Source: Halomonas organivorans (lineage in GTDB: Bacteria > Pseudomonadota > Gammaproteobacteria > Pseudomonadales > Halomonadaceae). From it: DNA of 64,000 nucleotides. The notes under the pieces are model-generated. The model did not search any database. It was not told the origin of the DNA and saw nothing but the letters and a program-made list of their open reading frames with translations. Every line of letters starts with the position of its first letter. The first letter of the stretch is position 1. The stretch covers positions 1 through 64,000 of the forward strand of contig NZ_JACHXM010000019.1 in the NCBI RefSeq assembly GCF_014192055.1. The letters run 5' to 3'. Positions 1 through 64,000 of this stretch are shown here, one piece after another. The position numbers and the translations under genes are program-made.

Positions 1-1
1 C

Positions 2-64
2 AGCAACGTCAAGTTCCAGGACGGAGAGCAGGTAGCCGATCAATCAGACAGGAATGCGGCCTGA
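2..64 (+). CDS. 3' end of an unidentified gene (partial)
   Basis: An open frame enters from the left edge and stops at TGA 62-64. Only 20 residues are visible, ending DQSDRNAA, which is hydrophilic. This is too little to identify a family. The gene would converge on the minus-strand DAHP synthase gene, with about 160 bases between them. It could also be a chance frame. Confidence 0.3.
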   Translation, partial: SNVKFQDGEQVADQSDRNAA

Positions 65-192
65 CCGCCATCCACCAGATTTGACGATAACTCCTAGTGA
101 CAACGATCCTGCGCCATGCGGTCGGATCGCCGCACGGTCGCGTGTCGCGAACATTAGCGAGAAAAGGTGACGGTCGAGTGACCGGCACATGA

Positions 193-217
193 TCGACGGG
201 CCGGACAGGCCCGCCGA
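193..217 (-). terminator. weak hairpin after the DAHP synthase gene
   Basis: CGGGCC (197-202) pairs with GGCCCG (208-213) across a 5-base loop, and TCG/CGA extends the stem past one mismatch. It lies just after the aroG stop codon in the direction of transcription. No T run follows, so termination strength is uncertain. I see nothing else in the 65-224 gap. Confidence 0.35.
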
Positions 218-224
218 TCGGGGA

Positions 225-1295
225 TCAGGCGCCCTGGCGCAGGCGCTCCGCGGCGTTCGTCAGCAGATGCTCGGTGGTCTCCCAGCCGATGCAGGCGTCG
301 GTGACCGAGACCCCGTGGCGCAGCTTGCCCGGCGCCAGCGACTGCTTGCCCTCGTGGAGGTGGCTCTCGAGCATCAGCCCCATCAGCGAGGCGTCCCCCG
401 CCAGACGCTGCCCCAGCACGTCGAGCATCACCTCGCTCTGGCGGCGGTGGTCCTTGCGGGCGTTGGCATGGCTGCAGTCGACCATCAGTCGCGGCGACTG
501 GCCGGCTTCTTCCAGGGTGCGACGCGCCGCCGCCACCTGGGGCGCGCGGAAGTTAGGCTCGCCGTGGCCGCCACGCAGCACCGCGTGGGTGTGGGAGTTG
601 CCAGGCGTCTCGCGCATCATCGGCCGGCCGTCCGCTCCCATGGCGAAATGCTGGTGAGGATGCGCCGCGGCACGCATGGCATCCACTGCCACCTGCAGGT
701 CGCCGCTGGTGGCATTCTTGAAGCCGACCACCGCCTCGAGGCCGCTGGCCAGCTCGCGGTGTAGCTGGGATTCGGTGGTGCGGGCGCCGATCGCCACCCA
801 GCTCAGCAGGTCGTCGAGGTAGGGTGCCAGCATCGGCTGCAGCAGCTCGGTGGCCACCGGCAGGCCCAGCTCGGCGATCTCGCGCATCAGCGAGCGCGAC
901 AGCTCGAGGCCGCGCGCCAGGTCGCCGCTGCCGTCCAGGTCCGGGTCGTAGGCCAGGCCCTTCCAGCCGACGGTGGTGCGCGGCTTCTCGACATAGACGC
1001 GCATCACCAGCAGCAGCCGATCCTCGACCGCAGGCGCCAACGCGGCCAGCCGGTGGGCGTACTCGAGGGCCGCCTCGGGATCGTGGATCGAACAGGGGCC
1101 GACCACTACCAGCAGCCGGTCGTCGTGGCCGGCGAGGATATCGCGTATGGCCTGGCGCTGGCCGGCGATGCGCCGGGCGAGCGCCGGTTCGAGCGGCAGG
1201 GCCCGGTGAAGTTCCGCCGGCGTAGGCAGAGCGGACTGGGCAGGACGGGTCGCAGCGGACTCCGAGCGGGAAGCGAGGGAAACGGGGGCGTTCAT
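225..1295 (-). CDS. aroG: 3-deoxy-7-phosphoheptulonate (DAHP) synthase, class I
   Basis: Condenses phosphoenolpyruvate and erythrose 4-phosphate in the first step of the shikimate pathway to Phe, Tyr and Trp. The 356-residue length fits the AroF/AroG/AroH family. Family motifs are present: GPCSIHDP at 66-73 with the metal-ligand Cys68, the MRVYVEKPRTTVGWKG block near 98-113, GFKN at 191-194, LRGG at 240-243, DCSHAN at 273-278, and the late acidic ligand in LMLESH near 310. The start ATG lies 7 bases after the stop of a short aromatic-rich frame, which suggests translational coupling. Which amino acid gives feedback inhibition cannot be read here, so the aroG symbol denotes the family only. 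The upstream region looks like an attenuator. Confidence 0.95.
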   Translation of the reverse strand: MNAPVSLASRSESAATRPAQSALPTPAELHRALPLEPALARRIAGQRQAIRDILAGHDDRLLVVVGPCSIHDPEAALEYAHRLAALAPAVEDRLLLVMRVYVEKPRTTVGWKGLAYDPDLDGSGDLARGLELSRSLMREIAELGLPVATELLQPMLAPYLDDLLSWVAIGARTTESQLHRELASGLEAVVGFKNATSGDLQVAVDAMRAAAHPHQHFAMGADGRPMMRETPGNSHTHAVLRGGHGEPNFRAPQVAAARRTLEEAGQSPRLMVDCSHANARKDHRRQSEVMLDVLGQRLAGDASLMGLMLESHLHEGKQSLAPGKLRHGVSVTDACIGWETTEHLLTNAAERLRQGA

Positions 1296-1302
1296 AGGGG
1301 CA

Positions 1303-1467
1303 TCAACTCCGTGAGCGGGAACATCGGGGTGTGGTCATGCCACCGGCAAGCCCACGGTCGGAGGTGGCGCACTGACCCGACCGCATGTCGATAAATCGCC
1401 AGCCATAGCCGTAATAGTCCCGGCCCAGGGTGCGGAACTCGGCGTAGCGGCAATCGAATGCGGTCAT
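1303..1467 (-). CDS. second aromatic-rich leader-type peptide before DAHP synthase
   Basis: A 54-residue frame starting at ATG 1467, with a GAGGAG ribosome site about 8 bases upstream. Eight of its first 25 residues are aromatic (F4, Y8, F11, Y18, Y19, Y21, W23, F25). The remainder is polar and unremarkable. It begins just after the strong hairpin at 1501-1539 and ends 7 bases before the aroG ATG, so ribosomes finishing it could reinitiate on aroG. Within and after the aromatic codons, 6-7 base segments can pair in two mutually exclusive ways (1377-1383 with 1355-1361, or 1363-1368 with 1339-1344). Reading it as a regulatory leader is inference; it could be a small protein of unknown role. 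Confidence 0.5.
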   Translation of the reverse strand: MTAFDCRYAEFRTLGRDYYGYGWRFIDMRSGQCATSDRGLAGGMTTPRCSRSRS

Positions 1468-1500
1468 GGGTCGTCTCCTCGGAATGATGGTGTTGAAAAC

Positions 1501-1539
1501 GCAGAACCCCCGGGCGGGATTGCCGTCCGGGGGTTCTGC
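1501..1539 (-). terminator. attenuator-like hairpin between the two leader frames
   Basis: A perfect 13-base-pair stem (1501-1513 with 1527-1539) has a 13-base loop. On the minus strand it is followed directly by GTTTTC, a short U run. It lies after the stop of the first leader peptide and before aroG, as expected of a transcription attenuator. GGTTTAGC, inside the Trp-Phe codons of the first leader, can pair with GCAGAACC in the 5' arm with one mismatch, a possible antiterminator. The pairing is seen; the regulatory role is inferred. Confidence 0.6.
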
Positions 1540-1591
1540 ATGTCGGAGGCAACCCTGGGCGGGGCGTGCCTCGCGGCGTCGTCCTGTGCTG

Positions 1592-1738
1592 TCAGGAACC
1601 GGCCGCCGGCACGCCGTCGCTAAACCAGTAGCCCGGCCAATAATAGCTGACGCCGACGACGCTCTCGTGACCACGGGCCAGCGACGCCGAAGCGGCGGTC
1701 GGGGCAAGGCGCGCAGTGGTGAGCGGTTTCGGTGTCAT
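1592..1738 (-). CDS. aromatic amino acid leader peptide (candidate)
   Basis: A 48-residue frame with an AGGAGAG ribosome site. Residues 31-40 read SYYWPGYWFS, six aromatic residues in ten (Tyr three times, Trp twice, Phe once). The rest is Ala/Thr/Pro-rich and has no domain. The frame is followed by the strong hairpin at 1501-1539 and then by the aroG region. This is the classical layout of ribosome-mediated attenuation, in which stalling at scarce charged tRNA changes RNA folding, as in trp and phe leaders. A leader carrying all three aromatic residues before DAHP synthase would sense the total products of the pathway. The layout is seen directly; function is inferred. It is too short for most gene callers. 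Confidence 0.65.
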   Translation of the reverse strand: MTPKPLTTARLAPTAASASLARGHESVVGVSYYWPGYWFSDGVPAAGS

Positions 1739-1765
1739 GGGCGGTCTCTCCTGTGTACATGCAAC

Positions 1766-1794
1766 ATCCTGCCCTCTCGCGGGCGGGATGACAA
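1766..1794 (-). promoter_or_regulatory. possible promoter for the aro leader transcript
   Basis: On the minus strand, TTGTCA is followed after 17 bases by CAGGAT. The -35 box is good and the -10 box poor (3 of 6). A transcript starting here would begin about 20 bases before the first leader ATG, as in known amino acid attenuators. Confidence 0.3.
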
Positions 1795-1801
1795 GGCTCC
1801 G

Positions 1802-1930
1802 TCAGCCGGTGGCCAGCTGAACCCAGGCAATGGTGGCCGGCAGGCAGCTCATCCCGACCAGCACCGCCAGGCCCAGGAAAACCGCCAGCATGCCGCTGTC
1901 ATCCTTGAAGTTCTCGTCATGTCCCGTCAT
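1802..1930 (-). CDS. small single-span membrane peptide
   Basis: A 42-residue product from ATG 1930, preceded by a GAGGAG ribosome site; the frame stays open further upstream, but without a comparable start. The first 13 residues are acidic and polar (MTGHDENFKDDSG). Residues 14-40 are hydrophobic and form one predicted membrane span containing a single Cys. It lies 34 bases after folM in the same direction and could be the last gene of the ubiD-fre-folM unit. I do not recognise a family and assign no function. The ribosome site and clean hydrophobic pattern argue that it is real. Confidence 0.55.
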   Translation of the reverse strand: MTGHDENFKDDSGMLAVFLGLAVLVGMSCLPATIAWVQLATG

Positions 1931-1964
1931 CGGAGGCTCCTCTGTGTTGGAATTTTTTTGCAGT

Positions 1965-2678
1965 CTAGCGAAGGTGACGCCCGCCATCGACCGGTAGCGT
2001 GACCCCCGTCACGTAGCGGTTGTCGAGCAGGTAGCGCAGGCTCTGGTAAATGACGCCGGGCCCGGGAATCATGTCCATCGCCGACTTGGCCCTGGCCTTC
2101 TCGGCGTAGGCCTCGTCGTCGTCCTCGTTGAGCATGATCATCGCCGGCGCGATGGCGTTGACCTGGATCGTCGGCGCATACATGGCGGCGAACGACAGGG
2201 TCAGGTTCTCGAGCCCGGCCTTGGTGGCGGCGTAGGCGGCGTGCTTGCGCGAGCCCTTGTGCGCCACGTAGTCGGTCATGTGCACGATGTCACTCATCGG
2301 TTCGCTGCAGGCTTCGAGCAACGGACGGGCGCCAAGGTTGATCAGGTAGGGCGCCAGCATATGCACCCTGAACAGTCGCTCGAAGTTGTCGCCGGCCTCG
2401 GGGCCGTCGACGTCCGGTGCCCAGTCGCTGGCGTTGTGGACGATGGCGCGCAGCGAGGTAGTCTCGGCGCGTAGTCGCTCGAGAAAATCCTCGATGCCGG
2501 CCTGGCTAGCGAAATCGGCCTGCAGGGTGACGATGCCCCGGCTGCGCAGCGTCTCGAGCTCCTCGCGCTCGCGACGGTAGCTGACGATCACCGGGTGCCC
2601 CTCGTCGCGCAGCCGCTCGGCGCAGTGGCGACCCAGCCGCTGGGCGCCGCCGGTGATCAGGATCGGCGAGGCGCTCAT
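1965..2678 (-). CDS. folM: dihydromonapterin reductase FolM
   Basis: A short-chain dehydrogenase/reductase that reduces dihydromonapterin (and dihydrofolate weakly) with NADPH, supplying tetrahydromonapterin. At 237 residues it matches FolM. It has the nucleotide loop TGGAQRLG at 9-16, and the catalytic Tyr149/Lys153 pair in YAATK. The stretch HMTDYV near 133-138 replaces the usual catalytic Ser and closely resembles the HITDYV segment of E. coli FolM, which separates it from FabG-type reductases. Its start overlaps the end of fre by 4 bases, so the two are probably co-translated. A generic SDR enzyme is the alternative. Confidence 0.85.
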   Translation of the reverse strand: MSASPILITGGAQRLGRHCAERLRDEGHPVIVSYRREREELETLRSRGIVTLQADFASQAGIEDFLERLRAETTSLRAIVHNASDWAPDVDGPEAGDNFERLFRVHMLAPYLINLGARPLLEACSEPMSDIVHMTDYVAHKGSRKHAAYAATKAGLENLTLSFAAMYAPTIQVNAIAPAMIMLNEDDDEAYAEKARAKSAMDMIPGPGVIYQSLRYLLDNRYVTGVTLPVDGGRHLR

Positions 2679-3460
2679 GCCCGCGATTCCCTCACCAGGC
2701 TGCCCACCGTGGGCACCAGCGGGTCGCGAGGGGCATAGGCGAAGACGTCGGAGAACACGCGCGAGGGCTCGACCCCCAGCGACGCCAGGACATCGACGCA
2801 GGCATAGACCATCCCCGGCGAGCCGGAGAGGTAGACGTCATGGCCGGAGACATCGACGTCGTCGAGGGCTTCGCCCAGGGCGGCGTCGATGCGGCCGGCA
2901 TGCCCCTGGATGCGCTCGGCGGCGAAGTCCGCTTCCATGCCCTGCTCGCTGACGCCGTGGAAGGTCACGTTCGGGTGCTGGGCGGCCCACTCCCGCGCCA
3001 GGCTCTCCAGGTAGAGCTCGCGGCGCTCCTTGGCCGCCCACCACAGGGAGATCTCGCGCTCGGGGTCGGCATGCAGTGCAGCCTCGACGATGGCCTTCAT
3101 CTGGGCGAAGCCGGTGCCGGCGGCGACCAGCAGCAGCGGGCGGACGCTGTCCGGATCGAGCACGCAGTCGCCGCCGGGCAGGCGCAGGGTCAGGTGCTGG
3201 GCTTCCACCAGCAGCTCGCGCAGCCGCGCCGAATTGGAGCGCTCGGGCCAGTGCTGGATATGCAGCTCCAGGCGGCCGTCGCCGCCATGGGCGTTGGCGA
3301 TGGAGAACGGCACCCAGGTCTCGGGGTCCAGCTGCATCTCCAGGTACTGGCCGGGCGCATGGGCCATGGCTTCGGCGCGGCCCTCCAGGTGAACCCGGAA
3401 GACGTCGGGGGTGAGGTCCTCGACCTCGACGACCTGGCAGGTCAGGGTCCTTGCCGTCAT
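2675..3460 (-). CDS. fre: NAD(P)H-flavin reductase, Fre family
   Basis: A ferredoxin-reductase-fold protein of 261 residues that passes electrons from NAD(P)H to free flavin. The flavin-binding PFSIAN segment lies at 51-56, and the nicotinamide-binding [16 protein letters not shown] block at 109-124. No iron-sulfur cluster cysteines are present, so it is a flavin reductase rather than a CDP-6-deoxyglucoseen-type reductase with a ferredoxin domain. It overlaps the end of ubiD by 4 bases. That pairing makes sense because UbiD needs prenylated FMN made from reduced FMN, and fre next to ubiD is common in gammaproteobacteria. The direct metabolic link is inference. Confidence 0.85.
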
Positions 3461-4950
3461 GAATGCCTCTTGTCGATGTCAGGGGTGTCGATGCCCAGCT
3501 CGGCCCAGCGTTCGCTGACGCGGTCCTTGACGGCCGCGTCCATGACGATGGGCGTGCCCCATTCGCGATCGGTTTCACCGGGCCACTTGTCGGTGGCATC
3601 CAGGCCCATCTTGGAGCCCAGCCCCGCCACCGGCGAGGCGAAATCCAGATAGTCGATGGGGGTGTTCTCCACCATCACGGTATCCCGCGCGGGGTCCATG
3701 CGGGTGGTGATGGCCCAGATCACGTCTTCCCAGCGGCGGGCGTCGACATCATCGTCGAGCACCACCACGAACTTGGTGTACATGAACTGGCGCAGGAAGC
3801 TCCACACCCCCATCATCACTCGTTTGGCATGGCCGGGGTACTGCTTCTTCATGGTCACCACCGCCATGCGGTAGGAGCAGCCCTCCGGGGGCAGGTAGAA
3901 GTCGACGATCTCGGGGAACTGGCGGCGCAGGATGGGCACGAAGACCTCGTTGAGCGCCAGGCCGAGGATCGCCGGCTCGTCCGGCGGACGGCCGGTGTAG
4001 GTGGAGTGATAGATGGCGTCGCGACGCATGGTCATGCGCGTCACGGTGAACACAGGAAAGGTCTCCACCTCGTTGTAGTAGCCGGTATGATCGCCGTAGG
4101 GGCCTTCCGGGGCGGTATCGTCGGGGTACAGGAAGCCTTCGAGGATGATCTCGGCGGAGGCCGGCACCTCGAGGTCGGCGTGGCCGCATCGGACCAGCTC
4201 GGTGCGCGAGCCTCTCAGCAGCCCCGCGAAGGCATACTCGGCGAGACTGTCCGGCACCGGCGTCACCGCGCCGAGGATGGTCGCCGGGTCGGCGCCCAGC
4301 GCCACCGCTACCGGGAAGGGCTCGCCGGGATGCGCCTGACTCCACTCCTGGAAATCCAGGGCGCCGCCGCGATGCGACAGCCAGCGCATGATCAGCCGAT
4401 TGCGCGACAGCTTCTGCTGGCGGTAGATCCCCAGGTTCTGGCGCTTCTTGTGGGGTCCTCGGGTGACCACCAGCGGCCAGGTCACCAGCGGCGCCGCGTC
4501 ACCCGGCCAGCAGTGCTGGATGGGCAGGCGGTCGAGATCGACGTCATCGCCTTCCAGCACCACTTCCTGCACCGGCGCACGCTTGAGCCGCTTGGGCCCC
4601 ATGCTCATGACCTGCTTGTAGACCGGCAGCTTGTCCAGGGCATCGCGAAAGCCCTTGGGCGGCTCTGGTTCCTTGAGGAAGGCCAGCAGCTCCCCGACCT
4701 CGCGCAGCGCGCTGACCGAATCCTGGCCCATGCCCATGGCGACCCGCTTCGGCGTGCCGAAGAGGTTGCCGAGCAGCGGCATGTCATGGCCCTTGACGTT
4801 CTCGAACAGCAGCGCCGGCCCGCCTGCCTGCAGGGTGCGATCGCAGATCTCGGTGATTTCCAGGTAGGGATCCACCTCGGCGGTGACGCGCTTGAGCTCG
4901 CCCTGTGCTTCCAGCGCGGCGATGAACTCACGCAGGTCCTTGTACTTCAT
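3457..4950 (-). CDS. ubiD: 3-octaprenyl-4-hydroxybenzoate decarboxylase UbiD
   Basis: Decarboxylates the polyprenyl hydroxybenzoate intermediate of ubiquinone synthesis using prenylated FMN. From ATG 4950 the product is 497 residues, the usual UbiD length. An in-frame extension upstream to 5130 runs through the rho terminator hairpin and is not coding-like, and GGAAGG lies just before ATG 4950. The cofactor and active-site region is visible as NLGIYRQQ at 172-179 and EGPYGDHTG at 282-290. It heads the ubiD-fre-folM unit, with 4-base overlaps joining all three genes. Confidence 0.95.
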
Positions 4951-4979
4951 GCGGCCTTCCCGTTTCCCGAACGACGCAA

Positions 4980-5006
4980 AAGGGGCAGCATACCATGCTG
5001 CCCCTT
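4980..5006 (-). terminator. intrinsic terminator downstream of rho
   Basis: An 11-base-pair perfect stem (4980-4990 with 4996-5006) has a 5-base loop. On the minus strand it ends in a run of four T bases. It lies almost 300 bases past the rho stop codon and just before ubiD, so it would end a rho message that carries a long 3' region containing the repeat at 5171-5287. The rest of the 4951-5298 gap shows nothing else. Confidence 0.7.
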
Positions 5007-5170
5007 CGGGATGCTGCGCCTGGGCGCCATGAGCCCAACCTCTGGCCTGTCGAGCCCGGTTAGCTGGCCATCGACAACGCTCGACTCGAACCTGAGGAAG
5101 CGTGGCGAGGGCCGCCGCGCAAGCAAGCATTTCCAGACAACGTGCGCCGAGGCGTTGAGAGCTGGCCGTT

Positions 5171-5287
5171 GCGAGCGAAGACGAGACAAGGCGGAAAACA
5201 GCGAAAGTGCGGAGTTTACTCTAGTAAATGAGCCGCTTGACCGAGCTGGCGCACCAGCTGTTTTCCAACGCCGTATCGTCGAGCGCA
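5171..5287. repeat. structured intergenic repeat, copy 1
   Basis: This shares conserved blocks with 37413-37512: AGACAAGGC on the left, GGAGTTTACT..AGTAAATGAG in the centre, and AACGCCGTAT on the right followed by CGAGCGCAG. Between the blocks the sequence differs but pairing is kept. Here GACGA (5180-5184) pairs with TCGTC (5276-5280), GGAAAACAGC (5193-5202) with GCTGTTTTCC (5257-5266), and TTTACT (5215-5220) with AGTAAA (5223-5228). It would be transcribed in the 3' region of rho. Confidence 0.8.
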
Positions 5288-5298
5288 GCAGGCCAGGA

Positions 5299-6558
<1,260 letters not shown>

Positions 6559-6996
6559 CGGTGTGTTCAGAAGTTGCTCGTGAAAGCCGGGCAGTCGTGC
6601 GCCGTATGGGAAAAGAGGCGAGACGTTAACGCCGCGTGGATGCGTTCAGAGCCCGGACAGGCTGCTTCTCGTCGAATGCGATTCATGGACACCGGCGGGC
6701 AACCGAAGAGATGCCGGGCCAGTCTCAAAGCGAGGGAGCAGGTTCGTTTTCGCCTGAATCAGCGCATCGGGCCGAGGGCCTACAGCGTGGGCTGATTGCA
6801 GTGGGCTATCTGACGACTTGAATAGTGACCGGGGCGAGCTCGCCATGCGCGGTCGGAAAGCATTCGGAACAGGCGAACGACTCGATACTAGTCAAGGCCG
6901 AAGCGAAACGCAATACCCGGCATGTCCTCTGCCAGAGCGATTGACAAGCCCGATAGGCACCCGCAACCTTTGGCCAGTCACCCTGAAGGACCCGCC
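6559..6996. other. divergent intergenic region between rho and ppx
   Basis: About 440 bases with no convincing gene. The short frames here lack ribosome sites and recognisable products. It must hold the rho promoter and leader and the ppx promoter, but I could not pick out a confident -35/-10 pair for either. There is no trace of trxA, which often sits here in related genomes. Confidence 0.5.
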
Positions 6997-8526
6997 ATGA
7001 CAGCGCCCAAGGACCGATTCGCCGCCGATAACGGCACGCCCGACCACGCTCCCCGACGCCTCGCCGCCATTGACCTCGGCTCCAACAGCTTCCATTTGCT
7101 GGTGGCCAATTACCAGGACGACCGCCTGCAGGTGGTCGCGCGACAGGGCGACAAGGTCCAACTGGCGGCCGGCCTCGGCGATGACGGCCTGCTCGACGAG
7201 GCCGCCATGACCCGCGCCCTGGACTGCCTGGCTCGCTTCGCCCCCTTCCTGGAGGGCATCGCGCCGCGAGACCTGCGAGTGGTCGGCACCAACGCCTTGC
7301 GCGACGCCGACAACAGCCAGGCATTCATCGATCGCGCCGAAGCGCTGCTCGGCACCCGCATCGAGATCATCGCCGGCCGCGAGGAAGCTCGCCTCATCTA
7401 CCTGGGCGCCGCTCACGCCGTGGCCGAGGAAGGTCGTCGCCTGATCGTCGATATCGGCGGCGGCTCCACCGAATTCATCATCGGCGAACATTTCGAACCC
7501 CAGGCGCTGGAAAGCCTGAGCATGGGCTGCGTGACCTTCACACGGCGCTTTTTCGATACCGGCGAGCTCACCGAGAAACGCATGCGCCGCGCCGAGCTGG
7601 CTGCGCTGTCCGAGCTCGCCAATATCCAGAAGCCCTTCCAGAAGCTCGGCTGGAGCGATCCAGTCGGCTCCAGCGGTACCATCAAGGCCGCCGCCGCGAC
7701 GATCGCCGCCGCCGGCCAGTCCCCCGATGGCGTCATCACCCGCGCGGGCCTGCAGGACCTGCGCAAGCGGCTGCTCAAGTGCAAGCGCCTGGACAAGGTC
7801 GCCATGGACGGCCTCAAGGCCGACCGCGCCCGGGTCTTCCCCGCCGGCATCGCCATCCTGGGTGCCATCTTCGAGGCCTTCGAGCTGGAGGAGATGCGCT
7901 ATTCGGACGGCGCCCTGCGCGAGGGCGTGCTCTACGACATGGCAGGGCGCAACAGTCCCGAGGATTCGCGGCTCAAGACCCTGGCCAACCTCGAGCGAGT
8001 CTACGGCGTCGATACCCGGCAGGCCGACAACGTCGCCGCCACCGCCCTGGCCCTGTTCGACCAGGTTCGCGAGACCTGGCAGCTGGACGACGATCAGGCG
8101 CGCTTCCTCGAGTGGGCCAGCCGACTCCACGAGATCGGCCTGGCCATCTCCCACAGCCAGTTCCATCGCCACGGCGCCTACCTGCTGGAGCACTCCGACC
8201 TGGCCGGTTTCTCGCGGCCGGAGCAGCGGCTGCTGGCCTTCCTGGTCCGCGCCCATCGGCGCAAGTTCCCGGTCAAGGAGTGGCAGGCACTGCCCACGGC
8301 CGAGCAATGTCCCCATGCGCGGCTGGCCCGCCTGCTGCGCATGGCGGTGATTCTCAACCACTCTCGGCCCGAGCATCCTCCGGCCCTGCCCGAGCTCGAG
8401 GTCGACGGCGAAGCACTGGGCCTGCGTCTGGCCGTCGAAGAGCCGAGCCTGCTGTTTGCCGACCTGGAACAGGAAATCGCCTACCAGCGGGCTGCCGACC
8501 TGAACCTGGCCCTCGCCGCCGACTGA
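6997..8526 (+). CDS. ppx: exopolyphosphatase (Ppx/GppA family)
   Basis: Hydrolyses terminal phosphates from inorganic polyphosphate; the family also covers pppGpp phosphatase. From ATG 6997 the product is 509 residues, close to E. coli Ppx (513). GAAGGA lies 7-8 bases before this ATG, while an earlier in-frame ATG at 6922 lacks one. The ASKHA fold is shown by IDLGSNSFHL at 25-34, the second phosphate loop DIGGGSTEF, and SMGCVTFT. A C-terminal HD-like helical region (HEIG...HRHGAYL) is present, as in full-length Ppx. It converges on tilS with only 6 bases between the stops. GppA is a less likely alternative. Confidence 0.92.
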   Translation: MTAPKDRFAADNGTPDHAPRRLAAIDLGSNSFHLLVANYQDDRLQVVARQGDKVQLAAGLGDDGLLDEAAMTRALDCLARFAPFLEGIAPRDLRVVGTNALRDADNSQAFIDRAEALLGTRIEIIAGREEARLIYLGAAHAVAEEGRRLIVDIGGGSTEFIIGEHFEPQALESLSMGCVTFTRRFFDTGELTEKRMRRAELAALSELANIQKPFQKLGWSDPVGSSGTIKAAAATIAAAGQSPDGVITRAGLQDLRKRLLKCKRLDKVAMDGLKADRARVFPAGIAILGAIFEAFELEEMRYSDGALREGVLYDMAGRNSPEDSRLKTLANLERVYGVDTRQADNVAATALALFDQVRETWQLDDDQARFLEWASRLHEIGLAISHSQFHRHGAYLLEHSDLAGFSRPEQRLLAFLVRAHRRKFPVKEWQALPTAEQCPHARLARLLRMAVILNHSRPEHPPALPELEVDGEALGLRLAVEEPSLLFADLEQEIAYQRAADLNLALAAD

Positions 8527-8532
8527 GCCCGC

Positions 8533-9813
8533 TCAGTTGGGGCGCCAACCCTCGGCACAGGCCAGCCAGCCCGAGGGGCGCCCCACCGCGACGACCCTCT
8601 CACCGTGCCAGGCCACCAGCAGGCCGGCACGCTCCCACGGTGGCAATGCCCACTCCTGGCATAGCCGCTTGAGATCACGATGGCCGCGCCCCTCCAGGCG
8701 CAGCCGCTCGCCGCCCAGGCGCGGCGCCAGCGTTAGCCTGGCCGGTATCCCATCCCCACGGAAGAGCCCGCTCGTCAGCGGTCCCGACGGCGTGGGGAAC
8801 GGCGCTCGACCGTCCCACTCGGCGCGCCACTCGGCCGGCAGCGACACGACCGGCGCCAGCAGATAGAGCGCGCCCCGCCAGACCCGGGCCTCGGCGCCTT
8901 CCCAGGCCACACGCACCTCGGCGTCGCGGCGTGCCCCGAGCTGCTCGATCAGGGTCGCCAGGCGAGCGGCGGGCGGCGTTGGCACTCCCTGCCGACCCAG
9001 GCAGTGACGAATAAGCAGGCGCCGACGCGGCGCCGAGAGGCGCGACAGGGCGGGGATCGGCAGGCGGCCGGGATCGCCACCCAAGCGAGCCAGGTCCTCG
9101 GCGGCGAACTCCTCGAGCAGGCCGTCGGCCTCGCCGGAAAGCCGAGCGCTGCGCGCCAGCGACCCACCGGCGTCCGGCCAGCGCTCGGCCAGCGTCGGCA
9201 GCACGCGATGGCGCAGGAAGTTGCGATCCAGGGCGGTGTCGGCGTTGCTCGGGTCCTCGACCCAGCCAAGCGCCAGACGCCCGGCCTCGGCCTCCAGCGC
9301 CGCGCGAGACGCATCGAGCAGCGGGCGCACGAGACGACACCCCTCGAGATCGCGCACCGCCGGCATGGCACCGAGCCCGCGGAGCCCGGCGCCGCGCAGC
9401 GCCGCCAGCAGGAAGGTCTCGGCCTGGTCGTCGCGATGCTGGGCCAGCCACAGGGTCTCGCCGGCGCCGACCCGGCGGGCGAAGGCCGCATAGCGCGCGG
9501 CCCGTGCCTCGCCCTCGACCCCACGCCCCGCCGAGACATCGACGGCGGCGCGCTCCACGTAGAGCGGCACGCCTAGCCGGGAACAACACCGCCGACAGTG
9601 GCGCTCGAAGTCGTCGGCAGCGGCCTGCAGGCCGTGATGCACGTGCAGCGCGCGCAGCGGCCGCGGATGACGCCGGCAGGCCTCGGCGGCCAGGGACAGC
9701 AGCAATGCGGAATCGAGCCCACCAGAGAGCGCCACCCAGACACCGCGCCCCGGCGGGGTCTGGGCCAGGGCGCGGTCGATCGTGGCTTGCAGGGAAGAAA
9801 GCTCGAGGGTCAT
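8533..9813 (-). CDS. tilS: tRNA(Ile)-lysidine synthase TilS
   Basis: Attaches lysine to C34 of the AUA-reading tRNA-Ile, converting it from Met to Ile identity; essential. The 426-residue protein has the N-type ATP pyrophosphatase loop SGGLDS at 30-35, followed by LHVHHGLQ and the QHRDDQAET block, then the substrate-binding and C-terminal domains. It follows accA in the same direction, separated by a REP-like repeat pair (9940-10030). The same order accA-tilS is found in E. coli and Pseudomonas. The gene is converged upon by ppx. Confidence 0.95.
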   Translation of the reverse strand: MTLELSSLQATIDRALAQTPPGRGVWVALSGGLDSALLLSLAAEACRRHPRPLRALHVHHGLQAAADDFERHCRRCCSRLGVPLYVERAAVDVSAGRGVEGEARAARYAAFARRVGAGETLWLAQHRDDQAETFLLAALRGAGLRGLGAMPAVRDLEGCRLVRPLLDASRAALEAEAGRLALGWVEDPSNADTALDRNFLRHRVLPTLAERWPDAGGSLARSARLSGEADGLLEEFAAEDLARLGGDPGRLPIPALSRLSAPRRRLLIRHCLGRQGVPTPPAARLATLIEQLGARRDAEVRVAWEGAEARVWRGALYLLAPVVSLPAEWRAEWDGRAPFPTPSGPLTSGLFRGDGIPARLTLAPRLGGERLRLEGRGHRDLKRLCQEWALPPWERAGLLVAWHGERVVAVGRPSGWLACAEGWRPN

Positions 9814-9939
9814 GAATAGAGAGCCATCTCAGGCATGTCGATGGCAGAGCCGTTACCATCCAAGTCAGAGGCCTGATCGAGCGAAGGCCGGCACCAGGAC
9901 CGCCGGCATTTCCAACATCGGCGGAAAGGCTCCGATATC

Positions 9940-10030
9940 GTGGGAGCGCAGCTTGCTGCGCGATCATCTGGCGCCTGATTGGCAAGGCGGGCGCCTGGCG
10001 GCGCCATCGCGCAATGAATTGCGCTCCCAC
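9940..10030. repeat. REP-like inverted pair
   Basis: Two copies of a GTGGGAGCGCA-type unit face each other. One reads inward from 9940; the other reads inward on the complementary strand from 10030, where the plus strand ends GCGCTCCCAC. Each copy has its own small palindrome (CGCAGCTTGCTGCG; GCGCAATGAATTGCGC). A GGCGCC-rich spacer separates them. The units resemble Pseudomonas REP elements. The pair fills the gap between accA and tilS and could slow 3' decay or pause transcription. Confidence 0.75.
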
Positions 10031-10070
10031 AGAAAGGCCCGGCCCTGCATGGCCAAGCGCAGAAAGGGCT

Positions 10071-11024
10071 TTATACAGGAGCGCCGTAGGACATCAGCCG
10101 CTGGTAGCGACGTTCGAGCAGTTCCTCGGTCTCCATGCCGCCCAATCGGTCGAGGCTCTCGGTCAAGGCGGTGCGGATACGCTCGGCGGTGTCTGTCGGC
10201 TGGCGATGGGCGCCGCCGAGCGGCTCGGGGATCAGGGTGTCGACGAAGCCCAGCTCCTTGAGGCGCTCGGCGGTAATGCCCATGGCCTGGGCGGCATCGG
10301 ACGCCTTCTCCGCGCTCTTCCACAGGATGGAGGCGCAGCCTTCGGGCGAGATCACCGAGTAGGTGGAATACTGCAGCATGGCCAATTCGTCGCAGACGCC
10401 GATGGCCAGCGCGCCGCCGGAGCCGCCCTCGCCCACCACGGTAGCAACGATCGGCGTCTTGAGCCGGGACATCACCGCCAGGTTGTAGGCGATCGCCTCG
10501 CTCTGGCCGCGCTCCTCGGCGTCGATGCCCGGATAGGCGCCCGGGGTATCGATGAAGGTCAGCACCGGCATCTTGAAACGCTCGGCCATCTCCATCAGGC
10601 GGCAGGCCTTGCGGTAACCCTCGGGGCGCGGCATGCCGAAGTTGCGGCGTACCTTCTCCTTGACGTCGCGGCCCTTCTGGTGACCGATGACCATCACCGG
10701 CTTGTCGTCGAGCCTGGCCACGCCACCGACGATGGCGGCGTCATCGGCGAAGTTGCGATCACCGTGAAGCTCGTCGAAGTCGGTGAAGACGTAGTCCAGG
10801 TAGTCGAGGGTGTAGGGGCGCTGCGGATGGCGCGACAGCTGGGACACCTGCCACGGCGTCAGATCCTTGAAGATCGACTCGGTCAGCTTGCGACTCTTCT
10901 CCTCGAGCCGGCCGATCTCGTCGCTCAGGTTGACCTGGCTGTCGTTGCCGACCAGGCGCAGCTCCTCGATCTTGGCCTGGAGCTCGGCGATGGGCTGTTC
11001 GAAGTCTAGGTAGTTGGGGTTCAT
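10071..11024 (-). CDS. accA: acetyl-CoA carboxylase carboxyltransferase subunit alpha
   Basis: The alpha half of the carboxyltransferase that moves CO2 from carboxybiotin to acetyl-CoA, giving malonyl-CoA for fatty acid synthesis. At 317 residues it matches E. coli AccA (319). It begins with the family pattern [12 protein letters not shown] and contains the oxyanion-hole and acetyl-CoA region [12 protein letters not shown]. It lies downstream of dnaE, as in E. coli (dnaE-accA). The gap of about 140 bases to dnaE can hold its own promoter, though I could not define one. The beta subunit is not in this window. Confidence 0.97.
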
Positions 11025-11167
11025 GGGCTAGCCTTGTCTCGTCGGCCGGAGAGGCGACCGGGGGGAAGCGTCAAATGAAGTGCATTATCGCACCCTGACA
11101 CGTCCACGCAAGGCGGGCCAGGCCGGATGCACATTGTCTGTTCTCCCGGTCCAAGATTCTCACGGTC

Positions 11168-14677
<3,510 letters not shown>

Positions 14678-14724
14678 GGGGGACTCGGAGCGTTGGTGAA
14701 CAGGGAATCGGGGCGCTATCGACC

Positions 14725-15336
14725 CTAGAACAGCGCCAGCTGGCGCTTCACGGGCGCGAAGGAGCGTCGATGCTCGGGCAGCGCGCCAAGGCGCGTCAGG
14801 GCCGCCAGGTGTTCGGGCGTCGGGTAGCCCTTGTGGCGGGCGAAACCGTAGTCGGGGTGACGGGCATCCAGCGCCAGCATGCCGGCATCGCGGGCCACCT
14901 TGGCCAGGATCGAGGCCGCGGCGATCGCCGGATGGCGGGCATCGCCCTTGACCACCGCCTGGCCCGGCACATGATGCCCCGGCAGGCGATTACCGTCCAC
15001 CAGCAGGTACTCCGCGGCGGGCGACAGCGCATCGATGGCCCGGCGCATGGCCAGGTGCGTGGCGTGATAGATATTGAGCGCGTCGATCTCGTCGGGGCTG
15101 GCCTCGGCCACGGCGAAGGCCAGGGCGCGGGAGCGGATCTCGACATCCAGCGCCTCGCGACGCTTGGCAGACAGTTTCTTGGAGTCGCTGAGCCCGTCGA
15201 TGGGATCGGCCGGATCGAGCATCACCGCCGCCGCCACTACCGGCCCTACCAGGGGCCCGCGTCCCACCTCGTCGACACCGGCCAGCCGCGTGCCGCGATA
15301 GTCCACGACCAGCGGCGGGAAGTCCTCGGCTTTCAT
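14725..15336 (-). CDS. rnhB: ribonuclease HII
   Basis: Cuts RNA in RNA-DNA hybrids and starts removal of misincorporated ribonucleotides. The 203-residue product carries VDEVGRGPL at 21-29 with catalytic Asp22 and Glu23, the DSKKLS block near 50, and the [12 protein letters not shown] helix. Its start overlaps the end of lpxB by 4 bases, so the two are probably translationally coupled. The order lpxB-rnhB-dnaE is conserved in gammaproteobacteria. Confidence 0.97.
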
Positions 15337-16538
15337 GCGCCCTCCTGCGCGTCAGGGGCCACCGACGCGGGCAGCGCACGGCGCGCCACCAGCGCCTCGA
15401 CGGCGTCCACCGCACGGCGGCTGGCATCGCGCTGCAGCTCGGCATGCATGGCCGCGAAGCGCGTCTCGAGGGCATGGCGCGTCGCGGCGCCGTCGAGCAG
15501 CGCGGCGAGTTCGGCGGCGATGGCCTCGGGGTTCGCCGCGTCCTGGATCAGCTCCGGCACCAGGGTCTCCCGGGCGATCAGGTTGGGCAGCGAGATCCAC
15601 TCGGTCTTGACCAGTCGCTTGGCCAGCCAGTGGGTCATCGGCGCCATGCGGTAGGCCACCACCATGGCGCGGTGGCAGAGCATGGCTTCGAGCGCCGCGG
15701 TGCCGGAGGCCAGCAGCACGGCGTCGGCGGCCACCATGGCCTCGCGCGACTGGCCGTCGACCAGCACCACCCGCTCGCGCAGCGCCGCACGGTCCTCGAG
15801 CAGCGCCGTGAGCTCGACCCGACGCGCCGGGGTGGCGGCGGGAATCACCACGCGCAGCGTCTCGCGCTCGCGGCACAGGCGCTCGGCGGCGTCCAGGAAG
15901 GTCGCCCCCAGGAAGCGGATCTCGTTGGCCCGGGAGCCGGGCAGCAGCGCCAGCAGCGGCGCCTCGTCCGGTTGCTGCGAGGCGGCGAGTCCCAAGGCCT
16001 GCCGGGCGGCGGCCCGATCATTCACCAGCGGCAACTCGTCGGCCAACGGATGGCCGACAAACGCCACCGGCACCCGATGGCGAGCGTAGAAGGCGGCTTC
16101 GAAGGGCAAGAAGGTCAGCATGGCATCCACCGCACGGGCGATGCCCTTGACCCGCCCCTGACGCCAGGCCCACACGGAAGGGCTGACGTAGTGGGCGGTG
16201 GTCAGCCCGGCCTCGCGAAGCTGGCGCTCGAGCCCCAGGTTGAAGTCCGGTGCGTCGATGCCGATCACGATATCGGGGCGCCACTCGAGGGCATCCCGGC
16301 GCAGCGTTCGACGCACCTGCACCAGGCCGGGCAGGTGCTTGAGCACCTCGACCAAGCCCATCACCGAAAGGGTTTCCAGGGGAAAGCGGCTATCGATGCC
16401 TTCGTCGATCATGCGCGGACCGCCGATACCGCGGAAGGCGACGCCGGGATGGCGCGCCTTGAGCTCGCGCATCAGGCCGGCACCGAGGATATCGCCGGAC
16501 AGCTCGCCGGCCACCAGGTAGACGCGCGCGATGGTCAT
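15333..16538 (-). CDS. lpxB: lipid-A-disaccharide synthase
   Basis: Joins UDP-2,3-diacylglucosamine and lipid X to form the lipid A disaccharide on the inner face of the inner membrane. At 401 residues it is slightly longer than E. coli LpxB (382). The N terminus has [17 protein letters not shown] and FRGIGGPRM, typical of GT19 enzymes. The [10 protein letters not shown] nucleotide-binding segment and the SGTAALE motif lie in the second half. It is 5 bases after lpxA and overlaps rnhB, within a single lipid A operon. Confidence 0.97.
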
Positions 16539-16543
16539 GACGC

Positions 16544-17311
16544 TCAGCGCACGATGCCGCGGGTCGAAACCTCGATGGAGGCGGCGAACGTTTCGGTCTC
16601 CGGCAGCGCATAGCGCGTGCGGATCTCGGTGAGTGCCTGCTCCACGGTCATGCCCTGGCGATAGACCAGCTTGTAGGCTTCGCCCAGGGCGCGGATGGCC
16701 TCGTTGGAGAAGCCGCGGCGACGCAGGCCAATCAGGTTGAGGCCGTGGGCCGCCGCCGGATTGCCGTTGATCATCACGTAGGCCGGGGTGTCCTTGGTGA
16801 TGATCGAGCCGCCGCCGGCCATGGCATGTTCGCCGAAGTGGCAGAACTGGTGGATGGCCGACAGGCCGCCGATGATCGCAAAATCGCCCAGCTTGACGTG
16901 GCCGGCCAGGGTCACCTGGTTGGCCAGGATGCAGTCGTCGCCGATCACGCAGTCGTGGCCGACGTGAACATAGGCCATGAACAGGTTGCGCGAACCGATG
17001 GTGGTCTCGCCGCGATCCTGGACGGTGCCGCGATGCAGGGTCACCCCCTCGCGCACGATGTTGTCGTCGCCCATCACCAGTCGGGTGGGTTCACCGGCAT
17101 ATTTCTTGTCCTGGCATTCCTCGCCAACCGAGGCGAACTGGAACACCCGGTTGCGCTGACCGAGCACCGTGGGGCCCTGGATCACCGCGTGGGGGCCAAT
17201 CCGCGATCCGGCACCGATCTCGACGTCGGCGCCGATCACGCTGAAGGGCCCGACCTCGACGTCATCGGCCAGGCGCGCCCCCGGGTCTACGATGGCGGTA
17301 GGATGAATCAA
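16544..17311 (-). CDS. lpxA: UDP-N-acetylglucosamine acyltransferase LpxA
   Basis: Transfers a 3-hydroxyacyl chain from ACP to the 3-OH of UDP-GlcNAc, the first step of lipid A synthesis. The 255-residue protein has a left-handed beta-helix of hexapeptide repeats (starting [13 protein letters not shown]) and a C-terminal helical part beginning [20 protein letters not shown], which is diagnostic for LpxA. Its ATG overlaps the fabZ stop by 4 bases. FabZ and LpxA compete for the same hydroxyacyl-ACP, so co-expression helps to balance fatty acid and lipid A synthesis. Confidence 0.98.
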
Positions 17312-17751
17312 GCGACCTTCCTCTCGGCACAGATGATCTCGGCCTCGCAGGCCACCTCGCCGGCCACGCTGGCCTTGCAGCTGAACTTCCAGATGCCGCG
17401 CTTCTCGCGGATCACGTCGGCGCGCAGCTCCAACTGGTCGCCGGGCATCACCGGACGCTTGAAGCGCACGTTGTCGCTGCCGACCAGGTAGTAGACATAG
17501 CCGTCGGCGGGCAGCTTGTTGACCGTCTTGAAGCCCAGGATACCGCAGGCCTGGGCCAGGGCCTCGATCACCAGCACGCCTGGCATGATCGGATGATGCG
17601 GGAAATGGCCATTGAAGAACGGCTCGTTGATGCTGACATTCTTGTAGGCAACGATGGATTCGCCAAGGGCAAGCTCCGTCACCCTGTCCACCAGCAGGAA
17701 AGGATAGCGGTGGGGCAGATACTCACGAATCTCGTTGATGTCCATTACCAT
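17308..17751 (-). CDS. fabZ: 3-hydroxyacyl-ACP dehydratase FabZ
   Basis: Dehydrates 3-hydroxyacyl-ACP in fatty acid elongation; hot-dog fold. I place the start at ATG 17751 (147 residues, the usual size), because AGAGGT lies 7 bases before it; the longer frame to 17814 adds residues unlike the family. The conserved [13 protein letters not shown] is near the N terminus. The catalytic His and Glu are in [21 protein letters not shown]. It lies between lpxD and lpxA, overlapping lpxA by 4 bases. Confidence 0.97.
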
Positions 17752-17855
17752 CGTAGCGACCTCTGAAATGACAGGATGCCCGCTCCGCAATGCGGGCACG
17801 GCCGTCGCCGCCATGCGGCGACGGGCGGGGGATTATACCGCCCCGTTGGGGGGCC

Positions 17856-18893
17856 TCAAGCGTCGCGCCCGGCTTTTTCCAGGCGCTGCAGACGACGTGC
17901 GATATCGTCGAGCTGCTTGAAGCGCACCGCGTTTCGACGCCACTGGGCGTTCTCCATGGCGCCGGTTCCGGAGGAATAGACCCCGGGCTCACGGATCGAG
18001 TTGGTGACCAGGCTCATGCCCGTGACCTGGACACCGTCGCAGATCGTCAAGTGGCCGGACAGCCCCACGCCGCCGCCCAGCATGCAGTGGCGCCCCACTC
18101 GAGTGGAGCCGGCGATGCCCACGCAGCCGGCCAGGGCGCTGTGGGCGCCGATCTGAACGTTGTGGGCGATCTGCACCTGGCTGTCGATCTTGACGTCCTC
18201 GCCGATCACGGTGTCGCCCAGCGCCCCGCGGTCGATGCTCGAGCAGCTGCCGACCTCGACGTCGTCGCCCAGCACCACCCCGCCGAGCTGGGCGATCTTG
18301 TGCCAGCCGGCACCGTCGTGGGCGAAGCCGAAGCCGTCGCCGCCGATCACGCAGCCGCTGTGCAGGATGACCCGCGCGCCGATCTCCACCCCATGGTAGA
18401 CGGTGACGTTGGCATGCAGCCGCGAATGGGCGCCGATACGGCTGTCCGCGCCGACAACGCTGCCCGGCCCGACCACCACGCCCTCGGCGAGCTCGACGCC
18501 GGACTCGATCACCACCTGGGGACCGATGGAGACGCCCTCTCCCAGCGTCGCGTCCTCGGCGACCACCGCCGAGGGATGGATGCCGTACACCTCTCGGTTC
18601 GCCAGGGGATCGAACAGCCGTGACAGCTCGGCATAGCCCAGGTACGGATTGTCCAGGGTCAGGCAGGCGGTCGGGCACTCATCGGCGTGGCTGGGATGCA
18701 GCAGCACCGCGGCCGCCCGGGTTCCGGAAAGGTCCTTGAGGTAGGCGCGATTGGCCAGGAAGGCGATCTGATCGGGTCCGGCATCACGCAGCGTGGCCAG
18801 GCCTCGCACGCGGCATTCGCCGTCGCCCCGGAGGCCGGCCCCCAGTTGCGTGGCAATCTCGGCCAGCGTCAGGGAAGGAGAGTCTTGAGTCAT
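17856..18893 (-). CDS. lpxD: UDP-3-O-acylglucosamine N-acyltransferase LpxD
   Basis: Adds the N-linked hydroxyacyl chain in lipid A synthesis. The 345-residue protein has an N-terminal uridine-binding domain (1-100) followed by hexapeptide repeats; the [11 protein letters not shown] segment precedes the catalytic-His region. A C-terminal helix ([11 protein letters not shown]) closes the trimer. It belongs to the lpxD-fabZ-lpxA-lpxB operon. Immediately upstream, where skp is expected, only a decayed remnant remains. Confidence 0.97.
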
Positions 18894-18905
18894 GGGAACC
18901 CGGTG

Positions 18906-19203
18906 TCAGTTGAGAAAACACTCTGCGATGACGGTGTTCGACCCCCGGGTCGCCCGCGATCGCCACGTTCGATAGGGCCGGATGCCTCGCCCCGATGGCC
19001 CCCCATGGACCACTGATCGGCGTACCCGTTCGGAGATCGCTCGACACTGCCCCGGGGTCGCCCCCTCTCGGTCGAGCGAATTGAGGCTCACCGTGCGCTT
19101 CGGCGCGGGCAGCGAGCCGGGTACTCAGGTCGGCCACGGCCGCCCGCCGCTCGGGCGTGGCAGCCACGGCGCCCTGGATCGGCAGCACGCGGGCCGCGAC
19201 CAT
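18906..19203 (-). pseudogene. skp: decayed skp/ompH remnant (periplasmic chaperone)
   Basis: The gap between bamA and lpxD normally holds skp, whose chaperone product feeds outer-membrane proteins to the BAM complex. Here only about 370 bases separate the genes, less than a full skp. From ATG 19203 one frame reads RVLPIQGAVAATPERRAAV and then LSTRLAARAEAH, like the first strand and helix of mature Skp. A different frame continues with SLNSLDREGATPGQ, like the Skp helix LKNLERDAKALQ of Pseudomonas. This second frame ends GSNTVIAECFLN with a stop at 18906, 12 bases before lpxD. There is no clear signal peptide, and the middle of the protein seems deleted. I read this as a frameshifted, internally deleted skp. 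The likeness is weak, so a rapidly diverging or unrelated spacer is possible. Confidence 0.5.
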
Positions 19204-19262
19204 CGTCAGCCCAGCGCCGAGCGGTCTGCACAGGCGACTCGCCTCCCCGTCGTCGAGCCGGA

Positions 19263-21620
19263 TCAGAAGGACTGGCCCAGCGAGAACTGGAAGAACTGGG
19301 TGTCATCGCCGTCCTTCTCGTTGAGCGGCTCGGCGACGCTGAAGGTCAGCGGCCCCACCGGCGTCAGCCAGGAGATCCCCAGCCCTGCACTATAGCGCAG
19401 CTCGCCCAGATCGACGCCCGACTCGCACTGGGCCTGGCCGGCATCCTGATCGAGCACCGGGTAGCAGTCGGTCAGATAGGTGTTACCGGCGTCCAGGAAC
19501 AGCGACGGCTGCACCGAGCGCTTGTCCTCGACGAACGGCATGGGGAAGATCAGCTCCATGCCGCCCTCCACCAGGATATTGCCGCCCAGGGTACGATCCT
19601 CGTCGGAGCCGCTGCCCGCCGGTGGCGTGGTCGCCGGACCCAGGGTGTTGCCGGTGAAGCCGCGCACCGAGCCCAGGCCGCCGGAGAAGAAGTTCTCGTA
19701 GAACGGGTAAGGGTCATCGCCGATGCTGTCCGCGTAGCCGACCTCGCCGCGCAGCTTGAGCGACCAGGTTTGTTCCTCGTCGAAGGGGAAGAACTGGCGG
19801 GCGCGAGCACGAAGCTTGTAATACTCGGCGTCGCTGCCGGGCACCGTGGTCTCCAGCGACAGGCGCTGGTAGTTGCCGGCGGTGGGCATGATGCCGCGGT
19901 TGAGATTGTTGCGCGTCCAGCTGGCGGTCAACTTCAGCGTCTGGGCATTGTCGCCCTGCTCCTGGACGTAGCGCTGGATCTCGGAGGCCGTGTCGCTATA
20001 GGTATCGATGGTCAGGTCTTCGATGTCGGCGCCGAAGTTGAGCCGGGTCAGCTCGTTGATCGGATAGCCGAAATTGATGCCGCCGCCGTAGGCATCGGTC
20101 GAGTAGGTCGAGATATCGGAATCTTCGTAATCGGTCTCGCGGTAGAAAAGGTTGTAGCCGCGGGAGATGCCGTCGAGGGTCCAGTAGGGATCGGTGAAGC
20201 CGAAGTTCAGGCTGGTGTAGGTGTCGCTGCGCTGGGCGCCGATATTGACCCGATTGCCGGTCCCCAGGAAGTTGTTCTGCGACAGCGAGGCGCCGTAGAT
20301 GATCCCCGCGCTCTGGGAGAAGCCGATGCTCGCCGAGATCGAGCCCGACGGCTGCTCCTCCACGGTATAGGTGACATCGAGCTGATCCTGGGCGCCGGGC
20401 ACCGGCTCGGTCTGTACCTCGACCTGCTTGAAGAAGCCCAGTCGCTCCAGGCGCTGGCGAGACTGACTGATCGATTCGGTGGAGGCCGGAGCGCCCTCCA
20501 TCTGGATCATCTCGCGGCGCAGCACCTCGTCCTGGGTGGTGGTATTGCCGACGAACTCGATGCGCCTCACGTAGGCCCGGCGACCGGGCTCGACCCGGAA
20601 GGTCAGGTCGACGGTGCCGTCCGAGCGCGTTTCGGGGATGCCGTCGACGTTGGCGAAGGCGAAACCCTCGGCGCCGAGCCGCGATCGCAGCGCTTCGGCC
20701 GACGCCGTGACATCGCTGCGCGAGAAGATCTGACCGGGCTCGATCTGGAGCAGCCCGCGCGCCTCGCGTTCGGGAATGCGCAGGTCACCGGCGAAATCGA
20801 TGTCGCCGAGGCGATAGCGCTCGCCCTCGCTGACGTTGATGGTGACGAAGATCTTCGACTTGTCGGGGCCGATGGCCACCTGAGTGGAGTCGATATTGAA
20901 GTTCACATAGCCGCGATCCAGGTAGTAGGAGCGCAGTCGCTCCAGGTCGCCGGACAGCGCCTGGCGGGAATACTGGTCGCTGGAGAACCAGCCGAAGAAC
21001 CAGCTCGGGCGGTCCTCCAGCTCGAAGACCTCGCGCAGGGTCTCGTCGTCGAAGGCCTGGTTGCCGACGATGTTGATCTGGCGGATCTTGGCTACCGCGC
21101 CTTCATCGATATCGATGTTGACCTGAACGCGACCCTCGCCGAGCTCCTCGACCTCGGTGTCGATGCTGGCGCTGTAGCGGCCCTGGGCCTGGTAGACCCC
21201 GGACAGCTCGCGCTGGATCTCCTCGAGGGTGGAAAGCTGCAGCACCTGCCCCTCGTCGAGACCGGCCTCACGCAGGCCGCGACGCAGCTCTTCCTCGGGG
21301 ATCTGGCTGTTGCCTTCGATGTTGAGGCGAGTAATGGTGGGTCGCTCTTCCACCTCGATGATCAGTACGTTGCCTTCGCGGGCGAGGTGGATGTCCTCGA
21401 ACAGGCCGGTGGCGAACAGCGCCTTGGCGGCCTCTGCCAGCTCACGCTCGTCGACGCGGTCGGGCGCGTTGACAGGGAAGGCATTGAAGACGGAGGCCGC
21501 CGACACGCGCTGCAGGCCCTCCACTCGTATGTCCGTTACGTCGAAGGATTCCGCTTGTGCCGTGCCGCTGGCGGCACCGGCGAGCAGCAGCGCCGCCAGT
21601 CCGATGGTCTTGATCTTCAT
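19263..21620 (-). CDS. bamA: outer membrane protein assembly factor BamA
   Basis: Central Omp85 component of the BAM complex that inserts beta-barrel proteins. The 785-residue product begins with a signal peptide (MKIKTIGLAALLLAGAASG, likely cut after AQA near residue 23). Five POTRA domains fill roughly 24-420, and the 16-strand barrel the rest. The lid-lock motif VRGF lies in GGLGSVRGFTGNTLGP, and the chain ends in Phe within FQFSLGQSF, as expected of a barrel signal. It sits between rseP and the skp remnant. A sigma70-type promoter lies just upstream. Confidence 0.98.
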   Translation of the reverse strand: MKIKTIGLAALLLAGAASGTAQAESFDVTDIRVEGLQRVSAASVFNAFPVNAPDRVDERELAEAAKALFATGLFEDIHLAREGNVLIIEVEERPTITRLNIEGNSQIPEEELRRGLREAGLDEGQVLQLSTLEEIQRELSGVYQAQGRYSASIDTEVEELGEGRVQVNIDIDEGAVAKIRQINIVGNQAFDDETLREVFELEDRPSWFFGWFSSDQYSRQALSGDLERLRSYYLDRGYVNFNIDSTQVAIGPDKSKIFVTINVSEGERYRLGDIDFAGDLRIPEREARGLLQIEPGQIFSRSDVTASAEALRSRLGAEGFAFANVDGIPETRSDGTVDLTFRVEPGRRAYVRRIEFVGNTTTQDEVLRREMIQMEGAPASTESISQSRQRLERLGFFKQVEVQTEPVPGAQDQLDVTYTVEEQPSGSISASIGFSQSAGIIYGASLSQNNFLGTGNRVNIGAQRSDTYTSLNFGFTDPYWTLDGISRGYNLFYRETDYEDSDISTYSTDAYGGGINFGYPINELTRLNFGADIEDLTIDTYSDTASEIQRYVQEQGDNAQTLKLTASWTRNNLNRGIMPTAGNYQRLSLETTVPGSDAEYYKLRARARQFFPFDEEQTWSLKLRGEVGYADSIGDDPYPFYENFFSGGLGSVRGFTGNTLGPATTPPAGSGSDEDRTLGGNILVEGGMELIFPMPFVEDKRSVQPSLFLDAGNTYLTDCYPVLDQDAGQAQCESGVDLGELRYSAGLGISWLTPVGPLTFSVAEPLNEKDGDDTQFFQFSLGQSF

Positions 21621-21667
21621 GCAGTCGATTCGCTCGCGTTGGTCTGCCTACCTGTCCAGACAGGCAC

Positions 21668-21695
21668 CTTATACATTCGCATGGGTAACTGACAA
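21668..21695 (-). promoter_or_regulatory. candidate promoter for bamA
   Basis: On the minus strand, TTGTCA (21690-21695) is followed after 16 bases by TATAAG (21668-21673), with TG just before the -10 box. It lies about 50 bases upstream of the bamA start, in the 91-base gap after rseP. A small inverted repeat CCTGTC/GACAGG follows in the leader. Confidence 0.45.
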
Positions 21696-21711
21696 GCCGC
21701 GCCTCGGCCCA

Positions 21712-23067
21712 TCACAGCCGCATCAGGTCGAAATACAGCGCCATCAGCATCAAGGTGCCGACCAGCGCCAGCCCGATACGCAGGCCCACGGCCTGGACCC
21801 GCTCCGATACCGGCCGCCCACGCACCACCTCGACCAGGTAGTAGAGCAGGTGTCCGCCATCGAGCACCGGGATCGGCAGTAGATTGAGCACCCCGAGGCT
21901 GATCGACAGGTAGGCCAGGAAACTGACGAAGCTCTCCAGCCCGGAACGCGCCGAGTCGCCGGCGATGCGGGCGATGGTGATCGGACCGGAGAGATTGGAC
22001 GGCGAGATCAGGCCGACCAGCATCTTGCGAATGGCGTCCAGGGTCAGCACGGTCATCTCGCCGGTCCGCGAGACGGCCTGCCCCACGGCGTCCAGCGGCC
22101 CGTAACGGATCTCGCGCCGGTACTCCTCGGGCCAGTCGACCGACGCGACGCCGGCGCCGACGTAGCCGATGGTGGTACCGTCATCGAGGGTGTTGGGGCG
22201 AGGTGTCAGCGACAGCGAGCGCCGCTCGCCGTCGCGCAGCACGGTCAGCGCGAGGGCCTCGCCGGGACGGGCCCGTACCAGTTCGACGAAGCGGTTCCAG
22301 TCGGCCAGCGGCTCGTCATCCACCGCCACGATCTCGTCGCCGGAGCGGAGCCCGGCCATCGCCGCGGGCTCGCCGTCCACCACCTGGTCGATGACCGCCG
22401 GCAGCCGCGGCCGCCAGGGCGTGATGCCAAGGCTCGCCAGCGGTTGCGGCGGGTCCTGGCGTACCAGCCAGTCCTGCACCGGCAGGCGATGCTCTCGGGC
22501 GATGCTGTCGCCCTCGTCACGGGCGCTCACCGCCAGCTCGCCGCTGGCGCCGATCGCCGCCACCAGTTCGAGGTTGATATCCTCCCAGGAATGCACGGCT
22601 TCATCCCGCACCGCGGTGATCTCCTGGCCGGCGACCAGGCCGCCGCGAGCGGCAGGGGAGTCGGGCGCGACCTCGCCGATCACCGGCACCACGGTGGTGG
22701 TGCCGGCCACGAACAGCAGCCAGTAGGCGACCAGCGCCAGCAGGAAGTTGGCCAAAGGCCCGGCGGCGACGATGGCGATGCGGGACCAGACGCCCTTCTG
22801 GTTGAAGGCACGATGGCGCTCTTCTGCCGCCACCGGCCCCTCACGCTCGTCGAGCATCTTCACGTAGCCGCCCAGCGGGATCGCCGCCACGGCGAACTCG
22901 GTGCCATGGCGATCGACCCGCGACCACAGCGGCTTGCCGAAGCCCACCGAAAAGCGCAGCACCTTGACGCCACAGCGACGCGCGACCCAGAAGTGGCCGA
23001 ACTCGTGAAAGGTGATCAGCAGGCCGAGGACCACGATCACGGCCAACACATTCTGGATCAGACCCAT
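21712..23067 (-). CDS. rseP: RIP zinc metalloprotease RseP
   Basis: Inner-membrane site-2 protease that cuts anti-sigma factor RseA to release sigma-E during envelope stress, and clears signal-peptide remnants. The 451-residue product has the zinc motif HEFGH at 21-25 inside the first membrane span, two periplasmic PDZ domains in the middle, and the conserved NLLPIPVLDGGH near the C terminus, which supplies the third zinc ligand. It lies between dxr and bamA, the standard order, linking sigma-E signalling and barrel assembly. Confidence 0.97.
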   Translation of the reverse strand: MGLIQNVLAVIVVLGLLITFHEFGHFWVARRCGVKVLRFSVGFGKPLWSRVDRHGTEFAVAAIPLGGYVKMLDEREGPVAAEERHRAFNQKGVWSRIAIVAAGPLANFLLALVAYWLLFVAGTTTVVPVIGEVAPDSPAARGGLVAGQEITAVRDEAVHSWEDINLELVAAIGASGELAVSARDEGDSIAREHRLPVQDWLVRQDPPQPLASLGITPWRPRLPAVIDQVVDGEPAAMAGLRSGDEIVAVDDEPLADWNRFVELVRARPGEALALTVLRDGERRSLSLTPRPNTLDDGTTIGYVGAGVASVDWPEEYRREIRYGPLDAVGQAVSRTGEMTVLTLDAIRKMLVGLISPSNLSGPITIARIAGDSARSGLESFVSFLAYLSISLGVLNLLPIPVLDGGHLLYYLVEVVRGRPVSERVQAVGLRIGLALVGTLMLMALYFDLMRL

Positions 23068-23097
23068 GGCAATCTCCCGATGGCGGTCAACAAGGGC

Positions 23098-24282
23098 TCA
23101 GCGGCGCGCCAGCCAGGCCCGCGCCTCGCGGCGGGCGCTGTCGTCGGCGGCGAGGATACCCTCCAGCTCGTCGGCGCGGGTGACCGGGCAGGCGTCGCGC
23201 ACCCGGGCCACCAGCTCGCCGATCTCGGCAAAGCCCAGCGCCCCGTCGAGGAAGGCCGATACGGCCACTTCATTGGCGGCATTGAGGATCGCCGGCGCCG
23301 TGCCGCCGTCGGCCATGGCTTCTCGAGCCAGACGCAGGCAAGGAAAGGCGGCTTCGTCCGCGGGCTCGAAGTCGAGACGCGCCACCTGAAACAGATCCAG
23401 GGCCTCGACGCCGGCGTCGATGCGCTCCGGCCAGGCCAGCCCGAAGGCGATCGGGGTGCGCATGTCCGGGTTACCCAGCTGCGCCAGCACCGAGCCATCA
23501 CTGTAGGCGGCCATGGAGTGGATCACGCTCTGGGGGTGCACCACCACCTGGACCTGCTCGGGGCCGGCGTCGAACAGCCAGCACGCTTCGATCAGCTCGA
23601 GCCCCTTGTTCATCAGGGTGGCGCTGTCCACCGAGATCTTGCGCCCCATCGACCAGTTGGGATGGGCGCAGGCCTGCTCGGGGGTGACCCCGGCCAGCGC
23701 CTCACGCGACCAGCCGCGGAAGGGCCCCCCGGATGCCGTCAGCAGCAGCTGGGTGACGCCGTGACGCGCCAGCCCGCCACGATGTTCGACGGGTAGACAC
23801 TGATAGATGGCATTATGTTCGGAATCGATCGGCAGCAGGGTCGCCTCACAGCGCCTTACGGCGTCCATGAACAGCGCCCCGGACATCACCAGGGCTTCCT
23901 TGTTGGCCAGCAGCACGCGCTTGCCGGCACGCACCGCGGCCAGCGTCGGCAACAGGCCGGCGGCGCCGACGATGGCCGCCATGACGATCTCGACCTCGGA
24001 CGCCTCGCTGACCTCGACCAGCGCGTCGCGGCCGACCCGGACCTCGGTGGCAAGCCCCGCCTCGGCGAGCTGCTCGCGCAGCCACACGGCATCCGCCTCG
24101 CGGTCGAGCACGGCCAACGCCGGCGCATGCACTCGGCACTGCGCCAGCAGCGTCTCACGGGAGCGATGAGCGGTCAGCGCATGGACCCGATAGCGCTCGG
24201 GATGTCGCGCGATGACGTCCAGGGTGTTGGCACCGATGGAGCCCGTGGCGCCCAGCACGGTAACGGCACGGGGTGCACTCAT
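23098..24282 (-). CDS. dxr: 1-deoxy-D-xylulose-5-phosphate reductoisomerase
   Basis: Converts DXP to 2-C-methylerythritol 4-phosphate with NADPH, the committed step of the non-mevalonate isoprenoid pathway. The 394-residue protein has the NADPH loop GATGSIG at 11-17, the substrate and metal block with ASGGPFRG, and the [19 protein letters not shown] motif. Its start overlaps the end of cdsA by 4 bases. With uppS two genes upstream, the operon couples isoprenoid precursor supply to undecaprenyl carrier synthesis. Confidence 0.98.
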
Positions 24283-25077
24283 GACCAGAGCCCTGCCGAA
24301 TGAACGAGCGCGAACAGCGGCGCCGCCGCGGTGAGGCTGTCGATGCGGTCGAGCACGCCGCCGTGTCCGGGCAGCAGCTGACTGGAATCCTTGATCCCGC
24401 GATGGCGCTTGAGCATGCTCTCCAGCAGATCACCGACCACCGAGGCCAGGGTGACCACGGCGGTGGCGACCAGCAGCGCCAGGGTGCCTCCCATCGACAA
24501 CGACTGCCAAGCGGCGAAGGCCAGCGCCAACAGCGCCGTTACCGCCAGGCCTCCGGCCACCCCTTCCCAGGTCTTGCCCGGGCTGACGCGAGGCGCCAGC
24601 TTGTGCCGCCCCAAGCTGCGGCCAACGAAGTAGGCGCCGATGTCGGCGCCCCAGACCAGCAACAGCACGAACAGCAGCCAGGCGACGCCGGCGTCGCGCA
24701 GCACGTTGAAACCGATCCAGGCGGGCATCAGCACCCACAGCCCCATGGCCAGGCGCATCGTGGTGCTGCGCCATTGCTCGAGGCGAGCCGGATAGCCGAC
24801 CACCCAGGTCAGATTGACCAGCCAGCCCACGGCACCGAGCCACAGCGGCCAGTGCGCGACCTGCCAGTCTGCCAGATACCACAGCGCCATCAGCGCCCCG
24901 AGGCCGACCACCGGGGCCAGACGCTTGCCGCCGCGCTCGAGGCCGGCCAGGTTGGCCCACTCCCAGGCGCCGAGCAGCACGATGGCCGCGGTGAAGGCCG
25001 CGAAGGCGCCGCCGGACAGCCCGAACAGGCCTGCCAGCGCCAGCGGCAGCAGCCAGGCGGCGGTGAGAATACGTTGC

Positions 25078-25085
<8 letters not shown>
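24279..25085 (-). CDS. cdsA: phosphatidate cytidylyltransferase
   Basis: Makes CDP-diacylglycerol from phosphatidic acid and CTP for phospholipid synthesis. The 268-residue protein is very hydrophobic with several membrane spans. The C-terminal CdsA signature is present: [20 protein letters not shown] followed by [14 protein letters not shown]. Its start overlaps uppS by 8 bases and its end overlaps dxr by 4, so the three genes are probably co-translated. Confidence 0.97.
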
Positions 25086-25848
<763 letters not shown>

Positions 25849-25908
25849 GGCGGGTGGGACGGTGGCATTCCGTGAACGGCGGCACGCGACGGTGCCGCCG
25901 AGCCGTCC

Positions 25909-26466
25909 TCAGACCTGCATCAGGTCGTGTTCCTTGGATTCCAGCGCCTTGTCGATCTCGCCGACGATCTTGTCGGTAAGCTTCTGGATGGCCTCCTCGG
26001 CCTGACGCTGCTCGTCCTCGGTGATGTCCTTTTCCTTGAGCAACGACTTGATGTCGCCGTTGGCATCACGCCGCACGTTACGCACGGCAACCCTGGCGTT
26101 CTCGGCCTCCTGGCGAGCCTGCTTGATGTAACCCTTGCGGGTTTCCTCGGTCAGCATCGGCATCGGCACCCGGATGACGTTGCCGGCACTGGCCGGATTG
26201 AGACCCAGCTCGGCGGTCAGGATGGCCTTCTCGACCTTCGGCACCATCTGCTGTTCCCAGGGCACCACGGTCAGGGTCCGGGCGTCCTCGATATTGACCG
26301 AGGCCACCTGGTTGATCGGCACCTGGCCACCGTAGTAATCGACGGTCACCGCATCCAGGATGCTGGGATGCGCCCGGCCGGTGCGGATCTTGTTGAAGTT
26401 GTGATGAAGAGCGTCGAGGCTCTTCTTCATGCGGTTTTCTGCGTCCTTCTGGATCTCGTCAATCAC
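25909..26466 (-). CDS. frr: ribosome recycling factor
   Basis: Splits post-termination ribosomes together with EF-G and IF3. I choose the GTG start at 26466, which gives 185 residues, exactly the usual RRF length, and begins VIDEIQKDAENRMKK, like E. coli MISDIRKDAEVRMDK. An AGAGGGTG ribosome site lies just before it, inside the end of pyrH. A longer frame from a TTG at 26484 is less likely. The signature KIRTGRAHPSILD is present. The gap to the pyrH stop is 4 bases. Confidence 0.97.
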   Translation of the reverse strand: MIDEIQKDAENRMKKSLDALHHNFNKIRTGRAHPSILDAVTVDYYGGQVPINQVASVNIEDARTLTVVPWEQQMVPKVEKAILTAELGLNPASAGNVIRVPMPMLTEETRKGYIKQARQEAENARVAVRNVRRDANGDIKSLLKEKDITEDEQRQAEEAIQKLTDKIVGEIDKALESKEHDLMQV

Positions 26467-26470
26467 GATT

Positions 26471-27235
26471 TCACCCTCTATCAATCAGCGTGCCTTCCCG
26501 GCCGCCCACCACCAGGTTCAGCAGCGCTCCCGGCTTGTTCATGTTGAACACGCGAACCGGCATGTCATGGTCCCGCACCAGGCAGATGGCGGTCAAATCC
26601 ATGACGCCAAGCTTCTGGTCGAGCGCGTCATCATAGGACAGCTGGTCGTACTTGACCGCATCGGCGTGCTTGACCGGATCCTTGTCGTAGACCCCATCCA
26701 CCTTGGTGGCCTTGACCACCACGTCGGCATCGATCTCGATGCCGCGCAGGCAGGCCGCGGAATCCGTGGTGAAGAAGGGGTTACCGGTGCCAGCCGAGAA
26801 CAGCACCACGTCGCCGGAGGTCAGGTAGCGAATCGCCGTACGGCGATCGTAGTGCTCCACCACGCCGCTCATGGGAATCGCCGACATCACCCGAGAGCGG
26901 ATATTGGAGCGTTCCAGAGCATCACGCATGGCCAGGGCGTTCATCACCGTGGCCAGCATGCCCATGTGGTCACCGGTGACCCGCTCCATGCCGGCCTCGT
27001 GCAGGGCGGCACCGCGGAACAGGTTGCCGCCGCCGACCACGATGCCGACCTGTACGCCGATGCCGACCAGCTGCCCGATCTCCAGTGCCATGCGATCCAG
27101 CACCTTCGGGTCGATGCCGAACTCGGCATCCCCGGTCAGGGCTTCGCCGGAGAGCTTGAGCAGGATGCGCTTGTACTTCGACACCTCGGCGCGTGGCTTG
27201 TCGGACTTGAGAGGAACGTGCTCGGCACTGCTCAT
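26471..27235 (-). CDS. pyrH: uridylate kinase
   Basis: Phosphorylates UMP to UDP with ATP. The 254-residue protein of the amino acid kinase fold has the N-terminal [14 protein letters not shown] phosphate-binding stretch, the [11 protein letters not shown] loop, and [16 protein letters not shown]. It follows tsf and precedes frr, the conserved translation-nucleotide cluster. A strong hairpin (27297-27318) lies in the tsf-pyrH gap, so pyrH may get only part of the rpsB-tsf transcription or use its own promoter. Confidence 0.98.
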
Positions 27236-27296
27236 GGCGTGTCTCCCGGAAACTCGAGGAATCTGGATGACCGGATGTACCGGCCGGATACGCGAA

Positions 27297-27318
27297 GGCG
27301 TGCGCTCGCGCGCACGCC
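27297..27318 (-). terminator. strong hairpin between tsf and pyrH
   Basis: A 9-base-pair perfect GC-rich stem (27297-27305 with 27310-27318) has a 4-base loop, 26 bases after the tsf stop. On the minus strand it is followed by TTCGCG, so there is no full T run. It may act as a partial terminator or protect the rpsB-tsf message. Confidence 0.5.
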
Positions 27319-27344
27319 ATCTTCACTCAGGAACCGACGCCGGC

Positions 27345-28214
<870 letters not shown>

Positions 28215-28252
28215 GGTAGTGTCCTCTGAATGCTTAGAACTGGAATGTTGAG

Positions 28253-28270
28253 GCCGGGCATGAGCCCGGC
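28253..28270 (-). other. intercistronic hairpin between rpsB and tsf
   Basis: GCCGGGC (28253-28259) pairs with GCCCGGC (28264-28270) around a 4-base loop. No T run follows. It lies between rpsB and tsf, where E. coli also has a hairpin that modulates relative expression; the same role here is inferred. Confidence 0.4.
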
Positions 28271-28360
28271 ACGTCCATTACCCGCCCTGAGGCGCGGCGC
28301 TCGAGCCGCTCCCGGCGCCGGCCGGCACAATCGCAGACCGGCGCCCGGGCGGGCCGACGA

Positions 28361-29101
28361 TCACTCGGCGGCGGCGTCGCTTTCGTTCTCTTCGGTAACC
28401 TCGACGAACTCGTCGGGACGACCTTCCTTCGCGCGAGCGCAGGCGTCTGCCACGGCCTTGACGTAGATCTGGATGGCTCGGATGGAGTCATCGTTGCCCG
28501 GGATCACGTAGTCGACGCCGTCCGGGTTGGAGTTGGTGTCCACCACGCCGATAACCGGAATGCCCAGCTTGTTCGCCTCGTTGATGGCGATGCGCTCGTG
28601 ATCGACGTCGATCACGAACAGCGCGTCGGGCAGGCCGCCCATCTCCTTGATACCGCCGATGGAACGCTCGAGCTTGTCCTGCTCGCGGGTCGCCATCAGG
28701 ACTTCTTTCTTGGTCAGCTTCTCGAAGGTACCATCCTCGCGCATGGCCTCGAGGTCGCGCAGGCGCTTGATCGACTGACGGATCGTCTTGTAGTTGGTCA
28801 GCATGCCGCCGAGCCAACGATGGTTGACGAACGGCTGACCGACGCGGTTAGCCTCTTCCTTGATGATCTTGCTGGCGCTGCGCTTGGTGCCCACGAACAG
28901 GATCTTGTTGTTCGCGGCCGCCATCTTCTCGACCACATCGATGGCCTCGTTCAGGGCCGGGAGGGTATGCTCGAGGTTGATGATGTGAATCTTGTTACGA
29001 GCGCCGAAGATGAACTTGCTCATCTTCGGGTTCCAGTAACGTGTCTGGTGACCGAAGTGAGCGCCTGCCTTCAGCAGGTCACGCATATTGACGTGTGCCA
29101 T
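28361..29101 (-). CDS. rpsB: 30S ribosomal protein S2
   Basis: Small-subunit ribosomal protein. The 246-residue product starts [27 protein letters not shown], diagnostic of S2, and contains [12 protein letters not shown] and the [12 protein letters not shown] segment. An AGGAGT ribosome site lies before the ATG. It leads the rpsB-tsf-pyrH-frr operon. A leader of about 190 bases precedes it, consistent with the structured S2 leaders known to bind S2 in other gammaproteobacteria. Confidence 0.98.
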
Positions 29102-29296
29102 GGATGACTCCTGGAAATCGGGTTAGGCCTCCATGCACCCCATGGATCCGACCGGCGGCAAGACCGACGGCACCCGGGACCATGTGCCGGTGCATGTGTG
29201 TTTTCAAGGCATTGCGTTGATTGCACCTGTCCTGGCAACGGAATCAGCGGGCCGCGAGCGGCACCAGGGATCGGCGATTGCAGGAAGGCGCGCAGC

Positions 29297-29305
29297 TTTA
29301 TACCA
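29297..29305 (-). promoter_or_regulatory. extended -10 promoter element for rpsB
   Basis: On the minus strand, TGGTATAAA gives an extended -10 box (TG, one base, TATAAA). A poor -35 (TTCATC) lies 17 bases upstream. Initiation here would give an rpsB leader of about 190 bases, ending with the AGGAGT ribosome site. The 29102-29384 gap also has to hold the map promoter, which I could not define. Confidence 0.45.
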
Positions 29306-29384
29306 TGGATCACCTCCGAGATGAAGTCGCCCGACGCCCCTCCCCCCGTTAATCCGGCGACACCACCCCTGATACCGAGATTCC

Positions 29385-30176
29385 ATGAACGTATCCATCA
29401 AGACGTCCGACGAGATCGAGAAGATGCGCGAGGCAGGTCGACAGGCCGCCAGCGTGCTGGAGATGATCGCCCCCTATATCGAGGCCGGCGTCACCACCGG
29501 CGAGATCGACCGTCGCTGCCACGACTATATCGTGCGTGAACTGGGCTCGACGCCCGCGCCTCTCAACTACCACGGCTTCCCCAAGTCGGTGTGCACCTCG
29601 ATCAATCACGTGGTGTGCCACGGCATTCCCGACGACGGCAAGAAGCTCAAGAAGGGCGACATCATGAACCTGGACGTCACGGTGAAGACCGTCGACGGCT
29701 ACCACGGCGACTCCAGCGTGATGTTCATCGTCGGCGAGAGCATCCAGGGCAGCCGCCTGTGCCGGATCACTCAGGAGTGTCTCTACAAGAGCATCGCCCT
29801 GGTGCGCCCCGGCGCGCGCCTGTCCGAGCTTGCGCGCGTCATCCAGCAGCATGCCGAAGCCAACGGCTACGCGGTGGTACGCGACTTCTGCGGCCACGGT
29901 ATCGGCGCCGGCTTCCACGAGGATCCCCAGGTACTGCACTACGACGGCTATGCGCCGGAGGCGGACATCGCACTGAAGGCCGGGATGTGCTTCACCATCG
30001 AACCGATGATCAATGTCGGTGATCATCGCACCAAGGTACTGCGTGACGGCTGGACCGCCGTGACCAAGGACAAGAGCCTCAGCGCCCAGTGGGAGCACAC
30101 CCTGCTGGTCACCGACAACGGGGTGGAGGTGCTCACCGCGCGCAGCGACGAAGACCTTTCATTCCTCTCCCGCTGA
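29385..30176 (+). CDS. map: methionine aminopeptidase type I
   Basis: Removes the initiator Met from nascent proteins. The 263-residue protein has the dinuclear metal ligands in family context: NLDVTVK and HGDSS (two Asp), CGHGIGAGFHE (His), TIEPMIN (Glu) and QWEHTLLV (Glu). The HGFPKSVCTSINHVVCHGIP segment is typical of type I enzymes. It reads divergently from rpsB and runs into glnD after 10 bases, the same order as in E. coli and Pseudomonas (rpsB / map-glnD). Confidence 0.98.
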   Translation: MNVSIKTSDEIEKMREAGRQAASVLEMIAPYIEAGVTTGEIDRRCHDYIVRELGSTPAPLNYHGFPKSVCTSINHVVCHGIPDDGKKLKKGDIMNLDVTVKTVDGYHGDSSVMFIVGESIQGSRLCRITQECLYKSIALVRPGARLSELARVIQQHAEANGYAVVRDFCGHGIGAGFHEDPQVLHYDGYAPEADIALKAGMCFTIEPMINVGDHRTKVLRDGWTAVTKDKSLSAQWEHTLLVTDNGVEVLTARSDEDLSFLSR

Positions 30177-30186
30177 GCCGGCCGCC

Positions 30187-32865
30187 ATGCTGCTCCACCA
30201 TTACGCCTTCACGCCCGACGAACCCCTGTTCGACGCCGAGGCCTTCCGCGCCGAGCTGACCGGCAGCCGTTCGCCGATCGCCCCGTTCAAGGCAGCCCTG
30301 GCCGAGATCCAGACCCGGCTGGATGCCCGCTTTCATGCCGGCAGCGACATCCGCGACCTGGTGCATGGCCGCGCCTGGTGCCTTGACCGGCTGCTGGCAC
30401 TCGCCTGGGAGCAGCATGACTGGCCCGAGGGCATCGCCCTGCTCGCCGTGGGCGGCTACGGCCGCGGCGAGCTGCATCCCCACTCCGACGTCGACCTGCT
30501 GCTGCTGCTCGAGGGGGATGATGACCATCCCTATCGCGAGTCACTATCGGCCTTTATCACCTTCCTGTGGGACATCGGCCTGGAGATCGGCCACAGCGTG
30601 CGCTCGCTCGGCGACTGCGAGCGCGAGGCGGCCGCCGACGTCACGGTGATCACCAACCTGCTCGAGTCTCGCACCCTGGCCGGGGCCGAGCGGCTGCGAG
30701 AGGCCATGCAGGTGCGTATCGCCACCGACCGACTATGGCCGGCGGACCACTTCTTCGAGGCCAAGTGGCAGGAGCAGATCGCCCGTCACTATCGCTTCAA
30801 CAACTCCGAGTATCACCTCGAGCCCAACATCAAGAGCTCACCGGGCGGGCTGCGCGACATCCAGATGATCGGCTGGGTCGCCAAGCGCCACTTCGGCACC
30901 CAGCGCTACGAGGACATCGTCGACATCGGCTTCATGAACGACGCCGAGCTGCGCATCCTCAGCCAGGGCCAGGCCTTCCTGTGGCAGGTGCGCTATGCCC
31001 TGCACATGCTCACCGGGCGCGCCGAGGATCGCCTGCTGTTCGATCACCAACGCACCATCGCCGAGCTGTTCGGCTATCAGGACACGCCCGAGCGCCTGGC
31101 CGTCGAGCAGTTCATGAAGCGCTACTATCGCCACGTCACCGCCCTGGCCGGACTCAACGACATGCTGCTGCAGCACTTCGACGAGGCCATCCTGCGCGGC
31201 GGCGAGGCACTGGAGACGGTGTCTATCAACGCCCGCTTCGAGATCACCGGTGGCTATATCCAGGCGCGCTCTCGGGCGGTGTTCCGCGAGTCTCCCTCGG
31301 CGCTGCTCGAGCTGTTCCTGCTGATGGCCGAACATCCGGAGATCGAAGGCGTACGCGCCGACACCATCCGTCTGATTCGCGACCATCGCCACCTGATCGA
31401 CGATCGCTACCGCGAAGATCCACGCCACCAGCGGCTGTTCATGGCCCTGCTGCGCTCCAGCGGCAACGTCGCCAGGCAGCTCAGGCGCATGAACCGCTAC
31501 GGGGTGCTCGGCAAGTACCTGCCCGCCTTCGGCCAGGCGGTCGGGCTGATGCAGCACGACCTCTTCCACATCTACACCGTGGACGCCCACACCCTGCGAT
31601 TGCTGAAGTGCATCCACGGCTTCCGCAAGGCCGAGGCCAGGGAGACCTATCCGGTGGCCGCCACCCTTATCCAGCAGCTACCCAAGCTCGAACTGCTGTG
31701 GATCGCCGGGCTGTTCCACGACATCGGCAAGGGCCGCGGCGGCGACCACTCGCTGATCGGCGCCAAGGACGTGGAGGCCTTTGCCGCGCTGCATGGCCTG
31801 TCGAGTCGCGACACCCGGCTGGTGGCCTGGCTGGTGGAACATCACCTGCTGATGTCGATGATCGCCCAGAAGCGCGATATCAGCGATCCGGAGGTGATCA
31901 GCGAATTCGCCCGCCAGGTCGGCGACGAGACCCGCCTCGACTACCTCTACGTGCTGACCGTGGCCGACATCACCGCCACCAACCCCACGCTGTGGAACGG
32001 CTGGCGGGCTTCGCTGCTGCGCCAGCTCCATGCCGAGACCAAACGCGCCCTGCGCCGCGGCCTGGAGAACCCGCTGGAGCGCGACGACTCGGTGCGCGAG
32101 ACCCGCGACGAGGCACACTCCCTGCTGGCCACGGTGGGCGCCGACATGGCCCGCGTCGACCGGCTGTGGGAGTCGCTCGGCGAGGACTACTTCCTGCAGT
32201 ATGCGCCCAGCGAGATCGCCTGGCAGACCCAGGGCATCCTCGCTCACCAGGGCAGCGAGCTGCCGCTGGTGATGATCAGCGCGCCCACCGACGACATGGC
32301 CGAGGGCGGCACCAAGGTGTTCATCCACACCCGCTCGGTGGACGATCTGTTCGCCGCCACCTCGGCGGCCATGGAACAGCTCGGGCTGTCGATCCACGAT
32401 GCCCGCATCGCCACTTCCAGCAACGACTGGACGCTCAACACCTTCATCGTCCTCGACGACCTCAACCGCGCCATCCGCGAGCCGGCGCGCCTGGAGGAGA
32501 TCCGCCGCCACCTTGTGGAGGAGCTCGACGACCCGGACGACTATCCGCAGATCGTCACCCGTCACACCCCGCGCCAGCTCAAGCATTTCCGGGTGCCCAC
32601 CGAGGTCGCCATCGAGCAGGACACGGCAGGCGGACGCACCATGCTGGAGCTCACCGCGCCAGACCGCCCCGGCCTGCTGGCTCGCGTCGGGCGCATCTTC
32701 ATGGAGCAGAACATTGCGCTCTCGGCGGCCAAGATCGCTACCCTCGGCGAGCGAGTCGAGGACGTGTTCTTCATCACCGACAAGGCCGGCGAACCGATCA
32801 CCGACCCCGGTCGCCAGCAACGTCTGCGCGAGCGGCTGATCGAGGTGCTCGACATCAGCGGCTGA
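30187..32865 (+). CDS. glnD: [protein-PII] uridylyltransferase/uridylyl-removing enzyme
   Basis: Bifunctional nitrogen sensor that adds UMP to PII proteins when glutamine is low and removes it when glutamine is high. The 892-residue product has an N-terminal nucleotidyltransferase domain (GGYGRGELHPHSDVDLLLL near residues 90-110), an HD phosphohydrolase domain (FHDIGKGRGGDHS near 510-530), and two C-terminal ACT domains (MLELTAPDRPGLLARVG in the last). All parts are intact. It follows map by 10 bases and is probably cotranscribed with it. Confidence 0.98.
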   Translation: MLLHHYAFTPDEPLFDAEAFRAELTGSRSPIAPFKAALAEIQTRLDARFHAGSDIRDLVHGRAWCLDRLLALAWEQHDWPEGIALLAVGGYGRGELHPHSDVDLLLLLEGDDDHPYRESLSAFITFLWDIGLEIGHSVRSLGDCEREAAADVTVITNLLESRTLAGAERLREAMQVRIATDRLWPADHFFEAKWQEQIARHYRFNNSEYHLEPNIKSSPGGLRDIQMIGWVAKRHFGTQRYEDIVDIGFMNDAELRILSQGQAFLWQVRYALHMLTGRAEDRLLFDHQRTIAELFGYQDTPERLAVEQFMKRYYRHVTALAGLNDMLLQHFDEAILRGGEALETVSINARFEITGGYIQARSRAVFRESPSALLELFLLMAEHPEIEGVRADTIRLIRDHRHLIDDRYREDPRHQRLFMALLRSSGNVARQLRRMNRYGVLGKYLPAFGQAVGLMQHDLFHIYTVDAHTLRLLKCIHGFRKAEARETYPVAATLIQQLPKLELLWIAGLFHDIGKGRGGDHSLIGAKDVEAFAALHGLSSRDTRLVAWLVEHHLLMSMIAQKRDISDPEVISEFARQVGDETRLDYLYVLTVADITATNPTLWNGWRASLLRQLHAETKRALRRGLENPLERDDSVRETRDEAHSLLATVGADMARVDRLWESLGEDYFLQYAPSEIAWQTQGILAHQGSELPLVMISAPTDDMAEGGTKVFIHTRSVDDLFAATSAAMEQLGLSIHDARIATSSNDWTLNTFIVLDDLNRAIREPARLEEIRRHLVEELDDPDDYPQIVTRHTPRQLKHFRVPTEVAIEQDTAGGRTMLELTAPDRPGLLARVGRIFMEQNIALSAAKIATLGERVEDVFFITDKAGEPITDPGRQQRLRERLIEVLDISG

Positions 32866-32996
32866 ACGACGCCAGGCGCCGGGGACAAGCCGTAGAGGGG
32901 GCGCCAAAGAATCGCCCAGGGACGTGCTCATGCCCCCCGGCGGGCCAGCCGCGCTCGAAGACTTGTCGACGGATCATTCTGCGCAGTGTCTGGCGT

Positions 32997-33025
32997 TTGA
33001 GGCCCCACCGGGGGTTCCCTATAAT
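32997..33025 (+). promoter_or_regulatory. sigma70 promoter for the dap operon
   Basis: TTGAGG (32997-33002) is followed after exactly 17 bases by the perfect -10 box TATAAT (33020-33025). The dapC ATG lies about 50 bases further on. This is one of the best core promoters in the window. The rest of the 216-base glnD-dapC gap shows only a GGCGCC inverted pair. Confidence 0.7.
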
Positions 33026-33081
33026 CGGCGTCTTGCCACGAGACATCATAACGACGCCGACCACGGCCAGACTGGACACCC

Positions 33082-34281
33082 ATGAACCCCGATCTCGACG
33101 CTCTCCAGCCTTACCCCTTCGAGAAGCTCGCCGCCCTCAAGGCCGGCGTGACCCCACCCGAAGGCCTGGCACCGATCCCGCTGACCATCGGTGAGCCGCG
33201 CCACGCCCCGTATGCCGGCGCCCTGGAGGCGCTGACGGCCCACCTCGGCGACATGGCCCGCTACCCGGCCACCGCCGGCACTCCCGAACTGCGCGGCGCC
33301 ATCGCCGACTGGGCCCGGCGGCGCTTCGCCCTCGAAGGACTGGACGCCGCGCATCAGGTACTGCCGGTCAACGGCACCCGGGAGGCAATCTTCGCCTTCG
33401 TCCAGGCGGCCCTGGATCGTACTCGCCCGGCCCGGGTCGCGGTGCCCAATCCCTTCTACCAGATCTACGAGGGCGCCGCCCTGCTGGCCGGAGGCACGCC
33501 GCTCTACCTTGACTGCCGCGCCGAGCACGGCTTCCGCCCCGACCTCGACGCGGTGCCGGCCGAGACCTGGCGCGACGTGCAGATCGTCTTCACCTGCTCG
33601 CCGGGCAATCCCACCGGTGCGGTGACGCCGCTCGGCGAACTCAAGAAACTGATCGCGCTGGCCGACGAATTCGACTTCATCGTCGCCGCCGACGAGTGCT
33701 ACTCGGAGCTCTACCTGGACGAGGCAGCCCCGCCGCCGGGCCTGCTCCAGGCCTGCAGCGAGCTCGGCCGCCACGACTATCGGCGCTGCCTGGTATTCCA
33801 CTCGCTGTCCAAACGCTCCAACCTGCCGGGGCTGCGCTCGGGCTTCGTGGCCGGCGACGCCGACCTGATCGCGGCCTTCCGCCGCTACCGCACCTATCAC
33901 GGCTGTGCCATGTCGCTGCCGCTGCAGCACGCCTCGATCGCCGCCTGGAACGACGAGGCCCACGTACGCGCCAACCGCGATGCCTATCGCGAGAAGTTCG
34001 CTACGGTGACCGAGATCCTCGCCCCGGCGCTGGACTTCCCCGCGCCGGAGGCCAGCTTCTACCTGTGGCCGGCGGTGCCCGGCGGCGACGACGAGGCCTT
34101 CACCCGCTCGCTGTACGCCGAGCAGCACGTCAGCGTGCTGCCGGGCAGCTACATGGGCCGCCCCGGCGCCGACGGCGTGAACCCAGGCGCCGGCCGCATC
34201 CGCCTGGCACTGGTGGATGAGCTCGACGCCACCGCCGAAGCCGCCCGCCGGCTGCGCCGCCACGCCGAACGCCACGCATGA
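33082..34281 (+). CDS. dapC: succinyldiaminopimelate transaminase DapC
   Basis: PLP-dependent aminotransferase that makes N-succinyl-LL-diaminopimelate from the keto intermediate in lysine and peptidoglycan synthesis. The 399-residue protein has the fold type I pattern: FTCSPGNPTG, then DECYSELY, then the PLP lysine in FHSLSKRSNLPGLRSGF. It leads a run with an ArsC-like gene, dapD and dapE, which supports dapC over a generic aspartate aminotransferase. Transcription probably begins at the promoter at 32997-33025. Confidence 0.93.
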   Translation: MNPDLDALQPYPFEKLAALKAGVTPPEGLAPIPLTIGEPRHAPYAGALEALTAHLGDMARYPATAGTPELRGAIADWARRRFALEGLDAAHQVLPVNGTREAIFAFVQAALDRTRPARVAVPNPFYQIYEGAALLAGGTPLYLDCRAEHGFRPDLDAVPAETWRDVQIVFTCSPGNPTGAVTPLGELKKLIALADEFDFIVAADECYSELYLDEAAPPPGLLQACSELGRHDYRRCLVFHSLSKRSNLPGLRSGFVAGDADLIAAFRRYRTYHGCAMSLPLQHASIAAWNDEAHVRANRDAYREKFATVTEILAPALDFPAPEASFYLWPAVPGGDDEAFTRSLYAEQHVSVLPGSYMGRPGADGVNPGAGRIRLALVDELDATAEAARRLRRHAERHA

Positions 34282-34297
34282 CCAGGAGGTCAACGCC

Positions 34298-34636
34298 ATG
34301 ATGACGCTGTTCGGGATCAAGAACTGCGACACCTGCCGCAAGGCGCGCAAGGCGCTGGACGGCAAGGGGCAACCCTTCCAGTTCCACGACCTGCGCGAGG
34401 ACGGCCTGTCCGCCGCCCTGCTCGAGCACATCCTCGAGCAGGTGCCGGTGCTGACCCTGCTCAACAAGCGCAGCACCACCTGGCGGCAGCTGCCCGACGA
34501 GGACAAGGCAGAGGTCGATGCCAACAAGGCCCGCGAGCTGATGCTGGCCAACCCCACCCTGCTCAAGCGCCCGCTGCTGGACACCGGCGACGAGATCCGC
34601 GTCGGCTTCCGCGACGGCGACTACGACGACCTATAG
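34298..34636 (+). CDS. ArsC/Spx-family protein (YffB-like)
   Basis: Thioredoxin-fold protein of 112 residues. I start at ATG 34298 because AGGAGGT lies 7 bases before it; the open frame extends further upstream into dapC without a better start. The N terminus MMTLFGIKNCDTCRKARKAL holds a CxxC-like CDTC motif, followed by the family segment LLNKRSTTWRQL and KRPLLDTGDEIRVGF. E. coli yffB also precedes dapE. Function is unsettled: a glutathione-dependent reductase role has been suggested, and an arsenate reductase role is unlikely in this context. Confidence 0.85.
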   Translation: MMTLFGIKNCDTCRKARKALDGKGQPFQFHDLREDGLSAALLEHILEQVPVLTLLNKRSTTWRQLPDEDKAEVDANKARELMLANPTLLKRPLLDTGDEIRVGFRDGDYDDL

Positions 34637-34691
34637 ACGGGCCAGAACTCGCCCTCAAGACGACGCCAACGACTTACAGAGGACACCCTCA

Positions 34692-35717
34692 ATGCTCAGC
34701 TTTGCACTCGGAATCGGCTCCCAGAACACCCAGGGCGACTGGCTGGAAATCTACTACCCTGCGCCGCTGTTGAACCCCGACGCCGCCCTGGTCGAGGCCG
34801 CCGCCAAGGTGCTCGACGCCCCCGCCGGCAACGCCGCCATCAGCTTCCTGCCGGAGCAGTGCGCCGAGCTCGCCGCGGCCCTAGAGGCCGCCGGCCACGC
34901 CGCCCAGGCCGAGCTCGCCGAGGCCCTGGCATCCAGCCAGCGGCCGCTGGTGGCGACCTTCATCGCCGAGGACCTGCCGCCGCAGAGCGCCCCGGAGGTC
35001 TACCTCAAGCTGCACCTGCTGTCGCATCGCCTGGTCAAGCCCCATGGCGTCGACCTGACCGGCATGTTCGGCCTGCTGCGCAACATTGCCTGGTCCAGCG
35101 AGGGCCCGATCGACATCGAGGAGCTGCCGGCACGGCGTCTCAAGGCGCGCCTGGAAGGCCGCACCCTGTCGGTGGACTGCGTCGACAAGTTCCCCAAGAT
35201 GACCGACTACGTGGTCCCCGCCGGCGTGCGCATCGGCGACACCGCCCGGGTGCGCCTGGGCGCCTACCTCGGCGAAGGCACCACCGTGATGCACGAGGGC
35301 TTCGTCAACTTCAACGCCGGCACCGAAGGCCCGGGCATGATCGAAGGCCGCATCTCCGCCGGCGTGATGGTCGGCAAGGGCTCCGACCTGGGCGGCGGCT
35401 GCTCCACCATGGGCACCCTGTCCGGCGGCGGCAACATCGTGATCAAGGTCGGCGAGGGCTGCCTGATCGGCGCCAACGCCGGCATCGGCATCCCGCTGGG
35501 CGATCGATGCACCGTCGAGGCCGGCCTCTACATCACTGCCGGCGCCAAGGTCGCCGTGCTCGACGACCAGGGCCAGGAAGCCGAGGTCGTGGCGGCCCGC
35601 GAGCTGGCCGGCCAGGACGACCTGCTGCTGCGCCGCAACTCCCAGAACGGCCGCATCGAGTGCCTGACCAACAAGAGCGCCATCGCCCTCAACGAAGCCC
35701 TGCACGCCCACAACTGA
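34692..35717 (+). CDS. dapD: tetrahydrodipicolinate N-succinyltransferase DapD
   Basis: Adds succinyl from succinyl-CoA to tetrahydrodipicolinate, committing carbon to the succinylase DAP branch. The 341-residue length fits the Pseudomonas-type DapD rather than the 274-residue E. coli form. Its C-terminal half is a left-handed beta-helix (GAYLGEGTTVMHEGFVNFNA, then GKGSDLGGGCSTMGTLSGGG). An AGAGGA ribosome site precedes the ATG. It is third in the dapC operon. Confidence 0.95.
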   Translation: MLSFALGIGSQNTQGDWLEIYYPAPLLNPDAALVEAAAKVLDAPAGNAAISFLPEQCAELAAALEAAGHAAQAELAEALASSQRPLVATFIAEDLPPQSAPEVYLKLHLLSHRLVKPHGVDLTGMFGLLRNIAWSSEGPIDIEELPARRLKARLEGRTLSVDCVDKFPKMTDYVVPAGVRIGDTARVRLGAYLGEGTTVMHEGFVNFNAGTEGPGMIEGRISAGVMVGKGSDLGGGCSTMGTLSGGGNIVIKVGEGCLIGANAGIGIPLGDRCTVEAGLYITAGAKVAVLDDQGQEAEVVAARELAGQDDLLLRRNSQNGRIECLTNKSAIALNEALHAHN

Positions 35718-35768
35718 GCCTCGCCCCGGCGCCCGAGGGCGCCGGGGTCCGGCCCGCCGGAACTCCGA

Positions 35769-36944
35769 ATGACCTCGATCACCCCCGATTCCTCGCTATC
35801 CCCGACCCTCGAACTCGCCATGGCGCTGATGCGCCGCCCGTCCGTGACGCCCGACGACCTGGGCTGCCAGGACATGATGATCGAGCGCCTGGAACGCCTC
35901 GGCTTCACCATCGAGCGCCTGCCCTTCGGCGACGTCGAGAACTTCTGGGCGGTACGCGGCCACCACGGACCGGTGCTGGCCTTCGCCGGCCATACCGACG
36001 TGGTGCCCAGCGGCCCGGACGTGCACTGGGAATATCCTCCCTTCGAGCCGCGCATCGATGACGACGGCATGCTGTGCGGCCGCGGCGCCGCCGACATGAA
36101 AGGCAGCCTGGCCGCCATGGTCACCGCCGTGGAACGCTTCGTGGCCGCCCACCCCGATCACACGGGACGCCTGGCCTTCCTGATCACCTCAGACGAGGAA
36201 GGCCCTGCGGTGGACGGCACCCGTGCCGTGGTCGAGCACCTGCGCGAGGCCCACGATCGCCTCGACTACTGCATCGTCGGCGAGCCCTCCTCCACCGAGC
36301 GACTCGGCGACGTGATCAAGAACGGCCGCCGCGGCTCGCTGGGCGGCGTGCTGCACGTCAAGGGCGTGCAGGGCCATGTGGCCTACCCGCACCTGGCGCG
36401 CAACCCCATCCACCAGGCGTCGCCAGCACTGGATGCCCTGGTGCGCGAACACTGGGACGGCGGCAACGACTTCTTCCCGGCGACCAGCTTCCAGATCTCC
36501 AACATCCGCTCGGGCACCGGCGCCACCAACGTCATTCCCGGCGACGTGGAAGTGGTGTTCAACTTCCGCTACTCCACCGCCCTGACCCACGAAACGCTGC
36601 GCGCGCGCACCGAGGCGATCCTCGAGGCTCATGGCCTGGACTTCCACATCGACTGGACCCTCAACGGCGAGCCCTTCCTGACCTCGGAGGGCGAACTGGT
36701 GGACGCCGCGGTCGGCGGCGTCGAAGACGTGCTCGGCCATCGGCCCGAGCTGTCCACCGCCGGGGGCACCTCCGACGGCCGCTTCATCGCCACCCTGGGT
36801 AGCCAGGTGGTCGAACTCGGCCCGCGCAACGACACCATTCACAAGGTCAACGAACGGGTGCGTGCCGCCGATCTGGACGACCTCAGCCGGGTCTATGAAG
36901 CCATCCTGACGCGACTGTTCGTCGACGGCACGTCACGCCCCTGA
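35769..36944 (+). CDS. dapE: succinyl-diaminopimelate desuccinylase DapE
   Basis: Di-zinc M20 peptidase-fold enzyme that removes the succinyl group to give LL-diaminopimelate. The 391-residue protein has the metal ligands in [11 protein letters not shown] (His), [10 protein letters not shown] (Asp), and [11 protein letters not shown] (catalytic and ligand Glu), plus the dimerisation-domain segment IKNGRRGS. It completes the succinylase branch with dapC and dapD in the same unit. Confidence 0.96.
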
Positions 36945-36951
36945 GGACGCC

Positions 36952-37338
36952 ATGGAACGCTACCCCGACATCGAGATCTACCTGGCGCGCGTCGAACCCG
37001 ATGCCCTGAATGCCTGGCTCGGCGAGGCCCTCGACGCCGCGCCCCTGGCGCCGGCCGGCAAGCACCGCTGGCGCACCCGGGGCCGCCACGGAGAGGCCGA
37101 GATCCCGGTACTGCTGGTGGACAAGGCCGCCGACGGCTTCGCCAGCCTGTGGCTGGACAGCGCCGAATCGCCCTGGCCCACCGACGCCGAGCTGGCGCGC
37201 GCGGCCGCCAAGCGGCTCGGCTGCGAGGTACGCTGCTCGCTGGGCGGCTGGCAGCCCGGCGACGACCCCGACCGCTTCCTGCAGGTGCGGCCGGACGGCG
37301 GTGAGGCCACCATCGACTGGCCCGACTCGGGACAGTGA
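36952..37338 (+). CDS. hypothetical protein downstream of dapE
   Basis: A 128-residue soluble protein starting 7 bases after the dapE stop, so almost certainly the last gene of the dap operon. It begins MERYPDIEIYLARVEPDALNAWL and is acidic, with Trp-rich stretches (WLDSAESPWPTDAEL, GGWQPGD) and no membrane segment, signal peptide or recognisable catalytic motif. I do not know the family. Its codon use matches its neighbours, and it ends just before a strong terminator hairpin, which supports it as real. Confidence 0.75.
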   Translation: MERYPDIEIYLARVEPDALNAWLGEALDAAPLAPAGKHRWRTRGRHGEAEIPVLLVDKAADGFASLWLDSAESPWPTDAELARAAAKRLGCEVRCSLGGWQPGDDPDRFLQVRPDGGEATIDWPDSGQ

Positions 37339-37343
37339 GCGAG

Positions 37344-37379
37344 AACGACATCGCCCCGCGGATGCGGGGCGATGTCGTT
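37344..37379 (+). terminator. terminator of the dap operon
   Basis: A perfect 16-base-pair stem (37344-37359 with 37364-37379) with a 4-base loop lies 5 bases after the stop of the last dap-operon gene. The T run is minimal (GTT then AAG). The stem is symmetric and could act on both strands. Confidence 0.6.
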
Positions 37380-37412
37380 AAGTGCTGAGATACAGAGCTA
37401 TCAGAAAGCTGG

Positions 37413-37512
37413 CGAGCGAAGGCCAGACAAGGCAAAAATCGACGAAAAGACGGAGTTTACTGAAGTAAATGAGTACTTTGAGTCGATTTTTAACGCCGTA
37501 TGGCCGAGCGCA
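37413..37512. repeat. structured intergenic repeat, copy 2
   Basis: Second good copy of the element at 5171-5287. Conserved blocks are AGACAAGGC (left), GGAGTTTACT..AGTAAATGAG (centre), AACGCCGTAT and CGAGCGCAG (right). The helices have changed sequence together: GGCCA (37421-37425) pairs with TGGCC (37501-37505), AAAAATCGAC (37434-37443) with GTCGATTTTT (37482-37491), and TTTACT (37456-37461) with AGTAAA (37464-37469). It lies between convergent genes. Confidence 0.8.
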
Positions 37513-37524
37513 GCCGCTTTCCTC

Positions 37525-37989
37525 TCACGTAATGACGGTGACGTCGTCGGCCTGCAATCCCCGATCATTGCGCGAGACGTGATACTTCACCTTCTGGCCC
37601 TCGGCAAGGGTGCGATGACCGCGGCCGCGGATGGCGCGGAAGTGGACGAAGACGTCCTCGCCGCTGTCGCGGGTGATGAAGCCATAGCCCTTGTTGACGT
37701 TGAACCACTTCACCTCGCCAATCTCGCGGCCGTCTTCCTCGACCTCGGCGATGTTGGTCAGTTGAGGCGTCAAGGCATTGATCGCCAGGGTGGCCACCAG
37801 CAACAGCAGGAAGACCGCCAGGGCTGCGGCGACATAGACCACCGCTAGACCACCGACCTCGAGGCTGGCAAACAGCTCGCGGGACAGCTCTCCCCCGGTG
37901 AACTGAACGAACAGGGCGATCAGCAACGGCGCCGGCGCGGCGAGCAACAGACTGACGACACTACAACGAAACACGATCTTTCGATTCAT
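37525..37989 (-). CDS. membrane-anchored cold-shock-domain protein
   Basis: A 154-residue protein from ATG 37989, with GAGG a few bases upstream; the frame stays open for 61 more codons but without coding character. Residues 8-29 and 45-70 are two predicted membrane spans. Residues 88-154 form a cold-shock domain with RNP1 KGYGFITR at 100-107 and RNP2 VFVHF at 113-117, plus the VKWFNVNKG start. The nucleic-acid-binding residues look intact, so it should bind single-stranded RNA or DNA while tethered at the inner membrane. The function is not known to me. It converges on the dap operon. Confidence 0.85.
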
Positions 37990-38361
37990 AAACCTCGGAT
38001 ACTCTCTTATCGTTGGGAACGGATGTGATGGGATCGAGGCACCGAACGGCCAGCGGGCCGCCCCCGATCCGATTGCATGGACTGGCTCTGAAAGATCACC
38101 GCGCGAAGGCGAGACAAGGCCCATTCCATACGGGCCTACGTCCTTCGCACTACCGCGTGGGTCGCCAGGCAAAGTTCAGCGAAGAACCGGCGGGGATACC
38201 CCCTCCGAGCTCGAGCCGGCCGGCTATCGATAAACAACGTACTGACCGGACGTATGCAAGAGCCGATGTTCGACGCCGAATTACCCAGCGCAGACACTTG
38301 TCAGAGACGACCAAGACAAGTCGCGCCATGACGAGCATTGACGCGACATAAGGAGTCTATC
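37990..38361. other. divergent intergenic region with a degenerate repeat end
   Basis: About 370 bases between the cold-shock-domain gene (minus) and slyX (plus). It contains one partial copy of the structured repeat (38103-38148) and must hold both promoters. I found no clear -35/-10 pair for either gene. Small frames here have no ribosome sites. Confidence 0.5.
38103..38148. repeat. partial, decayed copy of the structured repeat
   Basis: GCGAAGGCGAGACAAGGC matches the left end of the copies at 5171 and 37413, but the centre and right blocks are missing. The remaining sequence still folds: GCGAAGG (38103-38109) with CCTTCGC (38142-38148), and GGCCC with GGGCC inside. This suggests a truncated copy kept as a simple hairpin. 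Confidence 0.5.
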
Positions 38362-38607
38362 ATGCACGACGATGACACGCCCTCCGGCCAGACGGCACGG
38401 CTGGAGGCCCTGGAGAGTCGCCTCGCTCACCAGGAACACTGGCTGGACACCCTGGACCAGGCAATCGCCTCCCAGGAACGGCGCCTGATGCAGCTGGAAC
38501 GCCTCAATGCGCTGATGCAGCAGAAACTTCGCGAGCAGCAGCAGGCGCTTCAGGAAGCCGACGCGACGACACCCGGTCCGGAAGACGAAGTGCCGCCGCA
38601 TTACTAG
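38362..38607 (+). CDS. slyX: SlyX family protein
   Basis: An 81-residue protein starting at ATG 38362, with AAGGAG 7-8 bases before it. It is one long coiled coil with the SlyX pattern (RLEALESRLAHQEHWLDTLDQ, then RRLMQLERLNALMQQKL) and a Pro-rich tail ending VPPHY, the typical SlyX C terminus. The molecular role is unknown in any species. It stands alone between the cold-shock-domain gene and a heptamer repeat. Confidence 0.9.
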   Translation: MHDDDTPSGQTARLEALESRLAHQEHWLDTLDQAIASQERRLMQLERLNALMQQKLREQQQALQEADATTPGPEDEVPPHY

Positions 38608-38619
38608 CCGCTTCGCGGC

Positions 38620-38654
38620 AGCTGGAAGCTGGAAGCTGGAAGCTGGAAGCTGGA
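38620..38654. repeat. heptamer tandem array (AGCTGGA x5)
   Basis: Five perfect tandem copies of AGCTGGA, equivalent to GAAGCTG in another phase. A short inverted partner, GCTTCCAGCTT, follows about 40 bases later. It lies just after slyX and before the trxB 3' end. The unit resembles the GAAGCCC unit of the arrays at 43795 and 57760. Confidence 0.85.
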
Positions 38655-38707
38655 AGACAGCCTGATCCGGCCATGTAGTGAGCTTTTACCTAAAGCTTCC
38701 AGCTTAA

Positions 38708-38749
38708 GCCCGCGAAGCGGGCGTTCTTCCAGCTCCGGGCGAAGCCCGG
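38708..38749 (-). terminator. tandem hairpins after trxB
   Basis: Two 6-base-pair hairpins with GAA loops on the plus strand (CCGGGC/GCCCGG at 38735-38749 and GCCCGC/GCGGGC at 38708-38722) follow the trxB stop directly. There is no T run. They may stabilise or end the trxB message. Confidence 0.4.
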
Positions 38750-39823
<1,074 letters not shown>

Positions 39824-39833
39824 TCACGCGGGC

Positions 39834-40436
39834 TTAGAGGGCGCCGGCGTGGTTGCCCAGGTAGCTCGCGACACCTTCGGCGGTGTCCTTCATGCCTTCC
39901 TGGCCTTCGTCCCAGCCGGCCGGGCAGACTTCGCCGTTCTTCTGGTGGAACTGCAGGGCCTTGACCATGCGCAGCATCTCGTCGACGTTGCGGCCCAGCG
40001 GCAGGTTGTTGACGACCTGGTGCTGGACGACACCGTCCTCGTCGATCAGGAAGGAGCCGCGCATGGCGACGCCGGCGTCCGGATGCTCGATGCCGTAAGC
40101 CTGGGTGATCTCGTGCTTGACGTCGGCCACGATCGGGAAGCCGACCTCACCGATGCCGCCCTTCTCCGGCGCGGTCAGGCGCCAGGCGTGGTGGGTGAAC
40201 TGGGAGTCGATGGACACGCCGATCACCTCGACGCCAAGCTCCTTGAACTGGGCCAGGCGGTTGTCGTGGGCGATGATCTCGGACGGGCACACGAAGGTGA
40301 AGTCCAGCGGCCAGAAGAACAGCACGCGCAGCTTGCCGTTGCTGTCGGAGAGCTTGTAGTTCTCGACGATCTCGCCATTGCCCAGGACAGCGGCGGCTTC
40401 GAAATCGGGGGCTTGACGTCCAACCAGTACGCTCAT
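39834..40436 (-). CDS. ahpC: typical 2-Cys peroxiredoxin (AhpC/Prx1 class)
   Basis: Thiol peroxidase reducing hydrogen and organic peroxides. The 200-residue protein has the peroxidatic Cys50 in DFTFVCPSE and the resolving Cys171 in GEVCPAGW. Length and motifs fit the Prx1/AhpC class; whether the electron donor is AhpF or thioredoxin cannot be read, but trxB next door favours thioredoxin. An AAGGAG ribosome site precedes the ATG. A near-perfect OxyR-type site lies at 40522-40558, about 90-120 bases upstream. Confidence 0.93.
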   Translation of the reverse strand: MSVLVGRQAPDFEAAAVLGNGEIVENYKLSDSNGKLRVLFFWPLDFTFVCPSEIIAHDNRLAQFKELGVEVIGVSIDSQFTHHAWRLTAPEKGGIGEVGFPIVADVKHEITQAYGIEHPDAGVAMRGSFLIDEDGVVQHQVVNNLPLGRNVDEMLRMVKALQFHQKNGEVCPAGWDEGQEGMKDTAEGVASYLGNHAGAL

Positions 40437-40521
40437 GCAAAACTCCTTGCAGTCGTGAATGACACTCGAGGGTGAATGAATGCGAAATGCCTACGCTAGG
40501 TCAGGCATTCTCGCGGCGCCA

Positions 40522-40558
40522 TTAGGTCAGATCAATGGCATTGATAGACAATGGCTAT
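40522..40558 (-). promoter_or_regulatory. OxyR-type binding site upstream of the peroxiredoxin gene
   Basis: On the minus strand the site reads ATAG, 7 bases, CTAT, 7 bases, ATTG, 7 bases, CTAA. This matches the OxyR consensus of four tetramers (ATAG/CTAT alternating, 7-base spacing) at 14 of 16 positions with exact spacing. It sits between the CPXCG-type gene and ahpC. OxyR control of ahpC is established in enterics; here it is inferred. Confidence 0.7.
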
Positions 40559-40603
40559 ATATTCGTATTCCGTAGCGACTCATCCGGGCCGGGACGCCCG
40601 GAC

Positions 40604-40813
40604 TCACAGCACGTCGTCGTCGCGGCCCAGGCTGAGAGATTCGAGTTCGCCACTGACGGGCGAGACCTCGATACGCAGCTGTATCGGCGCACAGCAGCGT
40701 GGACAGTCTTCCCAGGTCTCGTGGCTGCCCTGGGAGGCATCGACCTGCAGCTCGAAGGCCGTATCGCAATAGGGACAGCGAACGGCATGGTTGTCGAGAG
40801 CTTCCTCGTGCAC
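40604..40813 (-). CDS. CPXCG-type small cysteine-rich zinc-ribbon protein
   Basis: A 69-residue protein. I choose the GTG at 40813 as start because AGGGAGG lies directly upstream; an earlier in-frame ATG at 40870 has none. Two knuckles, CPYC (13-16) and CPRCC (37-41), about 20 residues apart, match the CPXCG-motif family of proteobacterial small proteins of unknown function. In this protein the first knuckle reads CPYC followed by Asp rather than Gly. It likely binds one zinc. It is upstream of ahpC in the same direction, but separated by the OxyR-like site. Confidence 0.8.
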   Translation of the reverse strand: MHEEALDNHAVRCPYCDTAFELQVDASQGSHETWEDCPRCCAPIQLRIEVSPVSGELESLSLGRDDDVL

Positions 40814-40976
40814 GAAACCTCCCTGGCATGAGTCCCGCAGCGTATATGGGGGTCGGGGGCGGCATTTCAAGGGGCGAGCTCATCGACGCGCCGCTTGAAA
40901 AGGCCATCTATCATGACCATGTAATCCTGACAGGACCAGGATGGTTCGACCATTTCCCCCGCGAAAGGAGGACAGC

Positions 40977-43724
<2,748 letters not shown>

Positions 43725-43754
43725 TCGAGCGGCTTCCCGAGTGACCTGAAAGCG

Positions 43755-43793
43755 ACAGGCCCCGCCGGATGACCGGCGGGGCCTGTTTCGTTT
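43755..43793 (+). terminator. intrinsic terminator of acnA
   Basis: A perfect 14-base-pair stem (43755-43768 with 43773-43786) with loop ATGA is followed by TTCGTTT. It lies 30 bases after the acnA stop and directly before the heptamer array. Confidence 0.8.
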
Positions 43794-43794
43794 A

Positions 43795-43990
43795 GGGCTT
43801 CGGGCTTCGGGCTTCGGGCTTCGGGCTTCGGGCCTCGGGCCTCGGGCCTCGGGCTTCGGGCCTCGGGCTTCGGGCTTCGGGCCTCGGGCTTCGGGCTTCG
43901 GGCTTCGGGCCTCGGGCTTCGGGCCTCGGGCCTCGGGCCTCGGGCTTCGGGCTTCGGGCTTCGGGCCTCGGGCTTCGGGCTTCGGGCTTC
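43795..43990. repeat. heptamer tandem array (GGGCYTC x28)
   Basis: Exactly 28 contiguous 7-base units, 196 bases, with no indels. Each unit is GGGCTTC (18 copies) or GGGCCTC (10 copies), a single C/T difference at position 5. It is the reverse complement of the GAAGCCC unit at 57760. A degenerate inverted partner (AGCCCGAAGCT) lies near 44047. It fills most of the gap between the acnA terminator and the 3' end of maeA. Open frames through it read as PEARSPK repeats and are not genes. Confidence 0.95.
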
Positions 43991-44084
43991 GAGCAGTCTC
44001 CATCGCATCGGGCTGGCGACAAACCGCTCGTAGCTCGTGGCCCTTAGCCCGAAGCTCCCTTGACTCGCAGCCCGCAGCCAGACG

Positions 44085-45764
44085 TCAGAACGACCGGCGA
44101 CGATAGCGACGATACGCCGGCGTCCAGAAGTTGCGCTCGATGGCGTCACGCAGGGTCTGGGCGTCGGACTGCAACGCCACGCCCTCATGCTGGGCCTGGG
44201 CCGCCACCTCGAAGGCGATGGCCTTGGACAGCTCGCGAATGTCGGACAGTGCCGGCAGCACCGCCCCCTCACCGGTCTTGGCCACCGGCGCCTCGCGGGC
44301 CAGGGCCCGGGAGGCCGACATCAGCATGGCGTCGGTGATGCGCCCGGCCCTGGCGGCGAGCACCCCGAGGCCGATGCCCGGGAAGATATAGGCGTTGTTG
44401 CACTGGGCGATCGGGTAGCGCTTGCCCTTGTATTCCACCGGCGGGAAGGGACTGCCGGTAGCCACCATGGCATGGCCGTCGGTCCAGCGAATCACGTCTT
44501 CGGGCACCGCCTCGACGCGCGAGGTGGGATTGGACAGCGGCATCACCAGCGGCGAGGCGCAGCCGGCGTGCATGGTGCGGATCACCTCTTCGGTGAACAG
44601 ACCCTGCTGGCCACAGACCCCGAGCAGCACGGTCGGCTTGACCTGCTTGACCACCTCCAACAGCGACTGGCCGTCCCAGTCGGCGACCAGTGCCGGGTCC
44701 TGGGCCAGGCGACGCTGGAAGCCGCGCAGCCACTCCTGATTACCGGTCACCAGCCCCTCGCGGTCGACCATGAAGATGCGCCGTCGCGCCTCGGCCTCGG
44801 TGAGCCCCTCGGCCTGCATCGCCACCACGATCTGCTCGGCGATGCCGCAGCCGGCCGAACCGGCCCCGACCACCACCACCCGCTGATCGCCGACGCCCTC
44901 TTCGCGGGCCTGACAGGCCGCCATCAGAGTGCCCACACAGACCGCGGCGGTGCCCTGGATGTCATCGTTGAAGCAGCACAGCTCGTCGCGATAGCGCTCG
45001 AGCAGCGGCAGGGCGTTGGTCTGGGCAAAGTCCTCGAACTGCAGCAACACGTTCGGCCAGCGACGCTTCACGGCGCCGATGAAATCGGCCATGAAGGCGT
45101 CGTAGTCTTCCTGGGCGATGCGCGGATGGCGCCAGCCCATGTACATGGGATCGGCCAGCAGCGCCTCGTTGTTGGTGCCCACGTCGAGCTGGATCGGCAG
45201 GGTGTAGGCCGGGCTGATACCACCGCAGGCGGTGTACAGCGACAGCTTGCCGATGGGAATGCCCATGCCGCCGATGCCCTGGTCGCCCAGCCCCAGAATG
45301 CGCTCACCGTCGGTGACCACGATCACCTTCACCTGGTCCTTGGTGGCGCTGCGCAGGATGTCATCCATGCGGTCGCGATCGGGATAGGAGATGAACAGCC
45401 CGCGGTGGTTGCGATAGATGTTGGAGAATTCCTCGCAGGCCTGCCCCACCGTAGGCGTATAGATGATCGGCAGCATCTCCTCGAGATGCTCGGACACCAG
45501 GCGAAAATAGAGCGTCTCGTTGTCGTCCTGAATGCCGCGCAAGTAGATATGGCGGTCCAGATCGGTCTGGCACTGGCGGTACTGGCGATAGGCCCGCTCG
45601 GCCTGCTCCTCGATGGTCTCGACGTTCTGGGGCAGCAGCCCGATCAGATTGAACTCGAACCGTTCCTCACGGGTAAAGGCGCTCCCCTTGTTGAGCAGGG
45701 GCATTTCGAGCAAGGGAGGTCCGGCGTAGGGCACATAGAGGGGGCGCTTGGCTTCGCTGGTCAT
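44085..45764 (-). CDS. maeA: NAD-dependent malic enzyme (MaeA/SfcA type)
   Basis: Oxidatively decarboxylates malate to pyruvate, feeding gluconeogenesis and pyruvate supply. From ATG 45764 the product is 559 residues, close to E. coli MaeA (565), with near-identical stretches such as [31 protein letters not shown] and [11 protein letters not shown]. The nucleotide loop [11 protein letters not shown] is present. In-frame ATGs at 45854 and 45815 would extend it, but with family-unlike sequence; the chosen start has only a weak ribosome site. It lies downstream of trpS with about 180 bases between. Confidence 0.95.
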
Positions 45765-45946
45765 CAAGTTCGTCTCATGCTGTGTCGGGAATGCGGGCCG
45801 TGACGCTCTGGCCATGTCCGAGGAAATGTCTACGCTCTCCGACGTTTCGAACACGGCTCGGCGGCGTCTTGCTCGCTACTCTATCACGCCAGTCCCTCGG
45901 CCATGGACCATGACACCGGCGCAGGCAAAAACGGGCGACTCTCAGG

Positions 45947-46972
45947 CTAGACGAAACGGCCCAACCCGACCGCCTCGCGCAGGCGATCCATGAAGGGAGC
46001 GGCTTCGGCACGGGCACGCTCAGCTCCCTGGCGCAGCACCGTCTCGATGTGAGCGGGATCCTCCAGCAGCGCCTGGTAGCGCTCGCGGGGCTCGCGCAAG
46101 TGGGCGTTGAGATATTCGAAGACCCGATTCTTGGCCTCGCCCCAGCCGATGCCGTTCTCGTACTCGGTGCGCATGGCCGCGCTTTCCTCGACGCTGGCGA
46201 ACGCCGAATAGATCTGGAACAGGGTGCAGGTATCCGGATCCTTGGGCTCGCCGGGCTCCAGCGAGTTGGTCTTGATCTTGCGCACCAGCTTCTGCAGCTT
46301 CTTCTCGGAGACGAACAGCGGGATGGTGTTCTCGTAGCTCTTGGACATCTTGCGGCCGTCCAGGCCGTTCAACACCTGGACGCGCTCGTCCACCACCGCC
46401 TCGGGCTGGGTGAAGAACTGGCCCTTGAACAGGTGGTTGAAGCGCCCGCCCATGTCGCGCGCCATCTCGATATGCTGGATCTGATCGCGCCCCACCGGCA
46501 CCCGGTGGGCGTTGAACATCAGGATGTCCGCCGCCATCAGCACCGGATAGCCGAACAGCCCCATGGTGACGCCGCGGTCGGGATCGGGGCTGCCCGACTC
46601 CTCGTTGTCGGCCACCGCCGCCTTGTAGGCATGGGCACGGTTCATCAGTCCCTTGGCACAGACGCAGGACAGCATCCAGGTCAGCTCGGGAATCTCGGGG
46701 ATGTCCGACTGGCGGTAGAAGATGGCGTTGTCGGTATCCAGGCCGAGCGCCAGCCAGGTGGCGGCGATCTCCAGGCGCGACTGCTGGACGCGCTTGAGGT
46801 CCTGACACTTGATCAACGCGTGCAGGTCGGCGAGGAAATAGTAGGACTGGACGCTGGGATCCTGGCTCGCCGCGATGGCGGGCTTGATGGCCCCGACATA
46901 GTTGCCGAGGTGAGGCGTGCCGGTGGTGGTGATGCCCGTCAGCACACGGGTCTTGTCGGAAGATGCGGTCAT
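45947..46972 (-). CDS. trpS: tryptophanyl-tRNA synthetase
   Basis: Class I synthetase charging tRNA-Trp. The 341-residue protein has the HIGH-type motif as HLGN in GTPHLGNYVGA near the N terminus, and KMSKS in GRKMSKSYENTI. An additional conserved segment, GVTMGLFGYPVLMAADILMF, is typical of bacterial TrpS. No leader peptide or T-box-like structure is visible upstream, in the gap of about 140 bases after ald. Confidence 0.97.
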   Translation of the reverse strand: MTASSDKTRVLTGITTTGTPHLGNYVGAIKPAIAASQDPSVQSYYFLADLHALIKCQDLKRVQQSRLEIAATWLALGLDTDNAIFYRQSDIPEIPELTWMLSCVCAKGLMNRAHAYKAAVADNEESGSPDPDRGVTMGLFGYPVLMAADILMFNAHRVPVGRDQIQHIEMARDMGGRFNHLFKGQFFTQPEAVVDERVQVLNGLDGRKMSKSYENTIPLFVSEKKLQKLVRKIKTNSLEPGEPKDPDTCTLFQIYSAFASVEESAAMRTEYENGIGWGEAKNRVFEYLNAHLREPRERYQALLEDPAHIETVLRQGAERARAEAAPFMDRLREAVGLGRFV

Positions 46973-47060
46973 GAATGCGGGACTCAGCTGACTCTCGAAT
47001 GCCCGCTATGGTAACGCGGCGCCCCGGTCAAGGCGACCTGCCGGACGGCATGCCGCAAAG

Positions 47061-47089
47061 GGCCGGGCTCCCTCACGGGAGTCCCGGCC
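47061..47089 (-). terminator. terminator of ald
   Basis: GGCCGGG (47061-47067) pairs with CCCGGCC (47083-47089), and CTCCC with GGGAG inside, with one bulged base and a 4-base loop. On the minus strand CTTTGC follows. It lies about 25 bases after the ald stop. Confidence 0.6.
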
Positions 47090-47113
47090 TTCCGATCCGT
47101 ACGCGGAGCGGTC

Positions 47114-48229
47114 TCAGCCGATCAGCCGCGCGGTCTCCACGTACTCGAGCCCGAAGGCCTCGGCCACGGCCCGATAGGTCAGTTGGCCCTCGTGGACGTT
47201 GAGCCCCTGGGCGAAGTGGGCGTCATCGGCCAGCGCCTGTTTCCAGCCCTTGTCGGCCAGGGCGACGACGAACGGCAGAGTGGCATTGGTCAGCGCCTGG
47301 GTGGAGGTGCGCGCCACCGCGCCCGGCATGTTGGCCACACAGTAGTGCACCACGCCGTCGACCACGTAGGTCGGCTCGGCATGGGTCGTCGGCTTGCTGG
47401 TCTCGAAGCAGCCGCCCTGATCGATGGCCACGTCCACCAGCACGCTGCCCGGCTTCATGTCGGCCAGCATCGCCCGGGTGATCAGCTTGGGCGCGGCGGC
47501 ACCGGGCACCAGCACGGCACCGATGATCAGGTCGGACTCGCGAACCGCCTCTTCCAGGCTGTCGGCGGTGGAGAAGACGGTCTTCATGCGGCCCTGGTAG
47601 CGATCGTCCAGGGTCTCCAGGCGCGGGATGGACTTGTCCAGCACCGTCACCTCGGCGCCCAATCCCAGCGCCATGCGCGCGGCGTTCTCGCCGACCACGC
47701 CACCGCCGATCACGGTCACCTTGGCCGGCGCCACGCCCGGCACGCCCGGCAGCAGGATGCCGGCACCGCCCTGGGCCTTCTCCAGGCTGTGGGCGCCCGC
47801 CTGCACGGCCATGCGCCCGGCCACGGTGCTCATCGGCGCCAGCAGCGGCAGGCCGCCCTGGGCCGCGGTGATGGTCTCGTAGGCGATGCAGGTAGCGCCG
47901 CTCTCCATCAGGCCACGGGTCAGCGGCTCCTCGGCGGCCAGGTGCAGGTAGGTGAACAGCGTCTGGCCGCGAGACAGGCGTGCCACCTCCTCGGGCTGGG
48001 GTTCCTTGACCTTGAGGATCAGCTCGGCCTCGGACCACACCTTGGCCACGTCAGCCTCAAGCCGCGCCCCGGCCGCCTCGTAGTCGGCGTCGGGGAAACC
48101 GGCGCCCTCGCCGGCACCGGCCTGGACGGTCACCGTGTGACCACGGCCAACCAGTTCACGGGCGCCGCTGGGGGTCAGGGCGACGCGATATTCATGATTC
48201 TTGATTTCCTTGGGGACGGCGATCTGCAT
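47114..48229 (-). CDS. ald: alanine dehydrogenase
   Basis: Reversibly deaminates L-alanine to pyruvate and ammonia with NAD. From ATG 48229 (GGAGG about 8 bases before it) the product is 371 residues, the standard length; an ATG at 48265 would add 12 residues unlike the family. [20 protein letters not shown] at the N terminus and [20 protein letters not shown] for NAD binding are diagnostic. Two short palindromes upstream (48251-48263 and 48278-48288) could be operators. Confidence 0.96.
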
Positions 48230-48250
48230 GGGGAGGTCCTCCGGTGCCGA

Positions 48251-48288
48251 GTCGTTGAACGACATATTGTTGGATGAGGTGACTCACC
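48251..48288 (-). promoter_or_regulatory. two palindromes upstream of ald (possible operators)
   Basis: GTCGTTGAACGAC (48251-48263) and GGTGACTCACC (48278-48288) are perfect palindromes with odd centres, 22 and 49 bases before the ald start. The 190 bases upstream are AT-richer than the surroundings. In other bacteria ald is often controlled by an Lrp/AsnC regulator; no such gene is visible here and no regulator is assigned. Confidence 0.3.
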
Positions 48289-48414
48289 GCTTCATTACAG
48301 CACAGCAGGACAATCACGAAGAGATCACGCAATAAAAAGACAAAAAATCCAGGAAGAGGCCGCCTCGCTCAGAACATATATCCAACAGCGAGACAGAAAT
48401 CAGAAAATCCCTTC

Positions 48415-48430
48415 AAGAGTGATCACTCTT
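48415..48430. other. 16-base perfect palindrome at the thioesterase 3' end
   Basis: AAGAGTGATCACTCTT is a perfect palindrome that includes the stop codon of the thioesterase gene. It could form a hairpin with a TGATCA loop followed by GAAGGGATTTTC on the minus strand, a weak terminator, or serve as an operator. Confidence 0.4.
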
Positions 48431-48857
48431 TCACCAGCGCGCGTCCATAGCCGGCCAGGAAGGCCTCGGGCAGGCGACGGGGGCGGCCGCTGGACAGCGC
48501 GATACAGGCAAAACGCGTGCGCGCTCGCAGCAGGGTACGGCCATCGGCGGGACGATAGAGCTGGAAGCGGCGGGTCAGGGTCAGGCGGCCGTCGCAGGCG
48601 ACGATCCAGGTGGCCAGCCGCAGGCCATCGCCCTCGAACGCCGGCGCCAGGTAGTCCAGCTCGTGACGCTGCACCGCCATGGCACGGTCGAGCTCGCGAT
48701 AGCGCTCGAGGGTCAGGCCGAGGGACGCCGAGTGCGCCCAGCTCGACTGCTCCACCCAGCGCAGGTACTCGGCGTTGTTGGCATGGCCGAAGGCATCGAT
48801 GGCCGACGCCTCGACCTCCAGGTCGATCACGAAGGGCTCGGGCAGATCCCAGCACAT
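48423..48857 (-). CDS. acyl-CoA thioesterase, 4HBT/YbgC-like
   Basis: Hot-dog-fold thioesterase of 144 residues from ATG 48857, which has AAGGAG upstream; the frame extends to 49007 without family character. The catalytic Asp21 lies in DAFGHANNAEYLRWVE, the signature of the 4-hydroxybenzoyl-CoA thioesterase family. The substrate cannot be read from sequence. It follows the DUF2007-type gene in the same direction with 37 bases between. Confidence 0.85.
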   Translation of the reverse strand: MCWDLPEPFVIDLEVEASAIDAFGHANNAEYLRWVEQSSWAHSASLGLTLERYRELDRAMAVQRHELDYLAPAFEGDGLRLATWIVACDGRLTLTRRFQLYRPADGRTLLRARTRFACIALSSGRPRRLPEAFLAGYGRALVKE

Positions 48858-48894
48858 GGCAGGTACTCCTTGTCGCGGCCCGCTCTGGAAGCAC

Positions 48895-49215
48895 TCAGGG
48901 CCGGCTAGTGCCGCAGTTCCAGCAGGCATCGAACACGCCTTCCAGGCGCTCACCGCAGCCGGAACAGGTCCAGGCCGGACGGTCGTCCCGGCCTTCGAGG
49001 GCGTCATGAATCAGCGCCTCGGCCCGATCACGGTTATGAGGCGCCACCCAGACCTCCGGCTCGCACTCCGCCGGCGGAAGCTCGCCGGCGCCACCGCCCA
49101 GCGTCTGATTGCGACGCTCGACGGGAATGCCGGCGACCTCCAGCAGGTTGGCCACATGACCGACCAGCAGCGGATTCGAGTGGGCAAAGACGCGGACGAA
49201 GGCGAAATCGTTCAT
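48895..49215 (-). CDS. DUF2007-type protein with C-terminal zinc ribbon
   Basis: A 106-residue protein starting at ATG 49215 (MNDFAFVRVFAHSNPLLVGH). The first 70 residues resemble the DUF2007 (putative signal-transducing) fold, with the HVANLLEVAGIPVERRNQ segment. The last 30 residues carry two CxxC pairs, CSGC and CWNC, probably a zinc ribbon. Function is unknown. It lies between rlmI and the thioesterase gene. Confidence 0.8.
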   Translation of the reverse strand: MNDFAFVRVFAHSNPLLVGHVANLLEVAGIPVERRNQTLGGGAGELPPAECEPEVWVAPHNRDRAEALIHDALEGRDDRPAWTCSGCGERLEGVFDACWNCGTSRP

Positions 49216-49278
49216 GGGCGCTCGCGGGGAAAGAAGACGGGGCACGCCGGACGCGCGCCCCGCGCTTCAGGGCCTCGA

Positions 49279-50475
49279 TCAGTCGCGGAAGACGCGCACG
49301 CCGAGCGTCTTGAGATAGGAGGTCTCGGGGATCGCCGGATGCACCGGGTGATCCGGCCCCTGGTGACCCTGGAACAGGAGCTGGGCATGGCGGTCCTGAT
49401 GGCGGGCCGCCCCGCGCACCACGTCCACCAGGCGCTCCGGCGCCAGATGCATCGAGCAGGAGGCCGAGAGCAGCAGACCGTCGCGTCCCAGCAAACGCAT
49501 GGCCTCGCGATTGAGCTTGCCGTAGGCGCGCTCGCCGGCGGGGATATCCTTGCGCTTCTTGATGAAGGCAGGCGGATCGAGGATCACCACGTCGAACTGC
49601 TCGCCGTCGGCCTTGAGCGCAGCCAGGGCCTCGAAGGCATCGCCCTCGCCCACCGCTACCTGCTCGTGCAGGCCGTTGAGGGCGGCGTTGTCGGCGACCC
49701 GCTCCAGCGCCGGAGCGCTGGCGTCCACGCACAGCACCTCGCTGGCGCCGCTGGCGGCGGCCTGCACGCCCCAGCCACCGACGTAGCTGAACAGGTCGAG
49801 CACGCGCTTGCCGGCCACCTGCTGGTTGAGCCAGGCGCGGTTGACGCGGTGGTCATAGAACCAACCGGTCTTCTGGCCGTCGAGCACCGGGGCGACGAAG
49901 CGCACGCCGTTTTCCTCGAGCTCCACCGCCTCCGGCAGCGTGCCCTTGACCACTTCGACCTGGCTCTCGAGGCCTTCCTGGCGGCGCCCGGAGGTATCGT
50001 TGCGCAGCACCACGGCGCTCGGGGAGACGACCTTGTCCAGGGCATCGAGCAGCGGCTCGAGCTGCGCCTGCATGCCGGCGGTGTTGAGCTGCACCACCAG
50101 CACGTCGCCGTAGCGGTCGACGATCAGCCCCGGCAGCAGGTCGCCCTCGCCGTGCACCAGGCGATAGAACGGCTTATCGAACATGCGCTGGCGCAGGGCC
50201 AACGCCTGGTTCAGGCGGTGGACCAGCAGCGAGCGGTCGAGCAGCATGCCCGGATCACGGGACACCAGCCGCGCGCAGATCAGCGAGTGGGCGTTGACGT
50301 AGGCCACGCCCAGCGCCTTGCCGTTGGCGGCCTCGACCTGGACCTGCTCGCCGGGAGCGAAATCCTTGAGCGGCGTGGCCTTGATGTCGATCTCGTTGGA
50401 GTACAGCCAGAGGTGCCCCGCCTTGAGGCGGCGATCGGCATTCTTCTTCAGGCGCAGGGAGCGTAGGGCGGTCAT
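49279..50475 (-). CDS. rlmI: 23S rRNA (cytosine-1962-C5) methyltransferase RlmI
   Basis: Methylates C1962 of 23S rRNA with S-adenosylmethionine. The 398-residue protein has an N-terminal PUA-like domain (LRLKKNADRRLKAGHLWLYSNEI), an EEHEH connector, and a Rossmann methyltransferase with VLDLFSYVGGWGVQAAASGA and the motif IV DPPAF. Length equals the E. coli protein (396). It is downstream of mutM in the same direction, with 84 bases between. Confidence 0.93.
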   Translation of the reverse strand: MTALRSLRLKKNADRRLKAGHLWLYSNEIDIKATPLKDFAPGEQVQVEAANGKALGVAYVNAHSLICARLVSRDPGMLLDRSLLVHRLNQALALRQRMFDKPFYRLVHGEGDLLPGLIVDRYGDVLVVQLNTAGMQAQLEPLLDALDKVVSPSAVVLRNDTSGRRQEGLESQVEVVKGTLPEAVELEENGVRFVAPVLDGQKTGWFYDHRVNRAWLNQQVAGKRVLDLFSYVGGWGVQAAASGASEVLCVDASAPALERVADNAALNGLHEQVAVGEGDAFEALAALKADGEQFDVVILDPPAFIKKRKDIPAGERAYGKLNREAMRLLGRDGLLLSASCSMHLAPERLVDVVRGAARHQDRHAQLLFQGHQGPDHPVHPAIPETSYLKTLGVRVFRD

Positions 50476-50518
50476 GTCGTGGCTCTCATCGTGGGCGTCA
50501 TGGGACGTTCAGGGAATG

Positions 50519-50533
50519 CCGGCCGTGGGCCGG
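50519..50533 (-). terminator. hairpin after mutM
   Basis: CCGGCC (50519-50524) pairs with GGCCGG (50528-50533) around a 3-base loop, about 26 bases after the mutM stop. Only a weak ATTCCC follows, so it may be a partial terminator. Confidence 0.35.
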
Positions 50534-50559
50534 AGCATCGAATCGAATAACGGCGGTGC

Positions 50560-51381
50560 TCAGGTCTGGCACTCGCCGCAGAATACGCTGGCTCGCTGGC
50601 CCAGGGTGACCAGGCGCAGCTCGGCGCCGCAGCGCCGGCAGGGCTCGCCGTCACGGCCGTAGACGTTGAGCCGCTGGGCGAAGTAGCCCGGCTCGCCGGT
50701 GCCGCTGACGAAATCGCGCAGGGTGGTGCCGCCCTGGGTGATCGCCGCGGCCAGCACCTCGCGCACCGCGGCTGCCAGGCGATCGTAGCGCTCGCGGGAG
50801 ATGCGCCCGGCGGCGCGACGGGGATCGATGCCGGCCAGGAACAGTGCCTCGGCGGCGTAGATGTTACCGACGCCGACGACCACGGCATTGTCCATCAGGA
50901 AGGGCTTCACGGCCATGCGCCGGCGCCGGGACAGCTCGAACAGCCGCGCGCCGTCGAAAGCCTCGGAGAGCGGCTCCGGCCCCAGGCGGGCCAGGCGCGG
51001 ATCGTGCTCGACATCGCCGGCCAACCAGTCGACGAAGCCGAAGCGGCGCGGATCGTGATAGCGCAGCACCGCGCCGTCGTCGAGCACCAGATCGACGTGG
51101 TCGTGCTTCTTCGGCAGCTCGCCGACCCGAGCGACGCGCAGGCTGCCCGACATGCCGAGGTGCCACAGCAGCGAGCCCTTTTCACCTTCCAGCGGGACCA
51201 GCAGGTACTTGGCGCGACGATCCAACGTGCCGATGCGTGCGCCGATCAGGCGATCAACCAGGTCATCCGGCACCGGCACGCGCAGGCGGGGCTGGCGCAC
51301 GATCACTTCAGTGATCTCGCGGCCCTCCACGTGCGGGGCGATACCGCGCCGGGTAGTCTCGACTTCGGGCAACTCGGGCAT
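50560..51381 (-). CDS. mutM: formamidopyrimidine-DNA glycosylase MutM (Fpg)
   Basis: Removes 8-oxoguanine and formamidopyrimidines from DNA. The start at ATG 51381 is fixed by the required N-terminal Pro2-Glu3 ([13 protein letters not shown]), since Pro2 is the nucleophile; the 273-residue length is usual. The C-terminal zinc finger is intact, with CRRC and CGEC pairs. The helix-two-turn-helix region lies before it. It follows rpmG after a terminator-like hairpin. Confidence 0.97.
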
Positions 51382-51419
51382 GGGGCGACCTGCTATGGGC
51401 GGCGTGCAGCAATCATACG

Positions 51420-51449
51420 CAAGAACCCGACCATCGGGCCGGGTTCTTG
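51420..51449 (-). terminator. terminator of the rpmB-rpmG unit
   Basis: A perfect 10-base-pair stem CAAGAACCCG/CGGGTTCTTG (51420-51429 with 51440-51449) with a 10-base loop lies about 55 bases after rpmG. On the minus strand the stem's 3' arm contains TTCTTG, but no long T run follows. Confidence 0.55.
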
Positions 51450-51504
51450 AGGACAGGCCGAGGCCTGCGGCGGAAGCGATCACGGGAACCGCGGGGATCC
51501 CGAC

Positions 51505-51660
51505 TTACTTGATCTTGGCTTCCTTGTACATCACGTGCTTGCGAACCACCGGGTCGAACTTCTTCATTTCCATCTTGTCCGGGGTGTTCCGCTTGTTCTT
51601 GTCGGTGGTGTAGAAGTGGCCGGTACCGGCGCTGGACACCAGACGAATCTTGTCACGCAT
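51505..51660 (-). CDS. rpmG: 50S ribosomal protein L33
   Basis: A 51-residue ribosomal protein, too short for many gene callers. It starts [19 protein letters not shown] and ends [11 protein letters not shown], matching bacterial L33. There are no cysteines, so this is the zinc-independent form. A GGGAGAAG ribosome site precedes the ATG at 51660. It follows rpmB by 24 bases, the conserved rpmB-rpmG pair. Confidence 0.97.
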
Positions 51661-51684
51661 GAGTCTTCTCCCTGATGGAAACGC

Positions 51685-51921
51685 TTAGACGGCTTCGCCG
51701 CGCTTGCGAATGTCGCTGAGCACCGCTTCGATGCCCTTCTTGTCGATGATGCGCATGCCTTTGGAGGAGACGCGCAGCCTGACGAAGCGCTTCTCGGACT
51801 CCACCCAGAAACGGTGGCTGTGCAGGTTCGGCACGAAACGACGACGCGTCTTGCGCTGGGAGTGTGAAACGTTGTTACCAGTCACCGGGCGCTTGCCGGT
51901 AACCTGACATACTTTGGACAT
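51685..51921 (-). CDS. rpmB: 50S ribosomal protein L28
   Basis: A 78-residue ribosomal protein from ATG 51921 ([20 protein letters not shown]), the standard L28 start; a 4-residue upstream extension is unlikely. It lacks the paired CxxC motifs of the zinc-binding form. The sigma70 promoter at 52033-52061 lies about 110 bases upstream. It is followed by rpmG. Confidence 0.97.
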
Positions 51922-52032
51922 GAGAGCCTCCAACCGCTTGGCCAGGTAGGGATACCTGATTGTTCAAAACCTGTCGGGCAAAACCGGGACGACCCCGCTG
52001 TCATTTGACCCAAGGGAATTCAAAGGCTGCAC

Positions 52033-52061
52033 TTTATACCAGAGTCAACGCTGCCAGACAA
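52033..52061 (-). promoter_or_regulatory. sigma70 promoter for rpmB-rpmG
   Basis: On the minus strand, TTGTCT (52056-52061) is followed after exactly 17 bases by TATAAA (52033-52038). A second -10-like TATAAT (52074-52079) lies upstream without a good -35. Transcription from here gives an rpmB leader of about 105 bases. Confidence 0.6.
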
Positions 52062-52160
52062 GCGACGTACAGAATTATACAGCGCCACTGCCCATCGACA
52101 TGACCCCTGAGGTCCGTCTCGGGCGAGCGCGACTGCGACTGCTGTTTTGATCGCGGCGGA

Positions 52161-52835
52161 TTATAGCAGCCCACGCTCGGCAAAGGACACCACCTCGCCA
52201 TCGCCGACCACGAAATGGTCCAGCACCCGGATCTCGAACAGGCCCAGCGCCTCCTTGAGCCGCTCGGTGATGCGTTGGTCGGCGTCGCTGGGCTCGGCCA
52301 CCCCGGAGGGATGATTGTGGGCAAAGATGATCGCGCCGGCGCCCAGCTCCAGGGCGCGCCGCGCCACCTCGCGTGGATACACCGAAGCGCTGTCCAGGGT
52401 GCCGCGGAACAGCGACTCGAAGCGGATCACCCGATGCTGGCTGTCGAGGAACAGTGCGGCGAACTCTTCATGGCCAAGATGACGAAGCCGTGAGGCGAGG
52501 TAGTCGCGCACCAGCGCCGGAGAGGTCAGCGCGCCTTCGCGCGCCAGGCGGCTGGCCAGATGGCGACGAGACAGCTCCAGCGTGGCCTGGAGCTGGACGA
52601 ACTTGGCCTCGCCCAATCCCCGCTCGGCGCAGAACCGCGTGCGATCGGCCTCGAGCAGCGGACGCAGGCCGCCGAAGGCCGACAGCAGATCGCGGGCCAG
52701 GTCCACCGCCGAACGTCCCGTCACGCCCACGCGCAGGAAGATCGCCAGCAATTCGGCATCCGAGAGCGCCTCGGCCCCCAGTGCCAGCAGCTTTTCCCGA
52801 GGGCGTTCGCCCTCGGGCCAGTCACGAATCGACAT
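52161..52835 (-). CDS. radC: RadC-family JAB domain protein
   Basis: A 224-residue protein from ATG 52835 with AAGGAGG upstream. An N-terminal helix-hairpin-helix region is followed by a JAB1/MPN-like domain with the metal motif HNHPSG and the later Asp in PSDADQRIT. The start [31 protein letters not shown] is typical of RadC. The repair function once claimed is doubtful; the biochemical role is unknown. It lies divergent to coaBC, as in E. coli and Pseudomonas. Confidence 0.93.
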
Positions 52836-52958
52836 CCGGGCCTCCTTGCCATGCTGGCGTCCTGACACCAGTGTAGCCTCGCCCCCGCCGGGACGCGGCT
52901 ACGCAAGGGTGCGGCCGGATGATAAGGTAGGCGATCGGATTCTCGCTCGGATATCGCC

Positions 52959-54197
52959 ATGTCGACACCCTCCGGCTCCCGGGGCAATGCCCCTCGACGC
53001 ATCCTGCTCGGCATCAGCGCCGGCATTGCCGCCTACAAGAGCGCGCAGCTCGCCCGGCTGCTCAAGCAGGCGGGCCATGAGGTCCGCGTAGTGATGACCG
53101 ACGGCGCCCAGGCTTTCATCACCCCGCTGACCCTGCAGGCACTGACCGGCGAACCGGTACGCACCTCGCTGCTCGACCCGGAGGCCGAGGCCGGCATGGG
53201 CCACATCGAGCTGGCCCGCTGGGCCGACCTGATCCTGATCGCCCCGGCCACCGCCGACCTGATGGCGCGGTTGGCCCACGGTCACGCCGACGACCTGCTC
53301 ACCACCCTGTGCCTGGCAAGCGACGCCGACAAGGCCATGGCCCCGGCCATGAACCAGGCCATGTGGCGTCAGCCGGCCACCGCCCGCAACGCCCGTCGAC
53401 TGGCCGACGATGGATGGCGGCTGCTGGGGCCCGACAGCGGCGATCAGGCCTGCGGCGACGTGGGCCCCGGTCGGATGCTGGAGCCCGAGGCCATCCTGGC
53501 CGCCCTGTCGGCACCCGTCGAGCGGCCCGCCGAGGGGGTCCGCGTGGTGATCACCGCCGGCCCCACCCGCGAGCCGCTGGATCCGGTGCGCTACCTCTCC
53601 AATCACAGCTCCGGCAAGATGGGCTTTGCCCTGGCCGCCGCCGCCGCCGCGCTCGGCGCCCGGGTGCAGCTGATCAGCGGCCCGGTAGCGCTGCCCACCC
53701 CGGCCGGCGTGGAGCGCTTCGATGTGGAAAGCGCGCAAGAGATGCATGACGCCGCCCAGCGTCTGGCGGGGGAATGCGACCTGTTCATCGGTTGCGCCGC
53801 GGTGGCGGACTTTCGCGCCGAGACGCCGGCCGAGCACAAGCTCAAGAAGCGCGAGGGCGAGGACACCCTGACCCTGCGTCTGGTCAAGAATCCCGACATC
53901 ATCGCCGCCATCGCCGCGCGCGCCGACCGCCCCTACGTGGTGGGCTTCGCCGCCGAGACCCGGGACCTGGCGACCTATGCGCGCGACAAGCTCGAGCGCA
54001 AGCGCCTTGACATGGTCGTGGCCAACGACGTGTCCCGGGCCGGACTCGGATTCGGCGCCGACGACAACGCCGCCCTGCTGCTGTGGCGGGAAGGCGATAC
54101 CACCGGCCAGGTCGAGCTGCCCCCCCAACCCAAGATCGCGCTGGCCGAGGCCGTCATCCGCCAGGCCCTGGCGCAGCTGGCCGACGACGCCGACTGA
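52959..54197 (+). CDS. coaBC: bifunctional phosphopantothenoylcysteine decarboxylase/synthetase
   Basis: Carries out two steps of coenzyme A synthesis: CTP-dependent joining of cysteine to phosphopantothenate (CoaB), then FMN-dependent decarboxylation (CoaC). The 412-residue protein has the N-terminal CoaC flavoprotein (GISAGIAAYKSAQLARLL, then the APAMNQAMW substrate loop) and the C-terminal CoaB domain (ITAGPTREPLDPVRYLSNHSSGKMG). It starts the coaBC-dut-algC-argB-slmA run. Confidence 0.97.
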   Translation: MSTPSGSRGNAPRRILLGISAGIAAYKSAQLARLLKQAGHEVRVVMTDGAQAFITPLTLQALTGEPVRTSLLDPEAEAGMGHIELARWADLILIAPATADLMARLAHGHADDLLTTLCLASDADKAMAPAMNQAMWRQPATARNARRLADDGWRLLGPDSGDQACGDVGPGRMLEPEAILAALSAPVERPAEGVRVVITAGPTREPLDPVRYLSNHSSGKMGFALAAAAAALGARVQLISGPVALPTPAGVERFDVESAQEMHDAAQRLAGECDLFIGCAAVADFRAETPAEHKLKKREGEDTLTLRLVKNPDIIAAIAARADRPYVVGFAAETRDLATYARDKLERKRLDMVVANDVSRAGLGFGADDNAALLLWREGDTTGQVELPPQPKIALAEAVIRQALAQLADDAD

Positions 54198-54236
54198 CAC
54201 CCCCCGATTTCGTCCTTACTCCCTGGAAGACATTCG

Positions 54237-54704
54237 ATGCCGACCTTTCCCGACCGTCCCCGTCTCGCCGTCAAGCTGCTCGACGAGCGGATGCGCGACC
54301 ACCTCCCCCACTACGCCACTCAAGGCTCCGCCGGCATGGACCTGCGTGCCCTGCTCGACGCCCCACTGGTGCTCGAGCCCGGCGACTGCGAGCTGGTTCG
54401 CACCGGGCTGGCCATTCACATCGCCGACCCGAGCCTCGCCGGGATGATCCTGCCCCGCTCGGGCCTGGGCCACAAGCACGGCATCGTGCTCGGCAACCTG
54501 GTGGGCCTGATCGACTCCGACTACCAGGGCGAGCTGATGGTCTCGGTGTGGAACCGCGGCAACACCCCCTTCACCCTGGAACCCTTCGAGCGCCTGGCCC
54601 AGTACGTGCTGGTGCCGGTAGTTCAGGCCGAGCTCGAGGTGGTCGACGACTTCGATGCCAGCGCCCGCGGCGATGGCGGCTTCGGCAGCTCAGGGCGCCA
54701 CTAA
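54237..54704 (+). CDS. dut: dUTP diphosphatase
   Basis: Hydrolyses dUTP to dUMP, preventing uracil incorporation and feeding thymidylate synthesis. The 155-residue trimeric-type protein has the five dUTPase motifs: [45 protein letters not shown] and the C-terminal [10 protein letters not shown]. It follows coaBC by about 40 bases. The neighbouring downstream frame stays open through dut, but that is not a fusion. Confidence 0.98.
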
Positions 54705-54754
54705 CGTTTCTGGCCGTCACTGACGCCGACCATCCCATGCACAAGGACGACGAC

Positions 54755-57089
<2,335 letters not shown>

Positions 57090-57144
57090 CGCCAAGGCCG
57101 GCTGAGACCGGCCGATTCTCAAGGACCGACAAGAAAATAACGCT

Positions 57145-57756
57145 ATGACGCAGGCAAACCCCACCCCCAGTCGCCGGGAGCAGATCCTCCAGGGTCTGGC
57201 CCTGATGCTGGAGGAAGACAGCGGCAAGCGCATCACCATCGCCGCCCTGGCTCGCCAGGTCGGCGTCTCCGAGGCCGCGCTCTACCGCCACTTCCCCAGC
57301 AAGGCACGAATGTTCGAAGGGCTCATCGAGTTCATCGAGCAGACGCTGTTCGAACGCATCGCCCGCATCCTCGAGGACGTTCCCGAGGCACTGCCCCGCT
57401 GCGGCCAGATCCTTACCCTGGTGCTGGCCTTCGCCGAGAAGAACCCCGGGCTGTCGCGACTGCTCGGCGGCGACGTACTGACCGGCGAGACGGCCAGGCT
57501 ACGACAGCGCATCCACCAGCTCTTCGAGCGCCTGGAGACCCAGCTAAAGCAGGTGCTGCGCGAGGCCGAGCTTCGCGAGGGGCTACGTCCCACCCTGCCG
57601 ATTCCGGCCGCCGCCAACCTGCTGGTCGCCCAGGCCGAGGGGCGTATCGCCCAGTACGTACGCAGCGACTTCCGCCGACGGCCCACCGAGCACTGGGATG
57701 ACCAGTGGCCGGCGCTGTCGGCGAGGTTGATGCGCGAGGCGGTGCAGACGGCTTAG
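57145..57756 (+). CDS. slmA: nucleoid occlusion factor SlmA
   Basis: TetR-family DNA-binding protein that blocks FtsZ ring assembly over the nucleoid. The 203-residue protein starts with REQILQGLALMLEEDSGKRI and the helix-turn-helix RQVGVSEAALYRHFPSKARMFEGLIEF, as in E. coli SlmA. It ends the coaBC-dut-algC-argB run, as slmA lies beside dut in E. coli. The GAAGCCC heptamer array begins 4 bases after its stop. Confidence 0.95.
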   Translation: MTQANPTPSRREQILQGLALMLEEDSGKRITIAALARQVGVSEAALYRHFPSKARMFEGLIEFIEQTLFERIARILEDVPEALPRCGQILTLVLAFAEKNPGLSRLLGGDVLTGETARLRQRIHQLFERLETQLKQVLREAELREGLRPTLPIPAAANLLVAQAEGRIAQYVRSDFRRRPTEHWDDQWPALSARLMREAVQTA

Positions 57757-57759
57757 ATC

Positions 57760-57843
57760 GAAGCTCGAAGCCCGAAGCCCGAAGCCCGAAGCCCGAAGCC
57801 CGAAGCCCGAAGCCCGAAGCCCGAAGCCCGAAGCCCGAAGCCC
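57760..57843. repeat. heptamer tandem array (GAAGCCC x12)
   Basis: Twelve contiguous 7-base units (84 bases): one GAAGCTC followed by eleven perfect GAAGCCC. The unit is the reverse complement of the one at 43795. It starts 4 bases after the slmA stop and lies before the terminator at 57869. All units except the first are identical, unlike the C/T-mixed array at 43795. Confidence 0.95.
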
Positions 57844-57868
57844 ACAACGCTAAGAGGGTGCCGAGCAA

Positions 57869-57906
57869 AACAAAACCCCGCAGGCCGTAGCCTCCGGGGT
57901 TTTGTT
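57869..57906. terminator. bidirectional terminator between slmA and rpoH
   Basis: An 11-base-pair perfect stem AACAAAACCCC/GGGGTTTTGTT (57869-57879 with 57896-57906) has a 16-base loop. The stem carries an A run at one end and a T run at the other, so it can end both converging transcripts. Confidence 0.8.
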
Positions 57907-57930
57907 CGTGCGGCGCCTGCACCCGCGGCA

Positions 57931-58797
57931 TCAGGCGGCCAGGGTATCGCCGAGCTGCTGCTTGATCTTCTTCATGGCGTTCTTCTCGAGCTGCCGGATA
58001 CGCTCGGCGGACACACCGTAAACGTCGGCCAGCTCGTGAAGGGTCGACTTGTCGTCGCTCAGCCAGCGCTGCTGCAGGATGTCTCGGGAGCGCTCGTCCA
58101 GCCCCTCGAGGGCCACCTGCAGGCGTCGGGTGGCATCGGCCTCCCAGTCGCTGTCCTCGAGCTGGGTGGCGGGGTCCTGGCTGGCGTCGTCCAGATAATG
58201 GACCGGCGCCTGGTAGGCGGTCTCCTCGTCTTCCCCCGGCGCGGCATCGAACCCTGCGTCGTGGGCCGACAGGCGGCCTTCCATCTCGCGCACCACCTCG
58301 GGCTTGACGTCGAGGTCCTTGGCAATCGCCTCGACCTCGTCCGTGTTCAACCAGGCCAGGCGCTTCTTGGCGCTGCGCAGGTTGAAGAACAGCTTACGCT
58401 GCGCCTTGGTGGTGGCGATCTTGACGATCCGCCAGTTACGCAGCACGAATTCGTGAATCTCGGCCTTGATCCAGTGCACGGCGAAGGAGACCAGCCGCAC
58501 GCCCTGATTGGGGTCGAAACGCTTCACGGCCTTCATCAGGCCGACGTTGCCCTCCTGGATCAGGTCGGCCTGGGCCAACCCGTAGCCGGCATAGCTGCGC
58601 GCAATGTGCACCACGAAGCGAAGGTGCGACATTACCAGGCGGCGTGCCGCCTCGAGATCGCCTTCGTCGTGCAGGCGGTAGGCCAGCTCACGTTCTTCAT
58701 CGACGGTCAGCATGGGAATGCCGTTCACCGCCTGGATATAACCGTTGAGGTCGTGGCCCGGGGAAAGGTGGCCCACCGGCAGAAGACTGGTGCTCAT
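57931..58797 (-). CDS. rpoH: RNA polymerase heat-shock sigma factor RpoH (sigma-32)
   Basis: Directs transcription of heat-shock genes. The 288-residue protein has region 2 ([19 protein letters not shown], then [23 protein letters not shown]), the RpoH box QRKLFFNLR that separates it from RpoD and RpoS, and region 4 with the C-terminal helix-turn-helix ([19 protein letters not shown]). It is last in the ftsY-ftsE-ftsX-rpoH run, as in E. coli. A translational RNA thermometer is likely from family knowledge but was not modelled here. Confidence 0.98.
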
Positions 58798-58921
58798 GTG
58801 CAGGGTGTCTCCATCGAAGCCCGTGTGTGGAATCCCGTGACTGGAATCCCTATAGTCGCCGCCTTTGACGGCGAGCTCTCGATTTGGTTCCCGCGATCTT
58901 CGCGTCGAGAGACCGCGTTTT

Positions 58922-59893
58922 CTAACGGGGGCGGATCTGCGCCAGATGGCGGCTTACGGCGATCCACGCCCCCAACCAGCCCAACAGTGTACTACAGCCC
59001 AACAGCATTGCCGACCCTGCAAGACCCAAGCCGGGAAGCGCAAAGCTGGCACCGTAGCTGGCCGCCAGGGCCGCTATCGGCGCAGCCAACCAGTCGCCGC
59101 CGAGCGTCAGCAATCCCCAGGCCAGAAGGCCGCCGCCGAGCCCGTACCAGGCGCCGCTGTAGAGGAACGGGCGGCGCACGAAGGCATGGGTGGCACCGAT
59201 CAGGGTCACCACCTCGATCTCCTGGCGACGATTCTCCACCGCCAGACGAATGGTATTGCCCACCACCAGCAGCACCCCGAGCCCGAACAGGACGGCGAGC
59301 CCCAGACCGACCCGACGCCCCAGCTCGGCCAGGTGGCGCAGCCGCTCCAGCCAGGCCAGGTCCAGGCGAACTTCCTCGACCCCGGCCACCGTTTCGAGGC
59401 CGTCCGCCAGGCCCTGCACCGCCGCCGGGGCAGGATCCTGCGGGTGGATCACCACGCTGGCCGGCAGGGGGTTGCCCGGCAATCGTGCCAGGGCATCCTC
59501 GAGCCCCAACGCCTGCTGGAACTCGGCCATGCCCTCGGCGGCGGTAATCAGCCGCGTGCTCGCCACGCCCTCGCGCGCCGCCAGCGCCTGCTCGATGCGC
59601 CCCGCTTCGTCGGCTCCGACGTCCTTCTCCAGGTAGACGGTGAGCGTCGCACTCTCGTCCAGCTCGGCGTCGAGCAATCGGGCCCCATCCAGAGTCAGCC
59701 ACAGCCCGGCGGGAAGGACCAGGGCGATGGCGATCGCCAGCATGGTCAACAGACTGCCGACAGGATGACGCAGTAGCCGGCTCGCGCTGTCCAGCGACAT
59801 GGCGCGATGGTGGCGCAGCCAGCTGCGCCAACGGCCACCGGCGGTGGCCCGCTGGGCACGGGCCCCACGACGAGATGGCGTCTCTCGGCTCAT
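58922..59893 (-). CDS. ftsX: cell division protein FtsX
   Basis: Membrane partner of FtsE; the complex regulates septal peptidoglycan hydrolases. The 323-residue protein has four predicted membrane spans (one near 45-68, three in the last 150 residues), a large periplasmic loop between spans 1 and 2, and an Arg-rich cytoplasmic N terminus. The segment [29 protein letters not shown] is characteristic. It overlaps the end of ftsE by 4 bases. Confidence 0.95.
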
Positions 59894-60558
59894 GCGGCCT
59901 CCTCGTCGGCCACCAGGCGCCCCTCCTGGAGGCGCAGGGTACGATGTCGCAGCCGGGCGATCAGCGCCAGGTCGTGGCTGGCCACCATCACCGTGGTGCC
60001 GATGCGATGAAAGTCCTCGAACAGCGCCATGATGTCCGCTGACAGCTGGGGGTCCAGATTGCCGGTGGGCTCGTCGGCAAGCAGCAGGGCCGGCTTGTTG
60101 ACCACCGCCCGGGCGATGCCCACACGCTGCTGCTCGCCGCCGGACAGCTCGATGGGCAAGGCCTTCTCGCGGTGCAGCAAGCCCACCTTGTCCAGCGCCG
60201 CGCGCACCCGACGCGCCGCCTCGCGGGGCTCGGCGCCCTGGATCTCCAGCGGCAGCGCCACGTTGTGGTAGATCGAGCGGTCGAAGAGCAGTTGGTGGTC
60301 CTGGAAGACCACGCCGATCTGGCGCCGGTAGAAAGGCACCTGGCTGGCGTGCAGGCGATCGATGTCGTGGCCGGCGACCAGGATGCGCCCGCGGCTGGGG
60401 CGCTCCAGGCGCATCAGCAGGCGCAGCAGCGAACTCTTGCCGGCACCGGAGTGGCCGGTGAGAAACACCATCTCGCCGCGACGCACGCGGAAGTCGAGAT
60501 TGGCGAGCGCATCAAAGCGCCCGCCGTAACGCTTGCCGACGTGCTCGAAGGCGATCAT
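59890..60558 (-). CDS. ftsE: cell division ATP-binding protein FtsE
   Basis: ABC-type ATPase that works with FtsX at the septum. The 222-residue protein has Walker [10 protein letters not shown], signature [13 protein letters not shown], Walker [13 protein letters not shown] and the switch His in VASHD. Its start overlaps the ftsY stop by 4 bases and its end overlaps ftsX, so the three genes are probably co-translated. Confidence 0.97.
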
Positions 60559-61997
60559 GCCGAGGCGTCGTCGCGGTCGAACAGGGCGTCGACGAATTCC
60601 CGGGCGTCGAAGGGCCGCAGGTCATCCAGGGTCTCGCCGACGCCGATGAAGCGGATCGGCGTGCCCAGTTGCTGGGCCAGGGCGAAGATGACGCCGCCCT
60701 TGGCGGTGCCGTCGAGCTTGGTCAGAGTGATGCCGGAAACCGGCACCGCCTCGTTGAAGGTGGCGGCCTGGGAGAGCGCGTTCTGGCCGGTACCGGCGTC
60801 GAGCACCAGCATCACCTCGTGAGGCGCCTGGGCATCGAGCTTGCCCATCACCCGGCGCACCTTCTTGAGTTCCTCCATCAGGTGCGCCTTGTTGTGCAGC
60901 CGGCCCGCGGTGTCGGCGATCAGCACGTCGACGCCGCGGGCGCGGGCTGCCGCCAGGGCGTCATAGACCACCGAGGCGCTGTCGGCGCCGGTGTGCTGGG
61001 CCACCACCGGCACGTCGTTGCGCTCGCCCCAGACCTTGAGCTGCTCCACGGCGGCGGCGCGGAAGGTATCGCCGGCGGCCAGCATCACGCTGCGCCCCTC
61101 GCGCTGGAAGCGCTGGGTGAGCTTGCCAATGGTGGTGGTCTTGCCGACGCCGTTGACGCCGACCACCAGGATCACGAACGGCCCCTCGCCCTTGGGCGGT
61201 AGTGCCAATGGCGCGGTGACACCCTCGAGCAGGGTCGCGAGCTCGTCCTGCAGCGCCCTGTAGAGCGCTTCGGGATCCTTGAGCTCCTTGCGCGAGACCC
61301 GCTCGGTGAGCCGGTCGATGATCTGGGTGGTGGCCTCGATGCCCACGTCCGCCAGCAGCAGCTGGGTCTCGAGTTCCTCCATCAGGTCGTCGTCGATCTG
61401 CTTGCGCCCGAGGAAGAGGCCGGCGAGCCCCTCGGTCAAGTTGGAGCGGGTCTTGCCCAGCCCTTCGCGCATGCGCGCGAACCAGCCCTTCTTCTCGCTC
61501 TTGGGCTTCTCGCGAAGCTGGGCCTTGGGCTTCTCGCGAGGCTCGGTGCTGGGCGACTCCTCGGGTGCCGAGACGGGCTCGGGCTCGGGTGCGAGCTCGG
61601 CGGCCGCTTCAGGCTGCGCAGCGACGGGCGGCTCGGGTTCAGACTCGGCCGCGGGCGCCGCATCGGTCTCGTCGACAGGCTCGGCGCCTGATTCCGACAC
61701 CTCGGGTTCCGCCCAGGACGCGTCCGATGCCACGGCGGGTTCCGGCTCGGCATCGGCGACGGGCGGCTCGGGCGCGTCAGCGGGCTCGGGCTCCGCGGCC
61801 GCGACGGGCTCAGCATCGCTCTCGGGTACGGCCTGTGACTCGCTCGCCGACGCCGACTCCGGCTCCGGCTCGCGCGGCGACTCGGCCGGCGCGCCGCCAG
61901 ATTCCTCCTGCTCGACCTCGCCGGAAGCATCCGGCGTCGCCTTGGGATCCTGCTGCTGCTCTTCCTGCTTCTTCTTGCGCTTGAGAAAACCGAACAT
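60555..61997 (-). CDS. ftsY: signal recognition particle receptor FtsY
   Basis: SRP receptor GTPase that brings ribosome-nascent chains to the Sec translocon. From ATG 61997 ([14 protein letters not shown], the membrane-binding start found in FtsY) the product is 480 residues. An acidic, Glu/Ala/Pro-rich A domain fills about 15-160. The NG GTPase follows with [19 protein letters not shown] and [11 protein letters not shown] longer start at 62033 is unlikely. It is divergent to rsmD, as in E. coli. Confidence 0.97.
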
Positions 61998-62088
61998 GTA
62001 GGGATTCAGCCTCGCGGATGAACGAATCGCCACATCCTACCATCGCGCACCATGACTGTGGACACGACGCCCGCTACAATCGGCGCCC

Positions 62089-62739
62089 ATGAGCCGACGA
62101 CGCCCCTCCCCCCGCCACTCGAAACCTTCCCGCTCCGGCAAGGGCGCAGCCCCGCGACCCGCCGGCCAGCTGCGTATCATCGGCGGCGAACACCGCCGTC
62201 GCCGGCTCCCGGTGCTGGATAGCCCCGGGCTGCGCCCGACGCCGGACCGCGTCCGCGAGACGCTGTTCAACTGGCTGGGCATGGCCACCCCCGGCGCCCG
62301 GGTGCTGGACCTGTTCGCCGGCACCGGCGCCCTGGGGCTCGAGGCGCTGTCTCGCGGTGCCGCGCAGGCGGTGCTGGTGGAGCGCGACCCGCGGGTCGCC
62401 CGGGCGCTGAGCGATAACCTGGCGACCCTGGGCATCGCCCGCGCCGAGGTCGCGATCGCCGATGCCCTGGCGTTTCTCGCCGGCACACCCCGGCCGGTGA
62501 CGCTGGCCTTCATCGACCCCCCCTTTCGTCAGGATCTCGCGGCCCCCTGCTGTGACGCCCTGGAAGACGGCTGGCTGACGACGGATGCCTGGATCTATCT
62601 GGAGACGGAATCGGAGCTCGAGCCCACGGTTCCAGGTACCTGGAAGCTGCACAGGGAGGTTCGCGCCGGAGACAGCACCGGGCGGCTCTATCACCGAACT
62701 GAAGAAACCGAGAAGTCGCACATAGGCGACGCTTGCTGA
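62089..62739 (+). CDS. rsmD: 16S rRNA (guanine-966-N2) methyltransferase RsmD
   Basis: Methylates G966 of 16S rRNA. The 216-residue protein has an Arg-rich N-terminal extension of about 25 residues, then QLRIIGGEHRRRRLPV, RPTPDRVRETLFNWLG, the SAM loop VLDLFAGTGALGLEALSRGA and motif IV DPPF. It is divergent to ftsY, the usual arrangement. A small hairpin (CCCCG-CGCA-CGGGG, near 62742-62755) follows the stop. Confidence 0.95.
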   Translation: MSRRRPSPRHSKPSRSGKGAAPRPAGQLRIIGGEHRRRRLPVLDSPGLRPTPDRVRETLFNWLGMATPGARVLDLFAGTGALGLEALSRGAAQAVLVERDPRVARALSDNLATLGIARAEVAIADALAFLAGTPRPVTLAFIDPPFRQDLAAPCCDALEDGWLTTDAWIYLETESELEPTVPGTWKLHREVRAGDSTGRLYHRTEETEKSHIGDAC

Positions 62740-62968
62740 GCCCCGCGCACGGGGTTACGCTGCCGCTGCAGGACGCCCCTGGCCGCCTGACGGATTTAGC
62801 GATCGTCACGGGAACTCCGGTCTTGGCGTCAAGATCATCGATCGCGGCCGATAGCTCGCCACTGATCGACATGGATCGGACAGCGCTGGCCGAGAGGCCT
62901 GGGTCCACACAAGATACGCATTAAATCCGCCAGGCTGCCTGCCCCACGGACATCGTCAGGAGAAACGG

Positions 62969-63178
62969 ATGAGCATCGAACTCTTCAATCAGCTCGAACA
63001 GAAAGTCGCCAGCGCCGTGGAGGCCCTGGAATTGATGAAGATGGAAGCCGAGGAGCTGCGCGAGGAGAACACGCGCCTCAAGCAAGAGCGCGAAGATTGG
63101 GAGCGCCGCCTGTCCGCGCTGCTGGGCAAGTTCGACGACGTCGAGACCGGCAGCACTGCCGAGCAGCAAGCCGGCTGA
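62969..63178 (+). CDS. zapB: ZapB-like cell division coiled-coil protein
   Basis: A 69-residue protein that is almost entirely one coiled coil. It begins MSIELFNQLEQKVASAVEAL, very close to E. coli ZapB (MSLELFNQLESKVQTAVDTI), and continues WERRLSALLGKFDDVE, like the C-terminal DRLRALLGKMEEV of ZapB. ZapB links ZapA and FtsZ to the chromosome terminus. An AGGAGAAA ribosome site precedes the ATG. The 229 bases between rsmD and this gene show no other gene. Confidence 0.87.
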   Translation: MSIELFNQLEQKVASAVEALELMKMEAEELREENTRLKQEREDWERRLSALLGKFDDVETGSTAEQQAG

Positions 63179-63185
63179 GACACGC

Positions 63186-63650
63186 TCACCCCTCGGTCAG
63201 GGGGCGAGACATCAGCAGTGCGTCCTCCCGGCGGGCGCCGGCCAGCGGCGGATAATAGCCGCGCCGGCGCCCGTCTTCCTCGAGCCCCGCTCGCCGGTAA
63301 AGGGCAATCGCCGGGGCGTTACCCGCCCTGACCTCCAGCAGCAGCCTTTCGGCTCCCCATTCGCAGGCGCGCGAGATCACCGCCGCCAGCAACCGCGAGG
63401 CCAGGCCCTCGCCGCGCCGCGCCGGCGACACCAGGATCGCCTCGAGCTCGGCATCGAAGGGCTGGCGCGCCAGCACCGCATGGCCGATCAATCCCGTCGC
63501 GTCCTCCAACCCCAGTACGGCATGCTGCGCCGAGACCAGCACGGCCTCGAACCGCTCTGCGGGCCAGGGCTGAACCTGCCCGGCTTCCTCCAGGGCCGCC
63601 AGTGCCGCCAGGTCCGCGACCGCAAGCTCGCGCAGTCGCGGCTCAGTCAT
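63186..63650 (-). CDS. rimI: ribosomal protein S18-alanine N-acetyltransferase RimI
   Basis: GNAT-family enzyme that acetylates the N-terminal Ala of ribosomal protein S18. From ATG 63650 the product is 154 residues. The acetyl-CoA loop is in VSPARRGEGLASRLL, and the VRAGNAPAIALYRRAGLEEDGRRRGYY segment is typical of RimI. It overlaps the end of the upstream holD-like gene by 8 bases, matching the holD-rimI pair of E. coli. Confidence 0.93.
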   Translation of the reverse strand: MTEPRLRELAVADLAALAALEEAGQVQPWPAERFEAVLVSAQHAVLGLEDATGLIGHAVLARQPFDAELEAILVSPARRGEGLASRLLAAVISRACEWGAERLLLEVRAGNAPAIALYRRAGLEEDGRRRGYYPPLAGARREDALLMSRPLTEG

Positions 63651-64000
63651 CGTCGGCCTCGCCGCACCAGTCTCGATGCCAACGGGCGAGCCGCGGCCAC
63701 AGTTGACGCTTGAGCTCGGCGCTGCCCGCCATGGCATCCAGTGAGGGGCCCTGCCAGGCCGGCAAGTCCAGCGCCGTCGCGCGCTCGGCCTCGATGGCCA
63801 GCACCGTCCCCAGGACCGCGTCCTCGCCGAACACCAGCAGCCGCTCCGGAGCCCAGCCACGACGCGCCCGACCGGCCAGGAAGGCCGCAAGCCCCTGACG
63901 GGCCTCGTCCAGGGGCGCCTGTACCGGCAGCCCCTCGATCTGGGGCCAGTGGAAGGATTCGAAGGCCGGCGGCTGTTCCGGCGTGACACCGGCGGCACGC
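63643..64000 (-). CDS. HolD-like protein upstream of rimI (partial)
   Basis: The frame runs from the right edge of the window to a stop at 63643. About 118 C-terminal residues are visible. The end, SLDAMAGSAELKRQLWPRLA followed by RWHRDW, resembles the C terminus of the DNA polymerase III psi subunit (ALTDLRANPTARAALWQQI in E. coli HolD). Position directly before rimI also fits holD. The N terminus, including the chi-binding start, lies outside the window, so the assignment is tentative. Confidence 0.6.
   Translation of the reverse strand, partial: RAAGVTPEQPPAFESFHWPQIEGLPVQAPLDEARQGLAAFLAGRARRGWAPERLLVFGEDAVLGTVLAIEAERATALDLPAWQGPSLDAMAGSAELKRQLWPRLARWHRDWCGEADDD

Follow-up and report, generated by a model that had tools for sequence, protein, structure and literature searches.

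The region upstream of the DAHP synthase gene in the stretch of DNA analysed here (64 kb in full; the window) is very probably a ribosome-mediated transcription attenuator, in which a single leader peptide (ORF1) reads Tyr, Trp and Phe; behind it comes another aromatic leader, ORF2. At the level of sequence, a leader frame, codons for the end products, an intrinsic terminator and an antiterminator that excludes it are all present. The occurrence of an aromatic leader together with a hairpin in front of DAHP synthase is confirmed as real and lies far beyond chance, and the leader probably senses all three end products at once.

Organization of the locus

The switch elements and the DAHP synthase gene all lie on the minus strand (Table 1). 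In profile searches the enzyme exceeds the cut-offs of NF009395 (PRK12755; 502 bits, cut-off 343) and TIGR00034 (439 bits, cut-off 173), while the NCBIfam cut-off for the AroG equivalog is not reached. The gene had been called aroG in a preliminary description of this DNA; it does encode a class I DAHP synthase, but PRK12755 is the subfamily that fits it best and the AroG equivalog is the more distant one, and 'aroG' is therefore a loose name. The same description had reported a 48-codon frame with a ribosome site and a Tyr/Trp/Phe cluster, followed by a perfect 13 bp stem and a short U run, all of which were recovered at the positions in Table 1. The ORF1 peptide ends in ...VSYYWPGYWFSDGVPAAGS (the tail is also given as ...SYYWPGYWFSDGVPAAGS). 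Between the terminator and the gene lies ORF2 (peptide ...GRDYYGYGWRFIDMRSG...), a second aromatic frame that had been overlooked.

Table 1 Features of the leader region and of the DAHP synthase gene in the window
Feature	Position	Strand	Details
Predicted sigma-70 promoter	1766..1794	-	TTGTCA (1794-1789), 17-nt spacer, CAGGAT (1771-1766); predicted by motif score
Leader ORF1	1592..1738	-	48 codons, ATG start, ribosome site GGAGAGA; aromatic control codons Tyr-Tyr-Trp-Pro-Gly-Tyr-Trp-Phe
Match to Rfam RF00627 (Pseudomonas sRNA P15)	1507..1646	-	31.9 bits, E 4e-4; below the gathering score of 70
R1 (GGCGTGCC)	1608..1615	-	Gly-Val-Pro codons right behind the aromatic codons; pairs with R2
R2 (GGCACGCC)	1563..1570	-	Past the ORF1 stop codon; pairs with R1 or R3
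R3 (GGGTTGCCTCCG)	1544..1555	-	Pairs with R2 or, as antiterminator, with R4; compensatory changes
Terminator hairpin	1539-1527 / 1513-1501	-	Perfect 13 bp; 52-nt spacer after ORF1
Terminator 5' arm and loop	1516..1539	-	Contains R4 (CGGACGGCAATCC, 1529-1517); covariation
Terminator 3' arm (R5)	1501..1513	-	Followed by a four-U run (1499-1496)
Leader ORF2	1303..1467	-	54 codons, ribosome site GAGGAG; aromatic stretch DYYGYGWRF; 7 nt from the stop to the start codon of DAHP synthase (ATG, 1295)
ORF2 codons TGG CGA TTT	1393..1401	-	Trp-Arg-Phe; conserved motif
H-type pseudoknot	1339..1383	-	Stem 1 1383-1377/1361-1355 (CGGTCGG/CCGACCG), stem 2 1368-1363/1344-1339 (GCCACC/GGTGGC)
DAHP synthase ribosome site	1310-1307	-	GGAG, inside the last ORF2 codons
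Class I DAHP synthase (3-deoxy-7-phosphoheptulonate synthase)	225..1295	-	356 aa; NF009395, TIGR00034, PF00793

Among the 840 frames of at least 12 codons in the six reading frames of the 64 kb window, ORF1 is the only one with six or more aromatic residues within nine positions and with Tyr, Trp and Phe all represented. A simple terminator scan of the window gave one site, against 0.7 expected in shuffles; to such a scan the hairpin alone is unremarkable, and its conservation is what stands out.

The predicted promoter reaches a score of at least 8 of 12 in 101 of 143 loci of the family (88/715 shuffles) and in 15 of 47 Pseudomonas-type loci (38/235 shuffles), with a median of 27 nt between the end of the -10 element and the leader ATG. 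A stricter scan of the window did not pick up the promoter at 1794-1766. Directly upstream of it is a 61-codon frame (1802-1987, minus strand), possibly a small membrane protein, which adjoins genes resembling SDR, flavin reductase, UbiD and Rho (names by inspection).

Conservation of the leader and terminator

The 161 genomes of the family (Halomonadaceae) that were searched mostly hold two DAHP synthases. Orthologs of the gene described here, termed type A, were found in 143 genomes, the window itself included, with identities of 56-90%, and the upstream regions of all 143 were taken. The other 18 gave only weaker matches with no full-length type A gene (including G002, G004, G018, G022 and G024; genera g3, g5, g19, g22 and g24); in one of these, G006, the type A gene was matched in two pieces and has the leader in front (L029).

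Alignment across the family, as proposed in the preliminary description, shows the aromatic cluster and the hairpin to be conserved in every ortholog examined. An ORF1 leader ending in a Tyr/Trp/Phe cluster precedes all 143 type A genes (in L249 after correction of the frame by hand), and the mixed composition noted beforehand also holds, all three residues being present in 143/143 family tails and in 47/47 Pseudomonas-type tails. A hairpin with a stem of 9-18 bp lies 40-71 nt past the ORF1 stop at 143/143 loci; the U run is short, with no more than three T in 10 nt at 16 of them. The named loci of Halomonadaceae and of the Pseudomonas type all score as leaders (69/69), a set that is not independent of the 143 because its 22 Halomonadaceae partly repeat the same genomes. 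Leader plus terminator is found at none of seven loci of the type B paralog. Within the 18 control loci (these seven and 11 distant or paralogous DAHP synthases) the leader score is at most 3 in 17, L101 having no upstream sequence; the exception is L257, a type B locus with a score of 6 and no terminator. These counts supersede a stricter first pass that demanded a U run and found 197 of 230 loci positive, after which 13 missed type A loci were re-read; a regular-expression search for terminators missed three named loci that do bear leaders (L037, L041 and L044).

With the best-scoring start taken, ORF1 begins with ATG in 140/143 family loci and has a ribosome site of at least four bases in 92/143; for the Pseudomonas type both features are present in 47/47. 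The ratio pN/pS is 0.67 for ORF1, 0.66 for ORF2 and 0.36 for the start of the enzyme, and an indel test gave gap lengths in the leader frames that are not clearly multiples of three. Selection on the sequence of the leader peptide would thus appear to be weak.

The codons of the leaders differ from those of the enzyme gene, for which only the first 50 codons were counted at most family loci. In the family ORF1 tails TTT makes up 211/275 Phe codons (7/81 in the enzyme gene) and TAT 250/294 Tyr codons (90/175); the corresponding figures for the Pseudomonas type are 113/129 (12/233) and 106/114 (31/276). In the motif region of family ORF2, CGA accounts for 117/207 Arg codons, compared with 70/1592 in the enzyme gene. 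An exception to the preference for U-ending codons is ORF2 of the Pseudomonas type, where TAT is used for 45 of 179 Tyr codons. We take this bias to reflect selection for slowly read codons, although a constraint at the RNA level could also account for it.

A proposed five-segment switch

The helices R1:R2, R2:R3, R3:R4 and R4:R5 share segments and cannot all coexist. They resolve into two non-crossing states, R1:R2 with R3:R4 (read-through) and R2:R3 with R4:R5 (termination). Covariation was assessed on all 133 distinct family sequences, with 500 shuffles and slid pairings as controls, and for these helices it exceeds that in 500/500 shuffles. The read-through state has a covariation of 0.209 (0.131 shuffled, at most 0.072 slid) and the termination state 0.206 (0.103 shuffled, at most 0.072 slid), with 0/500 shuffles as high in either case. 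The shuffles alone are no proof because they ignore how the sequences are related. Relatedness is kept in the slid control, and both states reach about three times the best slid value. An earlier selection of 80 sequences gave covariation of the same sign.

Of the individual helices, the terminator R4:R5 has 99.0% of cells paired and R2:R3 has 92.3 and 96.0%. For R1:R2 the value is 91.1%, with five of eight pairs changed on both sides, one of them being U-A in 56 sequences and C-G in 47. The inner part of R3:R4 is paired in 91.7% of cells, with one pair U-A in 78 sequences and C-G in 39 others; for the outer part the value is 77.8%. R1:R2 forms its full 8 bp at 110/143 family loci with cognate segments, against 46% when segments are swapped between species, and the values for R3:R4 are 91/143 and 42%; no such advantage of cognate segments is seen at loci of the Pseudomonas type. 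The segments in these later tests were defined by position. A greedy hairpin search for the segments, which cut R3 short, had given little cognate advantage for R1:R2 or R3:R4, and an RNAalifold consensus of the 143 sequences yielded little, being blurred by misalignment.

The antiterminator supported by covariation consists of R3, after the leader stop, and R4, in the upper terminator arm and loop. The preliminary description had envisaged competing folds, with the Trp-Phe codons pairing with the 5' arm of the hairpin. Mutually exclusive helices are indeed supported, through R3:R4, but the Trp-Phe pairing finds no support in folding or covariation. In partial transcripts of the family that extend to R4, more of R4 pairs upstream with a ribosome placed at the last Trp codon than with one at the stop codon at 50/143 loci; the reverse holds at 5/143, and the difference is no more than 1 nt at 88/143. 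The same folding for the Pseudomonas type gives 28/47 and, in reverse, 2/47. In full-length folds the terminated state is the more stable one at 133/143 loci, and masking of R1 leaves R3:R4 the stronger helix, relative to R2:R3, at 82/143; the choice must therefore fall during transcription. The antiterminator is also favoured in partial transcripts folded without a ribosome, so the model predicts read-through of an untranslated leader, unlike trp. Nor is the arrangement of the four-segment trp type, in which segment 1 overlaps the control codons and there are helices 1:2, 2:3 and 3:4 only; here R1 comes after those codons, and the support extends to four helices in succession. Several folds of the Pseudomonas type show a helix between the control codons (GGGTATTGG) and the stretch past the stop codon.

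From what is observed of the frame, its composition, the hairpin, their conservation and the covariation, we infer the direction of the switch, the stalling of the ribosome and the response to starvation. When charged Tyr-, Trp- or Phe-tRNA is scarce, the ribosome would stall on the aromatic codons upstream of R1; R1:R2 would form, R3 would be free to pair with R4, the terminator would be blocked and the gene would be transcribed. When all three amino acids are plentiful, the ribosome would reach the stop codon and cover R1, so that R2:R3 and R4:R5 could form and transcription would stop. The short terminated RNA would be P15 in Pseudomonas.

Correspondence with the P15 RNA

The Rfam model RF00627, typed by Rfam as Gene and not as Cis-reg, spans the last part of ORF1 together with the terminator. 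Twenty loci were scanned with it: the 16 that bear a leader, all of the Pseudomonas type, scored above the cut-off with a match where ORF1 ends, and the four leaderless ones did not. Of 61 family genomes, 54 gave a match at E ≤ 1, one of them above the cut-off; at this loose limit there were matches in 2 of 14 control genomes as well. Across 293 genomes of the order, 27 from three families match at E ≤ 0.001, and none of the control genomes does; all 23 of the newly fetched P15 loci have an aromatic leader before DAHP synthase. The catalogued 'sRNA P15' thus appears to be the same attenuator, the element coinciding with it in Pseudomonas-type loci. The reference P15 of P. aeruginosa presumably lies before PA1750. 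A search with RF00514 (His leader) gave nothing above the cut-off on the transcribed strand and one sub-threshold match on the opposite strand. The model RF01669 (Pseudomonas sRNA P14) matches with 85.5 bits at L111:5313-5447, near a leaderless DAHP synthase of a Pseudomonas.

ORF2 and the pseudoknot

The ORF2 motif TGG-CGA-TTT is present at 113 of 143 family loci, with CGA and TTT in all 113, and at 65 of the 69 named loci, with CGA in 64 of those 65. Every motif-bearing ORF2 of the family contains all three aromatic residues and, with the best-scoring start chosen, begins with ATG (113/113 for both). Eight further family loci have a diverged ORF2 frame with at least three aromatic residues. 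At 22 of the 143 loci ORF1 and the terminator are kept, there is no ORF2 motif and the terminator is 34-113 nt from the gene (L175, L178, L196, L199, L206, L208, L211, L213, L215-L218, L220, L222, L223, L226, L228, L230 and L233-L236); these are natural deletions of ORF2.

The motif is followed by a pseudoknot of 7 + 6 bp, which starts 9 nt past TTT in the window and usually 7-10 nt past it. A flexible search found the complete pseudoknot at 103 of the 113 loci, compared with 52 of 2260 shuffles. Over 104 distinct sequences 96.0% of cells are paired, 10 of 13 pairs have changed on both sides and all five measures lie above 500/500 shuffles. In Cobetia both stems are replaced by other complementary sequences; the RNA pairing is therefore kept where the peptide changes. 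The full pseudoknot occurs at 1/47 Pseudomonas-type loci, and 6 + 5 bp or better at 30/47. The ORF2 Trp codon is lost and CGATTTAGC kept at L121 and L251, and also at L275 and L280, which belong to a third family of the order and in which the nucleotide core therefore outlives the peptide motif.

Relative to the ATG of the enzyme, the ORF2 stop codon falls between -12 and +8 nt at 74/113 family loci, so that translation of ORF2 and of the enzyme is probably coupled; in the Pseudomonas type it lies about 47 nt before the ATG. When the ORF2 segment CCACCTCCG is paired with the enzyme ribosome site, the score is 14.8 for cognate, 13.4 for swapped and 11.8 for shuffled sequences, and the ribosome site is inside the helix of this segment at 40/92 loci. 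Direct pairing between the two, which could hide the ribosome site as in an erm-type translational attenuator, is weakly supported. Programmed frameshifting at TTT into the enzyme was considered and rejected, the enzyme frame in the window being open for just 13 codons upstream of the start (369 aa open, 356 matched).

We regard it as a serious possibility, if short of probable, that ORF2 forms a second, translational checkpoint on transcripts that have passed the terminator. A wider and somewhat unlikely proposal is that of a two-stage sensor, in which the same three amino acids would be read at transcription by ORF1 and then at translation by ORF2, and which may report tRNA modification too. 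In ORF2 the codons TGG-CGA-TTT would hold the ribosome just upstream of the pseudoknot, and the pseudoknot would decide whether the enzyme start opens. The codons for Phe, Tyr and Trp are all UNN and their tRNAs share hypermodification of A37. This shared modification, together with the preference for U-ending Phe and Tyr codons in the leaders, is the reason for considering such reporting, through which iron or sulphur supply might be signalled to the point where the shikimate pathway begins.

Alternative explanations

Two alternatives concern the nature of the element as a whole. P15 might be chiefly a trans-acting sRNA, or ORF1 a trans-acting peptide, the terminator merely marking its end and the position before the enzyme gene being secondary. 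Products of attenuators can act in trans, as exemplified by rhizobial rnTrpL/peTrpL; the Rfam class of P15 points the same way, and PMC2375449 includes P15 in its count of sRNAs that others had detected. As the main function this is nevertheless improbable in view of the aromatic leader before DAHP synthase at all 23 newly fetched P15 loci of the order and of the conservation of the aromatic codons and the mutually exclusive helices; P15 may have a role in trans in addition to attenuation. A metabolite-binding riboswitch in place of an attenuator read by ribosomes was raised in 2008, when it was suggested from synteny common with the TPP riboswitch that P15 'may correspond to a riboswitch' (PMC2527527, in the text available), and the conserved pseudoknot and invariant nucleotide core of the ORF2 region would suit it. 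Yet no known riboswitch family of Rfam was found at E ≤ 5 across positions 1000-3500, and the start codons and aromatic codons are conserved, which makes a riboswitch quite improbable.

Other readings accept the same elements and assign them different roles. Were the two frames to encode small functional proteins, with the hairpin an ordinary terminator, the prevalence of ATG starts reported above for both ORF1 and ORF2 would be expected; the pN/pS values of the two frames, the covariation of the antiterminator helices and searches of Pfam and NCBIfam, in which neither of the window's two frames had a match at E ≤ 1, make this hard to believe. We give equally little credence to the Trp-Phe codons as the antiterminator strand. 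GGTTT and GAACC are complementary by inspection, with G-U included, but a ribosome stalled at these codons would cover them, the pairing is missing from the minimum-energy folds of the window and a different antiterminator, R3:R4, covaries. A possibility that is compatible with attenuation at ORF1, and that we consider tenable without being likely, concerns ORF2 alone: it could be a brake or coupler and not a sensor, its translation barring Rho or bringing ribosomes to the enzyme start, and its aromatic codons lowering expression under starvation. The position of its stop codon at the enzyme start would fit, as would the finding that the simple scan of the window shows no second terminator-like site between ORF2 and the DAHP synthase gene. 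Against this, the three aromatic residues in every motif-bearing ORF2 and the covarying pseudoknot, usually 7-10 nt past TTT, suggest that the position of the ribosome is sensed.

Implications

If the attenuator operates as proposed, all three aromatic amino acids would share a single control point where their synthesis has its first committed step, and would do so in a large bacterial group that includes Pseudomonas and Halomonas production hosts. In the available text of two engineering papers the native enzyme is either altered where feedback acts on it or considered with regard to feedback inhibition; attenuation or a leader peptide is unmentioned there. A catalogued 'small RNA' would become a cis-regulator with a testable mechanism, and the loss of ORF2 with ORF1 kept (22/143) would offer a natural experiment on tandem leaders.

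Comparison with known systems

Attenuation before DAHP synthase is already known. For mixed sensing, the tandem leader and the identity of P15 we found no description in open papers. The AroR leader of the aroF (DAHP synthase) operon of C. glutamicum, described with mention of the trp and phe attenuators (PMC11802643; see also PMC4046766), resembles ORF1 in being a leader peptide with aromatic codons that acts by attenuation before a DAHP synthase gene. As far as the available text of these papers goes, AroR differs in its Phe-Tyr-Phe composition with no mention of Trp, in reportedly responding to Phe and not to Tyr, in belonging to another phylum and in having no second leader mentioned; the comparison is by description and not by sequence homology. 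The Acholeplasma uORFC-13-1 motif before aroF (PMC8632094, in the text available) likewise combines a small frame with an intrinsic terminator before a DAHP synthase gene, but has Phe codons only and comprises 24 sequences from one genus and from environmental samples. A Tyr-sensing attenuator is tabulated for aroF in the accessible part of a Shewanella study. A full-text search of open papers, in the parts available, found no mixed Tyr, Trp and Phe leader before DAHP synthase and no mention of such a leader in three families, nor a tandem leader with a pseudoknot or P15 described as an attenuator; the comparative studies Panina 2001 and Vitreschak 2004 could already contain such a description. 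The preliminary remark that no example of this composition had been described thus stands for the mixture, but DAHP synthase leaders as such have been described in Corynebacterium (Phe-Tyr-Phe) and Acholeplasma (Phe).

The enteric trp, phe and his attenuators combine a leader peptide, whose control codons specify the end product, with helices that exclude one another and an intrinsic terminator. These parts are common to the element described here, but each enteric attenuator reads one amino acid, whereas ORF1 carries three. The five segments in Halomonadaceae lead to the prediction that an untranslated leader is read through, unlike that of enteric trp. The Pseudomonas-type folds, with their extra helix over the control codons, are nearer to his. 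The tandem frames of mgtCBR sense different signals, whereas ORF1 and ORF2 have one set of three aromatic residues in common. Two short frames within one leader, as here, are described for the tandem attenuators of Salmonella mgtCBR (PMC3641672, in the text available).
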